NCBI GenBank assembly: GCA_016872775.1
Contig: VGZA01000006.1
Location: forward strand, 62,001-126,000
Reading direction: 5' to 3'
DNA: 64,000 bases
Source of the DNA: Planctomycetota bacterium
Lineage (GTDB): Bacteria; Planctomycetota; Planctomycetia; Pirellulales; Pirellulaceae
The notes below the pieces were generated by a model that searched no databases, had not been told where the DNA came from, and saw only the letters and a list, made by a program, of their open reading frames with translations. Numbering within the stretch: the stretch's first letter is position 1; each line of letters starts with the position of its first letter. Of the stretch, positions 1 to 64,000 are shown piece after piece. Position numbers and translations under genes: made by a program.

Positions 1-1209
1 AAGGATGGTTGGGCCGTGTCGCCGCAAATCGGAAAGCCGCATGTGGCGGTTTTCGAGATTGCGTCGGATACCGCCATCCCCGCCGGCTCTCGCTTGATCG
101 TGTCGATTGAACAGCGACACGCCGACAAGCACGCACTGGGCAAGCTGCGATTGTCGGTCGCGGAGACGCTGCCGACATCCGCGCCGCCGGACACGCCGCA
201 GCGACGAGACCTCATCGCGAATCGCGACAGACTGCAGCAGGAATTATCCGTCCCTGTGCCGCTCGCCATGGCGGTGACCGATGGAGGAACACCGGGCGGC
301 CTGTTCCCCGGAATCCAGGATGTTCCGATCCATATCCGCGGCAGTTATGCGCGGCTTGGTCCGGTGGTGCCGCGGCGATTGCCGCAATTCCTGGCCGGTG
401 AAAATCAAACCGCGATCGCACGTGGCAGTGGTCGGCCGGAGTTGGCGGCATGGGTGGCCTCGCCACATAACCCGCTGACGGCGCGGGTGATCGTCAACCG
501 CGTCTGGCACTGGCACTTCGGCGAAGGGCTCGTGCGCACCCCCAGCAACTTCGGGATGCTGTCGGAGCCACCATCACACCCCGAACTGCTCGACTGGTTG
601 ACGACCCGTTTCATCGAGGACGGCTGGTCGTTGAAAAAGCTTCATCAGCGTATCGTCAGCTCGGCGACATACCGGCAGTCCAGTCGAGTTTCGCAACAGG
701 CATTCGACGTTGATCCCGAAAACAAGTTGATCGGTCGATTTGCGCCGCGGCGGCTTGAAGCGGAAGCGATTCGGGACACGATCCTGCTGGCGAATGGTCA
801 GCTCGATCCCGCGTGCGGCGGCCCGGCTGGCGATGATTTTACGATTCGCCGCCGCTCGCTCTACGTCCAGACCGCTCGCTGGCAGCGGGACAGCTACGCC
901 AATCTGTTCGACGCGGCGAATCCCGACGCGTCGACGGAAAGGCGTGTGACGAGCACGGTCGCGCCGCAGGCACTCTTGCTGCTGAATCATCCCTGGGTAC
1001 ATGAGCAGGCGCGGCACTTCGCAGAACGATTGGAACGCGATGTTCCGCAGAACGACGCGGAACGAATCGGTCGCGCCTATCAGTTGCTCTTCGGTCGCCG
1101 CCCAAACGACGTGGAACTGGCCATCGCGCAAGCGGTCGTCGCGAGTGGTGGATGGCATGATCTCGCGCATGTCCTGCTCTGCAGTAACGAACTGATTTAC
1201 ATCGATTGA
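1..1209 (+). CDS. PSD1 (DUF1553) domain protein, C-terminal part, cut by window start
   Basis: The reading frame is open from base 1, so the gene begins upstream and only the last 402 residues are seen. The first part carries DGWAVSPQIGKPHVAVFE, a beta-sandwich insert commonly found between the PSCyt2 and PSD1 domains of planctomycete cytochrome proteins. From about base 430 the DUF1553 domain is clear: NPLTARVIVNRVWHWHFG, then SHPELLDWL, then a C-terminal part with NLFDAANPDAS and APQALLLLNHPW. The heme-binding PSCyt1 and PSCyt2 domains must lie outside the window. A DUF1501 gene follows after a spacer holding two palindromic elements, which matches the usual PSD1/DUF1501 pairing. Substrate and reaction are unknown. 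The family call is secure; nothing can be said of the N-terminus. Confidence 0.93.
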   Translation, partial: KDGWAVSPQIGKPHVAVFEIASDTAIPAGSRLIVSIEQRHADKHALGKLRLSVAETLPTSAPPDTPQRRDLIANRDRLQQELSVPVPLAMAVTDGGTPGGLFPGIQDVPIHIRGSYARLGPVVPRRLPQFLAGENQTAIARGSGRPELAAWVASPHNPLTARVIVNRVWHWHFGEGLVRTPSNFGMLSEPPSHPELLDWLTTRFIEDGWSLKKLHQRIVSSATYRQSSRVSQQAFDVDPENKLIGRFAPRRLEAEAIRDTILLANGQLDPACGGPAGDDFTIRRRSLYVQTARWQRDSYANLFDAANPDASTERRVTSTVAPQALLLLNHPWVHEQARHFAERLERDVPQNDAERIGRAYQLLFGRRPNDVELAIAQAVVASGGWHDLAHVLLCSNELIYID

Positions 1210-1223
1210 CTCTGCGGTTCAAC

Positions 1224-1328
1224 GTAGGATGGGCCTCCTGGCCCGTCCGGAACTGTGAATCGACGTCGAGAAAAAGGAGCACGCATGCGCGGTCCAGCGT
1301 GAGAGACGGGTCAGGAGACCCGTCCTAC
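1224..1328. repeat. MITE-like palindromic element, copy 1
   Basis: A 105-base element begins GTAGGATGGG and ends CCCGTCCTAC, giving near-perfect terminal inverted repeats. Each end folds on itself: GGATGGGCC/GGCCCGTCC around TCCT, and GACGGGTC/GACCCGTC around AGGA. It lies between a PSD1 stop and its DUF1501 partner. It is clearly homologous to the element at 1348-1440, sharing the inner tract AACTGTGAATCGACG with one substitution, AGAAAAAG and CCAGCGTGAGAGACGGGTC. No ORF is present, so any movement would need a transposase acting in trans. Confidence 0.8.
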
Positions 1329-1347
1329 AATACGTCAAGCGTTCATC

Positions 1348-1440
1348 GTAGGATGGGGCCCGTCCGGAAGTGTGAATCGACGAGAAAAAGTGCTCGCCTT
1401 GGCGAACCAGCGTGAGAGACGGGTCGGAGACCCGTCCTAC
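1348..1440. repeat. MITE-like palindromic element, copy 2
   Basis: A 93-base element in the same orientation as the copy at 1224-1328, 19 bases downstream. It starts GTAGGATGGGG and ends CCCGTCCTAC. The left hairpin is shortened, and the centre differs (TGCTCGCCTTGGCGAA in place of GGAGCACGCATGCGCGGT), while both ends are conserved. The two copies fill most of the 257-base gap between the PSD1 and DUF1501 genes. They could form RNA hairpins that lower expression of the second gene, but this is inference. Confidence 0.8.
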
Positions 1441-1469
1441 GCGCGAATAGGCTAACGAGAGGAAAGTTG

Positions 1470-2879
1470 ATGAAGACGAATGCCGGTTCATCCCGTCGTC
1501 AGTGGCTGCGGCAATTTGGCTGTGGGTTCGGGACTTTGGCGCTGGCGGACCTGCTGGCGCGGGAGTCGGTCGCTGCGAACAGCTCCGATCGCGCCGCCAA
1601 CCCGTTCGCCGTTCTACCCCCACACTTCGTCCCCAAGGCCAGGCGGATCATATTTTTGTATATGCCTGGTGGACCGTCCCATGTCGACCTGCTCGATCCG
1701 AAACCGAGGCTGGAAGTCGACAACGGCAAACCGTTACCGTTTGAAAAGCCCAAACTGGAACGAACCAAGACAGGTAACTTGCTCGCCTCACCCTGGAAGT
1801 TTGCCCGCCACGGGGAATCGGGGACCGAGGTCAGCGAGTTGCTGCCCGGGCTTGCGTCGCGGATTGACGACGTTTGCGTGATCCGCTCGATGGTCGCCGA
1901 CAATATCAATCACTCCGGTGCCGCGCTTCAGATGTGTACTGGCGAGCAGGCGTTCTCGCGACCCAGTATGGGGTCATGGCTCACGTACGGTCTGGGAACC
2001 GAGAACCAGAATCTGCCGGGGTTTGTGGTGGTCTGCCCTGCGCCCGTTTTCCAGGGGGCGCAACTCTGGGCTTCCAGCTTTCTTCCCAGCGCGTACCAGG
2101 GAACGCTGGTACGGGATCTGAAGGAGCCGATCGCCAACCTGGGCGGCGCATCCGCGGGGACGGACCGACAACGCGGCAAGCTCGACGCCTTGAAAAAACT
2201 GAACGAATTACATCGGCAGAACCGCGCGCAGAATAGCCAGCTCGACGCCCGCATCTCTTCGTTTGAACTTGCATTCCAGATGCAGCGAGCGGCGCCCGAA
2301 GCCTTCGATCTTTCCGCGGAGACCGCGGCGACGCACAAGCTGTACGGAACCGACAGGCCGGAATCGGAGCTGTTCGGCCGGCAGTGTCTGCTGGCCCGCC
2401 GACTCGTGGAACGCGGGGTACGCTTTGTGCAACTCTTCGATGCTCCCACGAACAATGTCTGGGATCATCACGGCGGCTTGCGCGAGAATTTACCCAAGCG
2501 GTGCCAGGCGGTCGATCAGCCGATCGCCGCCTTGCTGACCGATTTGAAGTCGCGAGGTCTGCTCGAAGATACGCTCGTGCTCTGGGGCGGCGAGTTCGGC
2601 CGCACTCCGACGGCGGAGGGTAACAACGGCCGGGAACATCATCCGTTCGGCTTCACGATGTGGCTGGCTGGCGGCGGCGTGCGTGGCGGCATGACGCACG
2701 GGGCAACCGACGAATTCGGCTGGCACTCCGTCGAGAATAAAGTCCACGTCCACGATCTGCACGCGACGATTCTGCACCTCATGGGCCTGGACCATGAACG
2801 GCTGACTTTCCGCTTCGGCGGCCGCGACTACCGCTTGACCGACGTGCACGGAACCGTGGTGAAGGAGATTCTGGCATAA
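1470..2879 (+). CDS. DUF1501 protein, Tat-exported, partner of upstream PSD1
   Basis: A 469-residue DUF1501 protein, a family placed in the alkaline phosphatase/sulfatase-like superfamily. ATG 1470 is preferred over TTG 1467 because GAGAGGA ends 7 bases upstream. The N-terminus SRRQWLRQFGCGFG is a twin-arginine-type leader. YMPGGPSHVDLLDPKP follows at about residue 65. Likely metal-site motifs are WDHH (about 331), GEFGRTP (about 374) and GREHHP (about 388). The tail DYRLTDVHG is shared with other PSD1-linked DUF1501 proteins here. It closely resembles the DUF1501 at 38335, for example in the TGNLLASPW block. The gene follows a PSD1 gene, but two palindromic elements intervene, so its expression may be partly uncoupled. 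No reaction is known. Confidence 0.93.
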   Translation: MKTNAGSSRRQWLRQFGCGFGTLALADLLARESVAANSSDRAANPFAVLPPHFVPKARRIIFLYMPGGPSHVDLLDPKPRLEVDNGKPLPFEKPKLERTKTGNLLASPWKFARHGESGTEVSELLPGLASRIDDVCVIRSMVADNINHSGAALQMCTGEQAFSRPSMGSWLTYGLGTENQNLPGFVVVCPAPVFQGAQLWASSFLPSAYQGTLVRDLKEPIANLGGASAGTDRQRGKLDALKKLNELHRQNRAQNSQLDARISSFELAFQMQRAAPEAFDLSAETAATHKLYGTDRPESELFGRQCLLARRLVERGVRFVQLFDAPTNNVWDHHGGLRENLPKRCQAVDQPIAALLTDLKSRGLLEDTLVLWGGEFGRTPTAEGNNGREHHPFGFTMWLAGGGVRGGMTHGATDEFGWHSVENKVHVHDLHATILHLMGLDHERLTFRFGGRDYRLTDVHGTVVKEILA

Positions 2880-3025
2880 GCATACCTTGCGGGTGCCCGT
2901 ACTTCGTATTGGCTTGAAAACGTTCCAGAATGTGCGGATACTCAACAGAAGATCGTAACGGGTGCACAGTGAGGTAATCCACGAAGCACGGTTGACGGCA
3001 TGGCGGCGACAGTGGGGATTCGAAG

Positions 3026-6000
3026 ATGCGAAAGAAATGGTGGTTAACGCGGCTAGCACTCGCCGTTGCCATCCTTTTCGGCAACCTGGGATTCACGCCG
3101 GCGGACGAGGCGGTGGATTACTTGCGCGACATCAAGCCGATCCTCAAGTCGCGCTGCTATGCATGTCACGGAGCGTTGAAGCAGGAATCGGGTCTGCGAG
3201 TCGATACGGGGCAAGCGTTGCGGCAGGGAGGCGACAGCGGTCCGGCCGTTATTTCAGGAAAGGTCGAAGCCAGTCCGCTGATCGCCCGGGTAACGGCAAT
3301 GGAACCTGACCAGCGAATGCCGCCGGAGGGGGAACCGCTCACGGCGATGCAGATCCTGGCTCTGAGGCAATGGATCTCGCAGGGCGCCGTATCGCTCGAA
3401 AATGAGCAACCGGAAACGGACCCGCGCCGACACTGGGCATTTCAGCAGCCGCGACGCGCGGCGGTTCCGGCCGAACATTTCTTAAATCGCGCTGCAAATC
3501 CGATCGATGCGTTCATCGGAGTTGAACTTGCTCGTCAGGGATTAGCCCCCCTGCCCGCCGCCGAGAAACAGGTTCTGCTGCGGCGGGTGTATCTCGACCT
3601 GGTTGGCGTGCCACCGACGGCGGACGAGTTGCGGGACTTTCTTGCCGAGGATGCGCCGGATGCGTACGAGCGCGTGATCGAACGGCTTCTGGCGTCGCCC
3701 CGATATGGCGAGCGGTGGGCCCGTCACTGGATGGACGTCTGGCGTTACAGCGATTGGTATGGTCGCCGTGCGGTGCCCGACGTCATGAACAGTTATCCGA
3801 TGATCTGGCGTTGGCGTGACTGGATCGTCCGTTCGATCAGTTCCGACAAGGGCTACGATCGCATGATTGTTGAGATGCTGGCCGCGGATGAAGTCGTGCC
3901 CGACGATGAGCTGACTCTTCCCGCGACGGGATATCTTGTCCGCAGCTGGTTCAAGTGGAATTACGAAACGTGGAAGAAGGATCTTGTCGAACACACTGGC
4001 AAGGCGTTTTTGGGCTTGACGTTGAATTGTGCGCAATGCCACGATCACAAGTACGATCCGATCGGTCAGGAAGAGTACTTTCGCTTCCGTGCTTTTTTTG
4101 AGCCGCTCGAGCTGCGTCACGATCGGGTCGCCGGCGAGCCTGATCCGGGTCCGTTCGAAAAGTATGTTTACGGCAAGCCCTACGGTCCGATCAAGAGCGG
4201 CATGGTACGGGTGTTCGACGAGAAGCTCGACGCGCAGACATTCATGTTCGCGAAAGGGGATTCGCGCCTGCGGATGGAGGGCAAGCCTCCGGTCACGCCT
4301 GCGGCACCGGTCGTCCTCGGCGGAGACCAAATCACGCCGACATCGCTTGCTCTTCCAGCCCAAGCCGCGTATCCGGGCCTGAAACCGTTTGTGCAATCGG
4401 AGGAACGCGCGGCGCGGCGGTCGAAGATCGCTGCCGCCGAGGCGGAACTTGCCCAGGCGCGAGCAGCCCAATCGAACCTCCCGCCTGGCGCGAAGGAGGA
4501 GCATCAGGCCGCGGAAGCCGCGCTCGCCGCCGCCCGTCAGAACGCATTGGCCGACAGTACAAATACCCTCTCCCCGGTGCTGTCGGGAATGCAGTCGCTG
4601 GTGTTGGACGCCAAGATGGGCCGGGCGGCGCTGGCTCACACGCTGCCAGGGATCGAGAACCTGGCCCCCAACGGGATCGTCTCTTATCTCCTGCAGATCG
4701 TTGTCGACGGGCACACCAACTTGCAGTTGGCGCTCGACATCGAAAAGGGATTGACTGGTGGCTGGATCGGTTTCGAACAAGGCAAGATCAAGAGCTATTC
4801 GCCTGGCGGTTTCCAGGAAATCGTCGTGGGAACTTACGACGCCGCGAAAGGGCAGAACCGATTTAAGATCGAGCTGCAGCTCGATCTGCCCAACAACCAG
4901 TTCGCATTGACGGTGACAACTCTCGCCGAGAATCAGGTGTTGGTCAACGCCATCCCCGTGGCGCTGAATGGCTGGCAACCCGCGGCGAACGGCAAACGCG
5001 GCTTGTATGTCGACTGCCGGCCCGGCACGGAGGCGGTTTACGACGATCTGTCGTTCGCTCAAACGGATGGCAGCCCGCTGTTGAGATTTGATTTTGAAGC
5101 ACCGACGCATCTCGATGGCCACGACGTCGTGAAGTCCGGGGGTTGGATTAGCACCAGCTTTAGTCAGGCTCCTGCGACCGCCAGAGTCTGTTCGGCGGTT
5201 GCCTTGAATCCCCAAGTGCAGGCGGCTGTCGCGCGATTGGCAACTGCGCAGCGGGTGCTCGACTTGCCGGCGTCAGGAGTCGTCACTGCCGAAGCGCGGC
5301 TCGACGCCGCTCAAAGCGAATTGGCCAGCCTGGAGTCCCGCATCCAGGCCGACGCCGCGCGCCACGCATCAGGCTCTTCAGCCGCGGATCAGTTCGGGAG
5401 TCCCGACGTCGAGGCGCGGATCCACGCGGCCTGCCAGAGCGAACGTGAAGCGGCGCTGGCTTCCGCGCAGGCCCAACTCGCTGCAGCCGACCTCGCGATG
5501 GCGGCTGCCGCGGCGAAGACCGTCGCCGCCAACGATCAGGCAGCCAAGGATGCGGCTGCCAAGGAATCACTCGCCGCACAGCAGCAGCGAAGCAACGCCT
5601 TGAACGCGCTCGCCGGCGCGAAGACCAACCTCGGCAAGCCCCTTGGGGAATACACGCCACTTTCCCCAAAATATCCCGCGACATCGACCGGACGTCGTAC
5701 CGCACTCGCGCAGTGGATCACTGATCGAGAAAACCCGCTCACCGCGCGCGTCGCCGTCAATCATATCTGGCTGCGACATTTTAACCGGGCTATCGTCGAA
5801 ACCACTCACGACTTCGGTCGCAACGGAAGTCGACCCACGCACCCGGAATTGCTCGACTGGCTGGCGCGTGAACTGATCGATTCCGGCTGGTCGATGAAGC
5901 AGATGCACCGGCGGATTGTGACAACGGAAACCTATCGGAGGGCGAGTATTCTGCCTGCATCCGCGGCCGGCAGATCGGGCCCTGACGCGACGGCACCGCG

Positions 6001-6589
6001 AATTGATCCGGACAACCGGACCTATTGGCGATTTCCATCGGCTCGCATGCAAGCCGAGGTTGTTCGGGACAGCCTGCTGGCAGTCAGTGGTGAATTGGAT
6101 GGCACGATGGGCGGGCACGAACTCGACCATCCACTGGGCTTGACCTCCCGCCGCCGCAGTCTCTACTTCGCCTACCACGGCGAAGAGAAGATGGAGTTCC
6201 TTGAGCTTTTCGACGCCGCCAATCCGCTCGACTGCTACCGTAGAACTTCCTCGATCCAGCCGCAGCAAGCCCTCGCGCTCACGAACAGCGAACTGACCAG
6301 GAACCTCAGCCGCGCGCTGACGGCGCGGCTCTGGTCGGAGGTTAATGAACCGACCTACCCCACCCGATCCGATCCCACCGGCGAGTTTGTTAAGCAGGCT
6401 TTTCTGCAAGTCCTGAACCGGGAACCGCGCGTACCCGAATTGTCCGCGTCGATCGACTTCCTGCAACAGCAAGCGGCGCGACTCGCGCAGCCCGATGTTG
6501 CAACGAGTGGCATCGATCCGACCGTTCGCTCGCGCGAGAACCTTGTTCACACCCTGATGAATCACAACGACTTTGTGACCATTCGATAG
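3026..6589 (+). CDS. PSCyt1-PSCyt2-PSD1 cytochrome-like protein with coiled coils
   Basis: 1187 residues with a Sec-type leader (MRKKWWLTRLALAVAILF). PSCyt1 carries heme motif CYACH at about residue 44. PSCyt2 (DUF1549), about 140-380, carries RYGERWARHWMDVWRY and a second CxxCH, CAQCHDHKYDP, at about 335. PSD1 (DUF1553) spans about 888-1180 (NPLTARVAVNHIWLRHF). Between PSCyt2 and PSD1 sits a long insert: an alanine-rich coiled coil (about 460-510), a beta-sandwich-like domain (about 524-690, with RFKIELQLDLPNNQFALTV) and a second alanine/glutamine-rich coiled coil (about 730-870). It is predicted to be exported and to bind c-type heme. The DUF1501 partner starts 25 bases downstream. The family is certain; the physiological substrate is unknown. 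Confidence 0.95.
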   Translation: MRKKWWLTRLALAVAILFGNLGFTPADEAVDYLRDIKPILKSRCYACHGALKQESGLRVDTGQALRQGGDSGPAVISGKVEASPLIARVTAMEPDQRMPPEGEPLTAMQILALRQWISQGAVSLENEQPETDPRRHWAFQQPRRAAVPAEHFLNRAANPIDAFIGVELARQGLAPLPAAEKQVLLRRVYLDLVGVPPTADELRDFLAEDAPDAYERVIERLLASPRYGERWARHWMDVWRYSDWYGRRAVPDVMNSYPMIWRWRDWIVRSISSDKGYDRMIVEMLAADEVVPDDELTLPATGYLVRSWFKWNYETWKKDLVEHTGKAFLGLTLNCAQCHDHKYDPIGQEEYFRFRAFFEPLELRHDRVAGEPDPGPFEKYVYGKPYGPIKSGMVRVFDEKLDAQTFMFAKGDSRLRMEGKPPVTPAAPVVLGGDQITPTSLALPAQAAYPGLKPFVQSEERAARRSKIAAAEAELAQARAAQSNLPPGAKEEHQAAEAALAAARQNALADSTNTLSPVLSGMQSLVLDAKMGRAALAHTLPGIENLAPNGIVSYLLQIVVDGHTNLQLALDIEKGLTGGWIGFEQGKIKSYSPGGFQEIVVGTYDAAKGQNRFKIELQLDLPNNQFALTVTTLAENQVLVNAIPVALNGWQPAANGKRGLYVDCRPGTEAVYDDLSFAQTDGSPLLRFDFEAPTHLDGHDVVKSGGWISTSFSQAPATARVCSAVALNPQVQAAVARLATAQRVLDLPASGVVTAEARLDAAQSELASLESRIQADAARHASGSSAADQFGSPDVEARIHAACQSEREAALASAQAQLAAADLAMAAAAAKTVAANDQAAKDAAAKESLAAQQQRSNALNALAGAKTNLGKPLGEYTPLSPKYPATSTGRRTALAQWITDRENPLTARVAVNHIWLRHFNRAIVETTHDFGRNGSRPTHPELLDWLARELIDSGWSMKQMHRRIVTTETYRRASILPASAAGRSGPDATAPRIDPDNRTYWRFPSARMQAEVVRDSLLAVSGELDGTMGGHELDHPLGLTSRRRSLYFAYHGEEKMEFLELFDAANPLDCYRRTSSIQPQQALALTNSELTRNLSRALTARLWSEVNEPTYPTRSDPTGEFVKQAFLQVLNREPRVPELSASIDFLQQQAARLAQPDVATSGIDPTVRSRENLVHTLMNHNDFVTIR

Positions 6590-6614
6590 GCCGACCTTTT
6601 TCGACGATATTTCC

Positions 6615-8096
6615 ATGAGCAATCGCTACGGTCCACCCTGCCGACGATCGCGACGCACATTCCTGACGCAACTTGGAATGGGCTTTGGCGGAGTTGTGCT
6701 GAATTCCCTGCTCCAGCAGGACCGCTTTGTCCGCGCCGAATCGGCGGGAACGCTGGTTCTTCCCGATGGAAGACCGCACTTCGCACCACGAGCAAAAAAT
6801 GTAATCTGGATATTCTTGTCGGGCGGCGTCAGCCAGTTGGAGACATTTGACCCGAAGCCGCTGCTCAACGAAATGGCCGGAAAGACGTACGACGAAACGC
6901 GCCTGCCGAATCCACAAAAGTTGCCGATGTATCTCGAGCGGTCTCGGTCCGTCGTCGGCATCGATCGCGAACTGCATGCGAAGATCTTTCCGTTGCAGGT
7001 CGGTTACAAGAAGTATGGCGAGGTCGGCCTGGAAGTCAGCGACTGGTTGCCGCATCTCGCCAGCTGCGCGGATGACCTGGCCGTCGTCCGTTCGATGTGG
7101 ACGACGGACAATGACCATGCGGCCGAGTTTCAGATGCACACGGGTCGACATAAACTCGATACCCCCGAGCCCGTAATTGGATCGTGGATCCACTATGGGC
7201 TGGGCACGCTGAATGACAACCTGCCAAAATTCGTCTTCCTGGGTGAATTCCGCGACCCGCGAGTCAAAGAGAACTTTGACCCTCACTACCTCGGTCCGAC
7301 GCATGGGGGCGTGCAATTGAAGCTCGATCCCGCCAGGCCTCTGGCATTCGGCGTACGCAGCGCGGATCTTTCGGAAGCCGAACAGCGGGGCGAGTTTGAT
7401 TTTCTGCAATGGCTGAACCGACTCGCGGCGGAAGAGTTTCCGGACGACGCCCAACTTCAAGCGCGGATCGACGCCTACGAGCTGGCGTTTCGCATGCAGC
7501 GTTCGGTTCCCGAGGCACTCAAACTGGCCGAAGAAACCGCCGAGACGCAGGAGTTGTACGGCATTCATCAGCCTGCGACGGCGGTTTACGGCCAGCGATG
7601 TCTCGCTGCCCGACGGCTTGCCGAACGGGGAGTCCGATTCACGCTGGTGTACCTCAGCGACTACGGGGAATGGGACTCACATTCCGACCTGCAGAAAAAC
7701 CACTCCCGTTCCTGCGAGCGGATCGACAAGCCGGTGGCCGGGCTGCTGAAGGACCTGAAGAGGCGTGGGATGCTGAACGACACGGTGGTGGTCTTCACCA
7801 CGGAATTTGGTCGCACGCCGGCCGTCGAATTCGGCATGTTCAACAAATCGGCCACCGGCCGCGACCATCATCCGCACGGCTTCACGATCTGGCTCGCCGG
7901 CGCGGGCATCCGACCCGGAATCCATGGCGCCACGGACGAGCTCGGTTTTCACGCGGTGGAACACCCGCATTATGTAACCGACCTGCACGCCACGATCTAT
8001 CACTTGCTGGGCCTCGACACGCGCCGCCTGGAAATCCCCGGACGCAAACGGCTGGACATCGACTACGGCCAGGTGATTCAGGAAATTCTGGCGTGA
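6615..8096 (+). CDS. DUF1501 protein, Tat-exported, partner of PSD1 at 3026
   Basis: 493 residues, the longest of the PSD1-linked DUF1501 proteins here. The leader RRSRRTFLTQLGMGFGG is twin-arginine-like. FLSGGVSQLETFDPKP opens the DUF1501 domain. Likely metal-site motifs are WDSH (about 353), TEFGRTP (about 396) and GRDHHPHGF (about 415). An extra segment around residues 90-130 (RSVVGIDRELHAKIFPLQVG) and a FLGEFRDPRVKENFDP segment distinguish it from its paralogues. The tail ends with DYGQVIQEILA instead of the usual DVHG form. It starts 25 bases after the PSD1 gene, so co-transcription is likely. The enzymatic role is unproven. Confidence 0.93.
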   Translation: MSNRYGPPCRRSRRTFLTQLGMGFGGVVLNSLLQQDRFVRAESAGTLVLPDGRPHFAPRAKNVIWIFLSGGVSQLETFDPKPLLNEMAGKTYDETRLPNPQKLPMYLERSRSVVGIDRELHAKIFPLQVGYKKYGEVGLEVSDWLPHLASCADDLAVVRSMWTTDNDHAAEFQMHTGRHKLDTPEPVIGSWIHYGLGTLNDNLPKFVFLGEFRDPRVKENFDPHYLGPTHGGVQLKLDPARPLAFGVRSADLSEAEQRGEFDFLQWLNRLAAEEFPDDAQLQARIDAYELAFRMQRSVPEALKLAEETAETQELYGIHQPATAVYGQRCLAARRLAERGVRFTLVYLSDYGEWDSHSDLQKNHSRSCERIDKPVAGLLKDLKRRGMLNDTVVVFTTEFGRTPAVEFGMFNKSATGRDHHPHGFTIWLAGAGIRPGIHGATDELGFHAVEHPHYVTDLHATIYHLLGLDTRRLEIPGRKRLDIDYGQVIQEILA

Positions 8097-8154
8097 GCGG
8101 CGAGGGCTGCAAACCCGCAGCGCGGACACGACAAAAGTTAATCGGAGTGTGACG

Positions 8155-11100
8155 ATGCTGCGACTTCTCTTGCTGTTTTCCACGGCCTGCGGACTAGGTT
8201 CCGCGGTCTATGGCCAGGGCCTGACTCCAGAGCAGTCGAAGTCGAAGATGAACGTCCCCGAGGGATTCATGCTGGAACTGGTCGCGGCGGAACCGCTCGT
8301 ACGGCAACCGGTCACTATCGATTTCGACGATCGCGGACGGTTGTGGGTGATTCAATACCTGCAATACCCAAACCCGAACGGTTTGAAACGCGTGTCGGTC
8401 GACCGCTACTCCCGCACCAGGTATGACCGCGTTCCGGAACCGCCGCCGCATGGCCCGAGAGGCGACGATCGAATTACGATCCTCGAGGACACCGACGGCG
8501 ACGGCCGCATCGATCGGGCACATGATTTCATCGATGGACTGAATCTGGCAACCGGGATGGCGTTCGGCCACGGCGGTCTGTTTGTGCTCAACGTGCCGTA
8601 TCTACTGTTCTATCCGGATCGCAATCGAGACGACGTTCCCGACTCCGACCCGGAAGTCTTGCTGACGGGATTCGGAATGGAGGACGCTCACAGCGTCGCC
8701 AATTCGTTGGCGTTCGGGCCCGATGGCTGGCTGTATGGCTGTCAGGGAAGTACGGTTACCGCCAACATTCGCGGCATCGAGTTTCAGCAGGGAGTCTGGC
8801 GTTACCATCCGGTGACGCGTGAATTCGAGTTGTTCTGTGAGGGAGGCGGCAACTCATGGGGACTCGACTTTGATCGCACGGGCCGGTTGCTATACAGCAC
8901 GAATTTTGGGGGCTACACGTTACTGCATGCCGTGCAGGGCGGCTACTTTGTCAAGTCGTTCGGCAAGCACGGCGCGTTGCACAACCCGCATGCCTACGGC
9001 TATTTTGACCACGCGCCACACCAGAATTTTCGGGGCGGGCATGTCACCGTTGGCGGCATCATCTACCAGGGAGATAATTTCCCGGCATCGTACCGCGGCA
9101 AGTATATCGCGGGCGATCTGCTTGGCCACGGTGTCTACTGGCACTCGATCCATCGCCGTGGTTCGACCGTCGCGACGAGCCATGGCGGTGAATTGTTGAC
9201 TTCCCAGGACGCATGGTTTGCACCTACGGACGTCACCATGGGTCCCGACGGCGCGATCTACGTCACCGATTGGCACGATGAACGCACCGCCCATCCGGAT
9301 CCGGATGCTACCTGGGACCGTTCGAATGGTCGCATTTATCGCATCGCCGCGGTGGGAACGCAGCGCACCAAGACCGTCGATTTCACCCAATCGAGCGCCC
9401 AGGAACTCTTCGAACTTCATCAGCATCCAAGCCAGTGGTATGTGCGCAAGGCCAGGCAGGAAATTGTGCGACGGTATGGCGAGCCGAATCGGGATGAGCG
9501 TCACCGTTCCGAAGCGACTAGTTTGCGCGGCAAGTTCCATCGGGCGGCAACGACGGAAGCGGATGAAACCGCAGCCCTCGAAGCGCTCTGGTCGCTCAAT
9601 CTGCTCGGTGGATTCGACGAACAGCTCGCCATGCAGTTGCTGCGCAGTCCCCATCCTGCCGTGCGGTCGTGGACCGTTCGCCTGCTGGGTGACGGCCGAA
9701 TGATTACCGCGGAAATGGCGCATCTGCTTGACGAGTTTGCCGAGCAGGAACCAGAGATTTCCGTGCGGCAGCAGTTGGCCTGCAGTGCCGCCAGATTCCC
9801 ACCGGATCAAGCGATGCCGATGATCAACGCGAATATCAATCGCGACATCGATTCCGACGATCCGTATCTGCCGCTGCTCTGGTGGTGGGCCGTCGAAAAA
9901 CAGAGTCTTACGGGTCGGGAGGCTGTTCTGAAGCGCTTTGTGCGCCCGACACTATGGAAGTCGCGGCTCGGTCGCGATTTCCTCTTGACGCGACTGATTC
10001 GGCGGTACACCGCCGAGCGATCCGTCGAGGGTCTCGATTCGGTCGCTCGACTTCTGAAAGCAGCGCCGGATCCGAATGCCAGGAAGCAGCTCTGGCCCCA
10101 TGTGTGGCTCGGCTGGCAGGAACAAGTTCGGGACGCGCAAACGGGCAGTTGGCTGGAATCGGCTCGCAGGCACGAATTCTCGCAGCTGCTGCTGCGGGAG
10201 TGGTCGGCGTTTCCCGAGGACCTGACGCTGCTGCAACTGGGTTGCGCATTGCGGCATGCCAACCTGGTTGACGCGGTGACAAAGACGGCGTTTGATTCCC
10301 AGGCAGAAGCCGGGCGTCGCGTCACAATGCTCGGCATTCTTGGCACCGTCGACGAGAAGAAACTGTTGGCGCCGTCGCTGGAGCTGCTGGCCACAGATTC
10401 TACCGAGCCGGTACGTGCCGCGGCGCTGCAACTGATCGCTCGTTTCGACGACCCGTCGGTGCCGAAAGAGCTGATCCGCATCCATAACACGCTGAAGGCG
10501 GCCGGATTGCAGTCACAAATTCGCGACGTGATTCTGTCGCGGGCATCTTCGGCCGGCGTCTGGCTCGAGGCCGTCGACCGCGGTGAAATCCCGGCGTCAT
10601 CCACGTCGCTCGAACAGATCCGGCGCGTTGCGCTGCTCGACAATCGGCAACTCGACGCACTGGTCACCAAACACTGGGGAAGATTGCAGGGTGCATCCCG
10701 AGAAGAAAAGCTCGCCGAAGTGCGTCGGCTCAATAACGACCTGCGCGCCGCGGCGGGGAACGTATCGGCCGGCCATCAACTCTTTACAAAGCACTGCGCT
10801 GCCTGCCATCAGCTGTTTGGCGAAGGCACCAAGGTCGGCCCTGACCTGACGACGGCCAATCGACAGGATCGGGATTATTTGCTGATCAGCCTTGTTGATC
10901 CGAGCAGCGTGATCCGCAAGGAGTTTGTAAGCGTGATCATCGAGACCACCAACGGACGCGTGATGACGGGACTGCCGATCGAACGTAATGATGCGGCTTT
11001 GACGCTGGTGGACTCCAAAGGAGAAAAGCAATCGGTCTCGACCGCCGAGATCGCGGAATTGCAAGATTCCCCCGTATCCTTGATGCCCGAAAATCTCTAC

Positions 11101-11160
11101 CTGCAGTTCAAGCCGGCGGAATTGCGCGACCTGTTCGCATACCTTCAGTCAAAACGATAA
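8155..11160 (+). CDS. PVC-type dehydrogenase with C-terminal cytochrome c domain
   Basis: ATG 8155 is preferred over GTG 8149, since CGGAG lies 7 bases before it; this gives 1001 residues with leader LRLLLLFSTACGLGSAVYGQ. The N-terminal two-thirds starts with VPEGFMLELVAAEPLVRQP and contains DFDDRGRLWVIQYLQYP and GPDGAIYVTDWHDERTAHP, typical of the PVC-group membrane-bound dehydrogenase family with a soluble glucose-dehydrogenase-like beta-propeller. A helical, HEAT-like middle section follows (about 420-840). The C-terminus is a cytochrome c domain with CAACH at about 881 and a later MTGLPIERND segment. It lies 58 bases after a DUF1501 gene and before an exported isochorismatase-like gene, all on one strand. 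It is likely a periplasmic sugar or alcohol oxidation enzyme with its own heme; the substrate is not evident. Confidence 0.92.
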   Translation: MLRLLLLFSTACGLGSAVYGQGLTPEQSKSKMNVPEGFMLELVAAEPLVRQPVTIDFDDRGRLWVIQYLQYPNPNGLKRVSVDRYSRTRYDRVPEPPPHGPRGDDRITILEDTDGDGRIDRAHDFIDGLNLATGMAFGHGGLFVLNVPYLLFYPDRNRDDVPDSDPEVLLTGFGMEDAHSVANSLAFGPDGWLYGCQGSTVTANIRGIEFQQGVWRYHPVTREFELFCEGGGNSWGLDFDRTGRLLYSTNFGGYTLLHAVQGGYFVKSFGKHGALHNPHAYGYFDHAPHQNFRGGHVTVGGIIYQGDNFPASYRGKYIAGDLLGHGVYWHSIHRRGSTVATSHGGELLTSQDAWFAPTDVTMGPDGAIYVTDWHDERTAHPDPDATWDRSNGRIYRIAAVGTQRTKTVDFTQSSAQELFELHQHPSQWYVRKARQEIVRRYGEPNRDERHRSEATSLRGKFHRAATTEADETAALEALWSLNLLGGFDEQLAMQLLRSPHPAVRSWTVRLLGDGRMITAEMAHLLDEFAEQEPEISVRQQLACSAARFPPDQAMPMINANINRDIDSDDPYLPLLWWWAVEKQSLTGREAVLKRFVRPTLWKSRLGRDFLLTRLIRRYTAERSVEGLDSVARLLKAAPDPNARKQLWPHVWLGWQEQVRDAQTGSWLESARRHEFSQLLLREWSAFPEDLTLLQLGCALRHANLVDAVTKTAFDSQAEAGRRVTMLGILGTVDEKKLLAPSLELLATDSTEPVRAAALQLIARFDDPSVPKELIRIHNTLKAAGLQSQIRDVILSRASSAGVWLEAVDRGEIPASSTSLEQIRRVALLDNRQLDALVTKHWGRLQGASREEKLAEVRRLNNDLRAAAGNVSAGHQLFTKHCAACHQLFGEGTKVGPDLTTANRQDRDYLLISLVDPSSVIRKEFVSVIIETTNGRVMTGLPIERNDAALTLVDSKGEKQSVSTAEIAELQDSPVSLMPENLYLQFKPAELRDLFAYLQSKR

Positions 11161-11242
11161 GGCGTGCCTGTGGACGATCGATGACGCCGATTGGGCGACT
11201 TCCGGTCACGACGGTTTCATGTTTACCATCGAGGCGACAATC

Positions 11243-12292
11243 ATGCGGACCTCAACATTATCGCTGCTCTTGTTCGGGATTCTCACCACGTTCGCCGCGT
11301 CGGAGGAGCCATCACCACGCAACTACCGGAACCAGCTGCGGCGAATCGAGGAGCCGAAACCGTTGCTCGCCGATTACCCGGAGTACTTCGAACCGATTCG
11401 GGAGGAAGCGCACTTTGAAGCACCCGCCATCGTCGAAGATGACGGCGCGGATCTGCATGTGCGTGCCTGGCGGTTTTCCTACAACGCGCGAGGGATCATC
11501 GAGATGCCGAACCATCTGCGCGCCGCCGAGACCGCCGTGATCATGGTGCATCCCTGGGCGATTGATGACGAATGGGGTTGGAAGAGCCCGCAGCCGAACG
11601 GCGTCGCCGACTTTTGCACGCCAACCAAGAATGCGCTCGCGGCGGGACATACAAAGAAGGTCATTGATCCCTTTCTGAAAAAGCTGCGCGGCAAAGCCGC
11701 GTTTGTGATGTACAGCCTTCCCGGCCCGGCCGACCCGGTCCGTACCAAAGTCTATCGCTCCTTCAACAAAGTGCCGACGCCGATCGAGCGCGCAGCCGGC
11801 GAAAAAGAATTGCGAAAGACCCTCGCTGACTTTGACTACACGGGCGAGCCGCTTCCGGAAACCTTGACGCTTTCCAGGAACAAGCCGGTGATCGACTATT
11901 TCCGGCAATTCCCCGGACTCGATTCGAGTGCTCGATACAATCACGACGGTTTCTGGAACCTTCCGATCCCCGTCAGCACCTCGGTCTCCGTCGATCCACA
12001 GGACATCGTGATCTACGACGCGGAGGGATATCCGCCACTACGGGATTTCTTAAAGAACAACGGCGTGCGGCACGTGCTCTTGACCGGCTACGCCACCGAC
12101 ATGTGTTATTGCCGCACGACAGCCGGTTATGAAAATCTGTCCAAGGATTTCAACGTCTTTCTGGTCGCGGACGCCTCCCTGGCGACATTTCCTTCCAACA
12201 CGTCGCCACGGTTCGCGGTCAACGCCTCCATCTCGTTCGCCGCGCTGAATCAACTGATCACGCAGGTCTCCTGGGTCAAACTAGAACCGTAG
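11243..12292 (+). CDS. Exported isochorismatase-family (cysteine hydrolase-like) protein
   Basis: ATG 11243 is chosen because the protein then begins MRTSTLSLLLFGILTTFAAS, a good Sec leader; the upstream ATG at 11219 adds eight residues that spoil it. 349 residues result. The C-terminal half has the isochorismatase core: GVRHVLLTGYATDMCYCRTT with the presumed nucleophilic cysteine, then FNVFLVADASLATFP. The first core strand reads AVIMVHPWAIDDEW where the family usually has an aspartate, so the canonical Asp-Lys-Cys triad appears altered. Export is unusual for this mostly cytoplasmic family. It follows the PVC-type dehydrogenase by 82 bases and is followed by a strong hairpin. The fold is confident; the substrate is unknown. 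Confidence 0.85.
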   Translation: MRTSTLSLLLFGILTTFAASEEPSPRNYRNQLRRIEEPKPLLADYPEYFEPIREEAHFEAPAIVEDDGADLHVRAWRFSYNARGIIEMPNHLRAAETAVIMVHPWAIDDEWGWKSPQPNGVADFCTPTKNALAAGHTKKVIDPFLKKLRGKAAFVMYSLPGPADPVRTKVYRSFNKVPTPIERAAGEKELRKTLADFDYTGEPLPETLTLSRNKPVIDYFRQFPGLDSSARYNHDGFWNLPIPVSTSVSVDPQDIVIYDAEGYPPLRDFLKNNGVRHVLLTGYATDMCYCRTTAGYENLSKDFNVFLVADASLATFPSNTSPRFAVNASISFAALNQLITQVSWVKLEP

Positions 12293-12302
12293 AACGGGAG
12301 TG

Positions 12303-12324
12303 GGACGGGTCTCCAGACCCGTCC
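12303..12324. repeat. Half copy of GTAGGAyGGG palindrome, possible terminator
   Basis: GGACGGGTC and GACCCGTCC form a perfect 9-base stem around TCCA. The following GAAACTGCGAATAAGCG resembles the inner part of the elements at 1224-1440. It begins 10 bases after the stop of the isochorismatase-like gene, so it could end transcription there, although no T-tract follows. Confidence 0.65.
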
Positions 12325-12515
12325 GAAACTGCGAATAAGCGCAACACCAAAAAAACCACGCCCCACCACAAACCGACGAATCCGCGTTCGCCGCGAAATC
12401 GTGTAGCACTCCAAGAAGTTAGGAGCTACATTGGGGCTGTTGGTAGGTTGAGCCGATCCCCTCCGAACGTAGAAACTGCTCAAGCCATATGACTTCCCGA
12501 TCACGGAGTACTTCG

Positions 12516-13880
12516 ATGCGTTTGTCGCGACGGACCTTTCTGCGCGCTAACGGTGCCTGGATGGCTTTGCCGTCCCTTCCTTCCATCGCGGCGAACGCCG
12601 GTGACTCCAAAACGGACGTCCGACCAAGCAAGAAGCTGGTCATTTTGTACCTTCCCAACGGTATTGTGCGCCGCTGCTTTTTCCCCGGCGAGGAAAATGC
12701 GGCACTGCCGGATTTCATCGGCGATTTCGAAGCGGACAAGGTCAAGAACCAGCGTCGATTCCAGCACCAGCCCGGCATCTACCCGCTGGAACTGACGTCG
12801 ACCATGCAGCCGCTCGCTCCCCACATGGGTGACGTGACGCTTGTGACGGGCCTCGATCGATCGTTCAAGGCCGGGCAGGATGTTCATGCCCAAGGCGCAT
12901 CATGTTATCTCACCAGCCTGTCGCCGGCGCAGGCTACCGAGCGGAAAATTCAGCACCCCAACGGTCGCACACTGGACCACGTCATCGGCGACGCTGTGGG
13001 CGGCAATTCCATTTTCAGAACGCTCGAAATCAGCTGCAACGGATTCACGGCGCCCAAGGAGCCGATCGAGTTCGACAACATCTCCTGGTACGGACCCGGC
13101 AAGATTGCACCTTCGATTCGGGAACCACAAAAACTTTACGACCGGCTGTTCTTTCGTGAAAGCAATCGCAGGCATGTCGTCGACGTGACGGATCTTGTGC
13201 TGGCCGACGCCAACGCTCTGGCGAGGAAACTGGGCCGAGCGGACCAGGAAACCATGGCCGAATTCATGGCGATGATTCGCAACATCGAACTGCGGATCAA
13301 GAAAATGGACCGGCTGCTGGCCGATGCGGATATCAAAGTACCCAAGAACGAGCTCCTCCCGCGCGGAGAATTCATCCGCCTGCAAATGGACTTGATGTTG
13401 CTCGCATTTCAAATGGGCATCACCAATATCTGCACCTTCATGATCGGTCCTGAACGCTGGGACGCGACATTGATGTACGAAGGCGTCTTTGACCAGCCGG
13501 TTCAACATCACAACATGACGCACCATCAGAAGGGGGACGGCTACAAGGACCTGCAGAAGCTCGACATCTTCCACCTGCAACAATACGCCTACCTGATCCA
13601 GCGCATGAAGGAACTCAAGGATTCGGACGGCAGCCCGCTGCTCGACAACTCGCTTGTTACCTTTGGCGCAGGCCTGGGTGATGGAGCCACGCATCAGTAT
13701 TATGACCTGCCGATGATCGTCGCCGGCCGCGCGCAAGGCCAGATCAAGCAGGGCCGCTTTATCAAGATGAAAAGCGGAACGTTAAATTCCAACCTGTGGT
13801 TGACGGTCGCCCATCTGATGGGGCTTGAAATCGACTCCTACGCCGACAGCACCGGTCTCGTTTCCGACCTGTGGACATGA
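12516..13880 (+). CDS. DUF1552 protein, Tat-exported
   Basis: 454 residues. The start at 12516 is chosen over ATG 12489 because CGGAG lies 7 bases before it and the protein then begins MRLSRRTFLRANGAW, a compact twin-arginine leader. The DUF1552 family is recognised from KLVILYLPNGIVRRCFFPG, TLVTGLDRSFKAGQDVHAQG, DLMLLAFQMGITNICTFMIG, HHNMTHHQKGDG and LLDNSLVTFGAGLGDG, with tail LMGLEIDSYADSTGLVSDL. DUF1552 proteins are planctomycete secreted proteins that normally pair with DUF1592-type cytochromes. That partner overlaps or follows directly (its likely start is at 13916). The reaction is unknown. The histidine-rich HHNMTHHQ region is a plausible metal ligand cluster, which is inference. Confidence 0.93.
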   Translation: MRLSRRTFLRANGAWMALPSLPSIAANAGDSKTDVRPSKKLVILYLPNGIVRRCFFPGEENAALPDFIGDFEADKVKNQRRFQHQPGIYPLELTSTMQPLAPHMGDVTLVTGLDRSFKAGQDVHAQGASCYLTSLSPAQATERKIQHPNGRTLDHVIGDAVGGNSIFRTLEISCNGFTAPKEPIEFDNISWYGPGKIAPSIREPQKLYDRLFFRESNRRHVVDVTDLVLADANALARKLGRADQETMAEFMAMIRNIELRIKKMDRLLADADIKVPKNELLPRGEFIRLQMDLMLLAFQMGITNICTFMIGPERWDATLMYEGVFDQPVQHHNMTHHQKGDGYKDLQKLDIFHLQQYAYLIQRMKELKDSDGSPLLDNSLVTFGAGLGDGATHQYYDLPMIVAGRAQGQIKQGRFIKMKSGTLNSNLWLTVAHLMGLEIDSYADSTGLVSDLWT

Positions 13881-13915
13881 TTCCCCGACGCGCGGCTCGG
13901 GCGTGGAGAACCGTC

Positions 13916-16873
13916 ATGAATCAGCCAAAATGCGACAACCGTCGAACCGGCCTGCTGCTGTTCTTGTCGCTGATTGCATTGCCCGTCGCGGCACAGGGCA
14001 ACGAGTTCGACCAGCTACTGAAGCCGCTGTTTGTCGAAAAATGTGTGAAGTGTCATGGCGGCGACGAGACAAACGCCGACGTCAATCTTCTTCGATTCAA
14101 CGCGGTGAACCAGCTTCAAGAGCGAGCCGACCTGCTCGAGAAGATGATCAAAGTTCTTGACACGTCGCAAATGCCGCCGGAAGGCGAGCCGGCGCTCGAC
14201 GACAATACTCGCACCAAAGCGGTCGCCGCATTGAAAGCCCTGCTGCGCGACTCCTCAAAGGCCACGTCGCAGCGAACGACGCCTCTCCAGCGGCTTAACC
14301 GATTTCAATACAACAACACCGTGCGCGACCTGTTCAAGCTGAACCGGGACCTGTTCGCCCTGCCGGAACGGCTGATGACGCGGGATAAAAAGTACCTGCG
14401 GATCCCCACCGATCCAACCCAGCCGGGACAGATGCCGGAAATCGTTCAAGTCGGCTCGCCTGCGCTCAATCCGCAACCGGCACTGCAGGGCGTGGTCCCG
14501 TTTCCCAAGGATCTGCGTGCCGAACACGGCTTCGACAATCAAGCGAGTCAGCTGTCGCTTTCTCCCGTGTTGTTGGATGCCTTTCTGGAATTAAGCGTTT
14601 CCATCATCGGCAGCCCGGACTTCAACGAACAGTCGGTCGGCATTTGGAGCGAGTTTTTCGCGGCGCCGGCGGCGGGCACGGATCTGCGGAAGGAGGTCAG
14701 GAACCGGTTGGAACGGTTTCTTCGGCAAGCATTCCGTGGCCCGGTGGATGACGACGCGCTGGAGAGGTATCTGACATACTCTCTGGCGAAAATGGAGCAA
14801 GGATTGTCCTTTACCGACAGCATGAAGAGAGTCGCTTCGGCCGTCCTGTCATCACCGCTCTTTCTCTATCGAGTTCCTGCCGCCAACGACCGCGATCGCC
14901 AGTTTGAGCTTGCTTGCCGCCTGTCGTATTTCTTATGGGCGAGCTGTCCGGACCAGGAACTGCTGGACCTGGCGGAGCGAAGCGAGTTGTCGCGGTCGGA
15001 CGTACTGGATCGTACCGTCACACGAATGCTGGCCGATGCAAAGATCGAGCGTTTTCTGGATTCATTTCCATCGCAGTGGATGCAACTGGAGAACGTGCTG
15101 GCGGCAACTCCAGATCCTCAAATCAACAAATATTTCAGCCTCGACCGGGAAGTACCCGCCGGCCTGCAGATGGTGGTGGAGCCGCTGTTGCTGTTCGACG
15201 CCGTCTTTGTGGAAGACCGACCGATCGTGGATTTGATCGCTCCTGATTTCAGCTATCACAGTGACTTCTTGCGGACCTGGTACAGCAAAGTTCTGGGACC
15301 GCCGCCTGTCGATTCCGAGAAGATTCAGGTGGACAACCAGCGTCACGACCGCCGGCGACAAGAGCTTCAAGAGGCGATCAAGTCGACGCGGGAGCAGCTC
15401 GACGCTCTGCTGAACCCGATCCGCAAGCGATTGCTCGCCGCGCGGCGGGCCGATGCGGAATCTGTCGTCGATCTTCGTCCGTTTGCGGTATGGGAATTCA
15501 ACGGGGATCTGAAAGATTCGATTCGTGATCTAAATCTGACGGCTCACGGTAACATCGAATTTCGCGACGGCATGGTCGTCTTGGACAAGTCGCATTTGCA
15601 GAGTGGCGCCCTGCCTGTCGATTTGGGTGCGAAGAGTCTGGAAGTCTTCTGCCGCCTGAACAACCTGGATCAGGCGGGTGGAGGCTTAATGGGTATTCAG
15701 GGGCCGGGCGACTTTTTTGATACGATCGTGATTGGTGAACGCAAGAACCGGCACTGGATCTCGGGAAGCAATACCTTCAGCCGCACCGAGGATTTTCCAG
15801 GCTCCACGGAAGAAACGGTCACGAACGAGGTTGTGCATCTGGTGATGGTGTATGCCGAAGACGGCACGACGAGACTCTATCGGAACGGTAAACCCTACGG
15901 CGAACCTTACCGCAAAGGGCAGGCGGTGTTTCCGCGCGAGCAGTCCTCGGTTCTCTTCGGCCTGCGTCACCTGCCGCCTGGCGGAAACAGGTTTCTTGCC
16001 GTCAGCCTGGATCGCGCATGCCTGTACGATCGCGCATTGACCGAGGAGGAAGTCGCTGCCTCGTCCCGCGGTAATGGAACGTATATCTCCGAATCGGAGC
16101 TGGCCGCGGCTCTGTCGGTTGAACAGCGTCTGGCGAGGGAAAAGCTGACAGTGACTCTAAGTAAGACGGTATCGGACTTGAACAATGTTCCGCCGAACAT
16201 CGACCCCAAAGTGGCAACGCAGCAAGCCGAACTCGCTTTCGAGGATGAGTTGCGGCGGCAACTGAGATCGCGCACTTTCCGACGCATGCCCGCGAAGGAC
16301 CCTCGCTATGGTGGAATCATTACGAACGCGGCGATGCTCAGTATGACGTCGGGTCCGAAGCGAACGCACCCCGTGGCGCGCGGCGTCTGGGTCATCGAAG
16401 TGCTGTTTAACGATCCACCGGCACCGCCACCCAACAACGTGCCACCGCTCGACGAGAATGCCGCCAAAAACGACCTGACGATTCGGGAACAATTCGCCGC
16501 TCACCGCGAGAACCCGTCCTGCGCCGGCTGTCATACCAGACTGGACCCGCTCGGTTTTGCCCTGGAGAACTTCGACATTACCGGCCGCTGGCGCGATCGT
16601 TACGAAAACGGACGGGACGTGGATTCGAGTGGAACGTTGTTACGAAAATACCCGTTCGATGGCGTGGTAGCGTTCAAGACGGGCCTGGTGCAGGAGGACC
16701 GCCGCTTTGCCCGAGCGTTCACGGAACACCTGCTGCGATTCGCCATGGGAACTCAACTTGACCCGGCCGATTCGCTGGCGGTCGACGAAATTCTCACCCG
16801 CACGCAACAGGAAAAATTCCGGCTTCGACAGTTGATCCGGGCCGCGATATTCAGCGAAAGCTTCCTGCGCTAA
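13916..16873 (+). CDS. DUF1592/DUF1588/DUF1585 cytochrome-like protein with LamG-like insert
   Basis: ATG 13916 gives a clean leader (RRTGLLLFLSLIALPVAAQG) with GTGGAG just upstream; ATG 13871 overlaps the DUF1552 gene by 10 bases but adds an arginine-rich stretch. 985 residues. Domains in order: PSCyt1 with CVKCH (about 43), DUF1587 (RLNRFQYNNTVRDLFKLN), DUF1595/DUF1592 (SPLFLYRV, ACRLSYFLWASCPDQELL), a LamG/concanavalin-like domain (about 520-718, with AVWEFNGDLKDSIRDLNL and ARACLYDRALT-type end), DUF1588 with CAGCHTRLDPLGFALENFD (about 868) and DUF1585 (LLRFAMGTQLDPAD). The insert splits DUF1592 from DUF1588 and is absent in the paralogue at 17104. It is predicted to be an exported c-type heme protein working with DUF1552. 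Confidence 0.93.
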   Translation: MNQPKCDNRRTGLLLFLSLIALPVAAQGNEFDQLLKPLFVEKCVKCHGGDETNADVNLLRFNAVNQLQERADLLEKMIKVLDTSQMPPEGEPALDDNTRTKAVAALKALLRDSSKATSQRTTPLQRLNRFQYNNTVRDLFKLNRDLFALPERLMTRDKKYLRIPTDPTQPGQMPEIVQVGSPALNPQPALQGVVPFPKDLRAEHGFDNQASQLSLSPVLLDAFLELSVSIIGSPDFNEQSVGIWSEFFAAPAAGTDLRKEVRNRLERFLRQAFRGPVDDDALERYLTYSLAKMEQGLSFTDSMKRVASAVLSSPLFLYRVPAANDRDRQFELACRLSYFLWASCPDQELLDLAERSELSRSDVLDRTVTRMLADAKIERFLDSFPSQWMQLENVLAATPDPQINKYFSLDREVPAGLQMVVEPLLLFDAVFVEDRPIVDLIAPDFSYHSDFLRTWYSKVLGPPPVDSEKIQVDNQRHDRRRQELQEAIKSTREQLDALLNPIRKRLLAARRADAESVVDLRPFAVWEFNGDLKDSIRDLNLTAHGNIEFRDGMVVLDKSHLQSGALPVDLGAKSLEVFCRLNNLDQAGGGLMGIQGPGDFFDTIVIGERKNRHWISGSNTFSRTEDFPGSTEETVTNEVVHLVMVYAEDGTTRLYRNGKPYGEPYRKGQAVFPREQSSVLFGLRHLPPGGNRFLAVSLDRACLYDRALTEEEVAASSRGNGTYISESELAAALSVEQRLAREKLTVTLSKTVSDLNNVPPNIDPKVATQQAELAFEDELRRQLRSRTFRRMPAKDPRYGGIITNAAMLSMTSGPKRTHPVARGVWVIEVLFNDPPAPPPNNVPPLDENAAKNDLTIREQFAAHRENPSCAGCHTRLDPLGFALENFDITGRWRDRYENGRDVDSSGTLLRKYPFDGVVAFKTGLVQEDRRFARAFTEHLLRFAMGTQLDPADSLAVDEILTRTQQEKFRLRQLIRAAIFSESFLR

Positions 16874-16921
16874 CAACCCCGGTTCCCGCTCCCCGCCCGT
16901 CTCGCCATGCGCCTGTATCTT

Positions 16922-16990
16922 TTGGCCTTCGGCCAACTGCCATGCCACTCCAAGTCACAGCTGGTGTTCAGAGGTCGAAATACAATTTCG
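16922..16990. other. Two small palindromes in a 230-base gap
   Basis: The gap 16874-17103 between two DUF1592-type genes has no coding signal. It holds TTGGCC/GGCCAA around TTC (16922-16936) and CGAAAT/ATTTCG around ACA (16976-16990). Neither is followed by a T-tract. They may be an operator or transcript-end structure; the role is unsupported. Confidence 0.3.
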
Positions 16991-17103
16991 CCGCGAGTGT
17001 TGTTCGCCGCGGTTTTGGTACGATACGATTGTGCTCGAGCCAATCCTTGTGCGCGCTGAGACACGTTGGGATGACGTAAGCCATCTCCGGGAGACTTTCG
17101 ACG

Positions 17104-20100
17104 ATGACGCGACTTTGTTGCCTTGTCGGTCTCGTATTGGTCCGTTGTGCGATCGCGACGGATCTTGAACCGACCCCATTCGCTGGGCTGGAAGCCGAGT
17201 TTGAAGCAGTCGTACGGCCGCAGCTTGTCAACTTCTGCCTGAGCTGCCATTCCACCGTTGAGTCCCAGGGAGACCTCGATCTCGAACAATTCCGCACATT
17301 AAAAGAGGTCCGCGGGGGAACGAGGGTCTGGCTCAAAGTCGCCGAGCAGCTTGACGCTTCCGAGATGCCGCCCCAGGACGCGAAGCAGCCGACAGCCGAC
17401 GAACGGCGACGTTTACGCAGCTGGGTGGATCGCTACCTGCGTGCGGAAGCGGCAGCGAACGCCGGTGATCCCGGACCCGTCGTGGTGCGGCGACTGAACA
17501 ATGCGGAATACAACTATACGGTGCGCGATCTGACGGAGGTCGATCTGAATCCGGCGCGGGAGTTCCCCGTCGACGGCGCGGCGGGCGAGGGATTCACGAA
17601 TGTCGGCAATGCGCTCTCGATGTCGCCTGCGACGTTCTCCCGATATCTCGATGCAGGCAAGCAGATCGCACGACACGCCGTCCTGTTGCCGGACGGAATT
17701 CGTTTCTCGCAACATAGCACTCCACGCGATTGGACGAACGAAACCGTACAACGAATCCGCGAGTTCTATCGGCGGCGAATCGAACTGGTTGAACTGGGGC
17801 GCGGCGAGTCGGTGGGCGTCTTCAATCTGCACGGCGATTGCCGACTCGGGCAGCTAGGCATACTGCCGATCGACAAGTACTTTCGGGCCACGTTGGAAGA
17901 ACGTCGGTCCATCGCCGCCGGCGAGCAAACGCTGGAAACCGTGGCCGCCAATCGCCAACTGAACGCCAGATATCTGCGGCTGCTTTGGGAGCAACTTCAT
18001 TCGCCCGAGCCGTCTGCCGTGCTGGACGATCTTCGTCGTCGCTGGCAGGCCGCGAATTCTGAAGACGCGGCGGCGCTCGCTGCCGAAGTCGCGGCGTGGC
18101 AGCGTGGCCTCTGGACATTCAATGTCGTCGGCCTTCTCGGCCGTAAAGGAAGTGGCTCATGCTGGCAGGAGGCGACCGTTCCGATCGTCACCGAACAGGA
18201 GTTCCGAGTTGCAATCCCCGCTGCGAAGGAGGGCGAGGAGCCGAAAGATGTTGTGATCTCGCTGCTGGTCGGCGACTGTGGCGATGGAAACGACAATGAC
18301 TGGGTTGTTTGGCGACGACCGCGGTTGGTCGCCGACCAACAACCTGATCTGCTCTTGTGCGACGTTCCGCAGCTGCAAGGGCTTGGGGGGAACCAATTCG
18401 GCGAGTACCCGGAAGGTCGAGTGCGCGACGCAACGGCACGTGACCCAGAAACACTCGACAAGGCTTCGCTCTGCATACGAGCCCCCGCGGTTCTCACACT
18501 CACCTTGCCGGGCCGCCTCGCCGCGAGCCGGACGTTGGTGACGACCGCCACGCTCGACTCCCCTGCGGACGGCGAGGCCAGCGCGCAACCGCACGTTGCC
18601 CTGGGAGCGGCTGCGATTATGGCGGGGTTGATGCCGGCGACGACGAATGCGACCTTCTCTACCGTCACCGCGCTCTACCCTGAGCATCGGACGATCTCCT
18701 ACAAGTGGCCCATAATCGCCGCCCCGGCAAGCCCCTCGAGAAAGCGTTTCGAGTTGGCAATGGAGGCCCATCGCCGGCTGTTCCCGGTCTCGCTCTGTTA
18801 TCCGCAAATTGTGCCGGCCGATGAGGTATTGACGCTGACGCAATTTCATCGCGAGGACGAACCGCTGATGCGATTGCTGCTAGACGAAAACGAACAGCGG
18901 GCGCTGGATCGCTTGTGGAGTGAGTTGCGCTTCGTGAGCGAGGATCCGCTCAAACTGGCGGAAGTGCTCGATTCGCTTGTCGAGACGACCAAGCTGCAGC
19001 AGGAGGATGCGTTCAGCGCCGCGGTGCAACCGTTTCATGAGCGGGCGGAGCGGTTTCGCACGCAAGTGAAAGAGGCGGAGCCGCGTCAGCTGGAAGCCCT
19101 GCTGAGCTTCGCGGCGCGCGTCTATCGCAGGCCGCTAGAGGAAGCGGAAATCACCGACCTCAGGACTTTGTACCAGCGGTTCCGTTCGGAGGACATGTCC
19201 CACGAAGAGGCGTTCCGCCTGTTGCTGGCCCGGCTTTTCGCGGCGGCGCCGTTCCTCTACCGATTGGAGTCGGTACCTGAAGGCAATCGGTCGGCGGCCG
19301 TCTCGAGCTGGGAACTGGCTGGTCGACTCAGCTACTTCCTCTGGTCCTCGCTGCCGGACGACGAGCTGTTCGCCGCGGCGACCAGCGGCGCCCTGTGTCG
19401 CAATGATGAACTCGAGCGACAAACCGTGCGGATGCTGCGGTTGCCTCCGATTCGCCGCCTTGCCACGGAATTCGGCTGCCAGTGGCTGCACGTCTACGAT
19501 TTCCCCGCAACCGAGGCGAAGAACGAGCAGCTATATCCCGAGTTCGCCACCCTGCGCCGAGACATGTACGAGGAACCGATTCTGTTCTTGACCGATCTGA
19601 TTCAGCGCGACGGCTCACTGCTCGATCTGCTCGATGCCGACCACACTTTCGCGAATGAGCGACTGGCAAAGTTCTACGGCTTGCCAAACGTGACCGGTGA
19701 TGAATGGCGGCGCGTTGACGGAACGCGGGAACATGGTCGCGGAGGTCTGCTGGGTTTCGCCGCAATCCTCGCTAAACAGTCCGGAGCCTCACGGACGAGT
19801 CCGATCCTGCGCGGCAACTGGGTCAGCGAGACGCTGCTGGGAGAAAAACTCCCGCGACCGCCGCAGGATGTACCGCAACTCGCGGAATCGGTACCCGTCG
19901 GGTTGACGGAACGGCAGTTGATCGAGCGTCACAGCAGTGACGCGACATGTGCCAAGTGTCACCAGCGCATCGATCCACTCGGTTTCGCCTTGGAGGGATT
20001 CGATGCGATCGGGCGGCGCCGTGCGACGACTTCGGCCGCCGTCGCCATCGACACTCGAACGAGGCTCGTCGACGGCCGCGAAATTGACGGCCTTCCCGGA

Positions 20101-20340
20101 CTCCGCGATTATCTGCTACAGCACCGTCGTGACACTGTGGTGCGCCATTTTTGCCGCAAGCTCCTGGGCTATGCGTTGGGGCGCGAGATCCAGTTGTCCG
20201 ACCAGCCGTTGCTGGACGAGATGCTGCGCAGGCTGGCGGACAATGAATATCGGGTGTCTATTGTATTCTTGAGCATCATCCAGAGTCGCCAGTTCCGGGA
20301 AATCCGGGCGAGCGATTCGCAACTTGCGGAGACCAACTGA
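17104..20340 (+). CDS. DUF1592/DUF1588/DUF1585 cytochrome-like protein
   Basis: 1078 residues with leader MTRLCCLVGLVLVRCAIA. PSCyt1 carries CLSCH at about residue 45, followed by MPPQDAKQPT. DUF1587 is RRLNNAEYNYTVRDLTEVDL with the DGAAGEGFTNVG continuation. A long middle region (about 340-560) with VVISLLVGDCGDGNDNDWV looks like an inserted beta-rich module of unknown type. DUF1595/DUF1592 follow (FAARVYRRPLEEAEI, APFLYRLESVPEGN, GRLSYFLWSSLPDDELF). DUF1588 carries CAKCHQRIDPLGFALEGFD (about 949). DUF1585 ends the protein (FCRKLLGYALGREIQL). Its stop shares one base with the start of a DUF1552 gene (TGATG), so translation is probably coupled. It is likely an exported two-heme protein; electron donor and substrate are unknown. 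Confidence 0.94.
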   Translation: MTRLCCLVGLVLVRCAIATDLEPTPFAGLEAEFEAVVRPQLVNFCLSCHSTVESQGDLDLEQFRTLKEVRGGTRVWLKVAEQLDASEMPPQDAKQPTADERRRLRSWVDRYLRAEAAANAGDPGPVVVRRLNNAEYNYTVRDLTEVDLNPAREFPVDGAAGEGFTNVGNALSMSPATFSRYLDAGKQIARHAVLLPDGIRFSQHSTPRDWTNETVQRIREFYRRRIELVELGRGESVGVFNLHGDCRLGQLGILPIDKYFRATLEERRSIAAGEQTLETVAANRQLNARYLRLLWEQLHSPEPSAVLDDLRRRWQAANSEDAAALAAEVAAWQRGLWTFNVVGLLGRKGSGSCWQEATVPIVTEQEFRVAIPAAKEGEEPKDVVISLLVGDCGDGNDNDWVVWRRPRLVADQQPDLLLCDVPQLQGLGGNQFGEYPEGRVRDATARDPETLDKASLCIRAPAVLTLTLPGRLAASRTLVTTATLDSPADGEASAQPHVALGAAAIMAGLMPATTNATFSTVTALYPEHRTISYKWPIIAAPASPSRKRFELAMEAHRRLFPVSLCYPQIVPADEVLTLTQFHREDEPLMRLLLDENEQRALDRLWSELRFVSEDPLKLAEVLDSLVETTKLQQEDAFSAAVQPFHERAERFRTQVKEAEPRQLEALLSFAARVYRRPLEEAEITDLRTLYQRFRSEDMSHEEAFRLLLARLFAAAPFLYRLESVPEGNRSAAVSSWELAGRLSYFLWSSLPDDELFAAATSGALCRNDELERQTVRMLRLPPIRRLATEFGCQWLHVYDFPATEAKNEQLYPEFATLRRDMYEEPILFLTDLIQRDGSLLDLLDADHTFANERLAKFYGLPNVTGDEWRRVDGTREHGRGGLLGFAAILAKQSGASRTSPILRGNWVSETLLGEKLPRPPQDVPQLAESVPVGLTERQLIERHSSDATCAKCHQRIDPLGFALEGFDAIGRRRATTSAAVAIDTRTRLVDGREIDGLPGLRDYLLQHRRDTVVRHFCRKLLGYALGREIQLSDQPLLDEMLRRLADNEYRVSIVFLSIIQSRQFREIRASDSQLAETN

Positions 20341-21665
20341 TGGCTCAGCCGCCAACATACTCCTGGAATCGGCGTCAGCTCTTGCGCGGGATAGGCGTCA
20401 GTATCGCGCTGCCCTGGATGGAGTCGCTGCGGGTCTGGGGCGACGAGTCGTCCACGGCACGTCGGCGGGACAGCCAGCCACCGGTTCGCCTGGCGGTCTT
20501 GTTCTCCGGAAACGGCTTTCACGCGGGCCAGTGGTGGGCGCGTGGAGCGGGCAAAGAGATGCAGCTTGGTCCGGTGCTGGAATCGCTCACCGACTTTCGT
20601 GAACGCCTGCTGTTCATTAACGGCCTCTACAACGCCGAAGCGCTGAAGGGGAATATTCACAGTTCGCAGACCGGAAACCTCCTGTCGGGAGCGCCGCTGG
20701 CCTCGGGAGGCGAGATCCGATCCGGCACCAGCTTCGACCAGATCATCGCACAGCGCTACGGGCATTCCACGAAGGTACCCAGCCTGGCTCTGGCATGCGA
20801 ACGGTCAAACCCGGGAATCCACAAAAACTATTCCATGCTCTACAGCTCACATATTTCATGGAGCTCCCCCACTGCCCCCACGCCGCTTGAACTCTATCCG
20901 GCATTGGCGTTCGATCGGCTCTTTCGAGACAGCACCGAGCACGGAGACCAGAGCGTCCTGGACGCGGTACTCCAGGAAGCGAGTCGAGTGCGCCGCAACG
21001 TCAGCAGGACGGACCAGCGGAAACTGGACGAGTATTTGAATTCGGTGCGCGAGGTGGAGACGCGGATCGCTCGGGCCGGAAAGGACGGACATCTTGAAGG
21101 GTGGCGTCCCACGTTCGACAAGACGACGCTGCAGCGCCCCGCCGACGGCATTCCCCAGGACTTGCCGGAGCATATGAAGCTGATGTGCGACATTCTGATT
21201 CTCGCGTTTCAGACGGACAGCACACGCGTTTGCACACTCAAGCTCAACAATGATCACAGTTACCTTCAATTCCCACACCTGAACGTCGCGGTGGGCCACC
21301 ATGAATTGTCGCATTCCGACCGCGGCAAATTGTCGCCCGACTGGCTGAAGGTAAACCAGTTCTTTGTCGAACAGTTCGCTTACATCGCCCGGAAACTGAA
21401 TTCGATCCAGGAAGGCGACCGGACTCTGCTGGATAACTCGGTCCTGACTTACCTCTCCAGCATGCAGACCGGCAGCCATGACGCCAGCAACCTCCCCTGC
21501 GTGATCGTCGGAGGCGGAGGCGGGCAACTGCAAGGCGGCCGCGTGCTCGACTTCGTCAACCAACCCAATCGAAAAATGTGCAGTCTCTACCTGTCGCTGC
21601 TCGACAAGTTCGGCGTAACGCTTCCTGAGTTTGGCGATTCTCGAGAACGGCTTGCTGAGGTTTAG
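20340..21665 (+). CDS. DUF1552 protein, Tat-exported, coupled to DUF1592 gene
   Basis: 441 residues. The leader NRRQLLRGIGVSIALPWMES is twin-arginine-like. DUF1552 features are VRLAVLFSGNGFHAGQWWA, FRERLLFINGLYNAEALKG, CDILILAFQTDSTRVCTLKL and LLDNSVLTYLSSMQTG, with end SLLDKFGVTLPEFGDSRERL. Its start codon overlaps the upstream stop as TGATG, the tightest coupling of the two DUF1592/DUF1552 pairs in the window. The gene order here (cytochrome first) is the reverse of the pair at 12516-16873. The protein is about 15 residues shorter than its paralogue and only loosely similar, so the two pairs probably have different specificities. The reaction is unknown. Confidence 0.93.
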   Translation: MAQPPTYSWNRRQLLRGIGVSIALPWMESLRVWGDESSTARRRDSQPPVRLAVLFSGNGFHAGQWWARGAGKEMQLGPVLESLTDFRERLLFINGLYNAEALKGNIHSSQTGNLLSGAPLASGGEIRSGTSFDQIIAQRYGHSTKVPSLALACERSNPGIHKNYSMLYSSHISWSSPTAPTPLELYPALAFDRLFRDSTEHGDQSVLDAVLQEASRVRRNVSRTDQRKLDEYLNSVREVETRIARAGKDGHLEGWRPTFDKTTLQRPADGIPQDLPEHMKLMCDILILAFQTDSTRVCTLKLNNDHSYLQFPHLNVAVGHHELSHSDRGKLSPDWLKVNQFFVEQFAYIARKLNSIQEGDRTLLDNSVLTYLSSMQTGSHDASNLPCVIVGGGGGQLQGGRVLDFVNQPNRKMCSLYLSLLDKFGVTLPEFGDSRERLAEV

Positions 21666-21786
21666 GGCCACGTGGCTCCGCTGCTGGCGCCTTTTGACAT
21701 AGGCGAGAATGTTTGTCGCTGAGAAGGCACACCGGCGGACAGCCAGTGGAGCGAAGAGATGCGGCACGTGGAGAGCCGCTGGAAGA

Positions 21787-21826
21787 CTCGAAACAAGTTT
21801 CGAGTTACGTGCAAGTTTCGAGCTAC
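21787..21826. repeat. Palindromic element with CTAC end
   Basis: CTCGAAAC/GTTTCGAG forms an 8-base perfect stem around AA. A second AAGTTTCGAG follows 8 bases later and runs into CTAC, the end shared by other palindromic elements in this window. It lies in the 296-base gap 21666-21961, which otherwise shows only a candidate promoter. Confidence 0.5.
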
Positions 21827-21882
21827 GGGACACGGGGCGATTCAGCTGCGCGACATAGCTACTTCGACCGCTCAGCTGGTAC

Positions 21883-21888
21883 TATAAT
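21883..21888 (+). promoter_or_regulatory. Candidate -10 box for PSD1/DUF1501 pair
   Basis: A perfect TATAAT lies 73 bases before the PSD1 start at 21962. No good -35 box is seen at 16-18 bases; TTCGAC at 21863-21868 is the nearest partial match, with a short 14-base spacer. A promoter here fits the start of a new transcription unit after the DUF1552 stop. Confidence 0.4.
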
Positions 21889-21961
21889 GGTCTCGACCGA
21901 AAGTTGACCGACGTCCTGGGTTGAATGACGTACAGGTGGGGGTCCTCAAGGAGAAGCTGGC

Positions 21962-24544
21962 ATGAGTGTTTCCGTAGCGCGGCCGAACCGCGATGTGGCG
22001 CCACGGTCGCTGGTTTTCAGCGTCGTTCTCGGACTTGTCTCCTCCGTCGCCGCCCAGGACCAGGCCGCTCCGACGCAAGAACAGCTCAACTTCTTCGAAA
22101 CGAAGATCCGCCCGGTGCTGGTAACTCATTGCCACGAGTGCCATTCGTCGGAATCTAAAATCGTGCAAGGCGGGTTGCGCGTCGATTCGCGCGATGGATT
22201 ACTCCAGGGCGGCGACAACGGTCCGGCAATTGTCTCCGGGCAGCCCGAGCAGAGTTTACTGATCAAGGCGCTGCGACATGACGGAATTGAGATGCCACCG
22301 AAGGGCAAACTGCCGGCCTCGGTGATTCGGGACTTTGAAACCTGGATCCTGATGGGAGCCGCTGATCCGCGAGTCGCCAAAGGGCCGGTCGGAGTGAGCG
22401 CGGTCGATCTGGAGGAAGGCCGAAAGCACTGGTCGTTTCAGCCGGTCCGCGATCCGCCGATACCGGCGGTGCATGACGCGTCCTGGCCCGTCGATCCGCT
22501 GGACCATTTCGTGCTGGCGCGGCTGGAACAGGCCGGGCTGCGACCGGTCGCCGACGCCGATCGGTACACTTGGCTGCGGCGAGTCAGTCTCGATCTGACG
22601 GGCCTGCCGCCGACACCCGGCGAGATCGAAACGTTCGTTCGCGACAACTCACCGCATGCCTGCGAGATCGTTGTCGATCGGCTGTTGCGGTCGCGAGCGT
22701 TCGGCGAACGCTGGGCGCGGCATTGGCTCGACCTGACCGGCTATGCCGACATGATGGGCACGTCGAACAGTGTTTTCGCCGAGCACGCCTGGCGCTATCG
22801 CGACTATCTGATCGAGGCTTTTCAAAATGACAAACCGTTCGATCGCTTCGTGCGCGAACAGATCGCGGGCGATCTGCTTCCTGCTGCCTCTCCGCAGGAG
22901 CGCGCCGAGAACATCACGGCAACCGGCTTCTTGATGGTGGGGGATGTCGAGATCGTCGAACCCGACAAAGCAAAATTAGAAGCCGATCACGTCGACACGC
23001 AGGTGATCAAAATCGGCACGGCGTTTCTCGGTATGACCCTCGGTTGCGCGCGGTGCCACGATCACAAGTTTGATCCGATCGCGCTGCCCGACTACTACGG
23101 CATCGCGGGGATGCTGCGCAGTTCGCCGGCAACCCACAAGATTCCGTTTGGCGTCTGGAGCAAGCTGAACTCGACCGAGTTGCCGGAGACGCCGGAACAA
23201 AAGGCCGCACGACAGAAGCTGGAAGCAGAGCATGCGGAGAAGCTCGCGGCGATGAAAGGCGAGCAAATAAAGCTGGAAACTGAAAAGAAGACCGTGGACG
23301 AGCAACTTGCGGCTGTCGGAGCCTCGCTCGATGGCCAAGTTGCTCCGAAACTCGGCGGGGAGTCGCGGAGCGACTCCCCTACAGAGAAGACGTCGCTCAC
23401 CAAACGCCGCGATGAGTTGGCCGAGCAACTCAAGAAACTCGCACCGCGCATTCAGCACGCGGAGTTCTTCGCGTCGAAAGTTCCCCATGCGTTCGCGATG
23501 TGCGACGGGGCACAGCCGACGGATATGCCAATCTACATTCGCGGCAACCCGTATTCGCCCGGCGACGTCGTTCCGCGCGGGACGATCCGCGTGGCCTCAT
23601 GGGACGCATTCCCGCCGATCCCCGCCGGCCAAAGCGGCCGGTTGCAACTCGCCGACTGGCTGGCCGACCGACACAATCCGCTCACACCGCGCGTCACCGT
23701 CAATCGGATCTGGCAGAAGCTGTTTGGCGAAGGGCTCGTCCGTACCGTCGACTACTTCGGCACCCGCGGCGAAACGCCGTCCCACCCGGAACTGCTCGAT
23801 CATCTCGCGACACGCTTCCTACAGAATGGCTGGTCGCAAAAGCAGTTGATTCGCGCCATCGTCCTCAGCAGGGCGTATCGCCTGAGCAGCACGAATGACA
23901 ACGCGGCGAATAAGGTCGATCCGGATAACCGCCTGCTGTGGCGGATGAATCGCCAGCGGCTCGATGCCGAAGCACTGCGTGACCAATTGCTCGCCGTCAG
24001 CGGCGAACTCAAGCCGACTAACGGCGGGCCTGGGCTGGTGCTCGAGGAACCCGAAAACTGCGGCGAACTGCGGCAATCGGGCGTGAACCCGCCCAACTAT
24101 ACGCATCGCAAACCGCGCACCGGCGAAGAGTTTGTGCGAACGATCTACCTGCCGGTAATGCGAACCAGCACCGCCACGCATGACAATCTGCGTTCATTCT
24201 TCGATTTCGTGAATCCCGCCCAGATCGCCGGCCAGCGCAACCAGACCGTGGTCCCGACCCAGTCGCTGTTCGTGATGAATAATGAACTGTTCCGCAAACG
24301 GGCCAAGACGCTTGCCGATCAACTGATCACCGATTCCCCGCAGGTCGACGCGAGACTGAACCAGCTCTGGCTGCGAGCCTTCAGCCGTCCGATCACCACC
24401 GCCGAACGGGACGCCGCCTTGACCTTCCTTGCAGAACTTGAAGCATCGCTCGATTCCCAGGATGCTTCCACACGTGAGTCGCTCCACTGGCAGGAACTCT
24501 GCCACTCCCTGCTGGCGTCGAACGAGTTTCTGTTCCGAATCTGA
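21962..24544 (+). CDS. PSCyt1-PSCyt2-PSD1 cytochrome-like protein
   Basis: 860 residues. AAGGAG 9 bases upstream supports the start. Leader APRSLVFSVVLGLVSSVAAQ. PSCyt1 has CHECHSS (about 57) and GGLRVDSRDGLLQGGDNGP. PSCyt2 has AFGERWARHWLDLTGYADM and CARCHDHKFDPI (about 362). A coiled coil at about 407-500 (AARQKLEAEHAEKLAAMKGE) is interrupted by a short low-complexity stretch KLGGESRSDSPTEK, encoded by a palindromic repeat at 23357-23382. PSD1 spans about 560-860 (NPLTPRVTVNRIWQKLFGEG, FFDFVNPAQIAGQRNQTVV). It is exported and predicted to carry c-type heme. The DUF1501 partner starts 27 bases downstream. The substrate is unknown. Confidence 0.95.
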   Translation: MSVSVARPNRDVAPRSLVFSVVLGLVSSVAAQDQAAPTQEQLNFFETKIRPVLVTHCHECHSSESKIVQGGLRVDSRDGLLQGGDNGPAIVSGQPEQSLLIKALRHDGIEMPPKGKLPASVIRDFETWILMGAADPRVAKGPVGVSAVDLEEGRKHWSFQPVRDPPIPAVHDASWPVDPLDHFVLARLEQAGLRPVADADRYTWLRRVSLDLTGLPPTPGEIETFVRDNSPHACEIVVDRLLRSRAFGERWARHWLDLTGYADMMGTSNSVFAEHAWRYRDYLIEAFQNDKPFDRFVREQIAGDLLPAASPQERAENITATGFLMVGDVEIVEPDKAKLEADHVDTQVIKIGTAFLGMTLGCARCHDHKFDPIALPDYYGIAGMLRSSPATHKIPFGVWSKLNSTELPETPEQKAARQKLEAEHAEKLAAMKGEQIKLETEKKTVDEQLAAVGASLDGQVAPKLGGESRSDSPTEKTSLTKRRDELAEQLKKLAPRIQHAEFFASKVPHAFAMCDGAQPTDMPIYIRGNPYSPGDVVPRGTIRVASWDAFPPIPAGQSGRLQLADWLADRHNPLTPRVTVNRIWQKLFGEGLVRTVDYFGTRGETPSHPELLDHLATRFLQNGWSQKQLIRAIVLSRAYRLSSTNDNAANKVDPDNRLLWRMNRQRLDAEALRDQLLAVSGELKPTNGGPGLVLEEPENCGELRQSGVNPPNYTHRKPRTGEEFVRTIYLPVMRTSTATHDNLRSFFDFVNPAQIAGQRNQTVVPTQSLFVMNNELFRKRAKTLADQLITDSPQVDARLNQLWLRAFSRPITTAERDAALTFLAELEASLDSQDASTRESLHWQELCHSLLASNEFLFRI
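23357..23382. repeat. GGA-triloop palindrome inserted in frame in PSD1
   Basis: GGGGAGTCGC and GCGACTCCCC form a perfect 10-base stem around GGA and are followed by TAC, giving the CTAC end. It is read in frame as part of GGESRSDSPT inside the coiled-coil linker of the host protein. The same design (arm ending GC, GGA loop, arm starting GC, CTAC end) is seen at 26120-26145 and 50765-50793. Confidence 0.75.
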
Positions 24545-24571
24545 CATGAACATAGGTCTTAAAGGGGCATC

Positions 24572-25975
24572 ATGAACCAGTTTCGTACAATCAGCCGCCG
24601 TCGGATGTTGCAGACAACGGCTTGTGGCTTCGGCGGGTTGGCGCTCGCAGACCTGGTTTCCGCCGCCAACGGTCCCCGGGCTGATGGAAGACCAGACATG
24701 GTCCCCAGAGTCAAACGGGTTATTTTTCTGTTCATGGCTGGAGGACCTTCGCAGCACGACCTGTTTCAGGAAAAGAAGTTCATCACCGATCGACACGGAC
24801 AGAAGATCGACTCGCCGTTGCGCAAGGAAGTGCTCCAGGTCGGAACGGAACAGTATCTTGCGCTGGGGACAGTCGCTCCAATTCGGCCGCGTGGTGAGTC
24901 TGGGATGATGATCTCCGACCTGCTGCCGCATCTTGCCAAAGTCGCGGATGACATCTGCCTGTTGCGAGGCATGAACACGGACAACCCGCAGCATGCCAGT
25001 GCCGTCAACCAGTTTCACACCGGCGTGTTCACCGAAGTGCGTCCCTCGATGGGAGCTTGGATCAGTTACGGGTTGGGGACGGAAAACCGAAACCTGCCAG
25101 GCTTCGTCAGCATTCACGCTCCCGGCGTGCGAACGTACGGGTCGGGATTTCTCCCCGCCGAGCATCAGGGTACGCCGCTGACCGTGCCACTGAACGACAA
25201 GACTTTGCCGATCGAAAATCTGCGGAACGTGTCGAGCAGCGATGCGATTCAGCAACGACGGATGGGACTGACAAAACGATTGAACCAGCGGCTGATCGAA
25301 GACCTGCGAGGCGACGCGAACATGGAGGGAATGATCCAGAACATGGAACTCGCCTTCCGCATGCAGACGACGACGCCCCAACTGGTTGATCTCTCAAACG
25401 AGACGCAAGCGGCGCTCGATCTGTATGGGATCGGCAGCGGCAAAGAGAGCGACAAGAACGGTCGAGCCTGTCTCTTGGCCCGCAAATTGAGCGAGTCTGG
25501 TGTGCGGTTCGTGCAGGTCACGATGGATGGTTGGGACCATCATGGCGACATTCGTACGCTGCTGCCGAAGCTCTGTCAGCAGACCGATCAACCGGTCGTG
25601 GGACTGCTGCAGGATTTGAAACAGCGCGGTCTGCTCGACGACACACTGGTGCTCTGGAGCGGCGAGTTCGGTCGCACGCCATGGAGCCAGGACGTGACCG
25701 GCACCGCGCCGTTCGACAAGCACGGCCGCGAACATCAGCCGGAGAGTTTTTGCGCCTGGATGGCCGGCGGAGGCGTGAAAGGCGGCCTGACTTGGGGCGA
25801 AACCGACGAGATGGGTTACCGCGTGGTCGAGGGAAAGGTTCACATCCACGACTTGCATGCAACCATGTTGCACCTGCTTGGCATCGACCACACCCGACTC
25901 ACCTGGAACCAGGTCGGCCGCGACTTCCGCTTGACCGACGTCCACGGCACGGTAGTAAACGAGATCCTGGCGTGA
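24572..25975 (+). CDS. DUF1501 protein, Tat-exported, partner of PSD1 at 21962
   Basis: 467 residues. AAAGGGG precedes the ATG by 6 bases. The leader SRRRMLQTTACGFGGLAL is twin-arginine-like. FLFMAGGPSQHDLFQEKKF opens the domain. Metal-site candidates are WDHH (about 321), GEFGRTPWSQ (about 364) and GREHQPESF (about 386), where the usual HHP is HQP. The tail DFRLTDVHGTVVNEILA matches its PSD1-linked paralogues. It is the second gene of a tight pair (27-base gap) and is followed by a palindromic repeat before the CocE-like hydrolase gene. The exact reaction is unknown; an alkaline-phosphatase-superfamily fold is expected from the family. Confidence 0.94.
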   Translation: MNQFRTISRRRMLQTTACGFGGLALADLVSAANGPRADGRPDMVPRVKRVIFLFMAGGPSQHDLFQEKKFITDRHGQKIDSPLRKEVLQVGTEQYLALGTVAPIRPRGESGMMISDLLPHLAKVADDICLLRGMNTDNPQHASAVNQFHTGVFTEVRPSMGAWISYGLGTENRNLPGFVSIHAPGVRTYGSGFLPAEHQGTPLTVPLNDKTLPIENLRNVSSSDAIQQRRMGLTKRLNQRLIEDLRGDANMEGMIQNMELAFRMQTTTPQLVDLSNETQAALDLYGIGSGKESDKNGRACLLARKLSESGVRFVQVTMDGWDHHGDIRTLLPKLCQQTDQPVVGLLQDLKQRGLLDDTLVLWSGEFGRTPWSQDVTGTAPFDKHGREHQPESFCAWMAGGGVKGGLTWGETDEMGYRVVEGKVHIHDLHATMLHLLGIDHTRLTWNQVGRDFRLTDVHGTVVNEILA

Positions 25976-25982
25976 GAATCCT

Positions 25983-26008
25983 GTAGCCAAGTTGCTCCGC
26001 AACTCGAC
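25983..26008. repeat. TCC-triloop palindrome after DUF1501 stop
   Basis: GTAGCC opens the element and AGTTGC/GCAACT pair around TCC, followed by CGAC. It is an imperfect member of the GTAGCCGAGTTGC family, 7 bases after the DUF1501 stop. Confidence 0.6.
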
Positions 26009-26094
26009 CGAAACGCAAAAGCGCTTCATTCGCAACGACACACCCAACCATCGCTTCCGCAAACACCCAATGAAAACCGTCTTCTCAAACGATA

Positions 26095-26145
26095 TAGCCG
26101 AGCTGCCCCGCAGCTCAACGTCGAGTTGCGGAGCAACTCGACTAC
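26095..26145. repeat. Double palindrome just upstream of hydrolase start
   Basis: TAGCC is followed by GAGCTGC/GCAGCTC around CCC (26100-26116), then GTCGAGTTGC/GCAACTCGAC around GGA (26120-26142), then TAC. It ends 2 bases before the preferred ATG at 26148. It would sit in the 5' leader of the transcript and could hide the ribosome site, which is inference. Confidence 0.7.
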
Positions 26146-26147
26146 GA

Positions 26148-27842
26148 ATGATCTTTTTCGTTTGCCTGCTGGCTTTTGCCTCAGCGGCGCGCGCCGAAAT
26201 CACTACGTCGACGGTCGTGGTGTCGATGCGCGACGGCGTCAAACTGGTGACGGACGTCTATCGTGATGACGCCTCGGCGCAGGCTCCCGTAGTCCTGATG
26301 CGCACGCCCTACGATCGCACGAGGCAAAAGAGTATCGGGGAGGGCTGGGCAAAAGCGGGCTACGTCTTTGTCGCGCAGGATTGTCGTGGCACACGGGCTT
26401 CCGAAGGCGTGCTTGCGCCGTACAACAACGAAGGTCAGGACGGCTACGACACGATCGAGTGGCTGATGCGGCAACCGTGGTGCAACGGGCGAGTTGGCAT
26501 GGTCGGCGGTTCGTACGTCGGCGCGGTGCAGTGGCAGGCGGCGGTCGAGAACCCACCGGGCCTGGTTGTGATCGCTCCCCAGGCCACATGGAGCAGCTTC
26601 TATCGGAACTTGTACCTCGGGGGCGCGGTCCGACTATCGTTGATCTCGAGTTGGATCGCGGGCAACACGCCGAAGCCCGAAGGCGCGACCCAAGCCAACA
26701 TGAGTAGCGCCTTGATGCGCCTGCCGCTCAGCGACGTCGACGAGGCGATCGGCTGGCCGATGCCCTGGCTGGACGCGTATCTCACGCACCCCGAGCCGAA
26801 CGGCTTCTGGACGCGACTCGATCTCACGGCGAGGTTACCGGAATTGCAACTCCCGGTGCTGCACGTCGTCGGCTATTACGATTTCTTCTCGCGCGAGTCG
26901 GTCGACAACTTCATGGTCATGCAACGTCAAGCGCGAGACCCATCGACGCGGAAACAACAGCGACTCCTGCTGGGCCCCTGGGACCATGGCACGATCGGGA
27001 AGTCGCAAGTCGCCGAAGTCGATTTTGGACCGGCGGCCGCTCTCGACGTTGCGGCAATCCAGCTCGATTGGTTCGATCGCCATTTGAAGCGGGACGCCAC
27101 GGCGATCGCCGGGTCGTTTTCTCCGGTGAGTTACTTTTCGATGGGCGACAACGTCTGGCTCGATGCCCAGACCTGGCCTCCCGAGGGATTCAAAGCGACG
27201 TCGTACTATCTCCACTCGGACGGCAACGCCACCACGCGAAATGGAACTGGCCGGTTATCTCGCGACGCGCCGACCAGTGCACAACCGAGCGACGCGTTTC
27301 GCGCTGATCCGTCACAACCCGTCCCTGCCTGCCCGGTCACGGACGCGCGGCCGATCAGTGCCGCCGTTTGGGGCCCCGTCGATCAATCAATCTTGGAGGA
27401 CCGCGACGACGTGCTTGTATACAGTACGTCTCCGGTCGCGGAGCCAATGACCTTCGCCGGTAACCTCGAAGCCCGTCTGTTCGTCAGCACCGACACGCCC
27501 GACGCGGACTGGGTCGTCAAGGTCGTCGATGTTCGCCCCGACGGCGTCGCGATCAATCTCGCCACGGGTATCGTGCGCGGCCGGTATCGCAACTCGCTGC
27601 TCAAGCCTGAGTTGATGAAAGCGGGAGAAGTTTACGAAATCACCGTCGATCTTGGTCCCTGTGCCGCGACGATCGCAAAAGGCCATCGGCTTCGCGTCGA
27701 TATCTGCGGTTCGCTCTTTCCGCTCTTTGACCGCAACCCGAACACCGCCATCGGCATTTTTGGCGACAAGACTGCGGTGGCGACCGAACATGTTCACCAC
27801 CGGCCGGGAGCCTTGTCGCGGCTCATCTTGCCGGTGAAATGA
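26148..27842 (+). CDS. CocE/NonD family serine hydrolase, exported
   Basis: ATG 26148 gives 564 residues with a clean Sec leader, MIFFVCLLAFASAARA. Starts further upstream would run through the double palindromic repeat and bury the leader. The N-terminal alpha/beta-hydrolase has MRDGVKLVTDVYRDD, TPYDRTRQ, the nucleophile elbow GGSYVGAVQW, a probable acid in VVGYYDFFSRES and the catalytic histidine in LGPWDHGTIG. The C-terminal part (about 370-564) with ARLFVSTDTPDADWVVKVVD and LRVDICGSLFPLFDRN is the jelly-roll PepX C-terminal domain. The family cleaves esters, amides and acyl-peptides (cocaine esterase, glutaryl acylases, X-Pro dipeptidyl-peptidase). The substrate cannot be read from the sequence. 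It follows a PSD1/DUF1501 pair on the same strand. Confidence 0.92.
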   Translation: MIFFVCLLAFASAARAEITTSTVVVSMRDGVKLVTDVYRDDASAQAPVVLMRTPYDRTRQKSIGEGWAKAGYVFVAQDCRGTRASEGVLAPYNNEGQDGYDTIEWLMRQPWCNGRVGMVGGSYVGAVQWQAAVENPPGLVVIAPQATWSSFYRNLYLGGAVRLSLISSWIAGNTPKPEGATQANMSSALMRLPLSDVDEAIGWPMPWLDAYLTHPEPNGFWTRLDLTARLPELQLPVLHVVGYYDFFSRESVDNFMVMQRQARDPSTRKQQRLLLGPWDHGTIGKSQVAEVDFGPAAALDVAAIQLDWFDRHLKRDATAIAGSFSPVSYFSMGDNVWLDAQTWPPEGFKATSYYLHSDGNATTRNGTGRLSRDAPTSAQPSDAFRADPSQPVPACPVTDARPISAAVWGPVDQSILEDRDDVLVYSTSPVAEPMTFAGNLEARLFVSTDTPDADWVVKVVDVRPDGVAINLATGIVRGRYRNSLLKPELMKAGEVYEITVDLGPCAATIAKGHRLRVDICGSLFPLFDRNPNTAIGIFGDKTAVATEHVHHRPGALSRLILPVK

Positions 27843-28020
27843 GGCACTTCCGCGAACTGCGAATGGTGCAAGTGGACCGCGCCCGCCGATGTTTGTCACA
27901 TAGTCGGAAGGCGCTGTTCGGCGGGCGAGTTTGTTTTACAGTATTTCCCCGACCACGGATCACAGTAAACTGAACTGTCCGCTGGCCGAGTCCTGCTTGA
28001 GTTCGCTGGAGATTTCACCA

Positions 28021-29487
28021 ATGCCTCAATTGCCCCACGGGGTTGTGCACCCTTCGATGCCGCGACGTGTCGCGCTGCAGGCGGGCGCTGTCGGACTGTT
28101 GGGTTTGGGAATGAACCATCTGGCCGGGTTGCGGTCGCTCGCCGCGGAAGTCGATCACCCGATTACTCGTCCACCGAAGTCCGTAATTTACATTTTTCTG
28201 TCTGGTGGCTTGGCTCAACACGACAGTTTTGATCCGAAACCGCTGGCTCCCGAGGGGATCCGCGGCGAGTTCGCTCCGATCGCAACCCAAACGCCCGGCC
28301 TGCAGATTTGCGAGCACTTGCCGATGCTGGCCGCATGCAGTGACCGATGGGCGCTGGTGCGTTCGCTGACGCATCCCTACAACGAACACTCGATTGGCCA
28401 TCACGTGATGCTCACCGGTCGCACACCCACGCCCGCGGGCTTTGATTCGAACCGGCCGACGACGCGCGACTTCCCGTCGATCGCGTCCGTTGTGACAAAG
28501 GTTGTACCGCCGCGAAACAACCTCCCTCCTGCCGCGGTGCTTCCGGAGAAGCTGATCCACGTTACGGGCCGCACGATTCCGGGACAGTTCGGCGGCGAGA
28601 TGGGGAGCCGGTACGACCCCTGGTTGATTGAAGCCAGCCAATATCGCGACGCGAACTATACCCATGGCGCGTTTCCGGAATACGGATTCCAGCGTCAAAA
28701 TGGAAAAGCGACTCCGGAGAATTATCGCTACGAGGCGCCTCGCCTGGAACTCGCGCCCGGCGACTTGCGTGACCAGTTTGAAGCCCGGCGGTCCCTGCTG
28801 GCGTCGCTCGAATCACAGCGAAGGATGCTCGACGAGGGAGCGCGCGTGATGGAACTTGACCGGCATCGGCAGACGGCGGTCTCCATGCTGCTTGATGGAC
28901 AGGTTCGTACGGCGCTCGACGTGCATTCCGCCAGCGATCGGGTTCAGGACCGTTACGGACGGAATTCGTTCGGATGGTCGTTGTTGATGGCTCGGCAGCT
29001 CGTGGAGTCCGGCGTCAGTCTGGTCCAGGTGAATCTGGGCAACGACGAGTCCTGGGACACGCATGAAGCGGCATTTCGAAATTTGCGGGAATTCCTTTTG
29101 CCGCCGACGGACCGAGCGGTTTCGGCGTTGATCGAAGATCTCTCGGACCGGGGCCTCCTGGACGATGTGATGATCGTAATGGCGGGAGAGTTTGGTCGCA
29201 CGCCCAAAGTCTTCACTTACCCGGGAGCCAAGACCAACCTTCCCGGACGCGATCATTGGGGTGCCGTGCAAACCGTGTTCTTTGCCGGCGGGGGCGTGCG
29301 CGGCGGAACGGTGATTGGTGAATCGGACGCGATGGGCGGTTACCCGCAGTCCGATCCGCAGACTCCGGAGAACATGGCCGCGACGATCTACAGCGCGCTG
29401 GGGTTGCCTCGCACGCTGGCCTGGAAGGATGGATTGGAACGCCCCCACCAGATATACCACGCCGACCCGATCCACGGCCTCACTTGA
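28021..29487 (+). CDS. DUF1501 protein, PSD1-independent type
   Basis: ATG 28021 is chosen because CTGGAG precedes it and the upstream start at 27931 adds 30 residues with no leader. 488 residues. Leader MPRRVALQAGAVGLLGLGMN. The entry motif is FLSGGLAQHDSFDPKPLAPE, followed by IRGEFAPIATQTPGLQICEH, which marks a subgroup distinct from the PSD1-linked proteins. Metal-site candidates are WDTH (about 345), GEFGRTP (about 390) and GRDHWG (about 410), with W in place of the second H. It is the first of three DUF1501 genes in a cluster that lacks any cytochrome gene. The next gene overlaps or follows closely. Family certain, function unknown. Confidence 0.92.
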   Translation: MPQLPHGVVHPSMPRRVALQAGAVGLLGLGMNHLAGLRSLAAEVDHPITRPPKSVIYIFLSGGLAQHDSFDPKPLAPEGIRGEFAPIATQTPGLQICEHLPMLAACSDRWALVRSLTHPYNEHSIGHHVMLTGRTPTPAGFDSNRPTTRDFPSIASVVTKVVPPRNNLPPAAVLPEKLIHVTGRTIPGQFGGEMGSRYDPWLIEASQYRDANYTHGAFPEYGFQRQNGKATPENYRYEAPRLELAPGDLRDQFEARRSLLASLESQRRMLDEGARVMELDRHRQTAVSMLLDGQVRTALDVHSASDRVQDRYGRNSFGWSLLMARQLVESGVSLVQVNLGNDESWDTHEAAFRNLREFLLPPTDRAVSALIEDLSDRGLLDDVMIVMAGEFGRTPKVFTYPGAKTNLPGRDHWGAVQTVFFAGGGVRGGTVIGESDAMGGYPQSDPQTPENMAATIYSALGLPRTLAWKDGLERPHQIYHADPIHGLT

Positions 29488-29522
29488 AACATGCCTTGCA
29501 CCCGATTCCGGAGAGCCCTTGC

Positions 29523-30881
29523 ATGCTCCATATTCTCGGACGAAATACCGCGTCGCACTGTGACGGTCACGCGCGTCGCCACTTCTTGAAGATCGGCGGA
29601 TTGGCATTGGGCGGCCTGTCGCTGCCGCAGATTTTGCAGGCCGAGCAATCTTCGCCGACAACGCGCGGGAAATCGCTGGACCACAAAGCGGTTATTATGA
29701 TCTACCTGTCAGGGGGGCCCTCCCATCAAGACATGTACGATTTGAAAATGGAAGCGCCGATCGAAATCCGTGGCTCATTCCTCCCGATCTCGACCAATGT
29801 TTCCGGAATCGAAATCTGCGAGCATATGCCGCGCCTGGCCACGATGATGGACAAGGTGGCGATCATTCGTTCGCTGTATGGCTGCCCCGACCAGCACGCC
29901 TCGGACTTGTGTTTGAGCGGTTATCCGATCGGGCCGAAAGGACGCCAGGACAATCATCCGTCGCTCGGGTCCGCCGTTTCCCGATTACAGGGACCCGTCG
30001 ATCCCGCTGTACCGCCTTTCGTCGGCCTCACTACCAAGACCGGCCACTCGCCCTACTCCAATCCGGGATTTCCGGGGTTTCTGGGCGCTGCCTACGCTCC
30101 ATTTCAGCCGAGCGGCGAGGGGATGGTCAACATGCGATTGAACGGAATCTCGCTCGACGAGTTGCGCAACCGTCAACAGTTGCTCGCATCGTTCGACGAG
30201 TTTCGTCGGCAGGTCGATCGCCAGGAGAGTTATCGGGGCGCGGACGCGCTGTCGCGGAAGGCGTTTGACGTTTTGAGTTCGAGCAAGCTGGTCGAAGCGT
30301 TGGATCTAGACAAGGAGGATCCCGCAGTGCGTGACCGCTACGGCCGCGGCAGCGCCGATCCGGCGTTCGGAGAAGATGCTGGCCCGCACTGGATGGACCA
30401 GTTCCTCATGGCGCGGCGGTTGGTCGAGGCGGGCGTGCGGTGCGTGACACTTTCGTTCGGAAGTTGGGATCGTCATGGTGCGAACTTCGAACGGCTTCCG
30501 ATTCAACTCGCCAAGTTCGATCAGGCGATCACCGCGTTGATCGAGGATCTCCACCAGCGCGGACTGGACCAGGACGTCAGCGTCGTCGCATGGGGAGAGT
30601 TCGGCCGCACACCGCGCATCAATCCGGGCGGCGGTCGCGATCACTGGCCGCAGGCTTCCTGCTGCCTGCTGGCTGGTGGCGGAATGCGGATGGGACAGGT
30701 CATCGGCTCGACGAATCGATTGGGCGAAGTACCGCACGATCGCCCGATCCACTACCAGGAAGTGTTTGCGACACTCTACCAGCGACTGGGAATTGACGTC
30801 GGGAACGCGACGATTCCCGACCAGGCGGGGCGACCGCAGTATCTGGTAGATTATCGCGATCCGATCCGGGAACTGATTTAG
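29523..30881 (+). CDS. DUF1501 protein, PSD1-independent type
   Basis: ATG 29523 follows GGAG by 10 bases; a TTG at 29484 overlapping the upstream stop (TTGA) is an alternative and would add 13 residues. 452 residues. Leader ARRHFLKIGGLALGGLSLP. Domain entry IYLSGGPSHQDMYDLKMEAP, then IRGSFLPISTNVSGIEICEH. Metal-site candidates are WDRH (about 315), GEFGRTP (about 358) and GRDHWP (about 371). It lies between another DUF1501 gene and a DUF6807 gene, with only 10 bases to the latter, so it is part of one operon. Its sequence is closer to the DUF1501 proteins at 28021, 32037 and 57095 than to PSD1-linked ones. Confidence 0.92.
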   Translation: MLHILGRNTASHCDGHARRHFLKIGGLALGGLSLPQILQAEQSSPTTRGKSLDHKAVIMIYLSGGPSHQDMYDLKMEAPIEIRGSFLPISTNVSGIEICEHMPRLATMMDKVAIIRSLYGCPDQHASDLCLSGYPIGPKGRQDNHPSLGSAVSRLQGPVDPAVPPFVGLTTKTGHSPYSNPGFPGFLGAAYAPFQPSGEGMVNMRLNGISLDELRNRQQLLASFDEFRRQVDRQESYRGADALSRKAFDVLSSSKLVEALDLDKEDPAVRDRYGRGSADPAFGEDAGPHWMDQFLMARRLVEAGVRCVTLSFGSWDRHGANFERLPIQLAKFDQAITALIEDLHQRGLDQDVSVVAWGEFGRTPRINPGGGRDHWPQASCCLLAGGGMRMGQVIGSTNRLGEVPHDRPIHYQEVFATLYQRLGIDVGNATIPDQAGRPQYLVDYRDPIRELI

Positions 30882-30891
30882 ACGAGAGAAT

Positions 30892-32010
30892 ATGGCACCG
30901 CGCCTGATCCCACCCATTTCTCGTCGCTGGCCTTCTCGCACTGCGTCGTCGCTCGTGATGTGGCCGAGGCTGTCGCTGGTTCTGGCACTGGTGCTGTTTC
31001 TGATCAATTCCATGCGCGGATACGGCGCCGAAGGGCAGGACGGGCGCGCCAATATCGGGCGCGTCGTTCGGGTGGCTGGGAAAGACGCATCAACCGCTGT
31101 GGCGGTGAGCACCGCAAAGCGATTCGAAGAATTCTCCATCGACGAACGAGTGGACAGGCTGCGTATCTCATTGACCGGGAAGCCGATCGTCGACTTCGTG
31201 TTCAAGGACAACAAGATATTGCGACCTTACTTCGCGAATGCTCGGCTGCCGAACGGCCTGCAAGTGACGCGTAATCATCCGCCGGTAGAGGGAGTGGATT
31301 CGCTGGATCACGACACGATGCACCCCGGCATCTGGCTCGGATTAGGCGATATCAGCGGCCAGGACTTCTGGCGGAACAAAGGGATGATGGAACATATCCG
31401 TTTTGTGTCGCCTCCGGCCAACGTGGACGGACAATTGCGGTTTGCGACCGAGTGCCACTTGAAGACCGGCACGGGCGATCCGCTCTGTTTGTTGACCAAT
31501 CGCTTCGTACTGGTTTCTCGGCCGCACGGATGGCTGCTCGTCTGGAACGCCGAATTCCATGCCGATCGAGAGCCGCTCGTGTTCGGTGATCAGGAGGAAA
31601 TGGGGCTCGGAGCACGCGTGGCCACGCCCTTTACCGAGAAAAACGGGGGCTTGTTGCGCAGCTCGACCGGCAAACAGACCGCGAAGCAGACCTGGGGCCA
31701 GCCCGCCGCGTGGTGCGATTACTCCGGCACCGGTCCGAACTCTGGCGGTATCACGTTGATGGCCGGTCCGAGCAACTTTCGCCAAAGCTGGTGGCACAAC
31801 CGCGACTACGGCGTTTTCGTCGCCAATCCGTTCGGGCGGGAGGCGATGAAGCAAGGTGCTCGCAGCGCGGTCACCGTCGCCAAAAGGGAAACAATGCGGC
31901 TGGCTTTCGCTGCGTTCGTCCACGATCATGAAGAAATCGACGCGGAGGCCGAGTTCAAGGTCTTCGAAAAACTCGCGGCGTTGGAATCCACGAAACCAGC
32001 CAACCGGTAG
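30892..32010 (+). CDS. DUF6807 (PmoA-like) exported protein
   Basis: 372 residues. A hydrophobic segment, WPRLSLVLALVLFLINSMRG, at about 23-42 is a leader or anchor; the ATG at 30958 (residue 23) would shorten the N-terminus to a normal signal peptide. The rest matches the DUF6807 family, sometimes annotated methane-oxygenase PmoA in planctomycetes, although it has no similarity in length or membrane topology to pMMO. Signature stretches are NKILRPYFANARLPNGLQVT, NHPPVEGVDSLDHDTMHPGI, HIRFVSPPANVDGQL and WWHNRDYGVFVANPFGRE. The family is predicted to form a beta-rich galactose-mutarotase-like or sugar-binding fold; this is family-level belief, not shown here. It sits between DUF1501 genes with gaps of 10 and 26 bases. 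Confidence 0.85.
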   Translation: MAPRLIPPISRRWPSRTASSLVMWPRLSLVLALVLFLINSMRGYGAEGQDGRANIGRVVRVAGKDASTAVAVSTAKRFEEFSIDERVDRLRISLTGKPIVDFVFKDNKILRPYFANARLPNGLQVTRNHPPVEGVDSLDHDTMHPGIWLGLGDISGQDFWRNKGMMEHIRFVSPPANVDGQLRFATECHLKTGTGDPLCLLTNRFVLVSRPHGWLLVWNAEFHADREPLVFGDQEEMGLGARVATPFTEKNGGLLRSSTGKQTAKQTWGQPAAWCDYSGTGPNSGGITLMAGPSNFRQSWWHNRDYGVFVANPFGREAMKQGARSAVTVAKRETMRLAFAAFVHDHEEIDAEAEFKVFEKLAALESTKPANR

Positions 32011-32036
32011 TTGCTCGCGTCATAGACGAGATCAAA

Positions 32037-33440
32037 ATGACCAACCAACCTGTAACGACCCCCTTCTCCCGTCGCCGGCTGTTACACGCGGGCGCCTCCG
32101 CGTGGATGACGTCGAGCGTCTTACGGATCCTGCACGGAGGTGCCGCGCAGGCGGCCTCGACGACACCGTCGAGTACATCCGCCAGCGATCTTCAGGCATC
32201 ATTCGGCCGGGCCAAGAGTGTCATCTACCTGAATTTGAGTGGAGGTCCTTCCCAGTACGAAACGCTTGATCCGAAACCCGACGCGCCGGCGGAGATTCGA
32301 GGGATCTTCTCTCCGATTGCGACGAACGTTGCGGGGACGCAGATCTGCGAGTTGCTGCCGCGGACGGCGACGATGGCCGATCGACTGGCGATTGTGCGGT
32401 CTTTTGCGACGGATGATCCCAACCATGAGTCAGCCGGCTACTGGATCAACACCGGCCACAAGTATGCTGGTCCAGACATGCGGGCGCTGGCGCCGACGGA
32501 TTGGCCGACGCTGGGCGCGATCGTCAAGATGTTGAAGCCCACCGAGCGCGGACCGTTCAGTGCGGTGATGCTGCCGGAACCGATCATCGCCAATCCCAAT
32601 GTTTTCCTTCCGGGTCAGAACGCCGGTTTTCTTGGGCGCCGCTGGGATCCCGACATCCTCAAATGTGATCCGTCGGCGACCGACTTCCGTATCGAGAGCC
32701 TGACGTTGCCGGAGCAAATTACCGTTTCGCGGATGGAGTCGCGCGGCAGCTTGCTCGCGGCGCTGAATGTCGCGGCTCCGATACGCACGCCGTTGACGGC
32801 GGACCACACGCGGCTGTGCCAGGACGCACTGGGCGTGTTGGTCTCGGGCACCGCCCAGGGTGCGTTCGCAATCGATAAGGAACCGCCGGAATTGCGAGAA
32901 CGCTACGGTCGCGGCAAATGGGGTCAGTCGGTGCTGCTGGCGCGACGACTGATCGAGGCCGGTGTGCGGATGGTGTTCGTGCAGTGGCCGCGCGAGCCGG
33001 GCGACCTGAGCGCTCCCAATCCGCTCTGGGACACCCACGCTAACAACAACGTGCGGATGAAAGATATCCTCTGCCCGCAGTTTGATCTGGGCTTCACAGC
33101 GCTGATCGAGGATCTCGAAGCGCGCGGACTGCTCGACGAGACGCTGGTCGTCGCCGTGGGAGAAATGGGGCGCACGCCGACGTTCAACGCCAGCGGCGGC
33201 AGGGATCACTGGGGGAACGTCTTCAGCTTCGCCCTGGCCGGCGCGGGAGTTCGCGCGGGACAGGTATACGGTGCCAGCGACCGTAACGGTGCGTATCCGG
33301 CACGCGATCGCGTCACTCCAGCCCAATTGACTGCGACGATTCTGCACCTGCTGGGCGTCAGCCACGAGGCGACATTCCCCGACCGGACCGGGCGGCCGCT
33401 GCGCGTCGTGGAAGGTGAGCCGATCGCCGCGCTGATCTGA
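32037..33440 (+). CDS. DUF1501 protein, PSD1-independent type
   Basis: 467 residues. Leader SRRRLLHAGASAWMTSSV, twin-arginine-like. Domain entry YLNLSGGPSQYETLDPKPDA, then IRGIFSPIATNVAGTQICEL. Metal-site candidates are WDTH (about 331), GEMGRTP (about 376, methionine replacing phenylalanine, unique among the ten copies here) and GRDHWG (about 389). It follows the DUF6807 gene by 26 bases. A PQQ-type propeller gene follows 85 bases later. No cytochrome gene is near. The family call is firm and the role unknown. Confidence 0.92.
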   Translation: MTNQPVTTPFSRRRLLHAGASAWMTSSVLRILHGGAAQAASTTPSSTSASDLQASFGRAKSVIYLNLSGGPSQYETLDPKPDAPAEIRGIFSPIATNVAGTQICELLPRTATMADRLAIVRSFATDDPNHESAGYWINTGHKYAGPDMRALAPTDWPTLGAIVKMLKPTERGPFSAVMLPEPIIANPNVFLPGQNAGFLGRRWDPDILKCDPSATDFRIESLTLPEQITVSRMESRGSLLAALNVAAPIRTPLTADHTRLCQDALGVLVSGTAQGAFAIDKEPPELRERYGRGKWGQSVLLARRLIEAGVRMVFVQWPREPGDLSAPNPLWDTHANNNVRMKDILCPQFDLGFTALIEDLEARGLLDETLVVAVGEMGRTPTFNASGGRDHWGNVFSFALAGAGVRAGQVYGASDRNGAYPARDRVTPAQLTATILHLLGVSHEATFPDRTGRPLRVVEGEPIAALI

Positions 33441-33525
33441 AAATCGCCAACCTGGCATTGAACATTAAGTTGACCCGCTAAATGGCAATGAGTTTCACTC
33501 CCTAGTCCGCACGCGAGGGTGTTCC

Positions 33526-34797
33526 ATGCGATTTCATACCACGGCTCTCCTTGTTCTGATCGCAAGCCTGTTCCAGGTCGTCGCATCGAATGGAAGCGAC
33601 TGGCTGCAGTTTCGCGGCCCCGACGGTCAGGGGCACTCCGATGCGGAAGGAGTGCCAACGGAATGGAGCGAACAGAAAAATATTCGCTGGAAGGTTGCCG
33701 TTCCCGGCGCAGGCTGGTCCTCACCGGTGATCTCCGGCAACCAGATCTGGCTGACAAGTTCCGAACAGGACGGGAAATCATTACACGCCCTCTGTTTCGA
33801 CAAGACTTCGGGCGTGTTGCTGTACAACGTGAAGGTTCTGACGACCGACGAGGCAGGGCCGCGCCATCCACAAAACGGATATGCCTCTCCCACACCCGTG
33901 CTGGACGGCGACCGAGTCTATGTGCATTTCGGTCCTCGAGGCACGGCCTGCCTCCATCGCGATGGGGAAATCGTCTGGAGGAATACGGAGTTCGCTTACG
34001 ATGCGTTTCAGGGAGCGGCCAGTTCGCCGATTATTCACGACGATCTTCTGATACTCACCTGCGATGGCACCGACCATCAGTTCCTGGTTGCACTTGACAA
34101 GAAGACTGGCAAGATCGTCTGGAAGCAGCCGCGGGCGCATCTTGAGAATGCCGCCGCGCGGCATGCGGAAGGGTCCGTCATGGCCCGAATCGCCAAAATG
34201 GCCTACTCCACGCCGCTGATCCAGAACGTCGACGGTTCGCCACAACTGATCAGCAATGTCGCGGATCATGTGGCCGCCTACGACCTGAGGACGGGCAAGG
34301 AGATCTGGTGGATGCCTTATGTCGGGTTCTCGCAGGTCGCTCGGCCGTCGTATGGCAACGAGTTGTTCTACGTGGTCGGTTCGGTGGCCCAAGACCAATT
34401 TTGCGTCTTCGCGATTCGCCCCGGCAAGGGAAAACTGCGGGAAGATCAACTGGCATGGCAATGCTCGAAAGGGATCGCCCACGTTCCGTCACCGCTGCTG
34501 GTGGGCAAAGAGCTGTATGTCGTCGATAACAGCGGTGTGGCATCGTGCCTGGACGCGCTGACCGGGGAGGTGCTATGGCGCGAGCGGCTGGGTGGCAATT
34601 ACGATGCGTCACCAATCGAAGTACGGGGCAGGATCTACTACCTGAGCCGCGATGGCAAGATGACGGTGCTCGCCGCCGGACGGTCGTATCAGGTACTGGC
34701 CACGAACCAGCTGGAAGGAACTTTCAAGGCGTCGCCGGCCGTCTCGGGAAAAGCTCTCTTCTTGAGAAGCGAGGCCGATTTGTACCGGATCGAATAG
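33526..34797 (+). CDS. PQQ-repeat (BamB-like) beta-propeller protein, exported
   Basis: 423 residues with Sec leader MRFHTTALLVLIASLFQVVA. The first blade WLQFRGPDGQGHSDAEGVP, followed by IRWKVAVPGAGWSSPVISG, is the standard start of planctomycete outer-membrane-protein-assembly-factor-BamB-like proteins. Later blades repeat the pattern VALDKKTGKIVWKQPRAH, AYDLRTGKEIWWMPYVGF and SCLDALTGEVLWRERLGG. The fold is an eight-bladed PQQ-type propeller. BamB proper is a lipoprotein of the BAM complex; this one lacks a lipobox and is more likely a soluble binding protein. It ends the DUF1501/DUF6807 cluster. Neither the ligand nor any enzymatic activity can be inferred. Confidence 0.9.
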   Translation: MRFHTTALLVLIASLFQVVASNGSDWLQFRGPDGQGHSDAEGVPTEWSEQKNIRWKVAVPGAGWSSPVISGNQIWLTSSEQDGKSLHALCFDKTSGVLLYNVKVLTTDEAGPRHPQNGYASPTPVLDGDRVYVHFGPRGTACLHRDGEIVWRNTEFAYDAFQGAASSPIIHDDLLILTCDGTDHQFLVALDKKTGKIVWKQPRAHLENAAARHAEGSVMARIAKMAYSTPLIQNVDGSPQLISNVADHVAAYDLRTGKEIWWMPYVGFSQVARPSYGNELFYVVGSVAQDQFCVFAIRPGKGKLREDQLAWQCSKGIAHVPSPLLVGKELYVVDNSGVASCLDALTGEVLWRERLGGNYDASPIEVRGRIYYLSRDGKMTVLAAGRSYQVLATNQLEGTFKASPAVSGKALFLRSEADLYRIE

Positions 34798-34898
34798 ATC
34801 GAGAGCGGCGGCCCGTCCCAGCGTGGCGAAAAAACACAGGATAGTGCCCACGCATTTTCACTTCCCACGGATGTTAGCAAGTGTGGCACACGGTGGAT

Positions 34899-34941
34899 TG
34901 TCACAATGCAGAGTGTCACAGTGATTCCAGCATGATATGAT
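34899..34941 (+). promoter_or_regulatory. Candidate regulatory region: TGTCACA repeats and TATGAT
   Basis: Two identical TGTCACA heptamers (34899-34905 and 34914-34920) are 15 bases apart, followed by TATGAT at 34936-34941, a fair -10 box. A small palindrome GTGT/ACAC around GGC lies at 34881-34891. This 198-base gap separates the PQQ-propeller gene from the next PSD1 gene and probably holds its promoter. Confidence 0.35.
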
Positions 34942-35106
34942 AGGGAGCTGACGACTTGCCCGCCACGCCGTCCTGTTGACGCACGCCTCACCGCTTTGGG
35001 ATATACCGCGATGGGTTTGATGCTCTTGATCCATCTTCACAATCACGTCCGCCGGCCGCGATTCGATCGTCGTGAGCGCGAACGGTGGATCAAGGAGCGG
35101 CAAAGG

Positions 35107-38100
35107 GTGGGATCACGAGCTTTGGTTTTCGGGACCCTGCTATTTCCGCTCGTATCGATGTTTGCGACAGCGGCCGGAGCGGCTCGAGCGGCCGACGGTG
35201 ACGACCACTTCGAGAAGCATGTTCGTCCCTTGCTGGTTGAGCGCTGTCACAAATGCCATTCCGCAAAAGAGAGCAAAGGTGGATTGCGGCTGGATTCGCG
35301 TGGAGCGATCTTGAAAGGCGGTGAGACCGGACCGGCGATCGTCGTGAACAAGCCCGAGGAGAGTCTGCTGATACACGCCGTCCTGCATCAGAACGGCTTG
35401 CAGATGCCTCCGGACGGCAAGCTGACGACAGCCCAGGTGGAAGCGTTGGCTCGCTGGATTCGCGACGGCGCCGCATGGCCCGACTCGACGCCGACCGCGG
35501 CGTCGGAAGATGCCGATCCATCTTCATCGCCGAGCCCCAGGCAGCCCAACGCCGGCGAACTGGCACCATCGTTGCAACTCTGGCTGCGGGCCGATGCCCT
35601 GCAGCTCGCCGATGGCGAGTCGGTTCCCGTCTGGCCGGATCAGAGTGGCCATGGCCGAGATCTCTCCGCGACCAAGGGTGTCCGTGAGGCAGGTGTCGGC
35701 GGGCCAGCAAATTTCGTCAAGCAAAGCAACCTTGTCGGGAGACCGGCGGTGCGATTTTCGCCGGGAAGCGGGCTCGCGTCTTCACCCGGAAATCGAGTCG
35801 ACATCCGAGGCGATGCCGCTTTGACGATGACGATCGTCATGAACCTCACCCAGTTCGAAGGGCAGCCATCGCATTCGAGCGTCTTCTGCGTTGGGAATCC
35901 AGCCTACAGCGGAGACCCAGGCAAGCCGCTCGCGGCACTGCTCGAAATCGATCAGCCTCAGCAGTTCTCGCTCGATTTCGCCGGCGGCTGGGGCCACGAC
36001 GCGGTGCTCGCACCGGGCTCGTATCAACCACTGTTTGGCAAGCCCGTCATCCTGTCGATTGTCAAGCGCCCGGGGCCGATGAAAGACACCACACGATTCT
36101 ACATCAACGGAAAACTGGCGGGACCAATCGATGACAGGCCGCTGACGGGACGCGATACCGTGCCCGACATCCAGCATCGTACGGACGTCGGCGTTTTCAT
36201 GGGCAAAGCGCTCTCTTGGTGCGGTGCCTTTCAGGGTGACGTCGGGGAGCTCTTGCTCTACAACTCTGCACTCTCCGATGCCGATCGGCTTGGCATTGAG
36301 ATCTACCTTGGTGAGAAGTTTGGCCTGTGGATCGACGAAGAGCGAGCACGGGCGCCGAAAGCGGTGTACACCGAGGCGGAGAAGAATCACTGGGCGTATC
36401 AGCCGGTTCGCACCGTCGCGCCTCCCGCGGTCGAGAACGACGCCTGGGTCCGCACTCAGGTCGATCGCTTCACGCTCGCCGCATTTTCGGCGAACGCGGT
36501 GACGCCACCACCGCAAGTCGACAAGCTGACCTGGATCCGCAGAGTCACGTTCGATTTGACGGGCCTGCCACCGACGCCGGAAGAGGTCGACGCCTTCCTG
36601 GCTGATACCTCGCCGCAGGCGTACGAATCCGTCGTCAATCGGCTGCTCGAATCGGCCCATTATGGCGAACGCTGGGGAAGGCATTGGCTCGATCTCGTTC
36701 GATACGCCGAGTCGACCGCCAACGACGCCAATGCCGTGATGCGGTATGCCTGCCGCTATCGCAACTACGTGATCGAGGCGTTCAACAGCGACCTTCCGTA
36801 CGACCAGTTCCTGATCGAACAGCTGGCGGGTGATCTCCTGCCGCCGACCGAGTCGGTGGCTGTCAACACGCGCCGGGTCATCGCGACGGGCTATCTGATG
36901 ATCGGACCGAAGGCTCTGGCCGAGACCGACAAGGAACAATCCCGGCTCGATATTGTCGACGATCAGATCGATGTGACCGGCCGCGCGATGCTGGGGATGA
37001 CGCTGGCATGCGCCCGTTGTCACGACCACAAATTCGACGCCATTCGTACGACCGACTATTACGCGATCGCGGGCATCTTCCGCAGCACGGAACCGTTCCA
37101 GAATGAGGTACGGAACGCGACGATGTGGTGGGAATACGCGGTTCCGCAGGGTTCCGGCGTCGAGCCACTCATGGTGATGGCACCGAAGGAAGCCCAATCC
37201 CGAAATCTCCGTGTTCACCTGCGCGGCAACCGTTTTACACTTGGAAAAGTCGTTCCTCGCGACGCGCTGGGAATCATCGCCGCGGTCAGTCCCTCGGCCA
37301 ATGACGATTCCCCGTCGATTATCAACCCGCACCAGTTCAGCAGCGGTCGATTGGAATTGGCCCGTTGGATCGCCAGTCCGTCGAATCCGCTGACCGCTCG
37401 GGTCCTCGTCAATCGCGTCTGGCAACTGCATTTTGGCCGGGGAATCGTCGGCACTCCCGATAACTTTGGAACGCGAGGAGAACTTCCGTCGCATCCGGAG
37501 TTACTCGACTGGCTGACGACGCAATTCATCGAGGGCGGATGGAGCATCAAGAACCTGCACCGATTGATCGTGCACTCGAATACTTATCGGATACCCAACG
37601 CATCCGTGGGATCGTCGGGGGCCGGTCCGTCATCGCTCGCCGCGCTACGTCTTCAACGCAGGCGTCTGGCTGCCGAGGAACTCCGCGACGCGATGCTGGC
37701 GGTGAGCGGACAATTGGACCGTGTGCCAGGAGGTAGCGAGAGCGGCGAGTTCCTCAATTCGAAGGCCGAAGACATCAGCGCGATGATCCGGCCCAATCGG
37801 GTCGGCGCTGATGATGAGTTTTACACAACGTTCCGCAAGCGGTCGGTATATCTGCCGATCGTCCGCAACATGCTGCCTGACGTCCTGGCGCTGTTCGACG
37901 CGGCCGACCCGAACGGCGTCACCGCGGTCCGCAACGAAACGACCGTCGCCTCGCAGGGGCTGTTCCTGATCAATCATCCGTTTGTGCGCGGGCAGTCGAA
38001 GGCGTTCGCGGAACGCGTTTTGGCGGATGCGGCGCTGTCGGACGACCGACGCATCGAAGGGGCGCATCGCCTCGCCTTCGGTCGCTCGGCCACGCCGATC

Positions 38101-38247
38101 GAGCAGCAGGATACGCAGGCTTTTCTGACGTCGGTCATGCAGTCGTCGGCGCTTGCCGGCAAACCCGAACCCGAACAACGACTTGCAGCCTGGCAGGCGT
38201 TCTGCCAGTCGCTGCTGTGCAGCAATGAGTTTTTGTATCTGGAGTAG
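35107..38247 (+). CDS. PSCyt1-LamG-PSCyt2-PSD1 cytochrome-like protein
   Basis: GTG 35107 is chosen: AAGGAG lies 9 bases before it and the protein then begins with a normal leader (GSRALVFGTLLFPLVSMF). TTG 34996 or ATG 35011 would add a basic, unlikely N-terminus. 1046 residues. PSCyt1 has CHKCHSA at about 47. A LamG/concanavalin-like domain occupies about 154-411 (LQLWLRADALQLADGESV, WPDQSGHGRDLSATKG, LLLYNSALSDADRLGIEIYL). PSCyt2 has HYGERWGRHWLDLVRYAEST and CARCHDHKFDAI (about 635). PSD1 covers about 747-1046 (NPLTARVLVNRVWQLHFGRG, ALFDAADPNGVTAVRNET). The insert sits after PSCyt1, unlike the other copies. The DUF1501 partner starts 87 bases downstream. It is likely exported and heme-bearing. 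Confidence 0.94.
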   Translation: MGSRALVFGTLLFPLVSMFATAAGAARAADGDDHFEKHVRPLLVERCHKCHSAKESKGGLRLDSRGAILKGGETGPAIVVNKPEESLLIHAVLHQNGLQMPPDGKLTTAQVEALARWIRDGAAWPDSTPTAASEDADPSSSPSPRQPNAGELAPSLQLWLRADALQLADGESVPVWPDQSGHGRDLSATKGVREAGVGGPANFVKQSNLVGRPAVRFSPGSGLASSPGNRVDIRGDAALTMTIVMNLTQFEGQPSHSSVFCVGNPAYSGDPGKPLAALLEIDQPQQFSLDFAGGWGHDAVLAPGSYQPLFGKPVILSIVKRPGPMKDTTRFYINGKLAGPIDDRPLTGRDTVPDIQHRTDVGVFMGKALSWCGAFQGDVGELLLYNSALSDADRLGIEIYLGEKFGLWIDEERARAPKAVYTEAEKNHWAYQPVRTVAPPAVENDAWVRTQVDRFTLAAFSANAVTPPPQVDKLTWIRRVTFDLTGLPPTPEEVDAFLADTSPQAYESVVNRLLESAHYGERWGRHWLDLVRYAESTANDANAVMRYACRYRNYVIEAFNSDLPYDQFLIEQLAGDLLPPTESVAVNTRRVIATGYLMIGPKALAETDKEQSRLDIVDDQIDVTGRAMLGMTLACARCHDHKFDAIRTTDYYAIAGIFRSTEPFQNEVRNATMWWEYAVPQGSGVEPLMVMAPKEAQSRNLRVHLRGNRFTLGKVVPRDALGIIAAVSPSANDDSPSIINPHQFSSGRLELARWIASPSNPLTARVLVNRVWQLHFGRGIVGTPDNFGTRGELPSHPELLDWLTTQFIEGGWSIKNLHRLIVHSNTYRIPNASVGSSGAGPSSLAALRLQRRRLAAEELRDAMLAVSGQLDRVPGGSESGEFLNSKAEDISAMIRPNRVGADDEFYTTFRKRSVYLPIVRNMLPDVLALFDAADPNGVTAVRNETTVASQGLFLINHPFVRGQSKAFAERVLADAALSDDRRIEGAHRLAFGRSATPIEQQDTQAFLTSVMQSSALAGKPEPEQRLAAWQAFCQSLLCSNEFLYLE

Positions 38248-38334
38248 TCAATTTGGAGCCGGGTCGTCCCGCGACACGGCGAATTCATCTCACACGTTGG
38301 ACCGCGCAGCGATCCAGGACCATGGAGTCACGTC

Positions 38335-39756
38335 ATGATCGGGCTCACGAATCGGCGACAACTTCTTCAGCAGTCCGCCGTTGGTTTCGGCAGCATCGCT
38401 TTGGCGAGCCTGCTTGCGAACGATACCTGTGCTGGCAGCGCGGCTTCGGGCGCACTTGCACCCCGGCAACCGCACTTCCCCGCGCGGGCCAAGCGGGTCG
38501 TAGTTCTGTTCATGCATGGAGGCGTTTCGCATGTCGACTCCTTCGATCCGAAGCCGAAGCTGACCGAGCTGAACGGGCAGCCATTGCCGTTCCCGAAGCC
38601 AAAGTTTGAATTTGCCCCTACGGGTAATCTGCTCGCGTCACCCTGGAATTTCCAGAAGTACGGCCAGAGCGGCATCGAGGTCAGCGATCTGTTTCCTCAG
38701 ATCGGCGGTTGCATCGACGATATCGCCGTGATTCGTTCGATGAACGGTGGTGACCAGGTTTCACACGGCCCTGCCCTGCTGAACATCAACACGGGCAGCG
38801 GGGTCTTTGCCCGCCCGTGCCTCGGCGCCTGGACGCTCTATGGCCTGGGCAGCGAGAATCAGAACCTGCCGGGTTTCATCAGTCTCAGTCCTTCGCTGTA
38901 TCACGGCGGGGCGCAGAATTACGGATCGTCGTTCCTGCCCGCAACGTTTCAAGGAACGCGCCTCGGCGATGGCAGCACGCACTTCAAGGACGCTCGGTTA
39001 TCGAGCCTGGCGCCGGGAGAGGTTCCGGAACTGCAACGAATGCAACTCGATCTGCTCAAGCGGCGCAACGAGCGTCATCTCGAGAGTGTTGGAGCGGACT
39101 CGGCGCTGGAAGCGCGCATTGCCTCGTTCGAAATGGCATTTCGGATGCAGGCGGAAGCGCCCGAGGTCATGGACATCGGACGGGAATCGGCGGCCACACA
39201 GGCGGCGTACGGGGTCGGCGTCGAGCCGACCGATGAGTTTGGCCGGCAGTGTCTGTTCGCACGGCGCTGCCTGGAGGCGGGTGTGCGTTTTGTGCAGGTG
39301 AATTTCAGTTATCCGCGAAACTACTGGGATGCGCACGGCGGCTTGCGTAATAACCATTCGACCAACGCTGCCAAAGTCGATCTACCGATCGCCGCGCTGC
39401 TCAAAGATCTGAAGTCGCGTGGGATGCTCCACGATACGCTGGTCGTTTTCGCGACCGAGTTCGGTCGGACTCCCGCCGCGCAAGGAACGGACGGTCGCGA
39501 CCACCACCCCCACGCGTTCAGCTTCTGGATGGCGGGAGGCGGCATTCGCGGCGGCACCACCTACGGTCAGACCGACGAATTTGGTTACTACGTCGCCGAG
39601 AACAAAGTCACGATGCCCGACTTCCATGCCACCATCCTGCACCTGCTAGGCCTGAACCACGAACGGCTCACCTTCCGCCACGCGGGACGCGACTACCGAC
39701 TGACGGACGTGCATGGAGAGGTGGTTCGCGACATTCTCGTGCGGAATGACGCCTGA
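38335..39756 (+). CDS. DUF1501 protein, Tat-exported, partner of PSD1 at 35107
   Basis: 473 residues. GGAG lies 7 bases upstream of the ATG. Leader NRRQLLQQSAVGFGSIALAS. Domain entry VVLFMHGGVSHVDSFDPKPK. Metal-site candidates are WDAH (about 332), TEFGRTP (about 376) and GRDHHPHAF (about 389). Tail DYRLTDVHGEVVRDILV. The segment NGQPLPFPKPKFEFAPTGNL is shared with the DUF1501 at 1470, pointing to a close subgroup. It is the second gene of a pair. The following spacer holds a small tandem repeat before the YgjV-like gene. Confidence 0.94.
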   Translation: MIGLTNRRQLLQQSAVGFGSIALASLLANDTCAGSAASGALAPRQPHFPARAKRVVVLFMHGGVSHVDSFDPKPKLTELNGQPLPFPKPKFEFAPTGNLLASPWNFQKYGQSGIEVSDLFPQIGGCIDDIAVIRSMNGGDQVSHGPALLNINTGSGVFARPCLGAWTLYGLGSENQNLPGFISLSPSLYHGGAQNYGSSFLPATFQGTRLGDGSTHFKDARLSSLAPGEVPELQRMQLDLLKRRNERHLESVGADSALEARIASFEMAFRMQAEAPEVMDIGRESAATQAAYGVGVEPTDEFGRQCLFARRCLEAGVRFVQVNFSYPRNYWDAHGGLRNNHSTNAAKVDLPIAALLKDLKSRGMLHDTLVVFATEFGRTPAAQGTDGRDHHPHAFSFWMAGGGIRGGTTYGQTDEFGYYVAENKVTMPDFHATILHLLGLNHERLTFRHAGRDYRLTDVHGEVVRDILVRNDA

Positions 39757-39801
39757 GACGCGAGGAATGCAGAGCCGACGGCCGGATTGACGCGGTGCCG
39801 A

Positions 39802-39847
39802 TGATCCGGAAAGCGCAAGTTGATCTGGAAAGCGTTGATCTGGAAAG
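39802..39847 (+). repeat. Short tandem repeat (15-base unit)
   Basis: The unit GTTGATCTGGAAAGC occurs twice head to tail (39818-39832, 39833-39847). A diverged third unit, GATCCGGAAAGCGC, lies just before at 39802-39815. It is located 19 bases upstream of the YgjV-like start, so it may reflect slippage or affect spacing of regulatory sites. Confidence 0.75.
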
Positions 39848-39865
39848 CGCAGGAGAGGAAAACCG

Positions 39866-40375
39866 TTGACGCCGTTTTTCTGGTCGCAGGTTGTGGCTGC
39901 CTGCGCGTTTTCGTGCGGGTTGGCTTCGTATCAACTTCGGCAGCGTCGGATGGTGCTGCTTTGTCTGACCTGCCTCGCAACATTAAATGCAGTTCATTTT
40001 CTGCTTCTCGACCGGCACACGCCGGCCGTGATGATGGTGTTGACCGCCTCACGTTACGTCACGGCGATCTATTCGAAACGCCGCCGATATTTGTACCTGT
40101 TCCTAGTCGTCGCCGTAATTGGAGCCGCGGTAACGTTCGATGGACCGCTCAGTTGGCTATCGATGGCGGCTGTGCTTTGCGGGACCGTCGGCAGTTTTCA
40201 TGCTTCCGATCGCAGTATGCGGCTCTGTTTCATGTGCGGCAACAGCTGTTGGCTGGTCCATAATCTGCTGGCCATAACGCCCGTAGCGACGGTAATGGAA
40301 GCCTCGTTCTTGATCAGCAACGTCCTGGGCTATTGGAAATTCTATCTGCGACGTCCGCAAACGCCGAACTCTTGA
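39866..40375 (+). CDS. YgjV-family inner membrane protein
   Basis: 169 residues starting at a TTG preceded by AGGAG at a 10-base distance. Five or six hydrophobic segments are evident: FFWSQVVAACAFSCGLASYQ, MVLLCLTCLATLNAVHFLLL, YLYLFLVVAVIGAAVTF, LSMAAVLCGTVGSFHA and LCFMCGNSCWLVHNLLAITP. Conserved-looking polar positions (SYQLRQR, RYVTAIYSKRR, GNSCWLVHN) fit the YgjV family, whose role is unknown. It is the only clearly polytopic membrane protein in the window. It has no obvious tie to the PSD1/DUF1501 genes on either side and is probably an independent unit. Confidence 0.82.
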   Translation: MTPFFWSQVVAACAFSCGLASYQLRQRRMVLLCLTCLATLNAVHFLLLDRHTPAVMMVLTASRYVTAIYSKRRRYLYLFLVVAVIGAAVTFDGPLSWLSMAAVLCGTVGSFHASDRSMRLCFMCGNSCWLVHNLLAITPVATVMEASFLISNVLGYWKFYLRRPQTPNS

Positions 40376-40454
40376 CGGACTACTGGGCTACCCGCTTTGT
40401 TTTCCAGGCAGAGTCTGTTTAAATACTGCCAATTCAAACAGGGAACCCCCATCG

Positions 40455-41609
40455 ATGAATCCTCTCTATTTCAAAGAGCTGAATGCGTTTTTCGATCCGA
40501 ACCGCGCACGGTTGGATGTCGGCTGTGGCCGGCAGGTGAGCCTGGTTTCAGGCGTGGAGACCGGGCAACTCGTCGGATCCCTGAAGTCACTGGAGGCTGT
40601 GGCCAAATATGCCACCGGCCATGGCGCCCGCTCGCTGATGATTTCAAATTACCTTTTGCACGGGCCGGGTCATGGTGACAATGGACGGATCGTTTTCCGC
40701 GAACCGGCGGAGTTACGGCAAGTGCTCGCCGACGCGGGTGTCGTGGCGCCCGTCATCAGCGCCCACTGCGCAGGCTATGCGCATCTCAGCGCCCGCTGGG
40801 GCCTCGAGAACGTGGACAAGTTTGTGCCCGCGTCCGTGGCGGCCCAGGGTGCGCAATATGTTGAGGACTGGTCCGAGGAGTACATCCTCGGCCTGCTCGA
40901 GACCGGCACGGCCCTCGGTATTCACATCTTCGGTTGGTTCTGGGGCCTATGGGGAAACCCTGTGCTTCACAGCGGATATCCGTGGGTCTTCGGCTGGGAC
41001 GAGATGATGGCCGCGGGCCTTGCGCGTTTCCGCGACAAGACCGCCCGCATCCGCGCGCGGGCCAACGAGCTTGGTGCCTATCTCGCCCACGAACTCCATC
41101 CTGGCACAGGGGCGATCTGCGCACGCGATTTCGGCCTGCTGTTGCTGGCCACGGACTACGACCGTTCGCTCAGCGTTTGGGGCGATCCCAGCCATTGCTG
41201 GGCTGGCGAAAACTGGACGCAGCGCTTCACCAGCCCATTCGTCGCACCGCGCGTGGTCGGCAGTCACGTGAAGAACTTCAAGTATCTCCAGGGCGCCTCC
41301 ACACTCATGATCAGCGAGGATTGGACGCAGCGCGGCCATCAGTTCTGCGGGCACGGCGAGGGAGAAGTCAACCTGGAAAGCTACGCCAAAATGCTGCTCG
41401 CGATCGGCGCGGGCGACCGCTTCTGCGCCATTCAGGGAGGCGACCTCATGCCTGTTTACAGTGAGGCCGAAGACAGTATCCTGCCCTTGATCGCACCCGC
41501 CCCGCACCTCCTGGGAGCCTGCAGCGCCGGAATCAAATGGGTCAACGACCACCTCGCCGGCATGTCCCTCACCACGGCCGTCTTCACCGACGGCATGGCT
41601 TCGTCCTGA
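40455..41609 (+). CDS. Sugar phosphate isomerase/epimerase-like TIM-barrel protein
   Basis: 384 residues with no export signal, so cytoplasmic. The pattern VAKYATGHGARSLMISNYLL, APVISAHCAGYAHLSARWG, LAHELHPGTGAICARDF, LSVWGDPSHCWAGENW, GSHVKNFKYLQG and GHGEGEVNLESYAKMLLAIG matches the xylose-isomerase-like TIM-barrel superfamily. The Glu and His residues in HELHPG and the Asp and His residues in GDPSHCW are the likely divalent-metal ligands. Members act on sugars, inositols or hydroxypyruvate. It faces an Ldh-type dehydrogenase (28 bases between the convergent stops), and a FadR-type regulator lies beyond that, which suggests sugar or sugar-acid catabolism. The exact substrate is unknown. Confidence 0.82.
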   Translation: MNPLYFKELNAFFDPNRARLDVGCGRQVSLVSGVETGQLVGSLKSLEAVAKYATGHGARSLMISNYLLHGPGHGDNGRIVFREPAELRQVLADAGVVAPVISAHCAGYAHLSARWGLENVDKFVPASVAAQGAQYVEDWSEEYILGLLETGTALGIHIFGWFWGLWGNPVLHSGYPWVFGWDEMMAAGLARFRDKTARIRARANELGAYLAHELHPGTGAICARDFGLLLLATDYDRSLSVWGDPSHCWAGENWTQRFTSPFVAPRVVGSHVKNFKYLQGASTLMISEDWTQRGHQFCGHGEGEVNLESYAKMLLAIGAGDRFCAIQGGDLMPVYSEAEDSILPLIAPAPHLLGACSAGIKWVNDHLAGMSLTTAVFTDGMASS

Positions 41610-41637
41610 GCCGTTGCCGAATCGCTCGGGCTGCCAA

Positions 41638-42699
41638 TCAATCGCCAAAGAGCTCCCCCAGCGGTACACCGGTGAGCTCCGATGCCTGAACCAGCTTGTC
41701 GCAGACATCGGTTGGCAGCCGGATTCCCTCTGCTTGTGCTCGTCGATAGTTATTCCATTCCCGTTCGCCGGGCAGTAGCACGCGCTCGACTCCCGCAGCA
41801 GCGGGCGCGGCATGCAACTCGTCGATCAATCGTCGCAATCGCTGCTGGAACTCGTCCATCGGCGAAACGGCGTCCAGATCGATTACCGTGAATGAGGCGT
41901 TATGCCAGGAGGGCCGACTCGGCTCATCAAAGATCCAACTGCCGACCTGCCAGGTCATCTGTCCTCCGGGAAGAACCGCCGACAGAATTTCGCACCACAG
42001 GCCGAAACCGTAACCCTTGTGACCTGCCATAGGCGCCAGGGCAGCTTGCTGTGGATAGAGGCTGCCGTCGGTCGTGGGCAATCCATCGGGACCGATCAAC
42101 CAGGTGTCGGGGATCGGTTCGCCGCGCTGGATCGCCGCGTAGACTTTTCCCCCGGCCACAGCGGCCGTGGCAATGTCGAGCAGGATTGGGTCGCCGTTGG
42201 CCACGGGGACGGCATACGCCAGGGGATTGCTTCCCAGGACCGCGGCCCGCGAACCAGGAGCCGCGACGCTGGGAATGTCATTCCCCGTCACCATGGCGAT
42301 CATGCCGGCGCGCGCCGCGCGGGCCGCGTAGCAGCCCGCCGCGCCGATGTGACCGGTATTGCGCAGTCCGACGTAAGCGATCCCAACCTGGCGCGCCTTT
42401 CGCATCGCAACGTCGATCGCGTACAGGCAGCCGACCTGCCCCAATGCCGATTGTCCATCGATGATCGCCCAGCCTGGTCCCTCGCGTTCGATGCGCGGCT
42501 CTGCTGCGGCGTTGTATCCGCCTCCCTGCAGCTTCTTAATGTAACCCGCCAGGAGTTTCGTGCCGTGCGTGAAGACGCCCATGGCGTCGGTGGTCACGAG
42601 CAGTTCCGCGGCAGCGTCCGCTGGGCTCGACCCCAGACCGCAGCGCTGCAGCATTCGTGTTACCGCGTCACGCAAGGCGGTTATCGAAACGGGACTCAT
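41638..42699 (-). CDS. Ldh-family (malate/L-lactate type) NAD(P)-dependent oxidoreductase
   Basis: 353 residues, cytoplasmic. AGGAG lies about 9 bases upstream of the ATG on the minus strand. The type-2 malate/lactate dehydrogenase fold is shown by TTDAMGVFTHGTKLL (the usual SHG catalytic His segment reads THG, His45), IAYVGLRNTGHIGAAGCYA, MVTGNDIPSVAAPGSRAAV, GSNPLAYAVPVANGDPILLD and GHKGYGFGLWCEILSAVLPG. Relatives oxidise malate, ureidoglycolate, 2,3-diketo-L-gulonate or similar 2-hydroxyacids. It is transcribed divergently from the FadR-type regulator at 42896 across 196 bases, a typical regulator-target arrangement. Its partner on the other side is a sugar-isomerase-like protein. The substrate is probably a sugar-derived hydroxyacid, which is inference. 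Confidence 0.9.
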   Translation of the reverse strand: MSPVSITALRDAVTRMLQRCGLGSSPADAAAELLVTTDAMGVFTHGTKLLAGYIKKLQGGGYNAAAEPRIEREGPGWAIIDGQSALGQVGCLYAIDVAMRKARQVGIAYVGLRNTGHIGAAGCYAARAARAGMIAMVTGNDIPSVAAPGSRAAVLGSNPLAYAVPVANGDPILLDIATAAVAGGKVYAAIQRGEPIPDTWLIGPDGLPTTDGSLYPQQAALAPMAGHKGYGFGLWCEILSAVLPGGQMTWQVGSWIFDEPSRPSWHNASFTVIDLDAVSPMDEFQQRLRRLIDELHAAPAAAGVERVLLPGEREWNNYRRAQAEGIRLPTDVCDKLVQASELTGVPLGELFGD

Positions 42700-42773
42700 C
42701 TACCAATCTCCTCTCGAACTTCGCATCGGTGGCTGAATCGCTCCGCATACCGCGCCCGCCCTCCGCCGCTCGT

Positions 42774-42803
42774 CGGCGAATCGCGAAGCGGCGAATCGCG
42801 GAG
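42774..42803. repeat. Two 15-base tandem units in divergent promoter region
   Basis: CGGCGAATCGCGAAG is followed directly by CGGCGAATCGCGGAG, differing at one base. It lies between the minus-strand dehydrogenase and the FadR-type gene. The GAATCGC and GGAGCG parts resemble arms of the palindromic repeats found elsewhere in the window. Confidence 0.6.
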
Positions 42804-42825
42804 CGGTGCGACGACCATGCATACA

Positions 42826-42861
42826 TTGCTTCGACCTTGATTGTCAGATAATCTATAGACA
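42826..42861 (+). promoter_or_regulatory. Candidate promoter and operator of the FadR-type regulator
   Basis: TTGCTT (42826-42831) and GATAAT (42847-42852) are weak -35 and -10 boxes, 15 bases apart. TGTC and GACA arms (42842-42845 and 42858-42861) flank the -10 box with 12 bases between, a spacing a GntR-type dimer could read. It ends 34 bases before the regulator start. An autoregulatory site that also controls the divergent dehydrogenase is plausible but unproven. Confidence 0.3.
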
Positions 42862-42895
42862 GCGATTTTGGTCTGCAACCGGTCTGGAATACACC

Positions 42896-43570
42896 ATGCG
42901 AACGCTTCACCGTCCCAAGGTACGCGAGCAAGCCACCAAGCGAATCAAGCAGTACATCATCGATCGCAAACTGCTGCCCGGCGATCGACTGCCAACGGAA
43001 ACGCAGCTTGCCGAGACTTTTGGCATGAGCCGGCTCAGCGTGCGCGAGGCGACCAAGTCGCTGGAGTTCCTGGGCATTGTGGAGTCGAAAACCGGGGTCG
43101 GATTGACGGTCAGACGGATCGATATCGGCCGTGTGACGGAACACTTAGGGTTCCATGCCGCCCTGTTGGATGTCGACCCGCGGCAGCTCATTGATAGCCG
43201 AGTAATTCTGGAGACCGGTGTGTTGCCGCACGTCGCGCGCAATATGGCTGCCGACAATTCGATTGAGCTGCGGCTGAGAGAAATAGCCGAGCGATTTCAT
43301 ATTGCTCGCGACCTGAAGACATGGATCGAATTGGACATCCTGTTTCATCGCACGTTGATGGAAGCCAGCGGCCTTCAGCCGCTCGTGGCGTTCGGCGACC
43401 TGCTGCGGATCTTCTTTCAGCGTTTTCGAGAGAGCGTTAAGAAGGCGGAATGGAAGAGCAGCATCGAGAGCCACCTGCAACTGATCGATTTGCTCGCAGC
43501 CAGCCGAGTCGCGGATGCGACGGCCAAATTGCGACGACACATTGAAAGTCACAAGAGGCAGTTGCCATGA
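42896..43570 (+). CDS. FadR-subfamily GntR transcriptional regulator
   Basis: ATG 42896 gives a compact 224-residue regulator; the in-frame GTG at 42806 would add 30 residues across the promoter region. The N-terminal winged helix has RIKQYIIDRKLLPGDRLPTE and LAETFGMSRLSVREATKSLE, then LGIVESKTGVGLTV. The C-terminal FCD domain has the metal/ligand residues of the family: ELDILFHRTLMEASG (Asp and His), SIESHLQLIDLLAAS (His) and KLRRHIESHK (His). FCD regulators sense small carboxylates such as sugar acids or lactate. Its stop overlaps the ATG of the PSD1 gene by four bases (ATGA), so the regulator and the PSD1/DUF1501 genes are probably one operon. It is divergent from an Ldh-type dehydrogenase. 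Confidence 0.92.
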   Translation: MRTLHRPKVREQATKRIKQYIIDRKLLPGDRLPTETQLAETFGMSRLSVREATKSLEFLGIVESKTGVGLTVRRIDIGRVTEHLGFHAALLDVDPRQLIDSRVILETGVLPHVARNMAADNSIELRLREIAERFHIARDLKTWIELDILFHRTLMEASGLQPLVAFGDLLRIFFQRFRESVKKAEWKSSIESHLQLIDLLAASRVADATAKLRRHIESHKRQLP

Positions 43571-46500
43571 ATAATGTCCGTAGCGGTATCGCCGTCGCTC
43601 TATTCTGTTGCCTGCTATGCTCATCGTTTGCGGCAGCCGAAGACCGCGTCGCGGTGTCGCCGATCTCCGACGAGGACCGCACCTTCTTCGAAAAGGAAGT
43701 TCGTCCGCTGCTCGTGAAACGTTGCTTTGAATGTCACGGCGGGACGAAGGCTCATGGCGGACTTTCGCTGGCCTCCGCGAGTGGCTGGGCGAAAGGCGGG
43801 GAGAGTGGGCCGGCCATCATTCCCGGCAAGCCTGACGAAAGTCGGCTGATCGACGCCGTCAATTATCGTTCCTTGGAAATGCCTCCTGCGGATAAAGGCG
43901 GCAAGCTGCCAGCCGAGGAAATCGCCCTGCTCACGAAATGGGTGGCGATGGGGGCTCCCGATCCGCGCGACGGCAGCGACGTCCTGGGAGGCATGACTCG
44001 GGAAGAGGCACGAAGCTGGTGGGCATTTCAACCGATTCCTCCGACGCCGGCCACTGATATCGCGACCGATGCGAAGCAGATTGACGAACTCGTCCTCCGC
44101 GAGATCCGCCGCCAAGTACTAAACGTTACGCCGGCCGCGGATCGCCGAACGTTACTGCGGCGGCTCGCCTATGACCTCACCGGACTGCCGCCCACACCGG
44201 AGGAGGTCGAAGCGTTCGTCGCCGATCAGTCACCGGGCGCGTGGTCGCTGGTGATCGACCGGTTGCTCGGTTCGCCGCAGTACGGCGTGCAGTGGGGCCG
44301 GCACTGGCTCGACGTCGTGCGCTACGCCGATACGGCCGGCGAGAACTCCGATCGCCCCCTGCCGCATGCCTGGCGTTACCGCAATTGGGTTCTTGACAGT
44401 TTCAACCGCGATTTACCGTTCGATCAATTCGTCCGCATGCAACTCGCCGGTGATCTGCTGACACAAGAACGGAGCGGACCTGAGCGCGCGGAAGGGATCG
44501 TCGCCACCGGTTACCTTGCGATCGCGCGCCGCTTTGGCCACGACATCGACAAGGACATGTACCTGACGCACGAGGACGTCATCGACAACCTCGGCAAGAA
44601 CTTTCTCGGCTTGACGCTCGGTTGCGCCCGGTGTCACGAGCATAAGTACGATCCGGTCAGCGCGGAGGATTATTACGCTCTCTACGGTATTTTCGAGAGC
44701 ACGAAGTTCGCCTTTCCGGGCTGCGAACCCAAGGGCCAGCCACGCGACCTGGTGCCATTGATCTCTCAAGCGGAAGTCGATGCGATCATGAAGCCGTGGC
44801 AGGAGAAGCAAGAGCGACTGAAGCTCGCGTTGCAACGCCGCGCCGAGGTCGCCAAACAGGTATTCACACCCGAAGCTGTCCAGGCGACACGACTGATCGA
44901 GAAGGCCGATGTAAAAGAGGGGGCGTCGGTCGAGCTCATGCCGACGACCGTCGCCGTGCATAAGGGCGAACTTGTACTGCTCACGGTGGAGCCGGGCGGT
45001 AATCACGGCGCGGACAGCACCTTGTGCGCGTTGACTCTTCGGGAATTGGGCGGCCAGCAACGGCAGTGGAGTACGGGGGATCTTCTAGACAATCTCACGG
45101 AGTCCAACCCGCGAACGGTTCACGATGCCGCCTGGTGCTTTGTCGAATTGACCAAAGACGGTCCGGTGTTTCTCGGGGAGAAGGCCGACGCAATCGACGG
45201 CAAGAGTGCTCTGAAGAGGTGGAGTTTTGCGGACACACCGTCCGTGTTCGTCAACACTTCCGACGAGCCGGTGATGGTCTGGACGTTGCTCGCCGCTCGT
45301 TCGTTTTTTGTGCACCCGGGGCAGAATCGCCCCGTGGCGGTTGCCTGGGTCAGTCCGGTGGACGGCAAAATCGCGATCGAAGGCCGAGTGGCCGATGCGC
45401 ATCCGGCTGGCCTGGATGGTGTGGCATTTCGACTTGAACATGTGGCGCGACCCGAAGCCGGTGCTGCGCTCCTGGAGGCGGGACGAATCTTGAGTGAACC
45501 GATGCCGTCACTCGAAGCCGAACCGAAGATCCCGGTTGCGTACGCGGTCGTTGACCAACAAGCGAAGAACGCGAAGTTTCAGGAGCGAGGCGATCCCGAG
45601 AAACCAGGTCGGGAAGTGTCTCGCCGCTGGTTGTCGGTCTTTGGCGGAACCGAGGTTCCGCAAGACGCCGGCAGCGGGCGACGCGAGTTGGGCGACTGGA
45701 TCGCCCGACATCCGCTCGCGGCCAGGGTGATCGTCAATCGAATCTGGGGGTGGCACTTTGGTCGCGGTATTGTGCGCTCTTCCAATGACTTTGGAGCGCG
45801 CGGCGAAGGGCCGACACATCCGGAATTGCTCGACTTCCTGACCTCTCGCTTTGTACAGAGCGGGTACAGTATCAAGGCGCTGCATCGACTGATTCTGCAC
45901 ACGGAGACGTATCAGCGCGCCAGCGCCGCCGTTCTGTCCTCGGATCCGGACAATCGCTGGCTGTCCCACTACAGCCGACGCCGCCTTTCGGCCGAAGAAC
46001 TGCGCGACAGCCTCCTTTTTGCCTCGGGACAACTCGATCTGACGGCCGGAGAAGGCCACCCGTTCCCCGAAGAGAAAACCTGGACCTTCTCGCAACATGC
46101 TCCGTTCAACGCGATCTATCCCACCAACCGCCGCAGCACCTTTTTGATGGTACAGCGTCAGCGTCGGCACCCGTATCTGGCGCTGTTTGATGGCGCCGAC
46201 CCCAACGCGTCGACCCCGGCCCGCCAATCCACGATCGTCCCGACGCAGGCTCTGTACTTCATCAATGATCCCTTCTTCCACGCACAGGCCACGGGACTCG
46301 CAGGTTCCTTGTTGATGGACGCGAGCGACGAGGCTCGAGTGCAGTCCGTGTATCGAACATTGTTCCAGCGCGAACCCTCGCGAACGGAGCGCGAACGGGT
46401 GAGGAGATTTCTCGACAGCTATCCCGGCGACCTGACCGAAAAATGGTCTGCCTGGACCCGCGTCCTGCTGGCCAGCAACGAATTTTTGTTTGTGGAGTAG
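43567..46500 (+). CDS. PSCyt1-PSCyt2-PSD1 cytochrome-like protein, coupled to regulator
   Basis: 977 residues with leader SGIAVALFCCLLCSSFAAAE. Start overlaps the regulator stop as ATGA. PSCyt1 has CFECHGG (about 53) and HGGLSLASASGWAKGGESGP. PSCyt2 has QYGVQWGRHWLDVVRYADTA and CARCHEHKYDPV (about 353), with Glu replacing the usual Asp after CxxCH. The insert at about 440-690 contains VELMPTTVAVHKGELVLLTV and SFFVHPGQNRPVAVAWVSP, then KIAIEGRVADAHPAGLDGV, a carbohydrate-binding-type beta-sandwich common in the family. PSD1 covers about 705-975 (AARVIVNRIWGWHFGRGIV, ALFDGADPNAST). Predicted exported two-heme protein. The DUF1501 partner starts 6 bases after its stop. Confidence 0.95.
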   Translation: MNNVRSGIAVALFCCLLCSSFAAAEDRVAVSPISDEDRTFFEKEVRPLLVKRCFECHGGTKAHGGLSLASASGWAKGGESGPAIIPGKPDESRLIDAVNYRSLEMPPADKGGKLPAEEIALLTKWVAMGAPDPRDGSDVLGGMTREEARSWWAFQPIPPTPATDIATDAKQIDELVLREIRRQVLNVTPAADRRTLLRRLAYDLTGLPPTPEEVEAFVADQSPGAWSLVIDRLLGSPQYGVQWGRHWLDVVRYADTAGENSDRPLPHAWRYRNWVLDSFNRDLPFDQFVRMQLAGDLLTQERSGPERAEGIVATGYLAIARRFGHDIDKDMYLTHEDVIDNLGKNFLGLTLGCARCHEHKYDPVSAEDYYALYGIFESTKFAFPGCEPKGQPRDLVPLISQAEVDAIMKPWQEKQERLKLALQRRAEVAKQVFTPEAVQATRLIEKADVKEGASVELMPTTVAVHKGELVLLTVEPGGNHGADSTLCALTLRELGGQQRQWSTGDLLDNLTESNPRTVHDAAWCFVELTKDGPVFLGEKADAIDGKSALKRWSFADTPSVFVNTSDEPVMVWTLLAARSFFVHPGQNRPVAVAWVSPVDGKIAIEGRVADAHPAGLDGVAFRLEHVARPEAGAALLEAGRILSEPMPSLEAEPKIPVAYAVVDQQAKNAKFQERGDPEKPGREVSRRWLSVFGGTEVPQDAGSGRRELGDWIARHPLAARVIVNRIWGWHFGRGIVRSSNDFGARGEGPTHPELLDFLTSRFVQSGYSIKALHRLILHTETYQRASAAVLSSDPDNRWLSHYSRRRLSAEELRDSLLFASGQLDLTAGEGHPFPEEKTWTFSQHAPFNAIYPTNRRSTFLMVQRQRRHPYLALFDGADPNASTPARQSTIVPTQALYFINDPFFHAQATGLAGSLLMDASDEARVQSVYRTLFQREPSRTERERVRRFLDSYPGDLTEKWSAWTRVLLASNEFLFVE

Positions 46501-46506
46501 ACGAGG

Positions 46507-47913
46507 ATGAACTATCGCGTATTGCCAGCTGCTCCCTCGCGGCGAACGTTCCTGCGTTCCGCTGCCGCGGGATCAGTGCTTTTTCCCGGCATCGTACAGC
46601 AACTGCTCGCCGATGGGGGCGACCCGCTTGCTCCGCGCGAACCGCACTTTCCAGCGAAGGCCAGGAATGTCATTTTCCTATTTATGACAGGAGGAGTTTC
46701 GCATGTCGACACATTTGATCCGAAGCCGGAGCTGACGAAACAACATGGTGCGGAGATCAAGGCCGATCATCCGGAAATCAAGAACCGGCCCGGCTATGAA
46801 CGGATTTTCCTGAAGCGCCCGCAATGGGAATTCAAACCACACGGCCAGTGTGGGACTGAAGTCAGTACGCTCTTTCCTCATGTCGCTGAACGTGTCGATG
46901 ACATCGCGTTGATCCGTTCGATGCATACGTCCCATTCGAATCACTACAACGCCACACTCGGCATGCACACCGGTTCGTTCGCGTTCTCGCGGCCAAGCAT
47001 CGGCTCGTGGGTCACTTACGGGTTGGGTACGCTCAATCGTAACCTGCCCGGGTTCGTGGTCATCGCGCCCGCGCAAACCTATGCCGGTACGCAAGTTTAC
47101 GCTAATGACTTCCTTCCCGGCGCCTACCAGGGAACGCTGGTCGTACCTGGTGCCGAGCCGATTGCCAATGTTCGCCCGCGCGTGCCAACCGATCGTCAAC
47201 AACTGGAGTTGGCCGCCCTGCAGGAATTGAACACTGAACATCTCGCAGCGCGATCGAACGATCCCCAACTGGCCGCTCGATTGCGGACCTTCGAAACAGC
47301 GTTCGGAATGCAGATGGCGGTGCCCGATGCGTTTGACTTCACAAAAGAAACCGCCGCGACGCTGGAAAGTTATGGTCTGAGTCTTGACCAGAAATCCGGC
47401 TTCGGCTGGCAATGCCTGGCGGCCCGACGACTCATCGAACGCGGAGTACGATTCGTTGAGTTGATCGATGTCGGATCATCCAACAACTGGGATGCGCACG
47501 GCGACATGATGACACACGTGCCCCTGGCCAAGAATGTCGACCAGCCGATCGCGGCCTTGATACAGGATTTGAAGCTTCGCGGAATGTTCGACGAGACACT
47601 GATCGTATGGACGACGGAGTTCGGGCGCACACCGTTCAACAACACGGCGGACGCGAAAGGTCGCGAACATCATCCCTGGGCGTTCAGTTCGTGGCTAGCC
47701 GGAGCTGGCGTGAAGCGCGGCTATGTGCATGGAACGACCGACGAGATTGGGCTTCGGGCGGCTGACAATCCGGTTCACGTGCGCGACTTCCACGCGACGA
47801 TCCTGCGACTGATGGGTTTCGATCACGAACGACTCACCTACCGCCACGCCGGCCTCGATTACCGCCTCACCGGCGTTGAGGGGGCGAAGGTGGTGAAGGA
47901 GATTCTGGCATGA
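46507..47913 (+). CDS. DUF1501 protein, Tat-exported, partner of PSD1 at 43567
   Basis: 468 residues. It starts 6 bases after the PSD1 stop. Leader SRRTFLRSAAAGSVLFPG, twin-arginine-like. Domain entry FLFMTGGVSHVDTFDPKPEL. Metal-site candidates are WDAH (about 328), TEFGRTPFNN (about 371) and GREHHPWAF (about 385). The tail DYRLTGVEGAKVVKEILA differs slightly from the DVHG form. The stop overlaps the next PSD1 start by four bases (ATGA), so this gene joins two consecutive PSD1/DUF1501 pairs into one translated string. The function is unknown. Confidence 0.94.
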   Translation: MNYRVLPAAPSRRTFLRSAAAGSVLFPGIVQQLLADGGDPLAPREPHFPAKARNVIFLFMTGGVSHVDTFDPKPELTKQHGAEIKADHPEIKNRPGYERIFLKRPQWEFKPHGQCGTEVSTLFPHVAERVDDIALIRSMHTSHSNHYNATLGMHTGSFAFSRPSIGSWVTYGLGTLNRNLPGFVVIAPAQTYAGTQVYANDFLPGAYQGTLVVPGAEPIANVRPRVPTDRQQLELAALQELNTEHLAARSNDPQLAARLRTFETAFGMQMAVPDAFDFTKETAATLESYGLSLDQKSGFGWQCLAARRLIERGVRFVELIDVGSSNNWDAHGDMMTHVPLAKNVDQPIAALIQDLKLRGMFDETLIVWTTEFGRTPFNNTADAKGREHHPWAFSSWLAGAGVKRGYVHGTTDEIGLRAADNPVHVRDFHATILRLMGFDHERLTYRHAGLDYRLTGVEGAKVVKEILA

Positions 47914-50759
47914 GTTCCACGAAGAATGACGGCCGATTGTGCGGAGTCGTTCCGCGACTCCGCGCCGGGTTGCCAGGCAACCCGGCAACAATCAGCAGCC
48001 CGGTCACGGTCATCGTTCTCAGCGTACTGAGCCTGCTTGGACCCGGCGCCGCAACACAGGCCGATGAACCACGCGCTGCGACCGCGGAGCAGATCAGCTT
48101 CTTCGAGTCAAAGATTCGGCCGCTTTTTGCCAAACATTGTTACGAGTGTCACGGTGAGGCCGCCGCCGAAGGCAAATTGCGGCTCGATACGAAGAATGGC
48201 TGGGAACGAGGCGGCGAACGTGGGCCGACGATCGTGCCGGGGGATCCTTCGTCAAGCCTGCTCATGCGGGCTGTCTCCTATCGCGACGACAAACTCAAGA
48301 TGCCTCCGCCGGATACCGGCGACAAACTGAACGATGCCGAAATCGAGGACTTGCGGAGCTGGATTCGAAACGGCGCCCACGATCCGCGCAGCGGTACAAA
48401 GGTCGTCACCGATCTGGAGAAGGCCGCCCGCGAGCACTGGGCGTTTCAGCCGATCGTCGCTCCGCATGTCGCCGACAATTCTCATCCGATCGATTTTCTC
48501 ATCGAACGCAAACATCGCGAGCAGAATATCGTCGCGACCGAGCCGGCCGATGCCCGGACACTTGTTCGACGCATGAGCTTCGATTTGCTGGGCCTGCCAC
48601 CGAGCGCGGAGGAGATCAGCGAGTTTGAAAAGGAATTCGCTGCGGAATCGCTCCGCAATTCCGCGTCGAGTCAGGGAGTGACTCGGCCGCAGAACGAAAC
48701 GCATCCGCCGCCTTCATCACCACAGACCATCAAGCGGCTGATCGACCGTCTCTTGCAGAGCCCGCATTATGGCGAACGCTGGGGGCGCCACTGGCTCGAT
48801 GTCGCCCGGTATTCGGATGCGAAGGATGGCGTGCTGATGTATGGCGATGGTCGCATTCGGCCCTTTGCCTACACCTACCGCGACTACGTCATTCGGGCTT
48901 TCAATGACGACAAACCTTTTGATCAGTTCGTGCGCGAGCAGCTCGCCGCCGACCAGTTGAATCTTCCCGCGGATTCACCCGACTTTGCGGCGATGGGATT
49001 GCTGACACTCGGTCGGATGTTCGACAGCAATCGACACGACGTGATCGATGACCAGATCGATGTGATCGGTCGCGGCTTCCTGGGACTCTCGGTGGCCTGC
49101 GCACGATGCCACGATCACAAGTTCGATCCGGTTCCGACGGCCGATTATTACTCGCTGTATGGTGTCTTCGCCAGTTGCATCGAGCCGTACGACCGTCCTC
49201 GAATCGGACCGGTGACCGAGGCAGGTCAGGCGTTCGAACAGGAATTCGCCGCGAAACTGAAGGAAATTGAAGGCCAGCAGGCCAACCATTACACGGAAAC
49301 ACTGAAGATCGCCAGGGAGCGAACGCCTGACTACCTTATCCATGTTGCGACTACGCAGCCGGACGTTTCCGAAACAGCGATCTTCTTCCTGTCATTGACG
49401 CCTGAGCAGCTGCGACCGCAGATCACCAAGCGCTGGCGGCAACTGATCGCGCGGCGGGCATTTACGGACGATCCGATCTTCGGTCCCTGGTCCGATCTGC
49501 AACACGATCTGGCTCTCAAGCCGGAAGCATGGAAGGCCCGCGGCATCGATTCACGAATCATCGATGGACTTGTGGCTGCCCAGCCGACTTCGATGGCCGA
49601 CGTCGCTCGAATCTACGGCAACGTGATCCGGGACGCGTGGACGACAGGCGGCGGCGGCGAGAGCGATCCGCTCGTCGCGCTGTTGGTGGCGCGGGACGGA
49701 CCGGTCTGGTTTCCCATTCGAGATGTGGCCTTTTACTTATCAAGGCAACCGGGGGACGCTTATCGTGGTCTGTTAGGGCAACTGGATGCGATCGCCGTGA
49801 AGCACAAGGACGCCGCTTCGCGGGCGATGACGGTTCACGATGCCGAAGTGCTGTGCGATCCCGTGATCTATCAACGCGGGGATCCCAGCGCGCGCGGCAC
49901 ACCGGTACCGCGCCGATTCCTGGAGATCCTGTCGCCCGAAAATCGCCCGGCATTTTCCCAAGGCGGAGGGAGGCTCGAACTCGCCAATGCGATCGCCTCG
50001 CCAGCCAATCCGCTCACGGCCCGCGTCTGGGTCAATCGGGTCTGGATGCATCACTTCGGCGATTCGCTGCTGGAGAATCCCAGCGATTTCGGCCTGCAGG
50101 CAAAGCGACCCGTACAGCACGATCTGTTGGATTTCCTCGCCGACTATTTCATCAAGCATGGCTGGCGAACGAAACCACTCCACGAGCTGATTCTCTCCTC
50201 GCGTGCCTATCAGCGCTCGTCGCAGTTTCCCGAGACCGAAGCGATGGCACAGCAGCGTCAACGCGATCCGTCCAACTCGCTGTTGTGGAGATCCAATCGT
50301 CGGCGACTTGACTTTGAGCAGATGCGGGACACGATGTTGACCGTGGCCGGCGAATTGGATGCAACCATGTTTGGACGACCCGCGGTCGTTACGGACGATG
50401 CGAATCGCCGCCGCACGGTTTACGCCTTCGTCGAACGACAGAACATCCCGGCCATGGTACAGACCTTCGACTTTGCCAACGCCGACACATCCACTCCCCG
50501 CCGAAGCATGACCACGGTTCCGCAGCAGGCGCTGTTCGCGTTGAATTCGACGTTTATGCTGGCCCGTTCCGATGCGCTGGCGAAGCGCGTTGCCGACACC
50601 GAGCCAGCGCGACGCGTACCACGCCTGTATGCCGTCGCGCTGGGCCGCGAGCCGACTCCTGCCGAGGTGGAACTGTGCGAGAGTTTCCTGGCGGCCGGGA
50701 CGCTTGAGCAACTTGCCCAAGTGTTGTTAATGAGCAATGAACTGATGTTTGTGGATTGA
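47910..50759 (+). CDS. PSCyt1-PSCyt2-PSD1 cytochrome-like protein with repeat-encoded inserts
   Basis: 949 residues; start overlaps the DUF1501 stop (ATGA). The first 30 residues (GRLCGVVPRLRAGLPGNPAT) are encoded by two adjacent palindromes and precede a normal leader core, VTVIVLSVLSLLGPGAA. No start codon lies between the palindromes and the leader core, which supports the long form. PSCyt1 has CYECHGE (about 77). PSCyt2 (DUF1549) is interrupted at about 244-270 by a stretch rich in S, N, Q and P that is encoded by another palindrome pair; its paralogues lack it. CARCHDHKFDPV is at about 397 and PSD1 at about 684-949 (NPLTARVWVNRVWMHHFGDS). The DUF1501 partner follows 68 bases downstream. 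Predicted exported heme protein; the added segments probably form surface loops. Confidence 0.93.
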   Translation: MSSTKNDGRLCGVVPRLRAGLPGNPATISSPVTVIVLSVLSLLGPGAATQADEPRAATAEQISFFESKIRPLFAKHCYECHGEAAAEGKLRLDTKNGWERGGERGPTIVPGDPSSSLLMRAVSYRDDKLKMPPPDTGDKLNDAEIEDLRSWIRNGAHDPRSGTKVVTDLEKAAREHWAFQPIVAPHVADNSHPIDFLIERKHREQNIVATEPADARTLVRRMSFDLLGLPPSAEEISEFEKEFAAESLRNSASSQGVTRPQNETHPPPSSPQTIKRLIDRLLQSPHYGERWGRHWLDVARYSDAKDGVLMYGDGRIRPFAYTYRDYVIRAFNDDKPFDQFVREQLAADQLNLPADSPDFAAMGLLTLGRMFDSNRHDVIDDQIDVIGRGFLGLSVACARCHDHKFDPVPTADYYSLYGVFASCIEPYDRPRIGPVTEAGQAFEQEFAAKLKEIEGQQANHYTETLKIARERTPDYLIHVATTQPDVSETAIFFLSLTPEQLRPQITKRWRQLIARRAFTDDPIFGPWSDLQHDLALKPEAWKARGIDSRIIDGLVAAQPTSMADVARIYGNVIRDAWTTGGGGESDPLVALLVARDGPVWFPIRDVAFYLSRQPGDAYRGLLGQLDAIAVKHKDAASRAMTVHDAEVLCDPVIYQRGDPSARGTPVPRRFLEILSPENRPAFSQGGGRLELANAIASPANPLTARVWVNRVWMHHFGDSLLENPSDFGLQAKRPVQHDLLDFLADYFIKHGWRTKPLHELILSSRAYQRSSQFPETEAMAQQRQRDPSNSLLWRSNRRRLDFEQMRDTMLTVAGELDATMFGRPAVVTDDANRRRTVYAFVERQNIPAMVQTFDFANADTSTPRRSMTTVPQQALFALNSTFMLARSDALAKRVADTEPARRVPRLYAVALGREPTPAEVELCESFLAAGTLEQLAQVLLMSNELMFVD
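47941..47986. repeat. Two adjacent palindromes within PSD1 5' coding region
   Basis: GCGGAGTCGT and GCGACTCCGC pair around TCC (47941-47963; one G-T pair). GCCGGGTTGCC and GGCAACCCGGC follow at once, separated by a single A (47964-47986). Both are translated as the N-terminal extension of the PSD1 protein. Strong hairpins so close to a start codon could also affect translation. Confidence 0.75.
48642..48685. repeat. Two adjacent palindromes inserted in frame in DUF1549 domain
   Basis: GCGGAATCGC and GCAATTCCGC pair around TCC with one mismatch (48642-48664). CGAGTCA and TGACTCG pair around GGGAG (48667-48685). The encoded residues AESLRNSASSQGVTRPQNET have no counterpart in the other PSCyt2 domains of this window, where the flanking helix and the RLL-SPHYGERWGRHW block are nearly contiguous. 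Confidence 0.75.
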
Positions 50760-50764
50760 GTCCC

Positions 50765-50793
50765 GTAGCCGAGCTGCGGAGCAACTCGGCTAC
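50765..50793. repeat. GGA-triloop palindrome, most complete copy
   Basis: GTAGCCGAGCTGC and GCAACTCGGCTAC pair around GGA, 13 bases each with a single mismatch. It lies 5 bases after the PSD1 stop and before the DUF1501 start at 50828. This copy shows the full GTAG to CTAC ends of the family. Confidence 0.8.
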
Positions 50794-50827
50794 AAAGAAC
50801 CTGAGATGAACCAAGGGGGCACCTGCC

Positions 50828-52240
50828 ATGCCAAGCGACTCCCATACACTTTCGCGACGCGATCTCCTGGCGACGATCGGCACCGGTATCGGCTGGCTGG
50901 CCTTGCCCGGCATGCTCCAGGCCGACGTGGAGACCAACGCGAATCCATTGGCGCCACGCAACCCGCATTTTCCCGCACGCGCCAAGCATATCATTCACAT
51001 CTATTTAAATGGTGGCCCTTCACAAGTCGACACCTGGGACCCGAAAACGGAGCTTACGAAGTGGGGCGGCAAAAAACTGCCGCTGGGAAATCTGACCACC
51101 GAACGCGAAACCGGCGTCGCACTCGCTTCGCCCTTCCAGTTCGCTCAGTACGGTGACAGCGGACTCTGGTGCAGCGAGGTTTTCCAGCAGACCGCAAGTC
51201 GCCATGCCGACCGGATCTGTGTCGTTCGTTCGATGTACGCCAACACGCCCAATCACGAACAGAGCATGCGGTTGATGAATACGGGCGACGAACGGTTATC
51301 GCGCCCGAGTTACGGTTCGTGGTTGACCTACGGGCTGGGCTGCGAAAACCAGAATCTGCCAGGGTTTGTCACGCTCTGCCCCGGATTGCCCGTCGCTGAC
51401 TCTTCGAATTGGCGCAGCGCTTTTCTGCCGGGGATTTATCAGGGGACCTATCTCGACACACGCAAGACGAAAGTCACCGAACTGATCGCCAACATTCAGA
51501 GTCCGCGTACGGATCCGTCGGGTCAGCGCCGGCAATTGGACCTGTTGACGAATTTGAATCGGCGGCACCAGGCTACTCGACGTGAGGATCCTAATCTCGA
51601 GGCCCGCATCCAGTCTTTTGAACTGGCCTATCGGATGCAGATGGAGGCCACCGATGCACTCGATATCTCCCAGGAGACAAAAGCGATTCAGGACCTCTAC
51701 AAGGCGGAGACGGTCCACGGGCGACAATTGCTGATCGCACGCCGGCTGATTGAACGAGGAGTGCGCGTCGTGCAGTGCTACCACGGGGACGTACAACCGT
51801 GGGACTCGCACAGCAACCTGGCAGACGAACACCGCCGATTAGGGAATGAATGCGATGGTCCGATCGCGGCTTTGCTCACTGACCTGCTGCAGAGAGGGCT
51901 CTTGGATCAGACGTTGGTTCTCTGCGGCGGCGAATTTGGACGCACTCCGGCGGTCGAAATCCCGATCGGTGGCGGCAATCCTACCGGCCGCGATCACAAC
52001 CACCACGGCTTCTCAATCTGGATGGCCGGCGGTGGCGTTCGAGGAGGATTCGCCTACGGCGCGACCGACGAGTTTGGCTATCGAGCCGTCGAGAATCGCG
52101 TTCACGTTCGAGATATCCACGCTACGATGCTGCATCTGATGGGCTTCGATCACAAACGGCTCACCTACCGCCACGCTGGCCTCGATTTCCGACTTACCGG
52201 CATCGAGGAAGCCCACTTGGTGCGAGAAATCATGGCGTGA
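50828..52240 (+). CDS. DUF1501 protein, Tat-exported, partner of PSD1 at 47910
   Basis: 470 residues. AAGGGGG precedes the ATG. The leader SRRDLLATIGTGIGWLALPG is twin-arginine-like. Domain entry IYLNGGPSQVDTWDPKTELT. Metal-site candidates are WDSH (about 325), GEFGRTP (about 368) and GRDHNHHGF (about 388), with NHH replacing HHP. A longer loop, AVEIPIGGGNPT, precedes the last motif. The tail DFRLTGIEEAHLVREIMA resembles the copy at 46507. It is the fourth PSD1/DUF1501-type gene after the FadR-type regulator and probably the last of that string. The palindrome at 50765 separates it from its partner. Confidence 0.94.
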   Translation: MPSDSHTLSRRDLLATIGTGIGWLALPGMLQADVETNANPLAPRNPHFPARAKHIIHIYLNGGPSQVDTWDPKTELTKWGGKKLPLGNLTTERETGVALASPFQFAQYGDSGLWCSEVFQQTASRHADRICVVRSMYANTPNHEQSMRLMNTGDERLSRPSYGSWLTYGLGCENQNLPGFVTLCPGLPVADSSNWRSAFLPGIYQGTYLDTRKTKVTELIANIQSPRTDPSGQRRQLDLLTNLNRRHQATRREDPNLEARIQSFELAYRMQMEATDALDISQETKAIQDLYKAETVHGRQLLIARRLIERGVRVVQCYHGDVQPWDSHSNLADEHRRLGNECDGPIAALLTDLLQRGLLDQTLVLCGGEFGRTPAVEIPIGGGNPTGRDHNHHGFSIWMAGGGVRGGFAYGATDEFGYRAVENRVHVRDIHATMLHLMGFDHKRLTYRHAGLDFRLTGIEEAHLVREIMA

Positions 52241-52264
52241 GCACAAACAGCGCGGATTTCCACC

Positions 52265-55200
52265 ATGCTCTCTGGCATCACGATGTTTGAAGCAAATATC
52301 GATGCGGGCAACGAAGGTCGCCCTTGGATGATTTCGCGAATTGGTTGTCAGCTCCGCCGCCAACCCTCGTTCGCCGCAATCTTTCTGGCGATCTGGCTGC
52401 TGTTTGAGGCGCGAACGTGCGGTCAGGAAGCCGCTTTGACGGTGCCGCTGGTGGGAGTTGATGAGACGGCAGTGGATCACATCGCGTCGGCAGTGGCCAA
52501 TCCCGCGCAACGGAAACTGTACGTCGGGACTCTGTCGCGGGATGCCGCGCGGACGGGGTTGTGGGTATTTGACCTGCGTGAAGATGGGCAGCCGACGGGC
52601 CAGCCGCGGAAATACTCCGACCATCCCGATGAGTTGCCGGCAGGACAACATAGTACCGTCGTTTGTTTGTTGCATGACGCGACGAGCCGGAAGTTGTACT
52701 TTGGAGTGCAGGCCTCGTATCCGACGCATACGCGTGGGCTGGTGATGTATTCGCTTGACGAGCGAGGCGAACCGCGGGGCAAGCCAGAGGCATTCGATCA
52801 TGGGAATCCGAATAAGTCGTGTGATGCGCTGACGCTCCATCCGAATGGGCGACTGATCGCGGTGGGATGGGGCGGCGAGGGAGTTTTTGTTCTCGATCGC
52901 GATGAACAGGGGCGGCCGGTTGGTAATGCGATCTTTCATCGAACCGGCGGGTATGGCGGGTACTCGGTGGCGCTGCGACGAGACGGGACGAAGCTGTATC
53001 GCGGCACGTATCCATCGGTGATCGAGGTTTGCGATCTCGACGCGCGCGGCGATGTCGTGGGAAAGCCGCGAGTGGTGTCGATTCCCAATGGCCCGCAGGA
53101 GTACGCGCGAATCGTGACAACGGAACGCGCCATCTACTTTCGCGGGCCGGACAAGCGACTGTCATGGTTTGCTCTCGACACAGCCGGCGAGGTTGTCGGG
53201 GGGATGCAGTCGGCGGACATTCCAAACTTGCAGGGAGTCGCGGCGGCTAGCCGCTCCGATCGATTGTTGATCGCGGTCGCGTCTCAGTTTTCGGATACGC
53301 TGACGAACCAACGGATCACGGACGGAGTCGAAGTGCACGAGATTGCGCTGAATACGAACGGTGGCCCAGGTGCCGTTGTGCGGAAATCGAAGCGATTTGT
53401 GCGCGCGGAGGCGGTCAGTCTGAGTGGGGGCGACGGAGTGGCGCTGGCGGCGAAGTCGCTTGGCCGCGGATTCCTGGGCAATCGGATCGCAGGGCTGAAG
53501 ATACGCTGCACGTTGGTCTCGCTGGAAGCGGACGGCACACCCCTGCCGGCAATGCGGGCGATCAAATTCGGTGACCAATCGGGCTATCTGCGGTTCGCAG
53601 TTTCAGCAAAACACTCGCGGGTGTATGCCGTCGTGGGTGGCGAGATCGTCAGCCGATCGCTGGAGAGTCCGACCTCGCTCGGTGAAAACACCTCCTTCCG
53701 CGGCGCGAACGGCGACTATCTTGGCCCACTCGCGCTGGACGAAGCGCGCGGACGGCTTGTCGTCGCGAGGAAGGACGGATCGGTTGCGGTGCTCCGGTTG
53801 GACCGAATTGGCATGCCCGTGGGCAACGACGAGACGTTGAAGACCGGACTTGCCTCGATCGGCGCGATTGTGGTGCATCCGAACAGCGGCGTTGTTTACG
53901 CAATTGGAGCGCCAAGCGGGCAACCATTGGAGGCCTCTGGCGTCGTCTCGATTCCGGCCGGGACGCACGTCAACGACGCCGCGATCGATTCCGAGCGTGG
54001 GAAACTCTATGTCGTCGGAGGCTATCGAGGTCGCGAGAACACGTCGGTCTGGACGCTGGATGAGCGGGGAATGCCGACATCGGCCGAACCGCGCTGGTTG
54101 GCGGACGATATTCCTGTTGAGAAGCCGGAAACGCGGGCGATCTTGTCGGGAGTGAAGCTCGATGCAGCGCGTCGAAAGTTGTATATCGCCGGCGCTCAGG
54201 AGAACCCGACGACGCAGCCAGGGTATCTGATCGTGCGCGACCTCGACGAGCGCGGAGATCCGACCGGCGATCCGCGGTTGTTCCCGAGCGCAAACTCGCG
54301 CGGTTCGTGCCTGACGATCGAACTGTCGAGCGACAAAAAGCGGCTGTACGAGTCAGGCTGGGGCGACCCGACGGTGTTCGTAAGGCAACTCGATGAGCGG
54401 GGCGAACCGTCCCGCGAATCGACCAGATGGTCAACCGGGCAATACGGCAAGCAGCAGCTTCTGCTGGCAAAGGGAGCAGGTGCCAATCGTGATTTGCTGC
54501 TGGCGGGTACGCATCCTTCGGAGTTGGAACTGATCCCGTTGCGATCGGCGGGGGAGCCGGAGCCGGGGGCGGTCGTCGAAATCGCGGTCGAAGGGTTGCA
54601 TCGTCAACTTGGGATGATGGCCTCGGGAGAGACTTCCGAGTGGATTGAACTCGACGCGGCATTGAAGAACGGTGTCGGCTCGGCAGTTGTGCGATGCACA
54701 CTTGGCGGCGCGCGAGTCAAGCGAGCGACGCTGCGTTGGGAAGTAGCGCAATCGAATGGCGAAGAGCAGGTGCCGATTCGCACGGCCGATATTTCGCTCG
54801 TCGGCAATGTCGGCGCGATAATCGTGCCGAAGTACGGGTTGGACGACCCAGTTCAATTGAAGGCGCTGGTTCGGACCAGCGCTGAGGAGTTCGAGCGGTA
54901 CCGCGAGTTCGCGCGGAAACATGTCGTCCCTCCGGCCGAGCGACCGGTGCGGACTCTGGTCGCAAACGGACTGATCGGGCTGGACGCCAGCGAACAGGCG
55001 TTGGAGACGGGCATGGCAACGCTCGCGATGCTTGGACATAACTCGGCGCAGATCTGGAACTGGCCCGGCGTCGCTCCTGAGACGATTCGGGCGGCAGCCG
55101 AACGGCACGGTATTCGGCGATTTCGCGATGCGATCTATAACCCGCCCTCCTACTTTCATTACAACTCGGATCTGGTCGCGCGCGGGTCGCTCGACAAGTG

Positions 55201-56962
55201 GGCGGCCGGTTTCCGCGACGCGGCATCAAAGATGGGAGCGAAGCCAGGCGAGCTCGAACTGATGCACATCGGCGACGAGCCGGGCTGGTACTATCCGCGC
55301 GTGACCGACGAAGTCGCGGGCGATCCGAATCGTCTGGCAATCTTCCGCGAGTACCTCCGGTCAAAAGGGCTGACTCCGGCCGATGTCGGTGCCGATAGCT
55401 GGGCCGTGATCCGGCCAGGTAAACTCAGCGAGGCGAAATCGCTGCCGCAACGCAGGCTCTTCTACTGGACAACGCGATTCTATGCGGAATCGCTGAGCCT
55501 CGGCTTCGCCGCCGCTACGCAGTCGCTGCAACGCGAGGTCAATCCCAAGCTGCTGACGACGATGAACCTCAATAACTGGCCGGGTCGGTTTTACGTCCCG
55601 TCGCCAGGAGTGAAGATCGCAAACAACGACAACATCGGCCCCGATGCCGGCGAGGGAATGCCCGATTGGTTCGACCTCGGCCGCAAACGAGCCGTGTCGT
55701 GCATCTGGACCGAAGACTGGTTCGGCGACGCCGAGGCTCAACTGTGGTCGCTGTACGGCGACATGCTGCGTTGCTCGGCGCGGGAAGGCGGCGTTGAATA
55801 TGGCGGCTACCCGGTCGGCCAATCGACCGGTGCATTTGCCGACGGCATGACGCTGAAGATCGCGTCGCTGCTCGGCCACGGGGCGAAGGCGATTGACCCG
55901 TACACCTTCGGCCCGAACCTGGCCTTCGCCGACGGCTGGTCCGAAAAGGAAGTGACGTACCGCAATCTCGGCGCGGCGATGCGACTGGTCGGCAAAGCGG
56001 AGCGTCTCGTCGCCCCCGGCCGGCCTCGAGACGGTACGGTCGCCATCGTCTTTCCGCAGGCCAGCCAGGTTTGGGACAGCGACTCGAAGACGAATGCTTA
56101 CTTGCAAGAACTTTACGGCCTGCACTTCGCGCTGACGCACGAGAACTATCCGGTCGATTTCGTCGATGACTTTTCGCTGGAGGCCGGCGATCTGTCACGT
56201 CGCCGATACGCCGCGATTTACGTCACCGCGCCGAACCTGTCGCTCAAAGCTCAACAAGCTTTGCTCGACTGGACGAATTCCGGCGGCACGCTCGTGATCT
56301 CCCCGGGGGCCTGCTCGGCCGACGAATATAACTCGCCGACCACGCTACTGCGATCGCAACTCGGAGCCAATCAATCGGGCGTCGAACGCGTCGCTCCTCC
56401 GCATTTTACACAAGCGTTCCGCATCGAACGGACGCCGATCAAAGTCAGCGACGCGGCCATCGGCACTTCGACCACGTTTGCCATCTCGCAGACCGTCTCG
56501 CTGCAGCCGACCGGCGCGGTGTCGATCGCTTCGTTCACCGATGGTTCCGCTGCCGCTACCCTGAAGGCGCAAGGTAGGGGTCGAATCATCACGATCGGTT
56601 TCTGGTCCGGCGTGAGCTACTGGCTCAGCCCAAACCGCACCGACATTACTCGCCTGCCGACCGACTGGTCCACCGAAGCGCGATTATTCGCGACCTGGCC
56701 CGCCCGGCTCGCGAATGCCCCGCGCCACGTCATCACAAACACTCCCGGCGTTGAAGCCGTGCTCCTTGAATCCGACGCTGGTCTCGCCATCACCCTTCTC
56801 AACTGGACGGGTCAACCGATCCAAAAATTGGCAATCACGATCCCTGGACTGAAACCAACCTCCAGACTTACCTCGATGGAACATGGCCCTCTGCAACGAA
56901 CAGCCGGCGGCGAGACCGTCCAACTCCCGTTACAAGCCGCGGATGTTGTTTTCGCGGAGTGA
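52265..56962 (+). CDS. Giant exported propeller-glycosidase fusion
   Basis: 1565 residues from ATG 52265; ATG 52328 (residue 22) is likely the true start because a leader core, PSFAAIFLAIWLLFEA, then lies near the N-terminus. Residues about 60-770 are a YVTN/WD40-like propeller of some ten or eleven units, each with a turn like LDERGEPRGKP, LDARGDVVGKP, LDERGMPTSAEP or LDERGDPTGDP. A short beta-rich section follows. Residues about 890-1290 look like a GH42-type TIM barrel, with LMHIGDEPGWYYP (about 1000) and CIWTEDWFGDAEAQ (about 1147) offering two carboxylates. Residues about 1295-1400 (RYAAIYVTAPNLSLKAQQAL, GGTLVISPG) resemble the glutamine-amidotransferase-like domain that follows GH42 barrels. 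A glycosidase is plausible but not established. It starts 24 bases after a DUF1501 gene. Confidence 0.82.
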   Translation: MLSGITMFEANIDAGNEGRPWMISRIGCQLRRQPSFAAIFLAIWLLFEARTCGQEAALTVPLVGVDETAVDHIASAVANPAQRKLYVGTLSRDAARTGLWVFDLREDGQPTGQPRKYSDHPDELPAGQHSTVVCLLHDATSRKLYFGVQASYPTHTRGLVMYSLDERGEPRGKPEAFDHGNPNKSCDALTLHPNGRLIAVGWGGEGVFVLDRDEQGRPVGNAIFHRTGGYGGYSVALRRDGTKLYRGTYPSVIEVCDLDARGDVVGKPRVVSIPNGPQEYARIVTTERAIYFRGPDKRLSWFALDTAGEVVGGMQSADIPNLQGVAAASRSDRLLIAVASQFSDTLTNQRITDGVEVHEIALNTNGGPGAVVRKSKRFVRAEAVSLSGGDGVALAAKSLGRGFLGNRIAGLKIRCTLVSLEADGTPLPAMRAIKFGDQSGYLRFAVSAKHSRVYAVVGGEIVSRSLESPTSLGENTSFRGANGDYLGPLALDEARGRLVVARKDGSVAVLRLDRIGMPVGNDETLKTGLASIGAIVVHPNSGVVYAIGAPSGQPLEASGVVSIPAGTHVNDAAIDSERGKLYVVGGYRGRENTSVWTLDERGMPTSAEPRWLADDIPVEKPETRAILSGVKLDAARRKLYIAGAQENPTTQPGYLIVRDLDERGDPTGDPRLFPSANSRGSCLTIELSSDKKRLYESGWGDPTVFVRQLDERGEPSRESTRWSTGQYGKQQLLLAKGAGANRDLLLAGTHPSELELIPLRSAGEPEPGAVVEIAVEGLHRQLGMMASGETSEWIELDAALKNGVGSAVVRCTLGGARVKRATLRWEVAQSNGEEQVPIRTADISLVGNVGAIIVPKYGLDDPVQLKALVRTSAEEFERYREFARKHVVPPAERPVRTLVANGLIGLDASEQALETGMATLAMLGHNSAQIWNWPGVAPETIRAAAERHGIRRFRDAIYNPPSYFHYNSDLVARGSLDKWAAGFRDAASKMGAKPGELELMHIGDEPGWYYPRVTDEVAGDPNRLAIFREYLRSKGLTPADVGADSWAVIRPGKLSEAKSLPQRRLFYWTTRFYAESLSLGFAAATQSLQREVNPKLLTTMNLNNWPGRFYVPSPGVKIANNDNIGPDAGEGMPDWFDLGRKRAVSCIWTEDWFGDAEAQLWSLYGDMLRCSAREGGVEYGGYPVGQSTGAFADGMTLKIASLLGHGAKAIDPYTFGPNLAFADGWSEKEVTYRNLGAAMRLVGKAERLVAPGRPRDGTVAIVFPQASQVWDSDSKTNAYLQELYGLHFALTHENYPVDFVDDFSLEAGDLSRRRYAAIYVTAPNLSLKAQQALLDWTNSGGTLVISPGACSADEYNSPTTLLRSQLGANQSGVERVAPPHFTQAFRIERTPIKVSDAAIGTSTTFAISQTVSLQPTGAVSIASFTDGSAAATLKAQGRGRIITIGFWSGVSYWLSPNRTDITRLPTDWSTEARLFATWPARLANAPRHVITNTPGVEAVLLESDAGLAITLLNWTGQPIQKLAITIPGLKPTSRLTSMEHGPLQRTAGGETVQLPLQAADVVFAE

Positions 56963-57094
56963 GCCTTGCTCGCTGATCCAGCGCTTTGCAAATTTGTATC
57001 GCATCTTCTACGTTAAGACTCTGGCCTGCGAAATGCGTCGTGTTCCTGTTCACGCGCAGCGGCCTGCGAACGGCGTTCGGGCCACACAAAATCC

Positions 57095-58492
57095 TTGGTT
57101 GACGAGAGCCTCCACTTGACGACCCTCACGAGCGCAAACGCACCGGTATCTCGTCGAACATTGCTGCGGGTCGGCGGCGGGCTTGCGGTGTCGGCGGCGT
57201 ATTGGCCGGGATACGTCCTACAGGCCCAACCACAGACGCACCGCGCGAAAAGTTGCATTCTCGTCTATTTACTTGGCGGGCCTCCACATCTGGACATGTT
57301 TGATTTGAAACCGGAGGCTCCGGCGGAAGTGCGTGGGCCCTTTCAGCCCATCGCGACGAATGTGCCTGGCCTGGAAATCTGTGAGTTGTTGCCGCAGCTG
57401 GCGACGATAGCCGACAAGTACTCGATCGTGCGATCGGTCAGTCATCCCAATTCCAATCACACGCCGATGATCTACTACACGCTGACGGGGCGGGCGACCG
57501 CGCAGCCGTTGGTCGATAACGACATCCGACCGCCGCAGCGAGCCGACTTTCCCCATTTGGGGTCGGTGCTGTCCAAATTCCTGCCGGGTCCGGATTCGCT
57601 GCCGGGATACCTCGCGCTGCCCGAACTGGCGATTCGCAGCAGCACTCAAGGCGAGTACAAACGGGCGCGCAGTCCGTTGCGTGGCGGTTCGGCCGGTTTT
57701 CTCGGCTCACGTTTTGATCCGTTCTGTGTGAACGGCGAGCCGGGTACACCGGAAACAATTCCAGCCTTTGCTCTTCCGGATGGAGTTGATGTCGACCGGC
57801 TGGAATCTCGCGCGGCGTTGTTGTCGCTCCTTGATCATCCGCCGGGGTCCGCGCCGGTTCGACGGATGAGCGAGCTCAAACAACAGGCCGTCATGTTGAC
57901 GGGTGCGGCAAATCGCGGGCGACTGCCAGCGTTTTCGCTCGACGATGAGTCGTCCGAGGTCCGTGACCGTTACGGCCGCCATCGATTCGGCCAGACCATG
58001 CTGATGGCTCGAAAACTGGCGGAAGCCGGTGTCCCGATGATCGCGATTCACTTCAATGAGATGACCGTTTGCGATGGATGGGATACGCACAGCAGTAACT
58101 TTTTCGCGTTGAAGTCGGAACTCTTGCCAATGGTCGACCAGTCGATGAGCGCCCTGCTCGCGGACCTTGATCAGCGAGGCCGCCTTGGCGACACCCTGGT
58201 GGCCTGTTTCGGTGAGTTCGGACGCACCCCGAAAATCAATGCCAATGCCGGCCGTGATCACTGGGGCGACTGCGGCTGCGCTCTGCTGGCTGGGGGCGGA
58301 ATTCGAGGCGGGCGAGCGATCGGCGCGTCGGATCGCATCGGCGCCTATCCGGTCTCCGAACCGGTGGATCCCGTCGACCTGCATGCCACGATCTATCACT
58401 GCCTCGGTCTGGATGCCGAGCTCAAGATTCACGACGAGCTGCAGCGACCGTGGAGCATTTCGACCGGTCAAGTATTGACGCGACTGTTGTAG
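57095..58492 (+). CDS. DUF1501 protein, PSD1-independent type
   Basis: 465 residues from TTG 57095. TTG 57116, with GAGAG 7 bases upstream, is an equally good start, so the N-terminus is uncertain by seven residues. Leader SRRTLLRVGGGLAVSAAYWP. Domain entry VYLLGGPPHLDMFDLKPEAP, then VRGPFQPIATNVPGLEICEL. Metal-site candidates are WDTH (about 329), GEFGRTP (about 373) and GRDHWG (about 387). It belongs to the same subgroup as the copies at 28021, 29523 and 32037. Its neighbours are the propeller-glycosidase fusion and a GH32/43-like propeller, not a cytochrome. The function is unknown. Confidence 0.92.
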   Translation: MVDESLHLTTLTSANAPVSRRTLLRVGGGLAVSAAYWPGYVLQAQPQTHRAKSCILVYLLGGPPHLDMFDLKPEAPAEVRGPFQPIATNVPGLEICELLPQLATIADKYSIVRSVSHPNSNHTPMIYYTLTGRATAQPLVDNDIRPPQRADFPHLGSVLSKFLPGPDSLPGYLALPELAIRSSTQGEYKRARSPLRGGSAGFLGSRFDPFCVNGEPGTPETIPAFALPDGVDVDRLESRAALLSLLDHPPGSAPVRRMSELKQQAVMLTGAANRGRLPAFSLDDESSEVRDRYGRHRFGQTMLMARKLAEAGVPMIAIHFNEMTVCDGWDTHSSNFFALKSELLPMVDQSMSALLADLDQRGRLGDTLVACFGEFGRTPKINANAGRDHWGDCGCALLAGGGIRGGRAIGASDRIGAYPVSEPVDPVDLHATIYHCLGLDAELKIHDELQRPWSISTGQVLTRLL

Positions 58493-58590
58493 CCTGTTCC
58501 AGTCTCAAACCTATTTCATTGACGCTTCTGACCCAAGATGGAAAATTCCCGCTGGCCGTTCTACCTCTACATGATGAAAGTGAGTGATCG

Positions 58591-60342
58591 ATGCGGCACG
58601 TTCCAGGAAGCCAACTCTTGTTGCGAAATAGTCCGCGGAAGACTGCGACCATGAATCGCAGTGGCGCCGTGCTTCAGAAAAGGCATGTGGTTCGGCCACG
58701 GGCAATTTGTTGCGAACTGTTGCCGAGGCTCACACCGGCCGTGCTGCTGGGCGCTCTGTTCTTTTCGTCGCTGATCGCCGTCGATGCGGGAGAAACGACG
58801 GTCGGGCCCGACCGCGTCGTGACGACTCAAAATCATGCCGACCCGGCTCTGTTCCTGTTCGTGGACGATTCGGAGACGGAGCAGGTGACGGGGTTGCAGC
58901 GCGTGGTCGGCCGGTCGCGAAAACTGGCGGAGCCTGTGATTATCGCGGACAAACCCTGGGAAGGGGAACGCGTGCAGGCGTGGGGCAGCGTCGTTGTCGA
59001 GCCGGACGGCTTGTTCCGAATCTGGTACTTTGCCATGAACACCGAACGCCGCGCCGACGAACTGGAACGCGGTGGATACGCCTACGCGGAGAGCCGAGAT
59101 GGCGTGCGCTGGACGAAACCGAATCTGGGGGTCGTCGAATTTCGCGGCAGCAAAGACAACAACCTCTTCTACACTTGCGCGCCGGACGGCCGAAACCTGG
59201 TCGACGAGGAACTGGCGCGACGCAACATTGGCCTGCCGGCGCTCGATGAAGAGGGCCGCCAGATCGGCGTCGTCAACAATCTGGACGGGCTGACCGTGGT
59301 CCGCGACGACTCGGACCCAGATCCCCAACGGCGCTACAAGCTGATCGCCAATATGCAGGACCACCGCATGTGGGCCTATGCCTACCGGGATCGTTATCCG
59401 AATGTCACTGACGCCGACATGCAGCAGGCTAATAAAGTGATCGGGCAATACCTGGACACTAGTCCCGACGGGATTCATTGGGCCAGGCGGCCCCGCCGAG
59501 TGTCACACGGCGCCGGTGGCGACTACATGATGGTGACTCGGGACTATCGCAATCAGCAATGGTGGTTGAACGAACGCAGCACGGCGGGACTTGGAGGCCG
59601 CAACGCAGCGCTTCGCGTCGGCAAATCGCTCGAGAAGTGGTCGCCGCCGGAACTGATCTTCGACAACGGACCGGACAGCGAACACGGCAAGCTCTGGGAG
59701 TGGCATGGCGGCATGACACCGTTCAACTATGGACGATTGAACCTCGGTTTCCTGGAGCGCTGGCCGAATCAAGGGCACGGGGCCACCTGCGAATTGATCA
59801 GCCAGCGCGACGGCCAGCCCTGGCGGCGCGTGTCCCCCAGTACTCCGATCCTCGATGTCGGTCCCGACGAGGCATTCGACAGCGCTCTCTGCTATCCCAC
59901 GCACAATCCGCCAATTCGTGTGGGCGACCAGCTGCTGATCTTCTACACCGGTGGAGGTTCCAGGAAGAATTCCAAACAGGGACTGCCGATGTCGATCGGA
60001 CTGATGACGCTGAAGCGGGATCGGTTCGCAGGCCTGGCCAACTGGCGAGCCCGAGAACCGGGAGTGATCGTCACTAAACCGCAGTCGATTCAGAAATCGA
60101 CCCTGCTGCTCAACGCCGAACTGACCGAAGCCGTTCCGGTTCGCGTGGCGGTGCTGAAACCGGATGGGACCGAGGTAGCCGGTTTCGGCCTTGAGGATTC
60201 CCGTCTGCAGCAGCTGCCAAACGGGATCGAGCACCAGGTCCGCTGGCAAGGCGACCGCGATCTCAGCGAACTTCGGAACCACGACGTCAAATTGAGGTTC
60301 GAGGTGAAAGGCGCGATTGTCTACGCCTACCGCTTTCAGTGA
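58591..60342 (+). CDS. Exported GH32/GH43-like five-bladed propeller protein
   Basis: 583 residues from ATG 58591; ATG 58651 (residue 21) is an alternative and gives a shorter path to the leader core LTPAVLLGALFFSSLIAVDA. The body has the marks of the GH32/43/68 propeller superfamily: VVEPDGLFRIWYFAMNTERR, YAYAESRDGVRWTKPNLGVV, DTSPDGIHWARRPRRVSHG, YPTHNPPIRVGDQLLIFYTG and MSIGLMTLKRDRFAGLANW. The C-terminal about 100 residues form a separate beta-sandwich (TLLLNAELTEAVPVRVAVLK). Catalytic carboxylates cannot be assigned with confidence. It probably acts on or binds glycans outside the cell. It follows a DUF1501 gene by 98 bases and converges on the minus-strand oxidoreductase. Confidence 0.8.
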   Translation: MRHVPGSQLLLRNSPRKTATMNRSGAVLQKRHVVRPRAICCELLPRLTPAVLLGALFFSSLIAVDAGETTVGPDRVVTTQNHADPALFLFVDDSETEQVTGLQRVVGRSRKLAEPVIIADKPWEGERVQAWGSVVVEPDGLFRIWYFAMNTERRADELERGGYAYAESRDGVRWTKPNLGVVEFRGSKDNNLFYTCAPDGRNLVDEELARRNIGLPALDEEGRQIGVVNNLDGLTVVRDDSDPDPQRRYKLIANMQDHRMWAYAYRDRYPNVTDADMQQANKVIGQYLDTSPDGIHWARRPRRVSHGAGGDYMMVTRDYRNQQWWLNERSTAGLGGRNAALRVGKSLEKWSPPELIFDNGPDSEHGKLWEWHGGMTPFNYGRLNLGFLERWPNQGHGATCELISQRDGQPWRRVSPSTPILDVGPDEAFDSALCYPTHNPPIRVGDQLLIFYTGGGSRKNSKQGLPMSIGLMTLKRDRFAGLANWRAREPGVIVTKPQSIQKSTLLLNAELTEAVPVRVAVLKPDGTEVAGFGLEDSRLQQLPNGIEHQVRWQGDRDLSELRNHDVKLRFEVKGAIVYAYRFQ

Positions 60343-60362
60343 GACAAGTGAGACGTTCGTCG

Positions 60363-60388
60363 GCGGGTTTCCACGGTTTCGTGCCCGC
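60363..60388. terminator. Candidate bidirectional hairpin between convergent genes
   Basis: Outer arms GCGGG (60363-60367) and CCCGC (60384-60388) enclose inner arms CACG (60372-60375) and CGTG (60380-60383) around GTTT. It sits in the 58-base gap between two convergent stops. No T-tract follows on either strand, so the terminator role is tentative. Confidence 0.35.
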
Positions 60389-60400
60389 GACTTCCACAAT

Positions 60401-61975
60401 TCAAGTCGCCCTTAAAACGGGCCAACGGTGGCGTGCAGGATCCAGCAGGCGGCTTGGGGCGAAATACTCGGCCGGATAGTCGTCCGGTTCGTCGGTCCTG
60501 TCCAGGATGCGATTGACGATGCAACGGCCGCCGTTGAAAGACACTGCGGTCCCTGACCCGGCCATGCCGGCAATGATGTATTGGCGATGGCCATCCATGA
60601 GGCCGACGATGGGGTACTCGTCCGGCGTATAACTGACCGTCCCGCTCCACTCATTCGTTACCTTCACGGAACTGGGGCCGTAATAGTTCCGCAGTTCGCC
60701 GAGCACGAACGCCGTGATGAAGCGGGAAGGCTGGACAAGCCCGGCCTCGGCATCGGGAACTCGCGTGGCATCGGAGCCCACCAGGATCGCTTCACCGTGA
60801 CGTGCGAAGAAGGCTCTTGATCCGCTGATGCCGACGTGCGGCTTGATCTCGGCGGGTCCGCCCGTGCCGCTGGCTGCCTGCGTCTGCGTGGGCAGGATGC
60901 GGTCATGAAATTGGGGATGCAGGAGCGGCGTATACGACTCCGTGGCGTTCACCACATAATCGCACTCCATGGTGCCACGCGAAGTATGCACCCGATAAGA
61001 ATCTCGCAAACGTTCCACGCGGAGGACGCACGTCCGGGAATAGAGCTGTACCCGCTCGGAATCGAGCGCGGAGCGGAAAAGGCAGAAAACCCATTTCGCG
61101 GGATGAAATGAGGCGGCTGCGATGGAGAACCCGGCGTTGTGAGTGACGCGCATCCCCGTTCGTTTGCGCACTTCCTCAGGCGTGATGCTCGTCCAGTCGG
61201 TCATCCCCGTCTCCTGGGCAAGGCGAACCGATTCGGCCAGCGACTGCTGCTGGGTGGCGTCGCGCGCCTGTACCCAGCCCTGACGCGAATAATCACATTC
61301 GAACTGTTCGTCGCGGATCGTCCGCTCGATGAGATCTCCATTTCGATACGCGGCCTGGCAATAGGCAACGGCGAACTGCCGTGCCAACTGATCGCGCTCG
61401 TCCTCGTTCAAGTCGGTGCGAATCGTATCGAGGTGCTTCCGGACCGTGCCGGCGACCATCTGGCAGTATCGTCCCATGACGACCAGTCCTTCGTTCCGTC
61501 CTGACGAACCACTGGCCACGTCTCCCATTTCCAAGACCACCATGGAGTGCCTTCCTTGCGCGGTCGCACGCTTGCCCCAGTGATAGGCGAGCGAACCTCC
61601 GGTGAAACCAGCGCCAATCACGACCACTTGAGCCCGCGCGGGCAGAGCCGCGTCGGGGCGGTCCTTCCAAGGATGGTTCTCCCATGGGTTGTCTTGCATT
61701 AGCCAGTACGGTGTGCGCGAGATCGGGCGGGCGAAGCTCGCGGTCGCGAACGTCTCGGGGATCTGCCGCCACATCTGATCGAGAGCCCAGCGCAGGAACT
61801 TGCTGTAGCGCGTGAACCACGAGTCTCCCGGACCGACCATCTGTATCCAGGTTCGCGATGCGCGAAAATCGTGGCGGCGAAGTCCCGCCAGCAACCGCAG
61901 GAACGTCTTCGTGCGAAACCACCACGTCACTCGACCGTTTGGCGCATTCCGCTGTTCAGAGTCGAGACATTCCAT
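60401..61975 (-). CDS. FAD-dependent oxidoreductase (DAO family)
   Basis: 524 residues, coupled to the upstream aminotransferase by a TAATG overlap. The dinucleotide-binding motif VVVIGAGFTGGSLAYHW begins only at about residue 117, so there is an unusual N-terminal extension of about 115 residues (RTWIQMVGPGDSWFTRYSKF and others). ASGSSGRNEGLV at about 154 is the second FAD-contact motif of the D-amino-acid-oxidase/glycine-oxidase family. Later parts include FAD-contact-like LYSRTCVLRVERL, CDYVVNATESYTP and the C-terminal GLMDGHRQYIIAGMAGSGTA. It is likely cytoplasmic and oxidises an amine or amino acid, perhaps a product or substrate of the aminotransferase. The exact substrate is unknown. 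Confidence 0.88.
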   Translation of the reverse strand: MECLDSEQRNAPNGRVTWWFRTKTFLRLLAGLRRHDFRASRTWIQMVGPGDSWFTRYSKFLRWALDQMWRQIPETFATASFARPISRTPYWLMQDNPWENHPWKDRPDAALPARAQVVVIGAGFTGGSLAYHWGKRATAQGRHSMVVLEMGDVASGSSGRNEGLVVMGRYCQMVAGTVRKHLDTIRTDLNEDERDQLARQFAVAYCQAAYRNGDLIERTIRDEQFECDYSRQGWVQARDATQQQSLAESVRLAQETGMTDWTSITPEEVRKRTGMRVTHNAGFSIAAASFHPAKWVFCLFRSALDSERVQLYSRTCVLRVERLRDSYRVHTSRGTMECDYVVNATESYTPLLHPQFHDRILPTQTQAASGTGGPAEIKPHVGISGSRAFFARHGEAILVGSDATRVPDAEAGLVQPSRFITAFVLGELRNYYGPSSVKVTNEWSGTVSYTPDEYPIVGLMDGHRQYIIAGMAGSGTAVSFNGGRCIVNRILDRTDEPDDYPAEYFAPSRLLDPARHRWPVLRAT

Positions 61976-62931
61976 TATTCCCTCGTGCCTGTGCGTTCCC
62001 AGAGCGTCAATCGTTCAGCGTAGTGACGCGCCTGGGAGACGAAATCGACGCCAGCGAAAAGTTTCCAGGTCTCGATCAGCCGCTTGAACATGGGACCGGG
62101 CGAACCGTCGCCGACGGTCTGTCCTTCGAATGACGTCGCATGCACCATCGCATACGTCGTGGCCGTGCAGAAGATCTCGTCGGCGCGCAGAGCATCGTAA
62201 CGCCCCAAATTGGTTTCGCGGATCGGGATTCCCAGGTCGCGGGCCAGTTCCATCGTCGTCGCCCGACTCACCCCTAATAGAATATTGCGAGGTTCGGGTG
62301 TCAGCAGTTCTCCGTCCTTGACCAGAAAGATGTTCCAGCCAGGGCCTTCCGAGAGGTAGCCGTCGGGATCGAGCAGCACGGGCCAGCGGCCAGCTCCCAG
62401 GCGCGCCGCCTGCAGATTGGCCATCTGGTAATGCAGGCGGCTACGGGTCTTGGCCTTCGGGTCGACCAGGTGCGCAGGCAGTGTCTGCTGCGCCGGAATC
62501 ACGACGTGGACACCGCTCGAATAATTCGGTGCAAAACCACCCATGTGCGTGATCAGCGGCCAGCAATTGATCGAGACGGTCGCGCGAATTCCTTCCCGAA
62601 AAGCGGTACGGTAGACTTCCAGGGGGCCACGCGACACGTCGTGCATGATCTGCCAGTCCATGTCCGGCGGCTCCGTAGCGAGATTCCGTTCGAGCGTCTC
62701 CAGGGTGACCTGTTCCATCCGGTCGATCGTCAAGCCGCAGTCGATCTCCAGGAGGCGGAGCGATCCGTACAGTCGATCGAGATGCTCGCGCAACCGGAAC
62801 GGCCGCTGGTTGTAGGTGCGGGTCATTTCGAATGCCATGTCGCCGTACATCAACGCCGAATCGAAGATCGAGATCCGGGCCTCCGATTCGGCAACGAACT
62901 GACCGTTGAAGTAGACGACGCGCTTGGACAT
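61975..62931 (-). CDS. Class IV aminotransferase (PLP-dependent)
   Basis: 318 residues, cytoplasmic. GGAGG lies 6 bases upstream of the ATG on the minus strand. The fold-type-IV family is shown by YFNGQFVAESEARISIFDSA, YGDMAFEMTRTYNQRPFRL, REHLDRLYGSLRLL, the probable PLP lysine Lys161 in DPKAKTRSRLHYQMANLQAA, LLDPDGYLSEGPGWNIFLVK with Glu195, and GVSRATTMELARDLGIPIRE. Relatives are branched-chain aminotransferase, D-alanine aminotransferase and aminodeoxychorismate lyase; the motifs do not separate these securely. The stop overlaps the FAD oxidoreductase start by one base, implying a two-gene unit in D- or unusual amino-acid metabolism. It is divergent from the gene at 63172. Confidence 0.9.
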   Translation of the reverse strand: MSKRVVYFNGQFVAESEARISIFDSALMYGDMAFEMTRTYNQRPFRLREHLDRLYGSLRLLEIDCGLTIDRMEQVTLETLERNLATEPPDMDWQIMHDVSRGPLEVYRTAFREGIRATVSINCWPLITHMGGFAPNYSSGVHVVIPAQQTLPAHLVDPKAKTRSRLHYQMANLQAARLGAGRWPVLLDPDGYLSEGPGWNIFLVKDGELLTPEPRNILLGVSRATTMELARDLGIPIRETNLGRYDALRADEIFCTATTYAMVHATSFEGQTVGDGSPGPMFKRLIETWKLFAGVDFVSQARHYAERLTLWERTGTRE

Positions 62932-63171
62932 GGTAATCCTCCAACGATCGATTCAAGATGCGATTATGTCTGCGGATCAACGGGACACCGGCACGGTGAC
63001 GCGCCATGCCCGCGGGCGGGGCGACAGACGACTCTTGTGGATTGATTCAGCATGATGTCGGAATTCTACACGAACTCGCGTGAAAATGATGGGTCGTTAT
63101 CAAGTCGTCTGGGACTTCTTATAATCTCGAGCATGGATTTTTGGGTTCAGCGAAGAAATCGGGGGCGACCC

Positions 63172-64000
63172 ATGAGCGATTCTTCTTCACGACGCGAATT
63201 TCTGCAACAGGCGGCCACAGCCACCGCCGCAATTTCGGCGGGCATCCAGTTGTCGACAACCCTTCCCAGGTTGAGTGCGGCGGAATCACCGGCGGTTTAT
63301 GAGTCGCCCGAACTGGCGGCGCTCCGCCGGAAAGCCGCCCGGCGTCGGCGGCGACTGATCTACAACGACGACGGCTGCGGGCCAATTATGCAACCCGGGG
63401 GAGATTCACCGCAGGGCTTCCTCGACGGGGCCAATAGCCGTATGCGAGTCCTCCCCGGCACGCAGGTCGACAGCGTGTTCATCTGCTCCGGCGCGACCCA
63501 CGTGCTTAATCACCCCACGAAGGTGGCCGAATCCTATGCCGATGTGGCCGACAAGTATCAGATTGGCGGCGAATGGGCGCTGATGCGCGACAACATGCGA
63601 GCGCTGGAAAAAGCCGGGACTGATGCGGTTCAACTCACAATCGACTTCTGTCGTCGGCGCCGGCTCGAGGTCGTCTATTCGCACCGAATCAACGACATCC
63701 ACAATCAGTTCCTGGCGGTGGAGAGATCGACCTGGTTCCGGGAACATCCGCAGTATTGGCTCAACACGCCCGAGAACGCCTCGCAGGCCGGTGGAGTGAA
63801 TTCACCCCGACACTGGTGGTCGGCTCTGGACTTCGAACGCCCCGAAGTCCTCGCGCATCTCGCCGGCATCCAGGAAGAGGTTTGCGGCCGTTATGACATC
63901 GATGGCATCGAGATCGACTATTTTCGTTCTCCGATGTTCTTCCGGCCGAATCTGGATTTCGATCCAGCGACACCGGACCAACGGGAAATCCTCACGGGGT
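63172..64000 (+). CDS. Tat-exported glycosidase-like TIM-barrel protein, cut by window end
   Basis: The frame is open to the last base, giving 276 residues. ATG 63172 is preceded by GGGGG at a suitable distance; the in-frame ATG at 63133 would add 13 residues. The leader SRREFLQQAATATAAISAG is twin-arginine-like. The body contains RLIYNDDGCGPIMQPGGDSP, VFICSGATHVLNHPTK, KAGTDAVQLTIDFCRRRRLE, RHWWSALDFERPEVLAHLAG and RYDIDGIEIDYFRSPMFFRP. The last motif is typical of GHL10-type or related hypothetical glycosyl-hydrolase barrels, where an acidic residue follows the beta-strand. It is divergent from the aminotransferase gene across 240 bases with no other clear signal. The C-terminus is missing, so the family is only probable. 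Confidence 0.78.
   Translation, partial: MSDSSSRREFLQQAATATAAISAGIQLSTTLPRLSAAESPAVYESPELAALRRKAARRRRRLIYNDDGCGPIMQPGGDSPQGFLDGANSRMRVLPGTQVDSVFICSGATHVLNHPTKVAESYADVADKYQIGGEWALMRDNMRALEKAGTDAVQLTIDFCRRRRLEVVYSHRINDIHNQFLAVERSTWFREHPQYWLNTPENASQAGGVNSPRHWWSALDFERPEVLAHLAGIQEEVCGRYDIDGIEIDYFRSPMFFRPNLDFDPATPDQREILTG

Follow-up and report, generated by a model that had tools for sequence, protein, structure and literature searches.

The window, a stretch of 64,000 bases, comes from a 5.85 Mb planctomycete genome (a draft of 141 contigs, completeness listed as 99.91). In it a DUF1501 gene with its stop at 25975 is followed by a CocE-like gene, which carries the Pfam domains Peptidase_S15 and PepX_C and starts with the ATG at 26148. 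In the gap between them we found one single palindrome at 25982–26009 and one doublet at 26093–26146. An earlier note on this DNA had described the palindrome AGTTGC-TCC-GCAACT after the DUF1501 stop and a double palindrome just before the CocE-like ATG. Both were located, the former at 25990–26004, 14 bases past the stop, and the latter with its CTAC foot ending at 26145. The GC-GGA-GC core, thought to be invariant, turned out to vary, since the left half of the doublet carries a CCC/GGG loop instead. The arms differ among copies as described, but the GAGTCGC arm that had been placed in 25983–26145 belongs to the copy at 23330–23383. The palindromes were absent from the orthologous DUF1501–CocE junctions at three other MAG loci (L119, L121 and L150).

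Table 1. REP units and elements located in the window, numbered from its first base.
Feature	Position	Strand	Basis
Single REP unit: GTAG foot, stem CCAAGTTGC / GCAACTCGA (2 basal mismatches), TCC loop	25982..26009	+	Covariance model C6:87982-88009, E 1.5e-8
Doublet, left REP unit: ATAG foot, GAGCTGC stem, CCC loop	26093..26120	+	Covariance model C6:88093-88120, E 1.5e-6
Doublet, right REP unit: GTAG foot, GAGTTGC stem, TCC loop	26119..26146	-	Covariance model C6:88119-88146, E 2.3e-9
REP doublet, in frame inside DUF1553 gene 21962-24544	23330..23383		Covariance model; linker variable among homologues
Diverged REP doublet just past DUF1501 stop (47913), within 5' end of ORF 47910-50759 as called	47938..47990		Covariance model
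REP doublet, in frame inside DUF1553 gene 47910-50759	48638..48691		Covariance model; fills 26-residue insertion relative to paralogue
Single double-foot REP (GTAG ... CTAC), between DUF1553 and DUF1501 genes	50764..50794		Covariance model
Probable decayed REP unit after DUF1553 stop (weak)	38254..38281	+	Covariance model 21.3 bits, E 0.034
REP of another sub-type: GTAG foot, GACGGGTC stem, TCC loop	1418..1440	-	

In most copies the REP unit is built on one plan, with a 9-bp stem that stands on a GTRG foot and closes in a TCC loop. The doublets consist of two such units facing one another with the feet outward, and their consensus reads T-GTGG-CCGAGTCGC-TCC-GCGACTCGG-CG-TCGAGTTGC-GGA-GCAACTCGA-CCAC-A. 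In alignment A2, with its 19 units, GTAG or GTGG stood at the 5' foot of 14 and variants at that of the others. This alignment was drawn from 28 units; L022–L025, which have neither palindrome nor foot, the ambiguous L008 and L021, and L003, L004, L019 and L020, which were already represented, were dropped, and the left unit of C12 was included in addition. Alignment A1 was made without the C53 doublet, which has a 16-base insert. Three doublets (C7, C56 and C68) share an identical core of 52 bases, and the C61 element is double-foot-like, with CTGG and CCAC. Several elements (C7, C12, C53, C56 and C61) have, about 15–20 bases upstream, part of the left stem repeated in direct orientation (GCCGAGTCGC or a variant), which may be the remnant of a unit or a favoured target.

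To compare the motif with chance had been proposed in the earlier note, and an excess was found at both stringencies. Allowing at most one mismatch, CGAGTYGCTCCGCRACTCG matched 17 times in its own genome and the reversed-pattern control not at all; at 3 mismatches the excess was weaker (59 against 32 in the control). Among 39 other genomes of different genera, four contained a single match each at ≤1 mismatch and the rest none. A covariance model trained on 19 units detected 26 units genome-wide at E ≤ 0.002, most of them its own training set, and these make up 16 elements, of which 10 are doublets and 6 singles. A short palindrome with a conserved fold in several copies above chance, as expected of the GTAG superfamily, is thus present. 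The 10 doublets are moreover pairs of close inverted REPs that could form one hairpin, the arrangement by which REPINs are defined. When 3-base-loop perfect hairpins were collected from 800 kb sampled from the same genome, TCC/GGA was the commonest loop (14 of 133). Other families of TCC-loop hairpins with different stems, GTAG-GACGGACA-TCC and CTGGGGCT-TCC, also occur in this genome (sample loci L252, L263, L265, L274, L275, L279, L282, L283 and L286).

The stems were found to co-vary, with a score of 0.305 compared with 0.168 ± 0.022 in shuffles, none of 500 shuffles being as high. For the individual hairpins of the doublets the score was 0.344 against 0.147 (0 of 500 shuffles), and 11 pairs had changed in both partners where shuffles gave 3.5, while the long hairpin spanning the doublet gave 0.134 against 0.137, no excess; in these two tests one copy of the C56/C68 form was counted as a distinct row, as rows C7 and L015_C7L have T for C in an unpaired flank column. 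We therefore rejected the long hairpin as the structure of the doublet. The covariation reported earlier was thus confirmed, but the step from there to selection on the fold was not, because covariation alone is no proof of selection. It could also arise from mutational correction of imperfect palindromes or from separate amplification of sub-types. In the first case intrastrand template switching would repair the imperfect palindrome, so that mutation alone would suffice to change the two arms in step; it fits this explanation that the arms agree within a unit but the units of one doublet differ from each other. Template switching would not account for the number of copies, the conservation of foot and loop or the linkage to RAYT genes in relatives; as the source of the covariation without selection we consider it rather unlikely, and it can coexist with a REP/RAYT origin.

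The fold had been proposed to act either as RNA or as a single-stranded DNA substrate of a RAYT-type transposase. Hairpins that work in the mRNA, whether to terminate or stabilise it or to mark it for processing, would agree with the several intergenic copies just past stop codons. However, two copies sit inside coding sequence, and among the non-Watson-Crick cells in A2, 7 fitted a wobble on one strand and 8 on the other, thus giving no sign of selection at the RNA level. Taking as a terminator any GC hairpin with a T run immediately behind it on the coding strand, we obtained one site, which was antisense, where 0.8 were expected by chance, and no Rfam match at gathering score was detected in 23000–51000 of the window. 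Taken together, the lack of wobble strand bias, of terminator excess and of Rfam matches favours a single-stranded DNA substrate. We rejected the RNA element or terminator, a role that now appears highly improbable.

Six of the 16 elements lie in one 27.5-kb part of the window. Calculated once the cluster had been noticed, the binomial chance of this is 8e-11 for a single given stretch and rises to about 2e-8 when 213 stretches are allowed for. All six are in or near DUF1501/DUF1553 genes. A strong association with these genes was rejected, since for the ten elements outside the window a partial list of domain matches gave a domain at ≤250 bases from C53 and C28 only, and C61 is upstream of a DUF1553 gene; the association is suggestive only. 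Judged from open frames only, the elements outside the window appear mostly intergenic, several of them between convergent genes. These domains have expanded very strongly in the genome, which, window included, contains at least 127 matches to DUF1501 and at least 96 to PSD1 (DUF1553). The linker that holds the doublet at 23330–23383 varies in length and sequence among DUF1553 homologues; in none of these was the REP plan found at the matching linker, and a hairpin of ≥7 bp was present in 4 of 47 linkers.

A RAYT (Y1) transposase gene elsewhere in the genome, which the earlier note had suggested looking for, was not found in this assembly by PF01797, by NF047646 or by profiles A3 and A4, both made from RAYT alignments, the search with A4 reaching E values up to 10. 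The best NF047646 candidate was rejected as a RAYT at E 0.317. GTAG-superfamily REPs often, if not always, have a cognate RAYT in the same genome, and here the four profile searches were empty. PF01797 matched 29 of 40 genomes and A3 50 of 98, the own genome being part of either total, thus the searches work elsewhere. Conceivably the system is active, the RAYT being present in the real genome and lost in assembly gaps while the REPs still move. The identical core of C7, C56 and C68 suggests recent spread, and in a draft of so many contigs REP-flanked genes may break assemblies. Against this stand the four empty searches, though the A3 type was found in about half of the genomes searched, and the listed completeness; we regard an active system as unlikely.

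Relatives provided the link to the transposase. Model R1 matched 17 of 296 genomes of the order at E ≤ 1e-4, the own genome included, and PF01797 was present in all ten that were tested of the 16 others. In genome G134 a 218-residue RAYT (L201:3094-3750) is flanked by GTGGGCGAGTCTC-TCC-GAGACTCGC units, and in G058 (L220) and G316 (L225) the RAYT is flanked by the REP GTAGCCGAGTCTC-TCC-GAGACTCGG, one compensated base pair from that of the own genome. At these three loci a cognate RAYT is thus flanked by the matching REP type, and the RAYTs beside the relatives' REPs carry NHVH, WQ and YIxxNP. TCC(N) hairpins were detected at 21 of 30 A3-like RAYT loci (97 of 115 strong hairpins) compared with 4 of 38 other Y1 transposase loci (4 of 82 hairpins), counts that ignore relatedness and come from sets that may share loci. 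Nine of the 30 A3-like loci were without a TCC(N) hairpin of ≥8 bp, and one of these (L245) has other loops. The near-identical REPs beside RAYT genes support a single-stranded DNA substrate of RAYT type, as the earlier note had offered, for the REP family and not for a transposase in this genome. When model R1 was run on 38 RAYT loci the best matches, 21 and 18.5 bits, were both from L197, and on reading neither was a clear member. Some A3-like loci (L240, L237 and L242) have GTCG and not GTRG before the TCC-loop hairpins, so that foot and loop may evolve separately. At L243 (G257:C7) the flanks of an A3-like RAYT hold TCC-loop hairpins in tandem arrays, with a spacing of exactly 50 or of 35–39 bases.

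We conclude, with a probability of about 85%, that the palindromes are non-autonomous GTAG-superfamily REPs, most of them in REPIN-like head-to-head dimers, that would have been moved by a RAYT of a planctomycetal subfamily and are now most likely orphaned remnants in this genome. Each unit would fold into its own hairpin while the DNA is single-stranded, and the RAYT (a HUH tyrosine transposase) would recognise the TCC loop and the GTRG foot, cut beside the foot and move the dimer. Recognition of loop and foot would leave the stems free to drift as long as they stay paired. Against the REP reading, the copy number is low for REPs, no RAYT was found in the own assembly, and among the A3-like loci some lack the TCC(N) hairpin or have GTCG feet. 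A further-reaching idea, which we hold tentatively and at somewhat less than even odds, is that the planctomycetal RAYT branch reads the TCC loop and tolerates almost any paired stem. The loop would then serve as the mark of identity by which many REP families of unrelated appearance belong to a single type of enzyme. This genome, having lost the enzyme, would retain several such families, clustered around DUF1501/DUF1553 genes and here and there translated in frame as protein linkers. The means by which a RAYT distinguishes its own REP from foreign ones are understood only in part, and a constant TCC loop with differing stems and one RAYT subfamily alongside makes loop recognition testable outside the Proteobacteria. 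An orphan REP population would also be a natural experiment on the fate of REPs after loss of the enzyme.

In-frame palindromes inside genes are also known from the Rickettsial palindromic elements, which end in CGTC and are not known to have a transposase. The elements described here resemble them in the in-frame copies within genes, and differ by their GTRG feet and RAYT-linked cousins. REPs in Planctomycetes are already known: PMC3733652 describes 24 families of the GTAG superfamily, some in R. baltica and O. terrae, with GTGG variants for O. terrae GTAG-20 and head-to-head dimers. With these families our elements share the GTRG foot, the short GC-rich hairpin, the 3-base loop, the dimers and occasional in-gene copies. 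They differ in that no REPtron was found in the own genome, and the subfamily with its TCC loop, compared with the text of PMC3733652 only, is unmatched to a published consensus. A REPIN, as defined in PMC6006769, is a REP doublet forming a hairpin, with two inverted REPs a few bases apart; our doublets have this arrangement, but only their single hairpins co-vary, and the copy number is low. The single at 50764–50794, with GTAG and CTAC ends as expected from the central deletion of a dimer, and the similar C61 element resemble the double-foot REPs that the same source ties to RAYT subclass 2.4; the RAYTs here are characterised by their three motifs. In PMC8266576, certain loop bases are essential for cleavage of perfect-palindrome REPs by TnpAREP, in agreement with stems that vary freely around a conserved TCC loop. 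In a literature search covering titles and abstract openings we found no earlier report of a TCC-loop planctomycetal REP/RAYT pairing. What is new here is this subfamily of sequences, the finding that it is orphaned and clustered, and the association of its loop with a type of transposase.

Follow-up and report, generated by a model that had tools for sequence, protein, structure and literature searches.

We have analyzed a window of 64,000 nucleotides (the whole stretch of DNA under study) from a genome of the Planctomycetota. An open reading frame (ORF) at 52265..56962 of the forward strand, with an ATG start, free of stops and 1565 amino acids long, codes for a protein in which propeller repeats are fused to a glycosidase-like enzyme; the coordinates of its parts given below refer to the same strand. 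The gene is flanked, also on the forward strand, by two genes for DUF1501 proteins, one upstream (50828..52240, E 2.8e-141) and the other downstream (57095..58492, E 1e-92), given here as context only. Positions 1-60342 of the window are occupied almost entirely by planctomycete PSCyt/PSD, DUF1501 and DUF1552 genes that follow one another in a single direction, coding for at least six PSD/PSCyt and at least nine DUF1501 proteins, with S15 peptidase and DUF6807 genes interspersed. Near the fusion gene, at 58591-60342, there is also a protein of 583 amino acids that had no Pfam match at E values up to 1 and that, by eye, has a five-bladed look of the GH32/GH43 type.

Judging from sequence comparisons, the ORF is genuine and conserved from end to end, as the fusion protein aligns over nearly its full length to proteins of other genomes at 38-66% identity. 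A single copy is found in the source genome. Translation probably starts at M22 (52328), directly 5' of a hydrophobic signal-like segment, since the relatives begin just before this segment and residues 1-21 have no support from them. The segment resembling a signal peptide (residues 22-54, 52328..52426) contains the hydrophobic stretch SFAAIFLAIWLLF, and similar N-termini are found in the relatives.

The preliminary description of this DNA had read the N-terminal half as one propeller of about ten units. The AlphaFold2 model of this half, built on a nine-row alignment, is all beta (pLDDT 82.8) and did give closed propellers, but the repeats are distributed over two of them, predicted to be seven-bladed and arranged in tandem. 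Propeller 1 (residues 56-393, 52430..53443) was matched by VIA-align to 1jof, a seven-bladed chain of the lactonising type, with Z 26.5 and rmsd 3.6 over 307 aligned positions (model residues 1-338), and also to chains of the 6-phosphogluconolactonase type. Propeller 2 (residues ~424-768, 53534..54568) matched YncE (3vgz) with Z 25.1 and rmsd 3.0 over 282 aligned positions. The mutual placement of the two propellers in the model is uncertain (pTM 0.56). Comparison of the BLAST type of the N-terminal half with itself gave no internal repeat, and profile comparison alone revealed a diverged internal duplication of about 200 residues, in which residues 69-266 (52469..53062) align with residues 565-767 at the end of propeller 2 (53957..54565; hhalign 99.8%, E 1.6e-28).

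The turn after which these repeats were noticed, LDERG, occurs in its exact form four times in the N-terminal half and never in the C-terminal one. A looser LDERGxP-like turn is present 13 times in the N-terminal half, whereas 2,000 shuffles gave 1.6 on average and never more than 7. It had been proposed that this turn might define a new propeller subfamily. However, in 3hfq, a lactonase-type protein of solved structure, D-x-x-G-x-L turns align with the D-x-x-G-x-P turn of the LDERG type (a weak match overall, E 0.014), so the turn is not unique and is by itself no mark of a new subfamily. The fusion protein's own propellers stay below all Pfam cut-offs, the SGL match (1.1e-4) included, and PF10282 was detected in two of nine relatives of the propeller half. 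In summary, like the lactonase, 6-phosphogluconolactonase and YncE propellers they are closed and seven-bladed (Z 24-26), with D-x-x-G turns at equivalent places, and they differ from them in being two in tandem, in the internal duplication and in the attached enzyme.

A linker and a beta domain (residues 775-894, 54587..54946), with strands in the model and low confidence over the first 30 residues, connect the propellers to the enzyme and are the counterpart of the N-terminal region in unfused relatives. They are followed by a TIM barrel (residues ~895-1235, 54947..55969), a Rossmann-like trimerisation domain (residues ~1256-1470, 56030..56674; GLMA_2nd, 1.4e-5) and a C-terminal domain of beta strands (residues ~1480-1565, 56702..56959). 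The AlphaFold2 model of this half, from eleven rows, had a pLDDT of 76.4 and a pTM of 0.83. Its best structure matches were GH42, GlmA-type, GH164 and 1,2-beta-glucosyltransferase chains (VIA Z 19-22 over 540-570 residues), and the three-domain architecture of GH42 could be followed over model residues 121-791 (VIA Z ~21). These results bear out that a propeller half and a GH42-like fold are joined in one polypeptide. What had been described as a GATase-like domain was found at its place and is better identified as the trimerisation domain, as PF08532 or GLMA_2nd is detected in most relatives (PF08532 in 21 of the 25 members of the enzyme alignment). One relative of the enzyme half (L042:127-3951) had in addition a weak C-terminal match to a GDSL lipase/esterase.

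The similarity to GH42 extends to sequence profiles. With the 25-row enzyme alignment, hmmsearch matched GH42 chains (best E 8.8e-15), and hhalign of the enzyme family against 16 planctomycete GH42 sequences, chosen by PF02449 E values below 1e-60, gave 99.7% with E 2.7e-25. By contrast with these reference sequences, the barrel model Glyco_hydro_42 (PF02449) found no match in the fusion protein at E values up to 1 and none in the 25 relatives at 0.01, and the Pfam matches of the enzyme half are all to trimerisation-domain models. The best matches of this domain at the sequence level were the GlmA-type exo-beta-D-glucosaminidases (5gsm) and an Ignavibacterium 1,2-beta-glucosyltransferase (7vkw). 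These proteins share the fold, but the sequence match is limited to the trimerisation domain and reaches 17 bits, against an NCBIfam cut-off of 1500 bits.

To examine the catalytic residues we have used 60 sequences, i.e., the 25-row alignment and 35 sequences from genomes of two phyla (two loci in wrong frames, L031 and L040, were excluded). The motifs GDEPGWYYP and WTEDWFG of the preliminary description are located where it had put them. The first contributes D1004-E1005 (55274..55279), which lies at the end of strand 4 and does not vary in the 60 sequences although identities fall to ~23%, and the second E1150-D1151 (55712..55717) at the end of strand 6, with the Glu in 57 and the Asp in 54 of them. 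In the 25-row alignment these two pairs are the sole invariant acids of the barrel. Both HMMER and hhalign placed E1005 on the acid/base Glu of the GH42 NE motif, in which the Asn has become Asp in 60/60. The second glutamate does not complete a GH42 catalytic pair, given that it belongs to strand 6. The nucleophile of Gan42B, E323 (4oif; mutated in 5dfa), falls by HMMER on the strand-7 glycines G1180-G1181 (55802..55807), within a Gly-Gly-Tyr, and no sequence of the 60 has an acid at residues 1179-1182. The posterior of the placement in this loop is about 0.2-0.4, and the preceding helix and the following strand 8 align better; confidence of the model is also low around strands 5-7, with a pLDDT under 50 at E1150. 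Two relatives (L028 and L045) retain the DE of strand 4, but the alignment shows no Glu at strand 6 in them (YETSN), and they might serve as a natural experiment on what E1150 does.

Taken by its sequence, the enzyme half is thus a remote GH42 homologue with a fold derived from GH42 that is not a member of the family by its catalytic residues, on account of the lacking match to the barrel profile, the DE in place of NE and the loss of the strand-7 acid. With the beta-galactosidases of GH42 (5xb7, 5e9a, 4oif) it shares the order of the three domains, the remote profile homology and the aligned strand-4 Glu, and it is unlike them in the DE, in the strand-7 position, in the conserved ED of strand 6 and in the two N-terminal propellers. 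The advice to consider the protein GH42-like and assay it on galactosides is therefore a doubtful guide to its chemistry, the two glutamates not being the GH42 pair. We found no description in the literature of propeller/GH42 fusions or of the loss of the GH42 nucleophile.

Full-length relatives with the same order of parts were found at two loci of Planctomycetaceae MAGs (L002 and L003, 64-66% identity) and, at 38-45% identity, in genomes labelled Omnitrophota, TA06, Vermiphilus or simply "bacterium". (One of the two MAG loci also contains, at L003:15372-18680, a protein of 1103 amino acids with a match to the middle domain of hydrazine synthase alpha, 1.3e-8.) Misbinning was considered as the origin of such unrelated labels and discarded. 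A common real origin of these loci is likely, because eight of the genomes fall in one phylum and four of them share neighbour genes at 61-88% identity. The propeller profile was detected in only one of 392 sampled planctomycete genomes, the source genome itself, besides L002 and L003; of 35 genomes from the other phylum, eight gave a match. A maximum likelihood tree built from 28 enzyme halves united the nine fusions in one group (100/100 support), sister to unfused enzymes of ~860 residues from both phyla. By this tree the fusion arose once, and the distribution points to transfer between phyla. The other phylum has small genomes with many unfused paralogues: those bearing the fusion (L004-L011; G450-G457) had 3-21 enzyme matches in 1.4-2.2 Mb, mostly 9-21, counts that are slightly inflated by genes split at contig ends. 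In G001, a genome from a different genus within the family of the source genome, only a decayed start of the fusion gene, with an in-frame stop, is left on the reverse strand (L021:1444-1869), and this remnant adjoins ORFs that by eye resemble a fucosidase and a glycosidase.

That the protein is a glycan-active enzyme we consider rather probable. Given such an enzyme, a substrate-assisted mechanism falls, in our analysis, a little short of an even chance. The protein would be a hydrolase that descended from the scaffold of a GH42-type beta-galactosidase and then lost the strand-7 nucleophile, a loss that would be explained because a substrate-assisted scheme needs no nucleophile of the enzyme. 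E1005 would keep the acid/base role, D1004 would steady the 2-acetamido group of the substrate and E1150-D1151 would bind sugar or help to position the acetamido group. The propellers, originally suggested to anchor or sense polymer, may hold or present the substrate, or else pack on the enzyme. The model for this chemistry are the hexosaminidases of GH123, in which the Asp of a consecutive catalytic DE motif stabilises the 2-acetamido group and the Glu is the acid/base (PMC11087588), and of GH20, with the pair Asp437-Glu438 (PMC4752478). The likeness to both lies in the consecutive DE found at the end of strand 4, and the motifs themselves are comparable (YFHLSDEPG in GH123 relatives, MHIGDEPG here). 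The accessory domains differ, the fusion protein has no Pfam match to GH20, and homology of the catalytic domain to GH123 was discarded, as hhalign against ten GH123 loci gave a probability of 1.9%. A substrate-assisted scheme would hence imply convergence. In loci of the other phylum the fusion adjoins genes for a heparinase II/III-like protein (four loci) and a DUF4838 protein (four loci), with the order DUF4838 gene, fusion gene, and then URO-D-like and heparinase II/III-like genes. This synteny, not seen in Planctomycetota, would fit a polymer of uronate and hexosamine as substrate. Taken together, a secreted glycan-active enzyme on a GH42-type scaffold, without the strand-7 nucleophile, with substrate-assisted DE chemistry and with twin propellers fused to it, is the reading that we put forward, and we do so tentatively.

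The conserved acids of the barrel, found at strands 4 and 6 only, would equally fit a retaining glycosidase with two carboxylates on the same three-domain scaffold, in which the nucleophile is at strand 4 and E1150 of strand 6 is the acid/base, the layout of the GH29/GH151 alpha-fucosidases. In the GH151 alpha-L-fucosidase ALfuk2 strand 4 bears the first of these residues, D154, and strand 6 the second, E235, in a protein with the same order of barrel, Rossmann and beta-sandwich domains (PMC10154630), and its structure (6tvk) was among the matches of the C-terminal half (Z 17.4). The conservation of E1150 comes close to that of the DE, which such a pair would explain as well as, or better than, substrate assistance. 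The source genome itself has a GHL6/GH151-like protein with a trimerisation domain (L086:1024-3330, G000 contig 36), related to 6tvk with E 8.9e-18. However, hhalign against a GH151/GHL6-like pair aligned the trimerisation and C-terminal parts and missed the barrel, E1005 falls on the acid/base of GH42 while the strand-4 Asp of GH151 seems, by indirect alignment, to be elsewhere on the strand, and E1150 is absent in 3/60. A carboxylate pair of this kind is nearly as likely as substrate assistance, although taken as a complete account of the protein we see it as somewhat unlikely.

The place of the strand-7 nucleophile might instead be taken by water activated by E1150/D1151, or by phosphate, with E1005 as the acid, in an inverting hydrolase or a phosphorylase. 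That the scaffold can lose its nucleophile is illustrated by the lacto-N-biose phosphorylase of GH112, a GH42-like protein that has its phosphate site where GH42 has the nucleophile (PMC8106489). One of the 25 relatives matched weakly the central domain of GH112 (E 0.0019), and comparison with the sole GH112-like gene found, a broken ORF, gave again a weak match of the central domain and none of the barrel. GH112 chains were not among the best structure matches of the C-terminal half, which we have not counted against this family. Phosphorylases are normally intracellular, whereas the fusion protein, with its signal-like segment, appears to be secreted, and we regard these schemes as unlikely. 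Between the three mechanisms, substrate assistance is favoured narrowly over the pair of strands 4 and 6 and over the inverting or phosphorolytic schemes. Propeller proteins often act as scaffolds, and the ancestral nucleophile is lost, so that a non-catalytic surface protein binding glycans or proteins, with the barrel as a relic, might be imagined; yet the strict D1004-E1005 in a family of 60 sequences, with many paralogues per genome, is unexpected for a relic and makes this improbable. A beta-galactosidase of the ordinary GH42/GH-A type, joined to a propeller that binds carbohydrate, as originally described, agrees with the overall fold and the remote profile similarity and is the least probable of all in view of the barrel profile, the Asn to Asp change and the strand-7 position.

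With a confidence slightly lower than that given to our reading of this one protein, we propose that the substrate-assisted reading may extend to a glycoside hydrolase family that would be new, broadly distributed among Planctomycetota and, in some genomes of ~2 Mb from an uncultured phylum, present in 9-21 copies. In it the GH42 scaffold would have switched from two retaining glutamates (strands 4 and 7) to the DE of strand 4 and the ED of strand 6, probably for substrate-assisted cleavage of N-acetylhexosaminides, and one branch would have gained the twin propellers. If this is true, the enzymes with a GH42 fold include a common branch, so far without a name, that has changed its catalytic residues, a second case, beside GH112, of a GH42 scaffold without its nucleophile. 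It would explain why Pfam recognizes these proteins through the trimerisation domain only, and would open to study a group of enzymes of which some small uncultured bacteria carry many copies. For the question of how an enzyme that degrades glycans might be served by propellers, the fusion with its two propellers is a model at hand, and the whole is an uncharacterised candidate enzyme family with testable chemistry and substrate.
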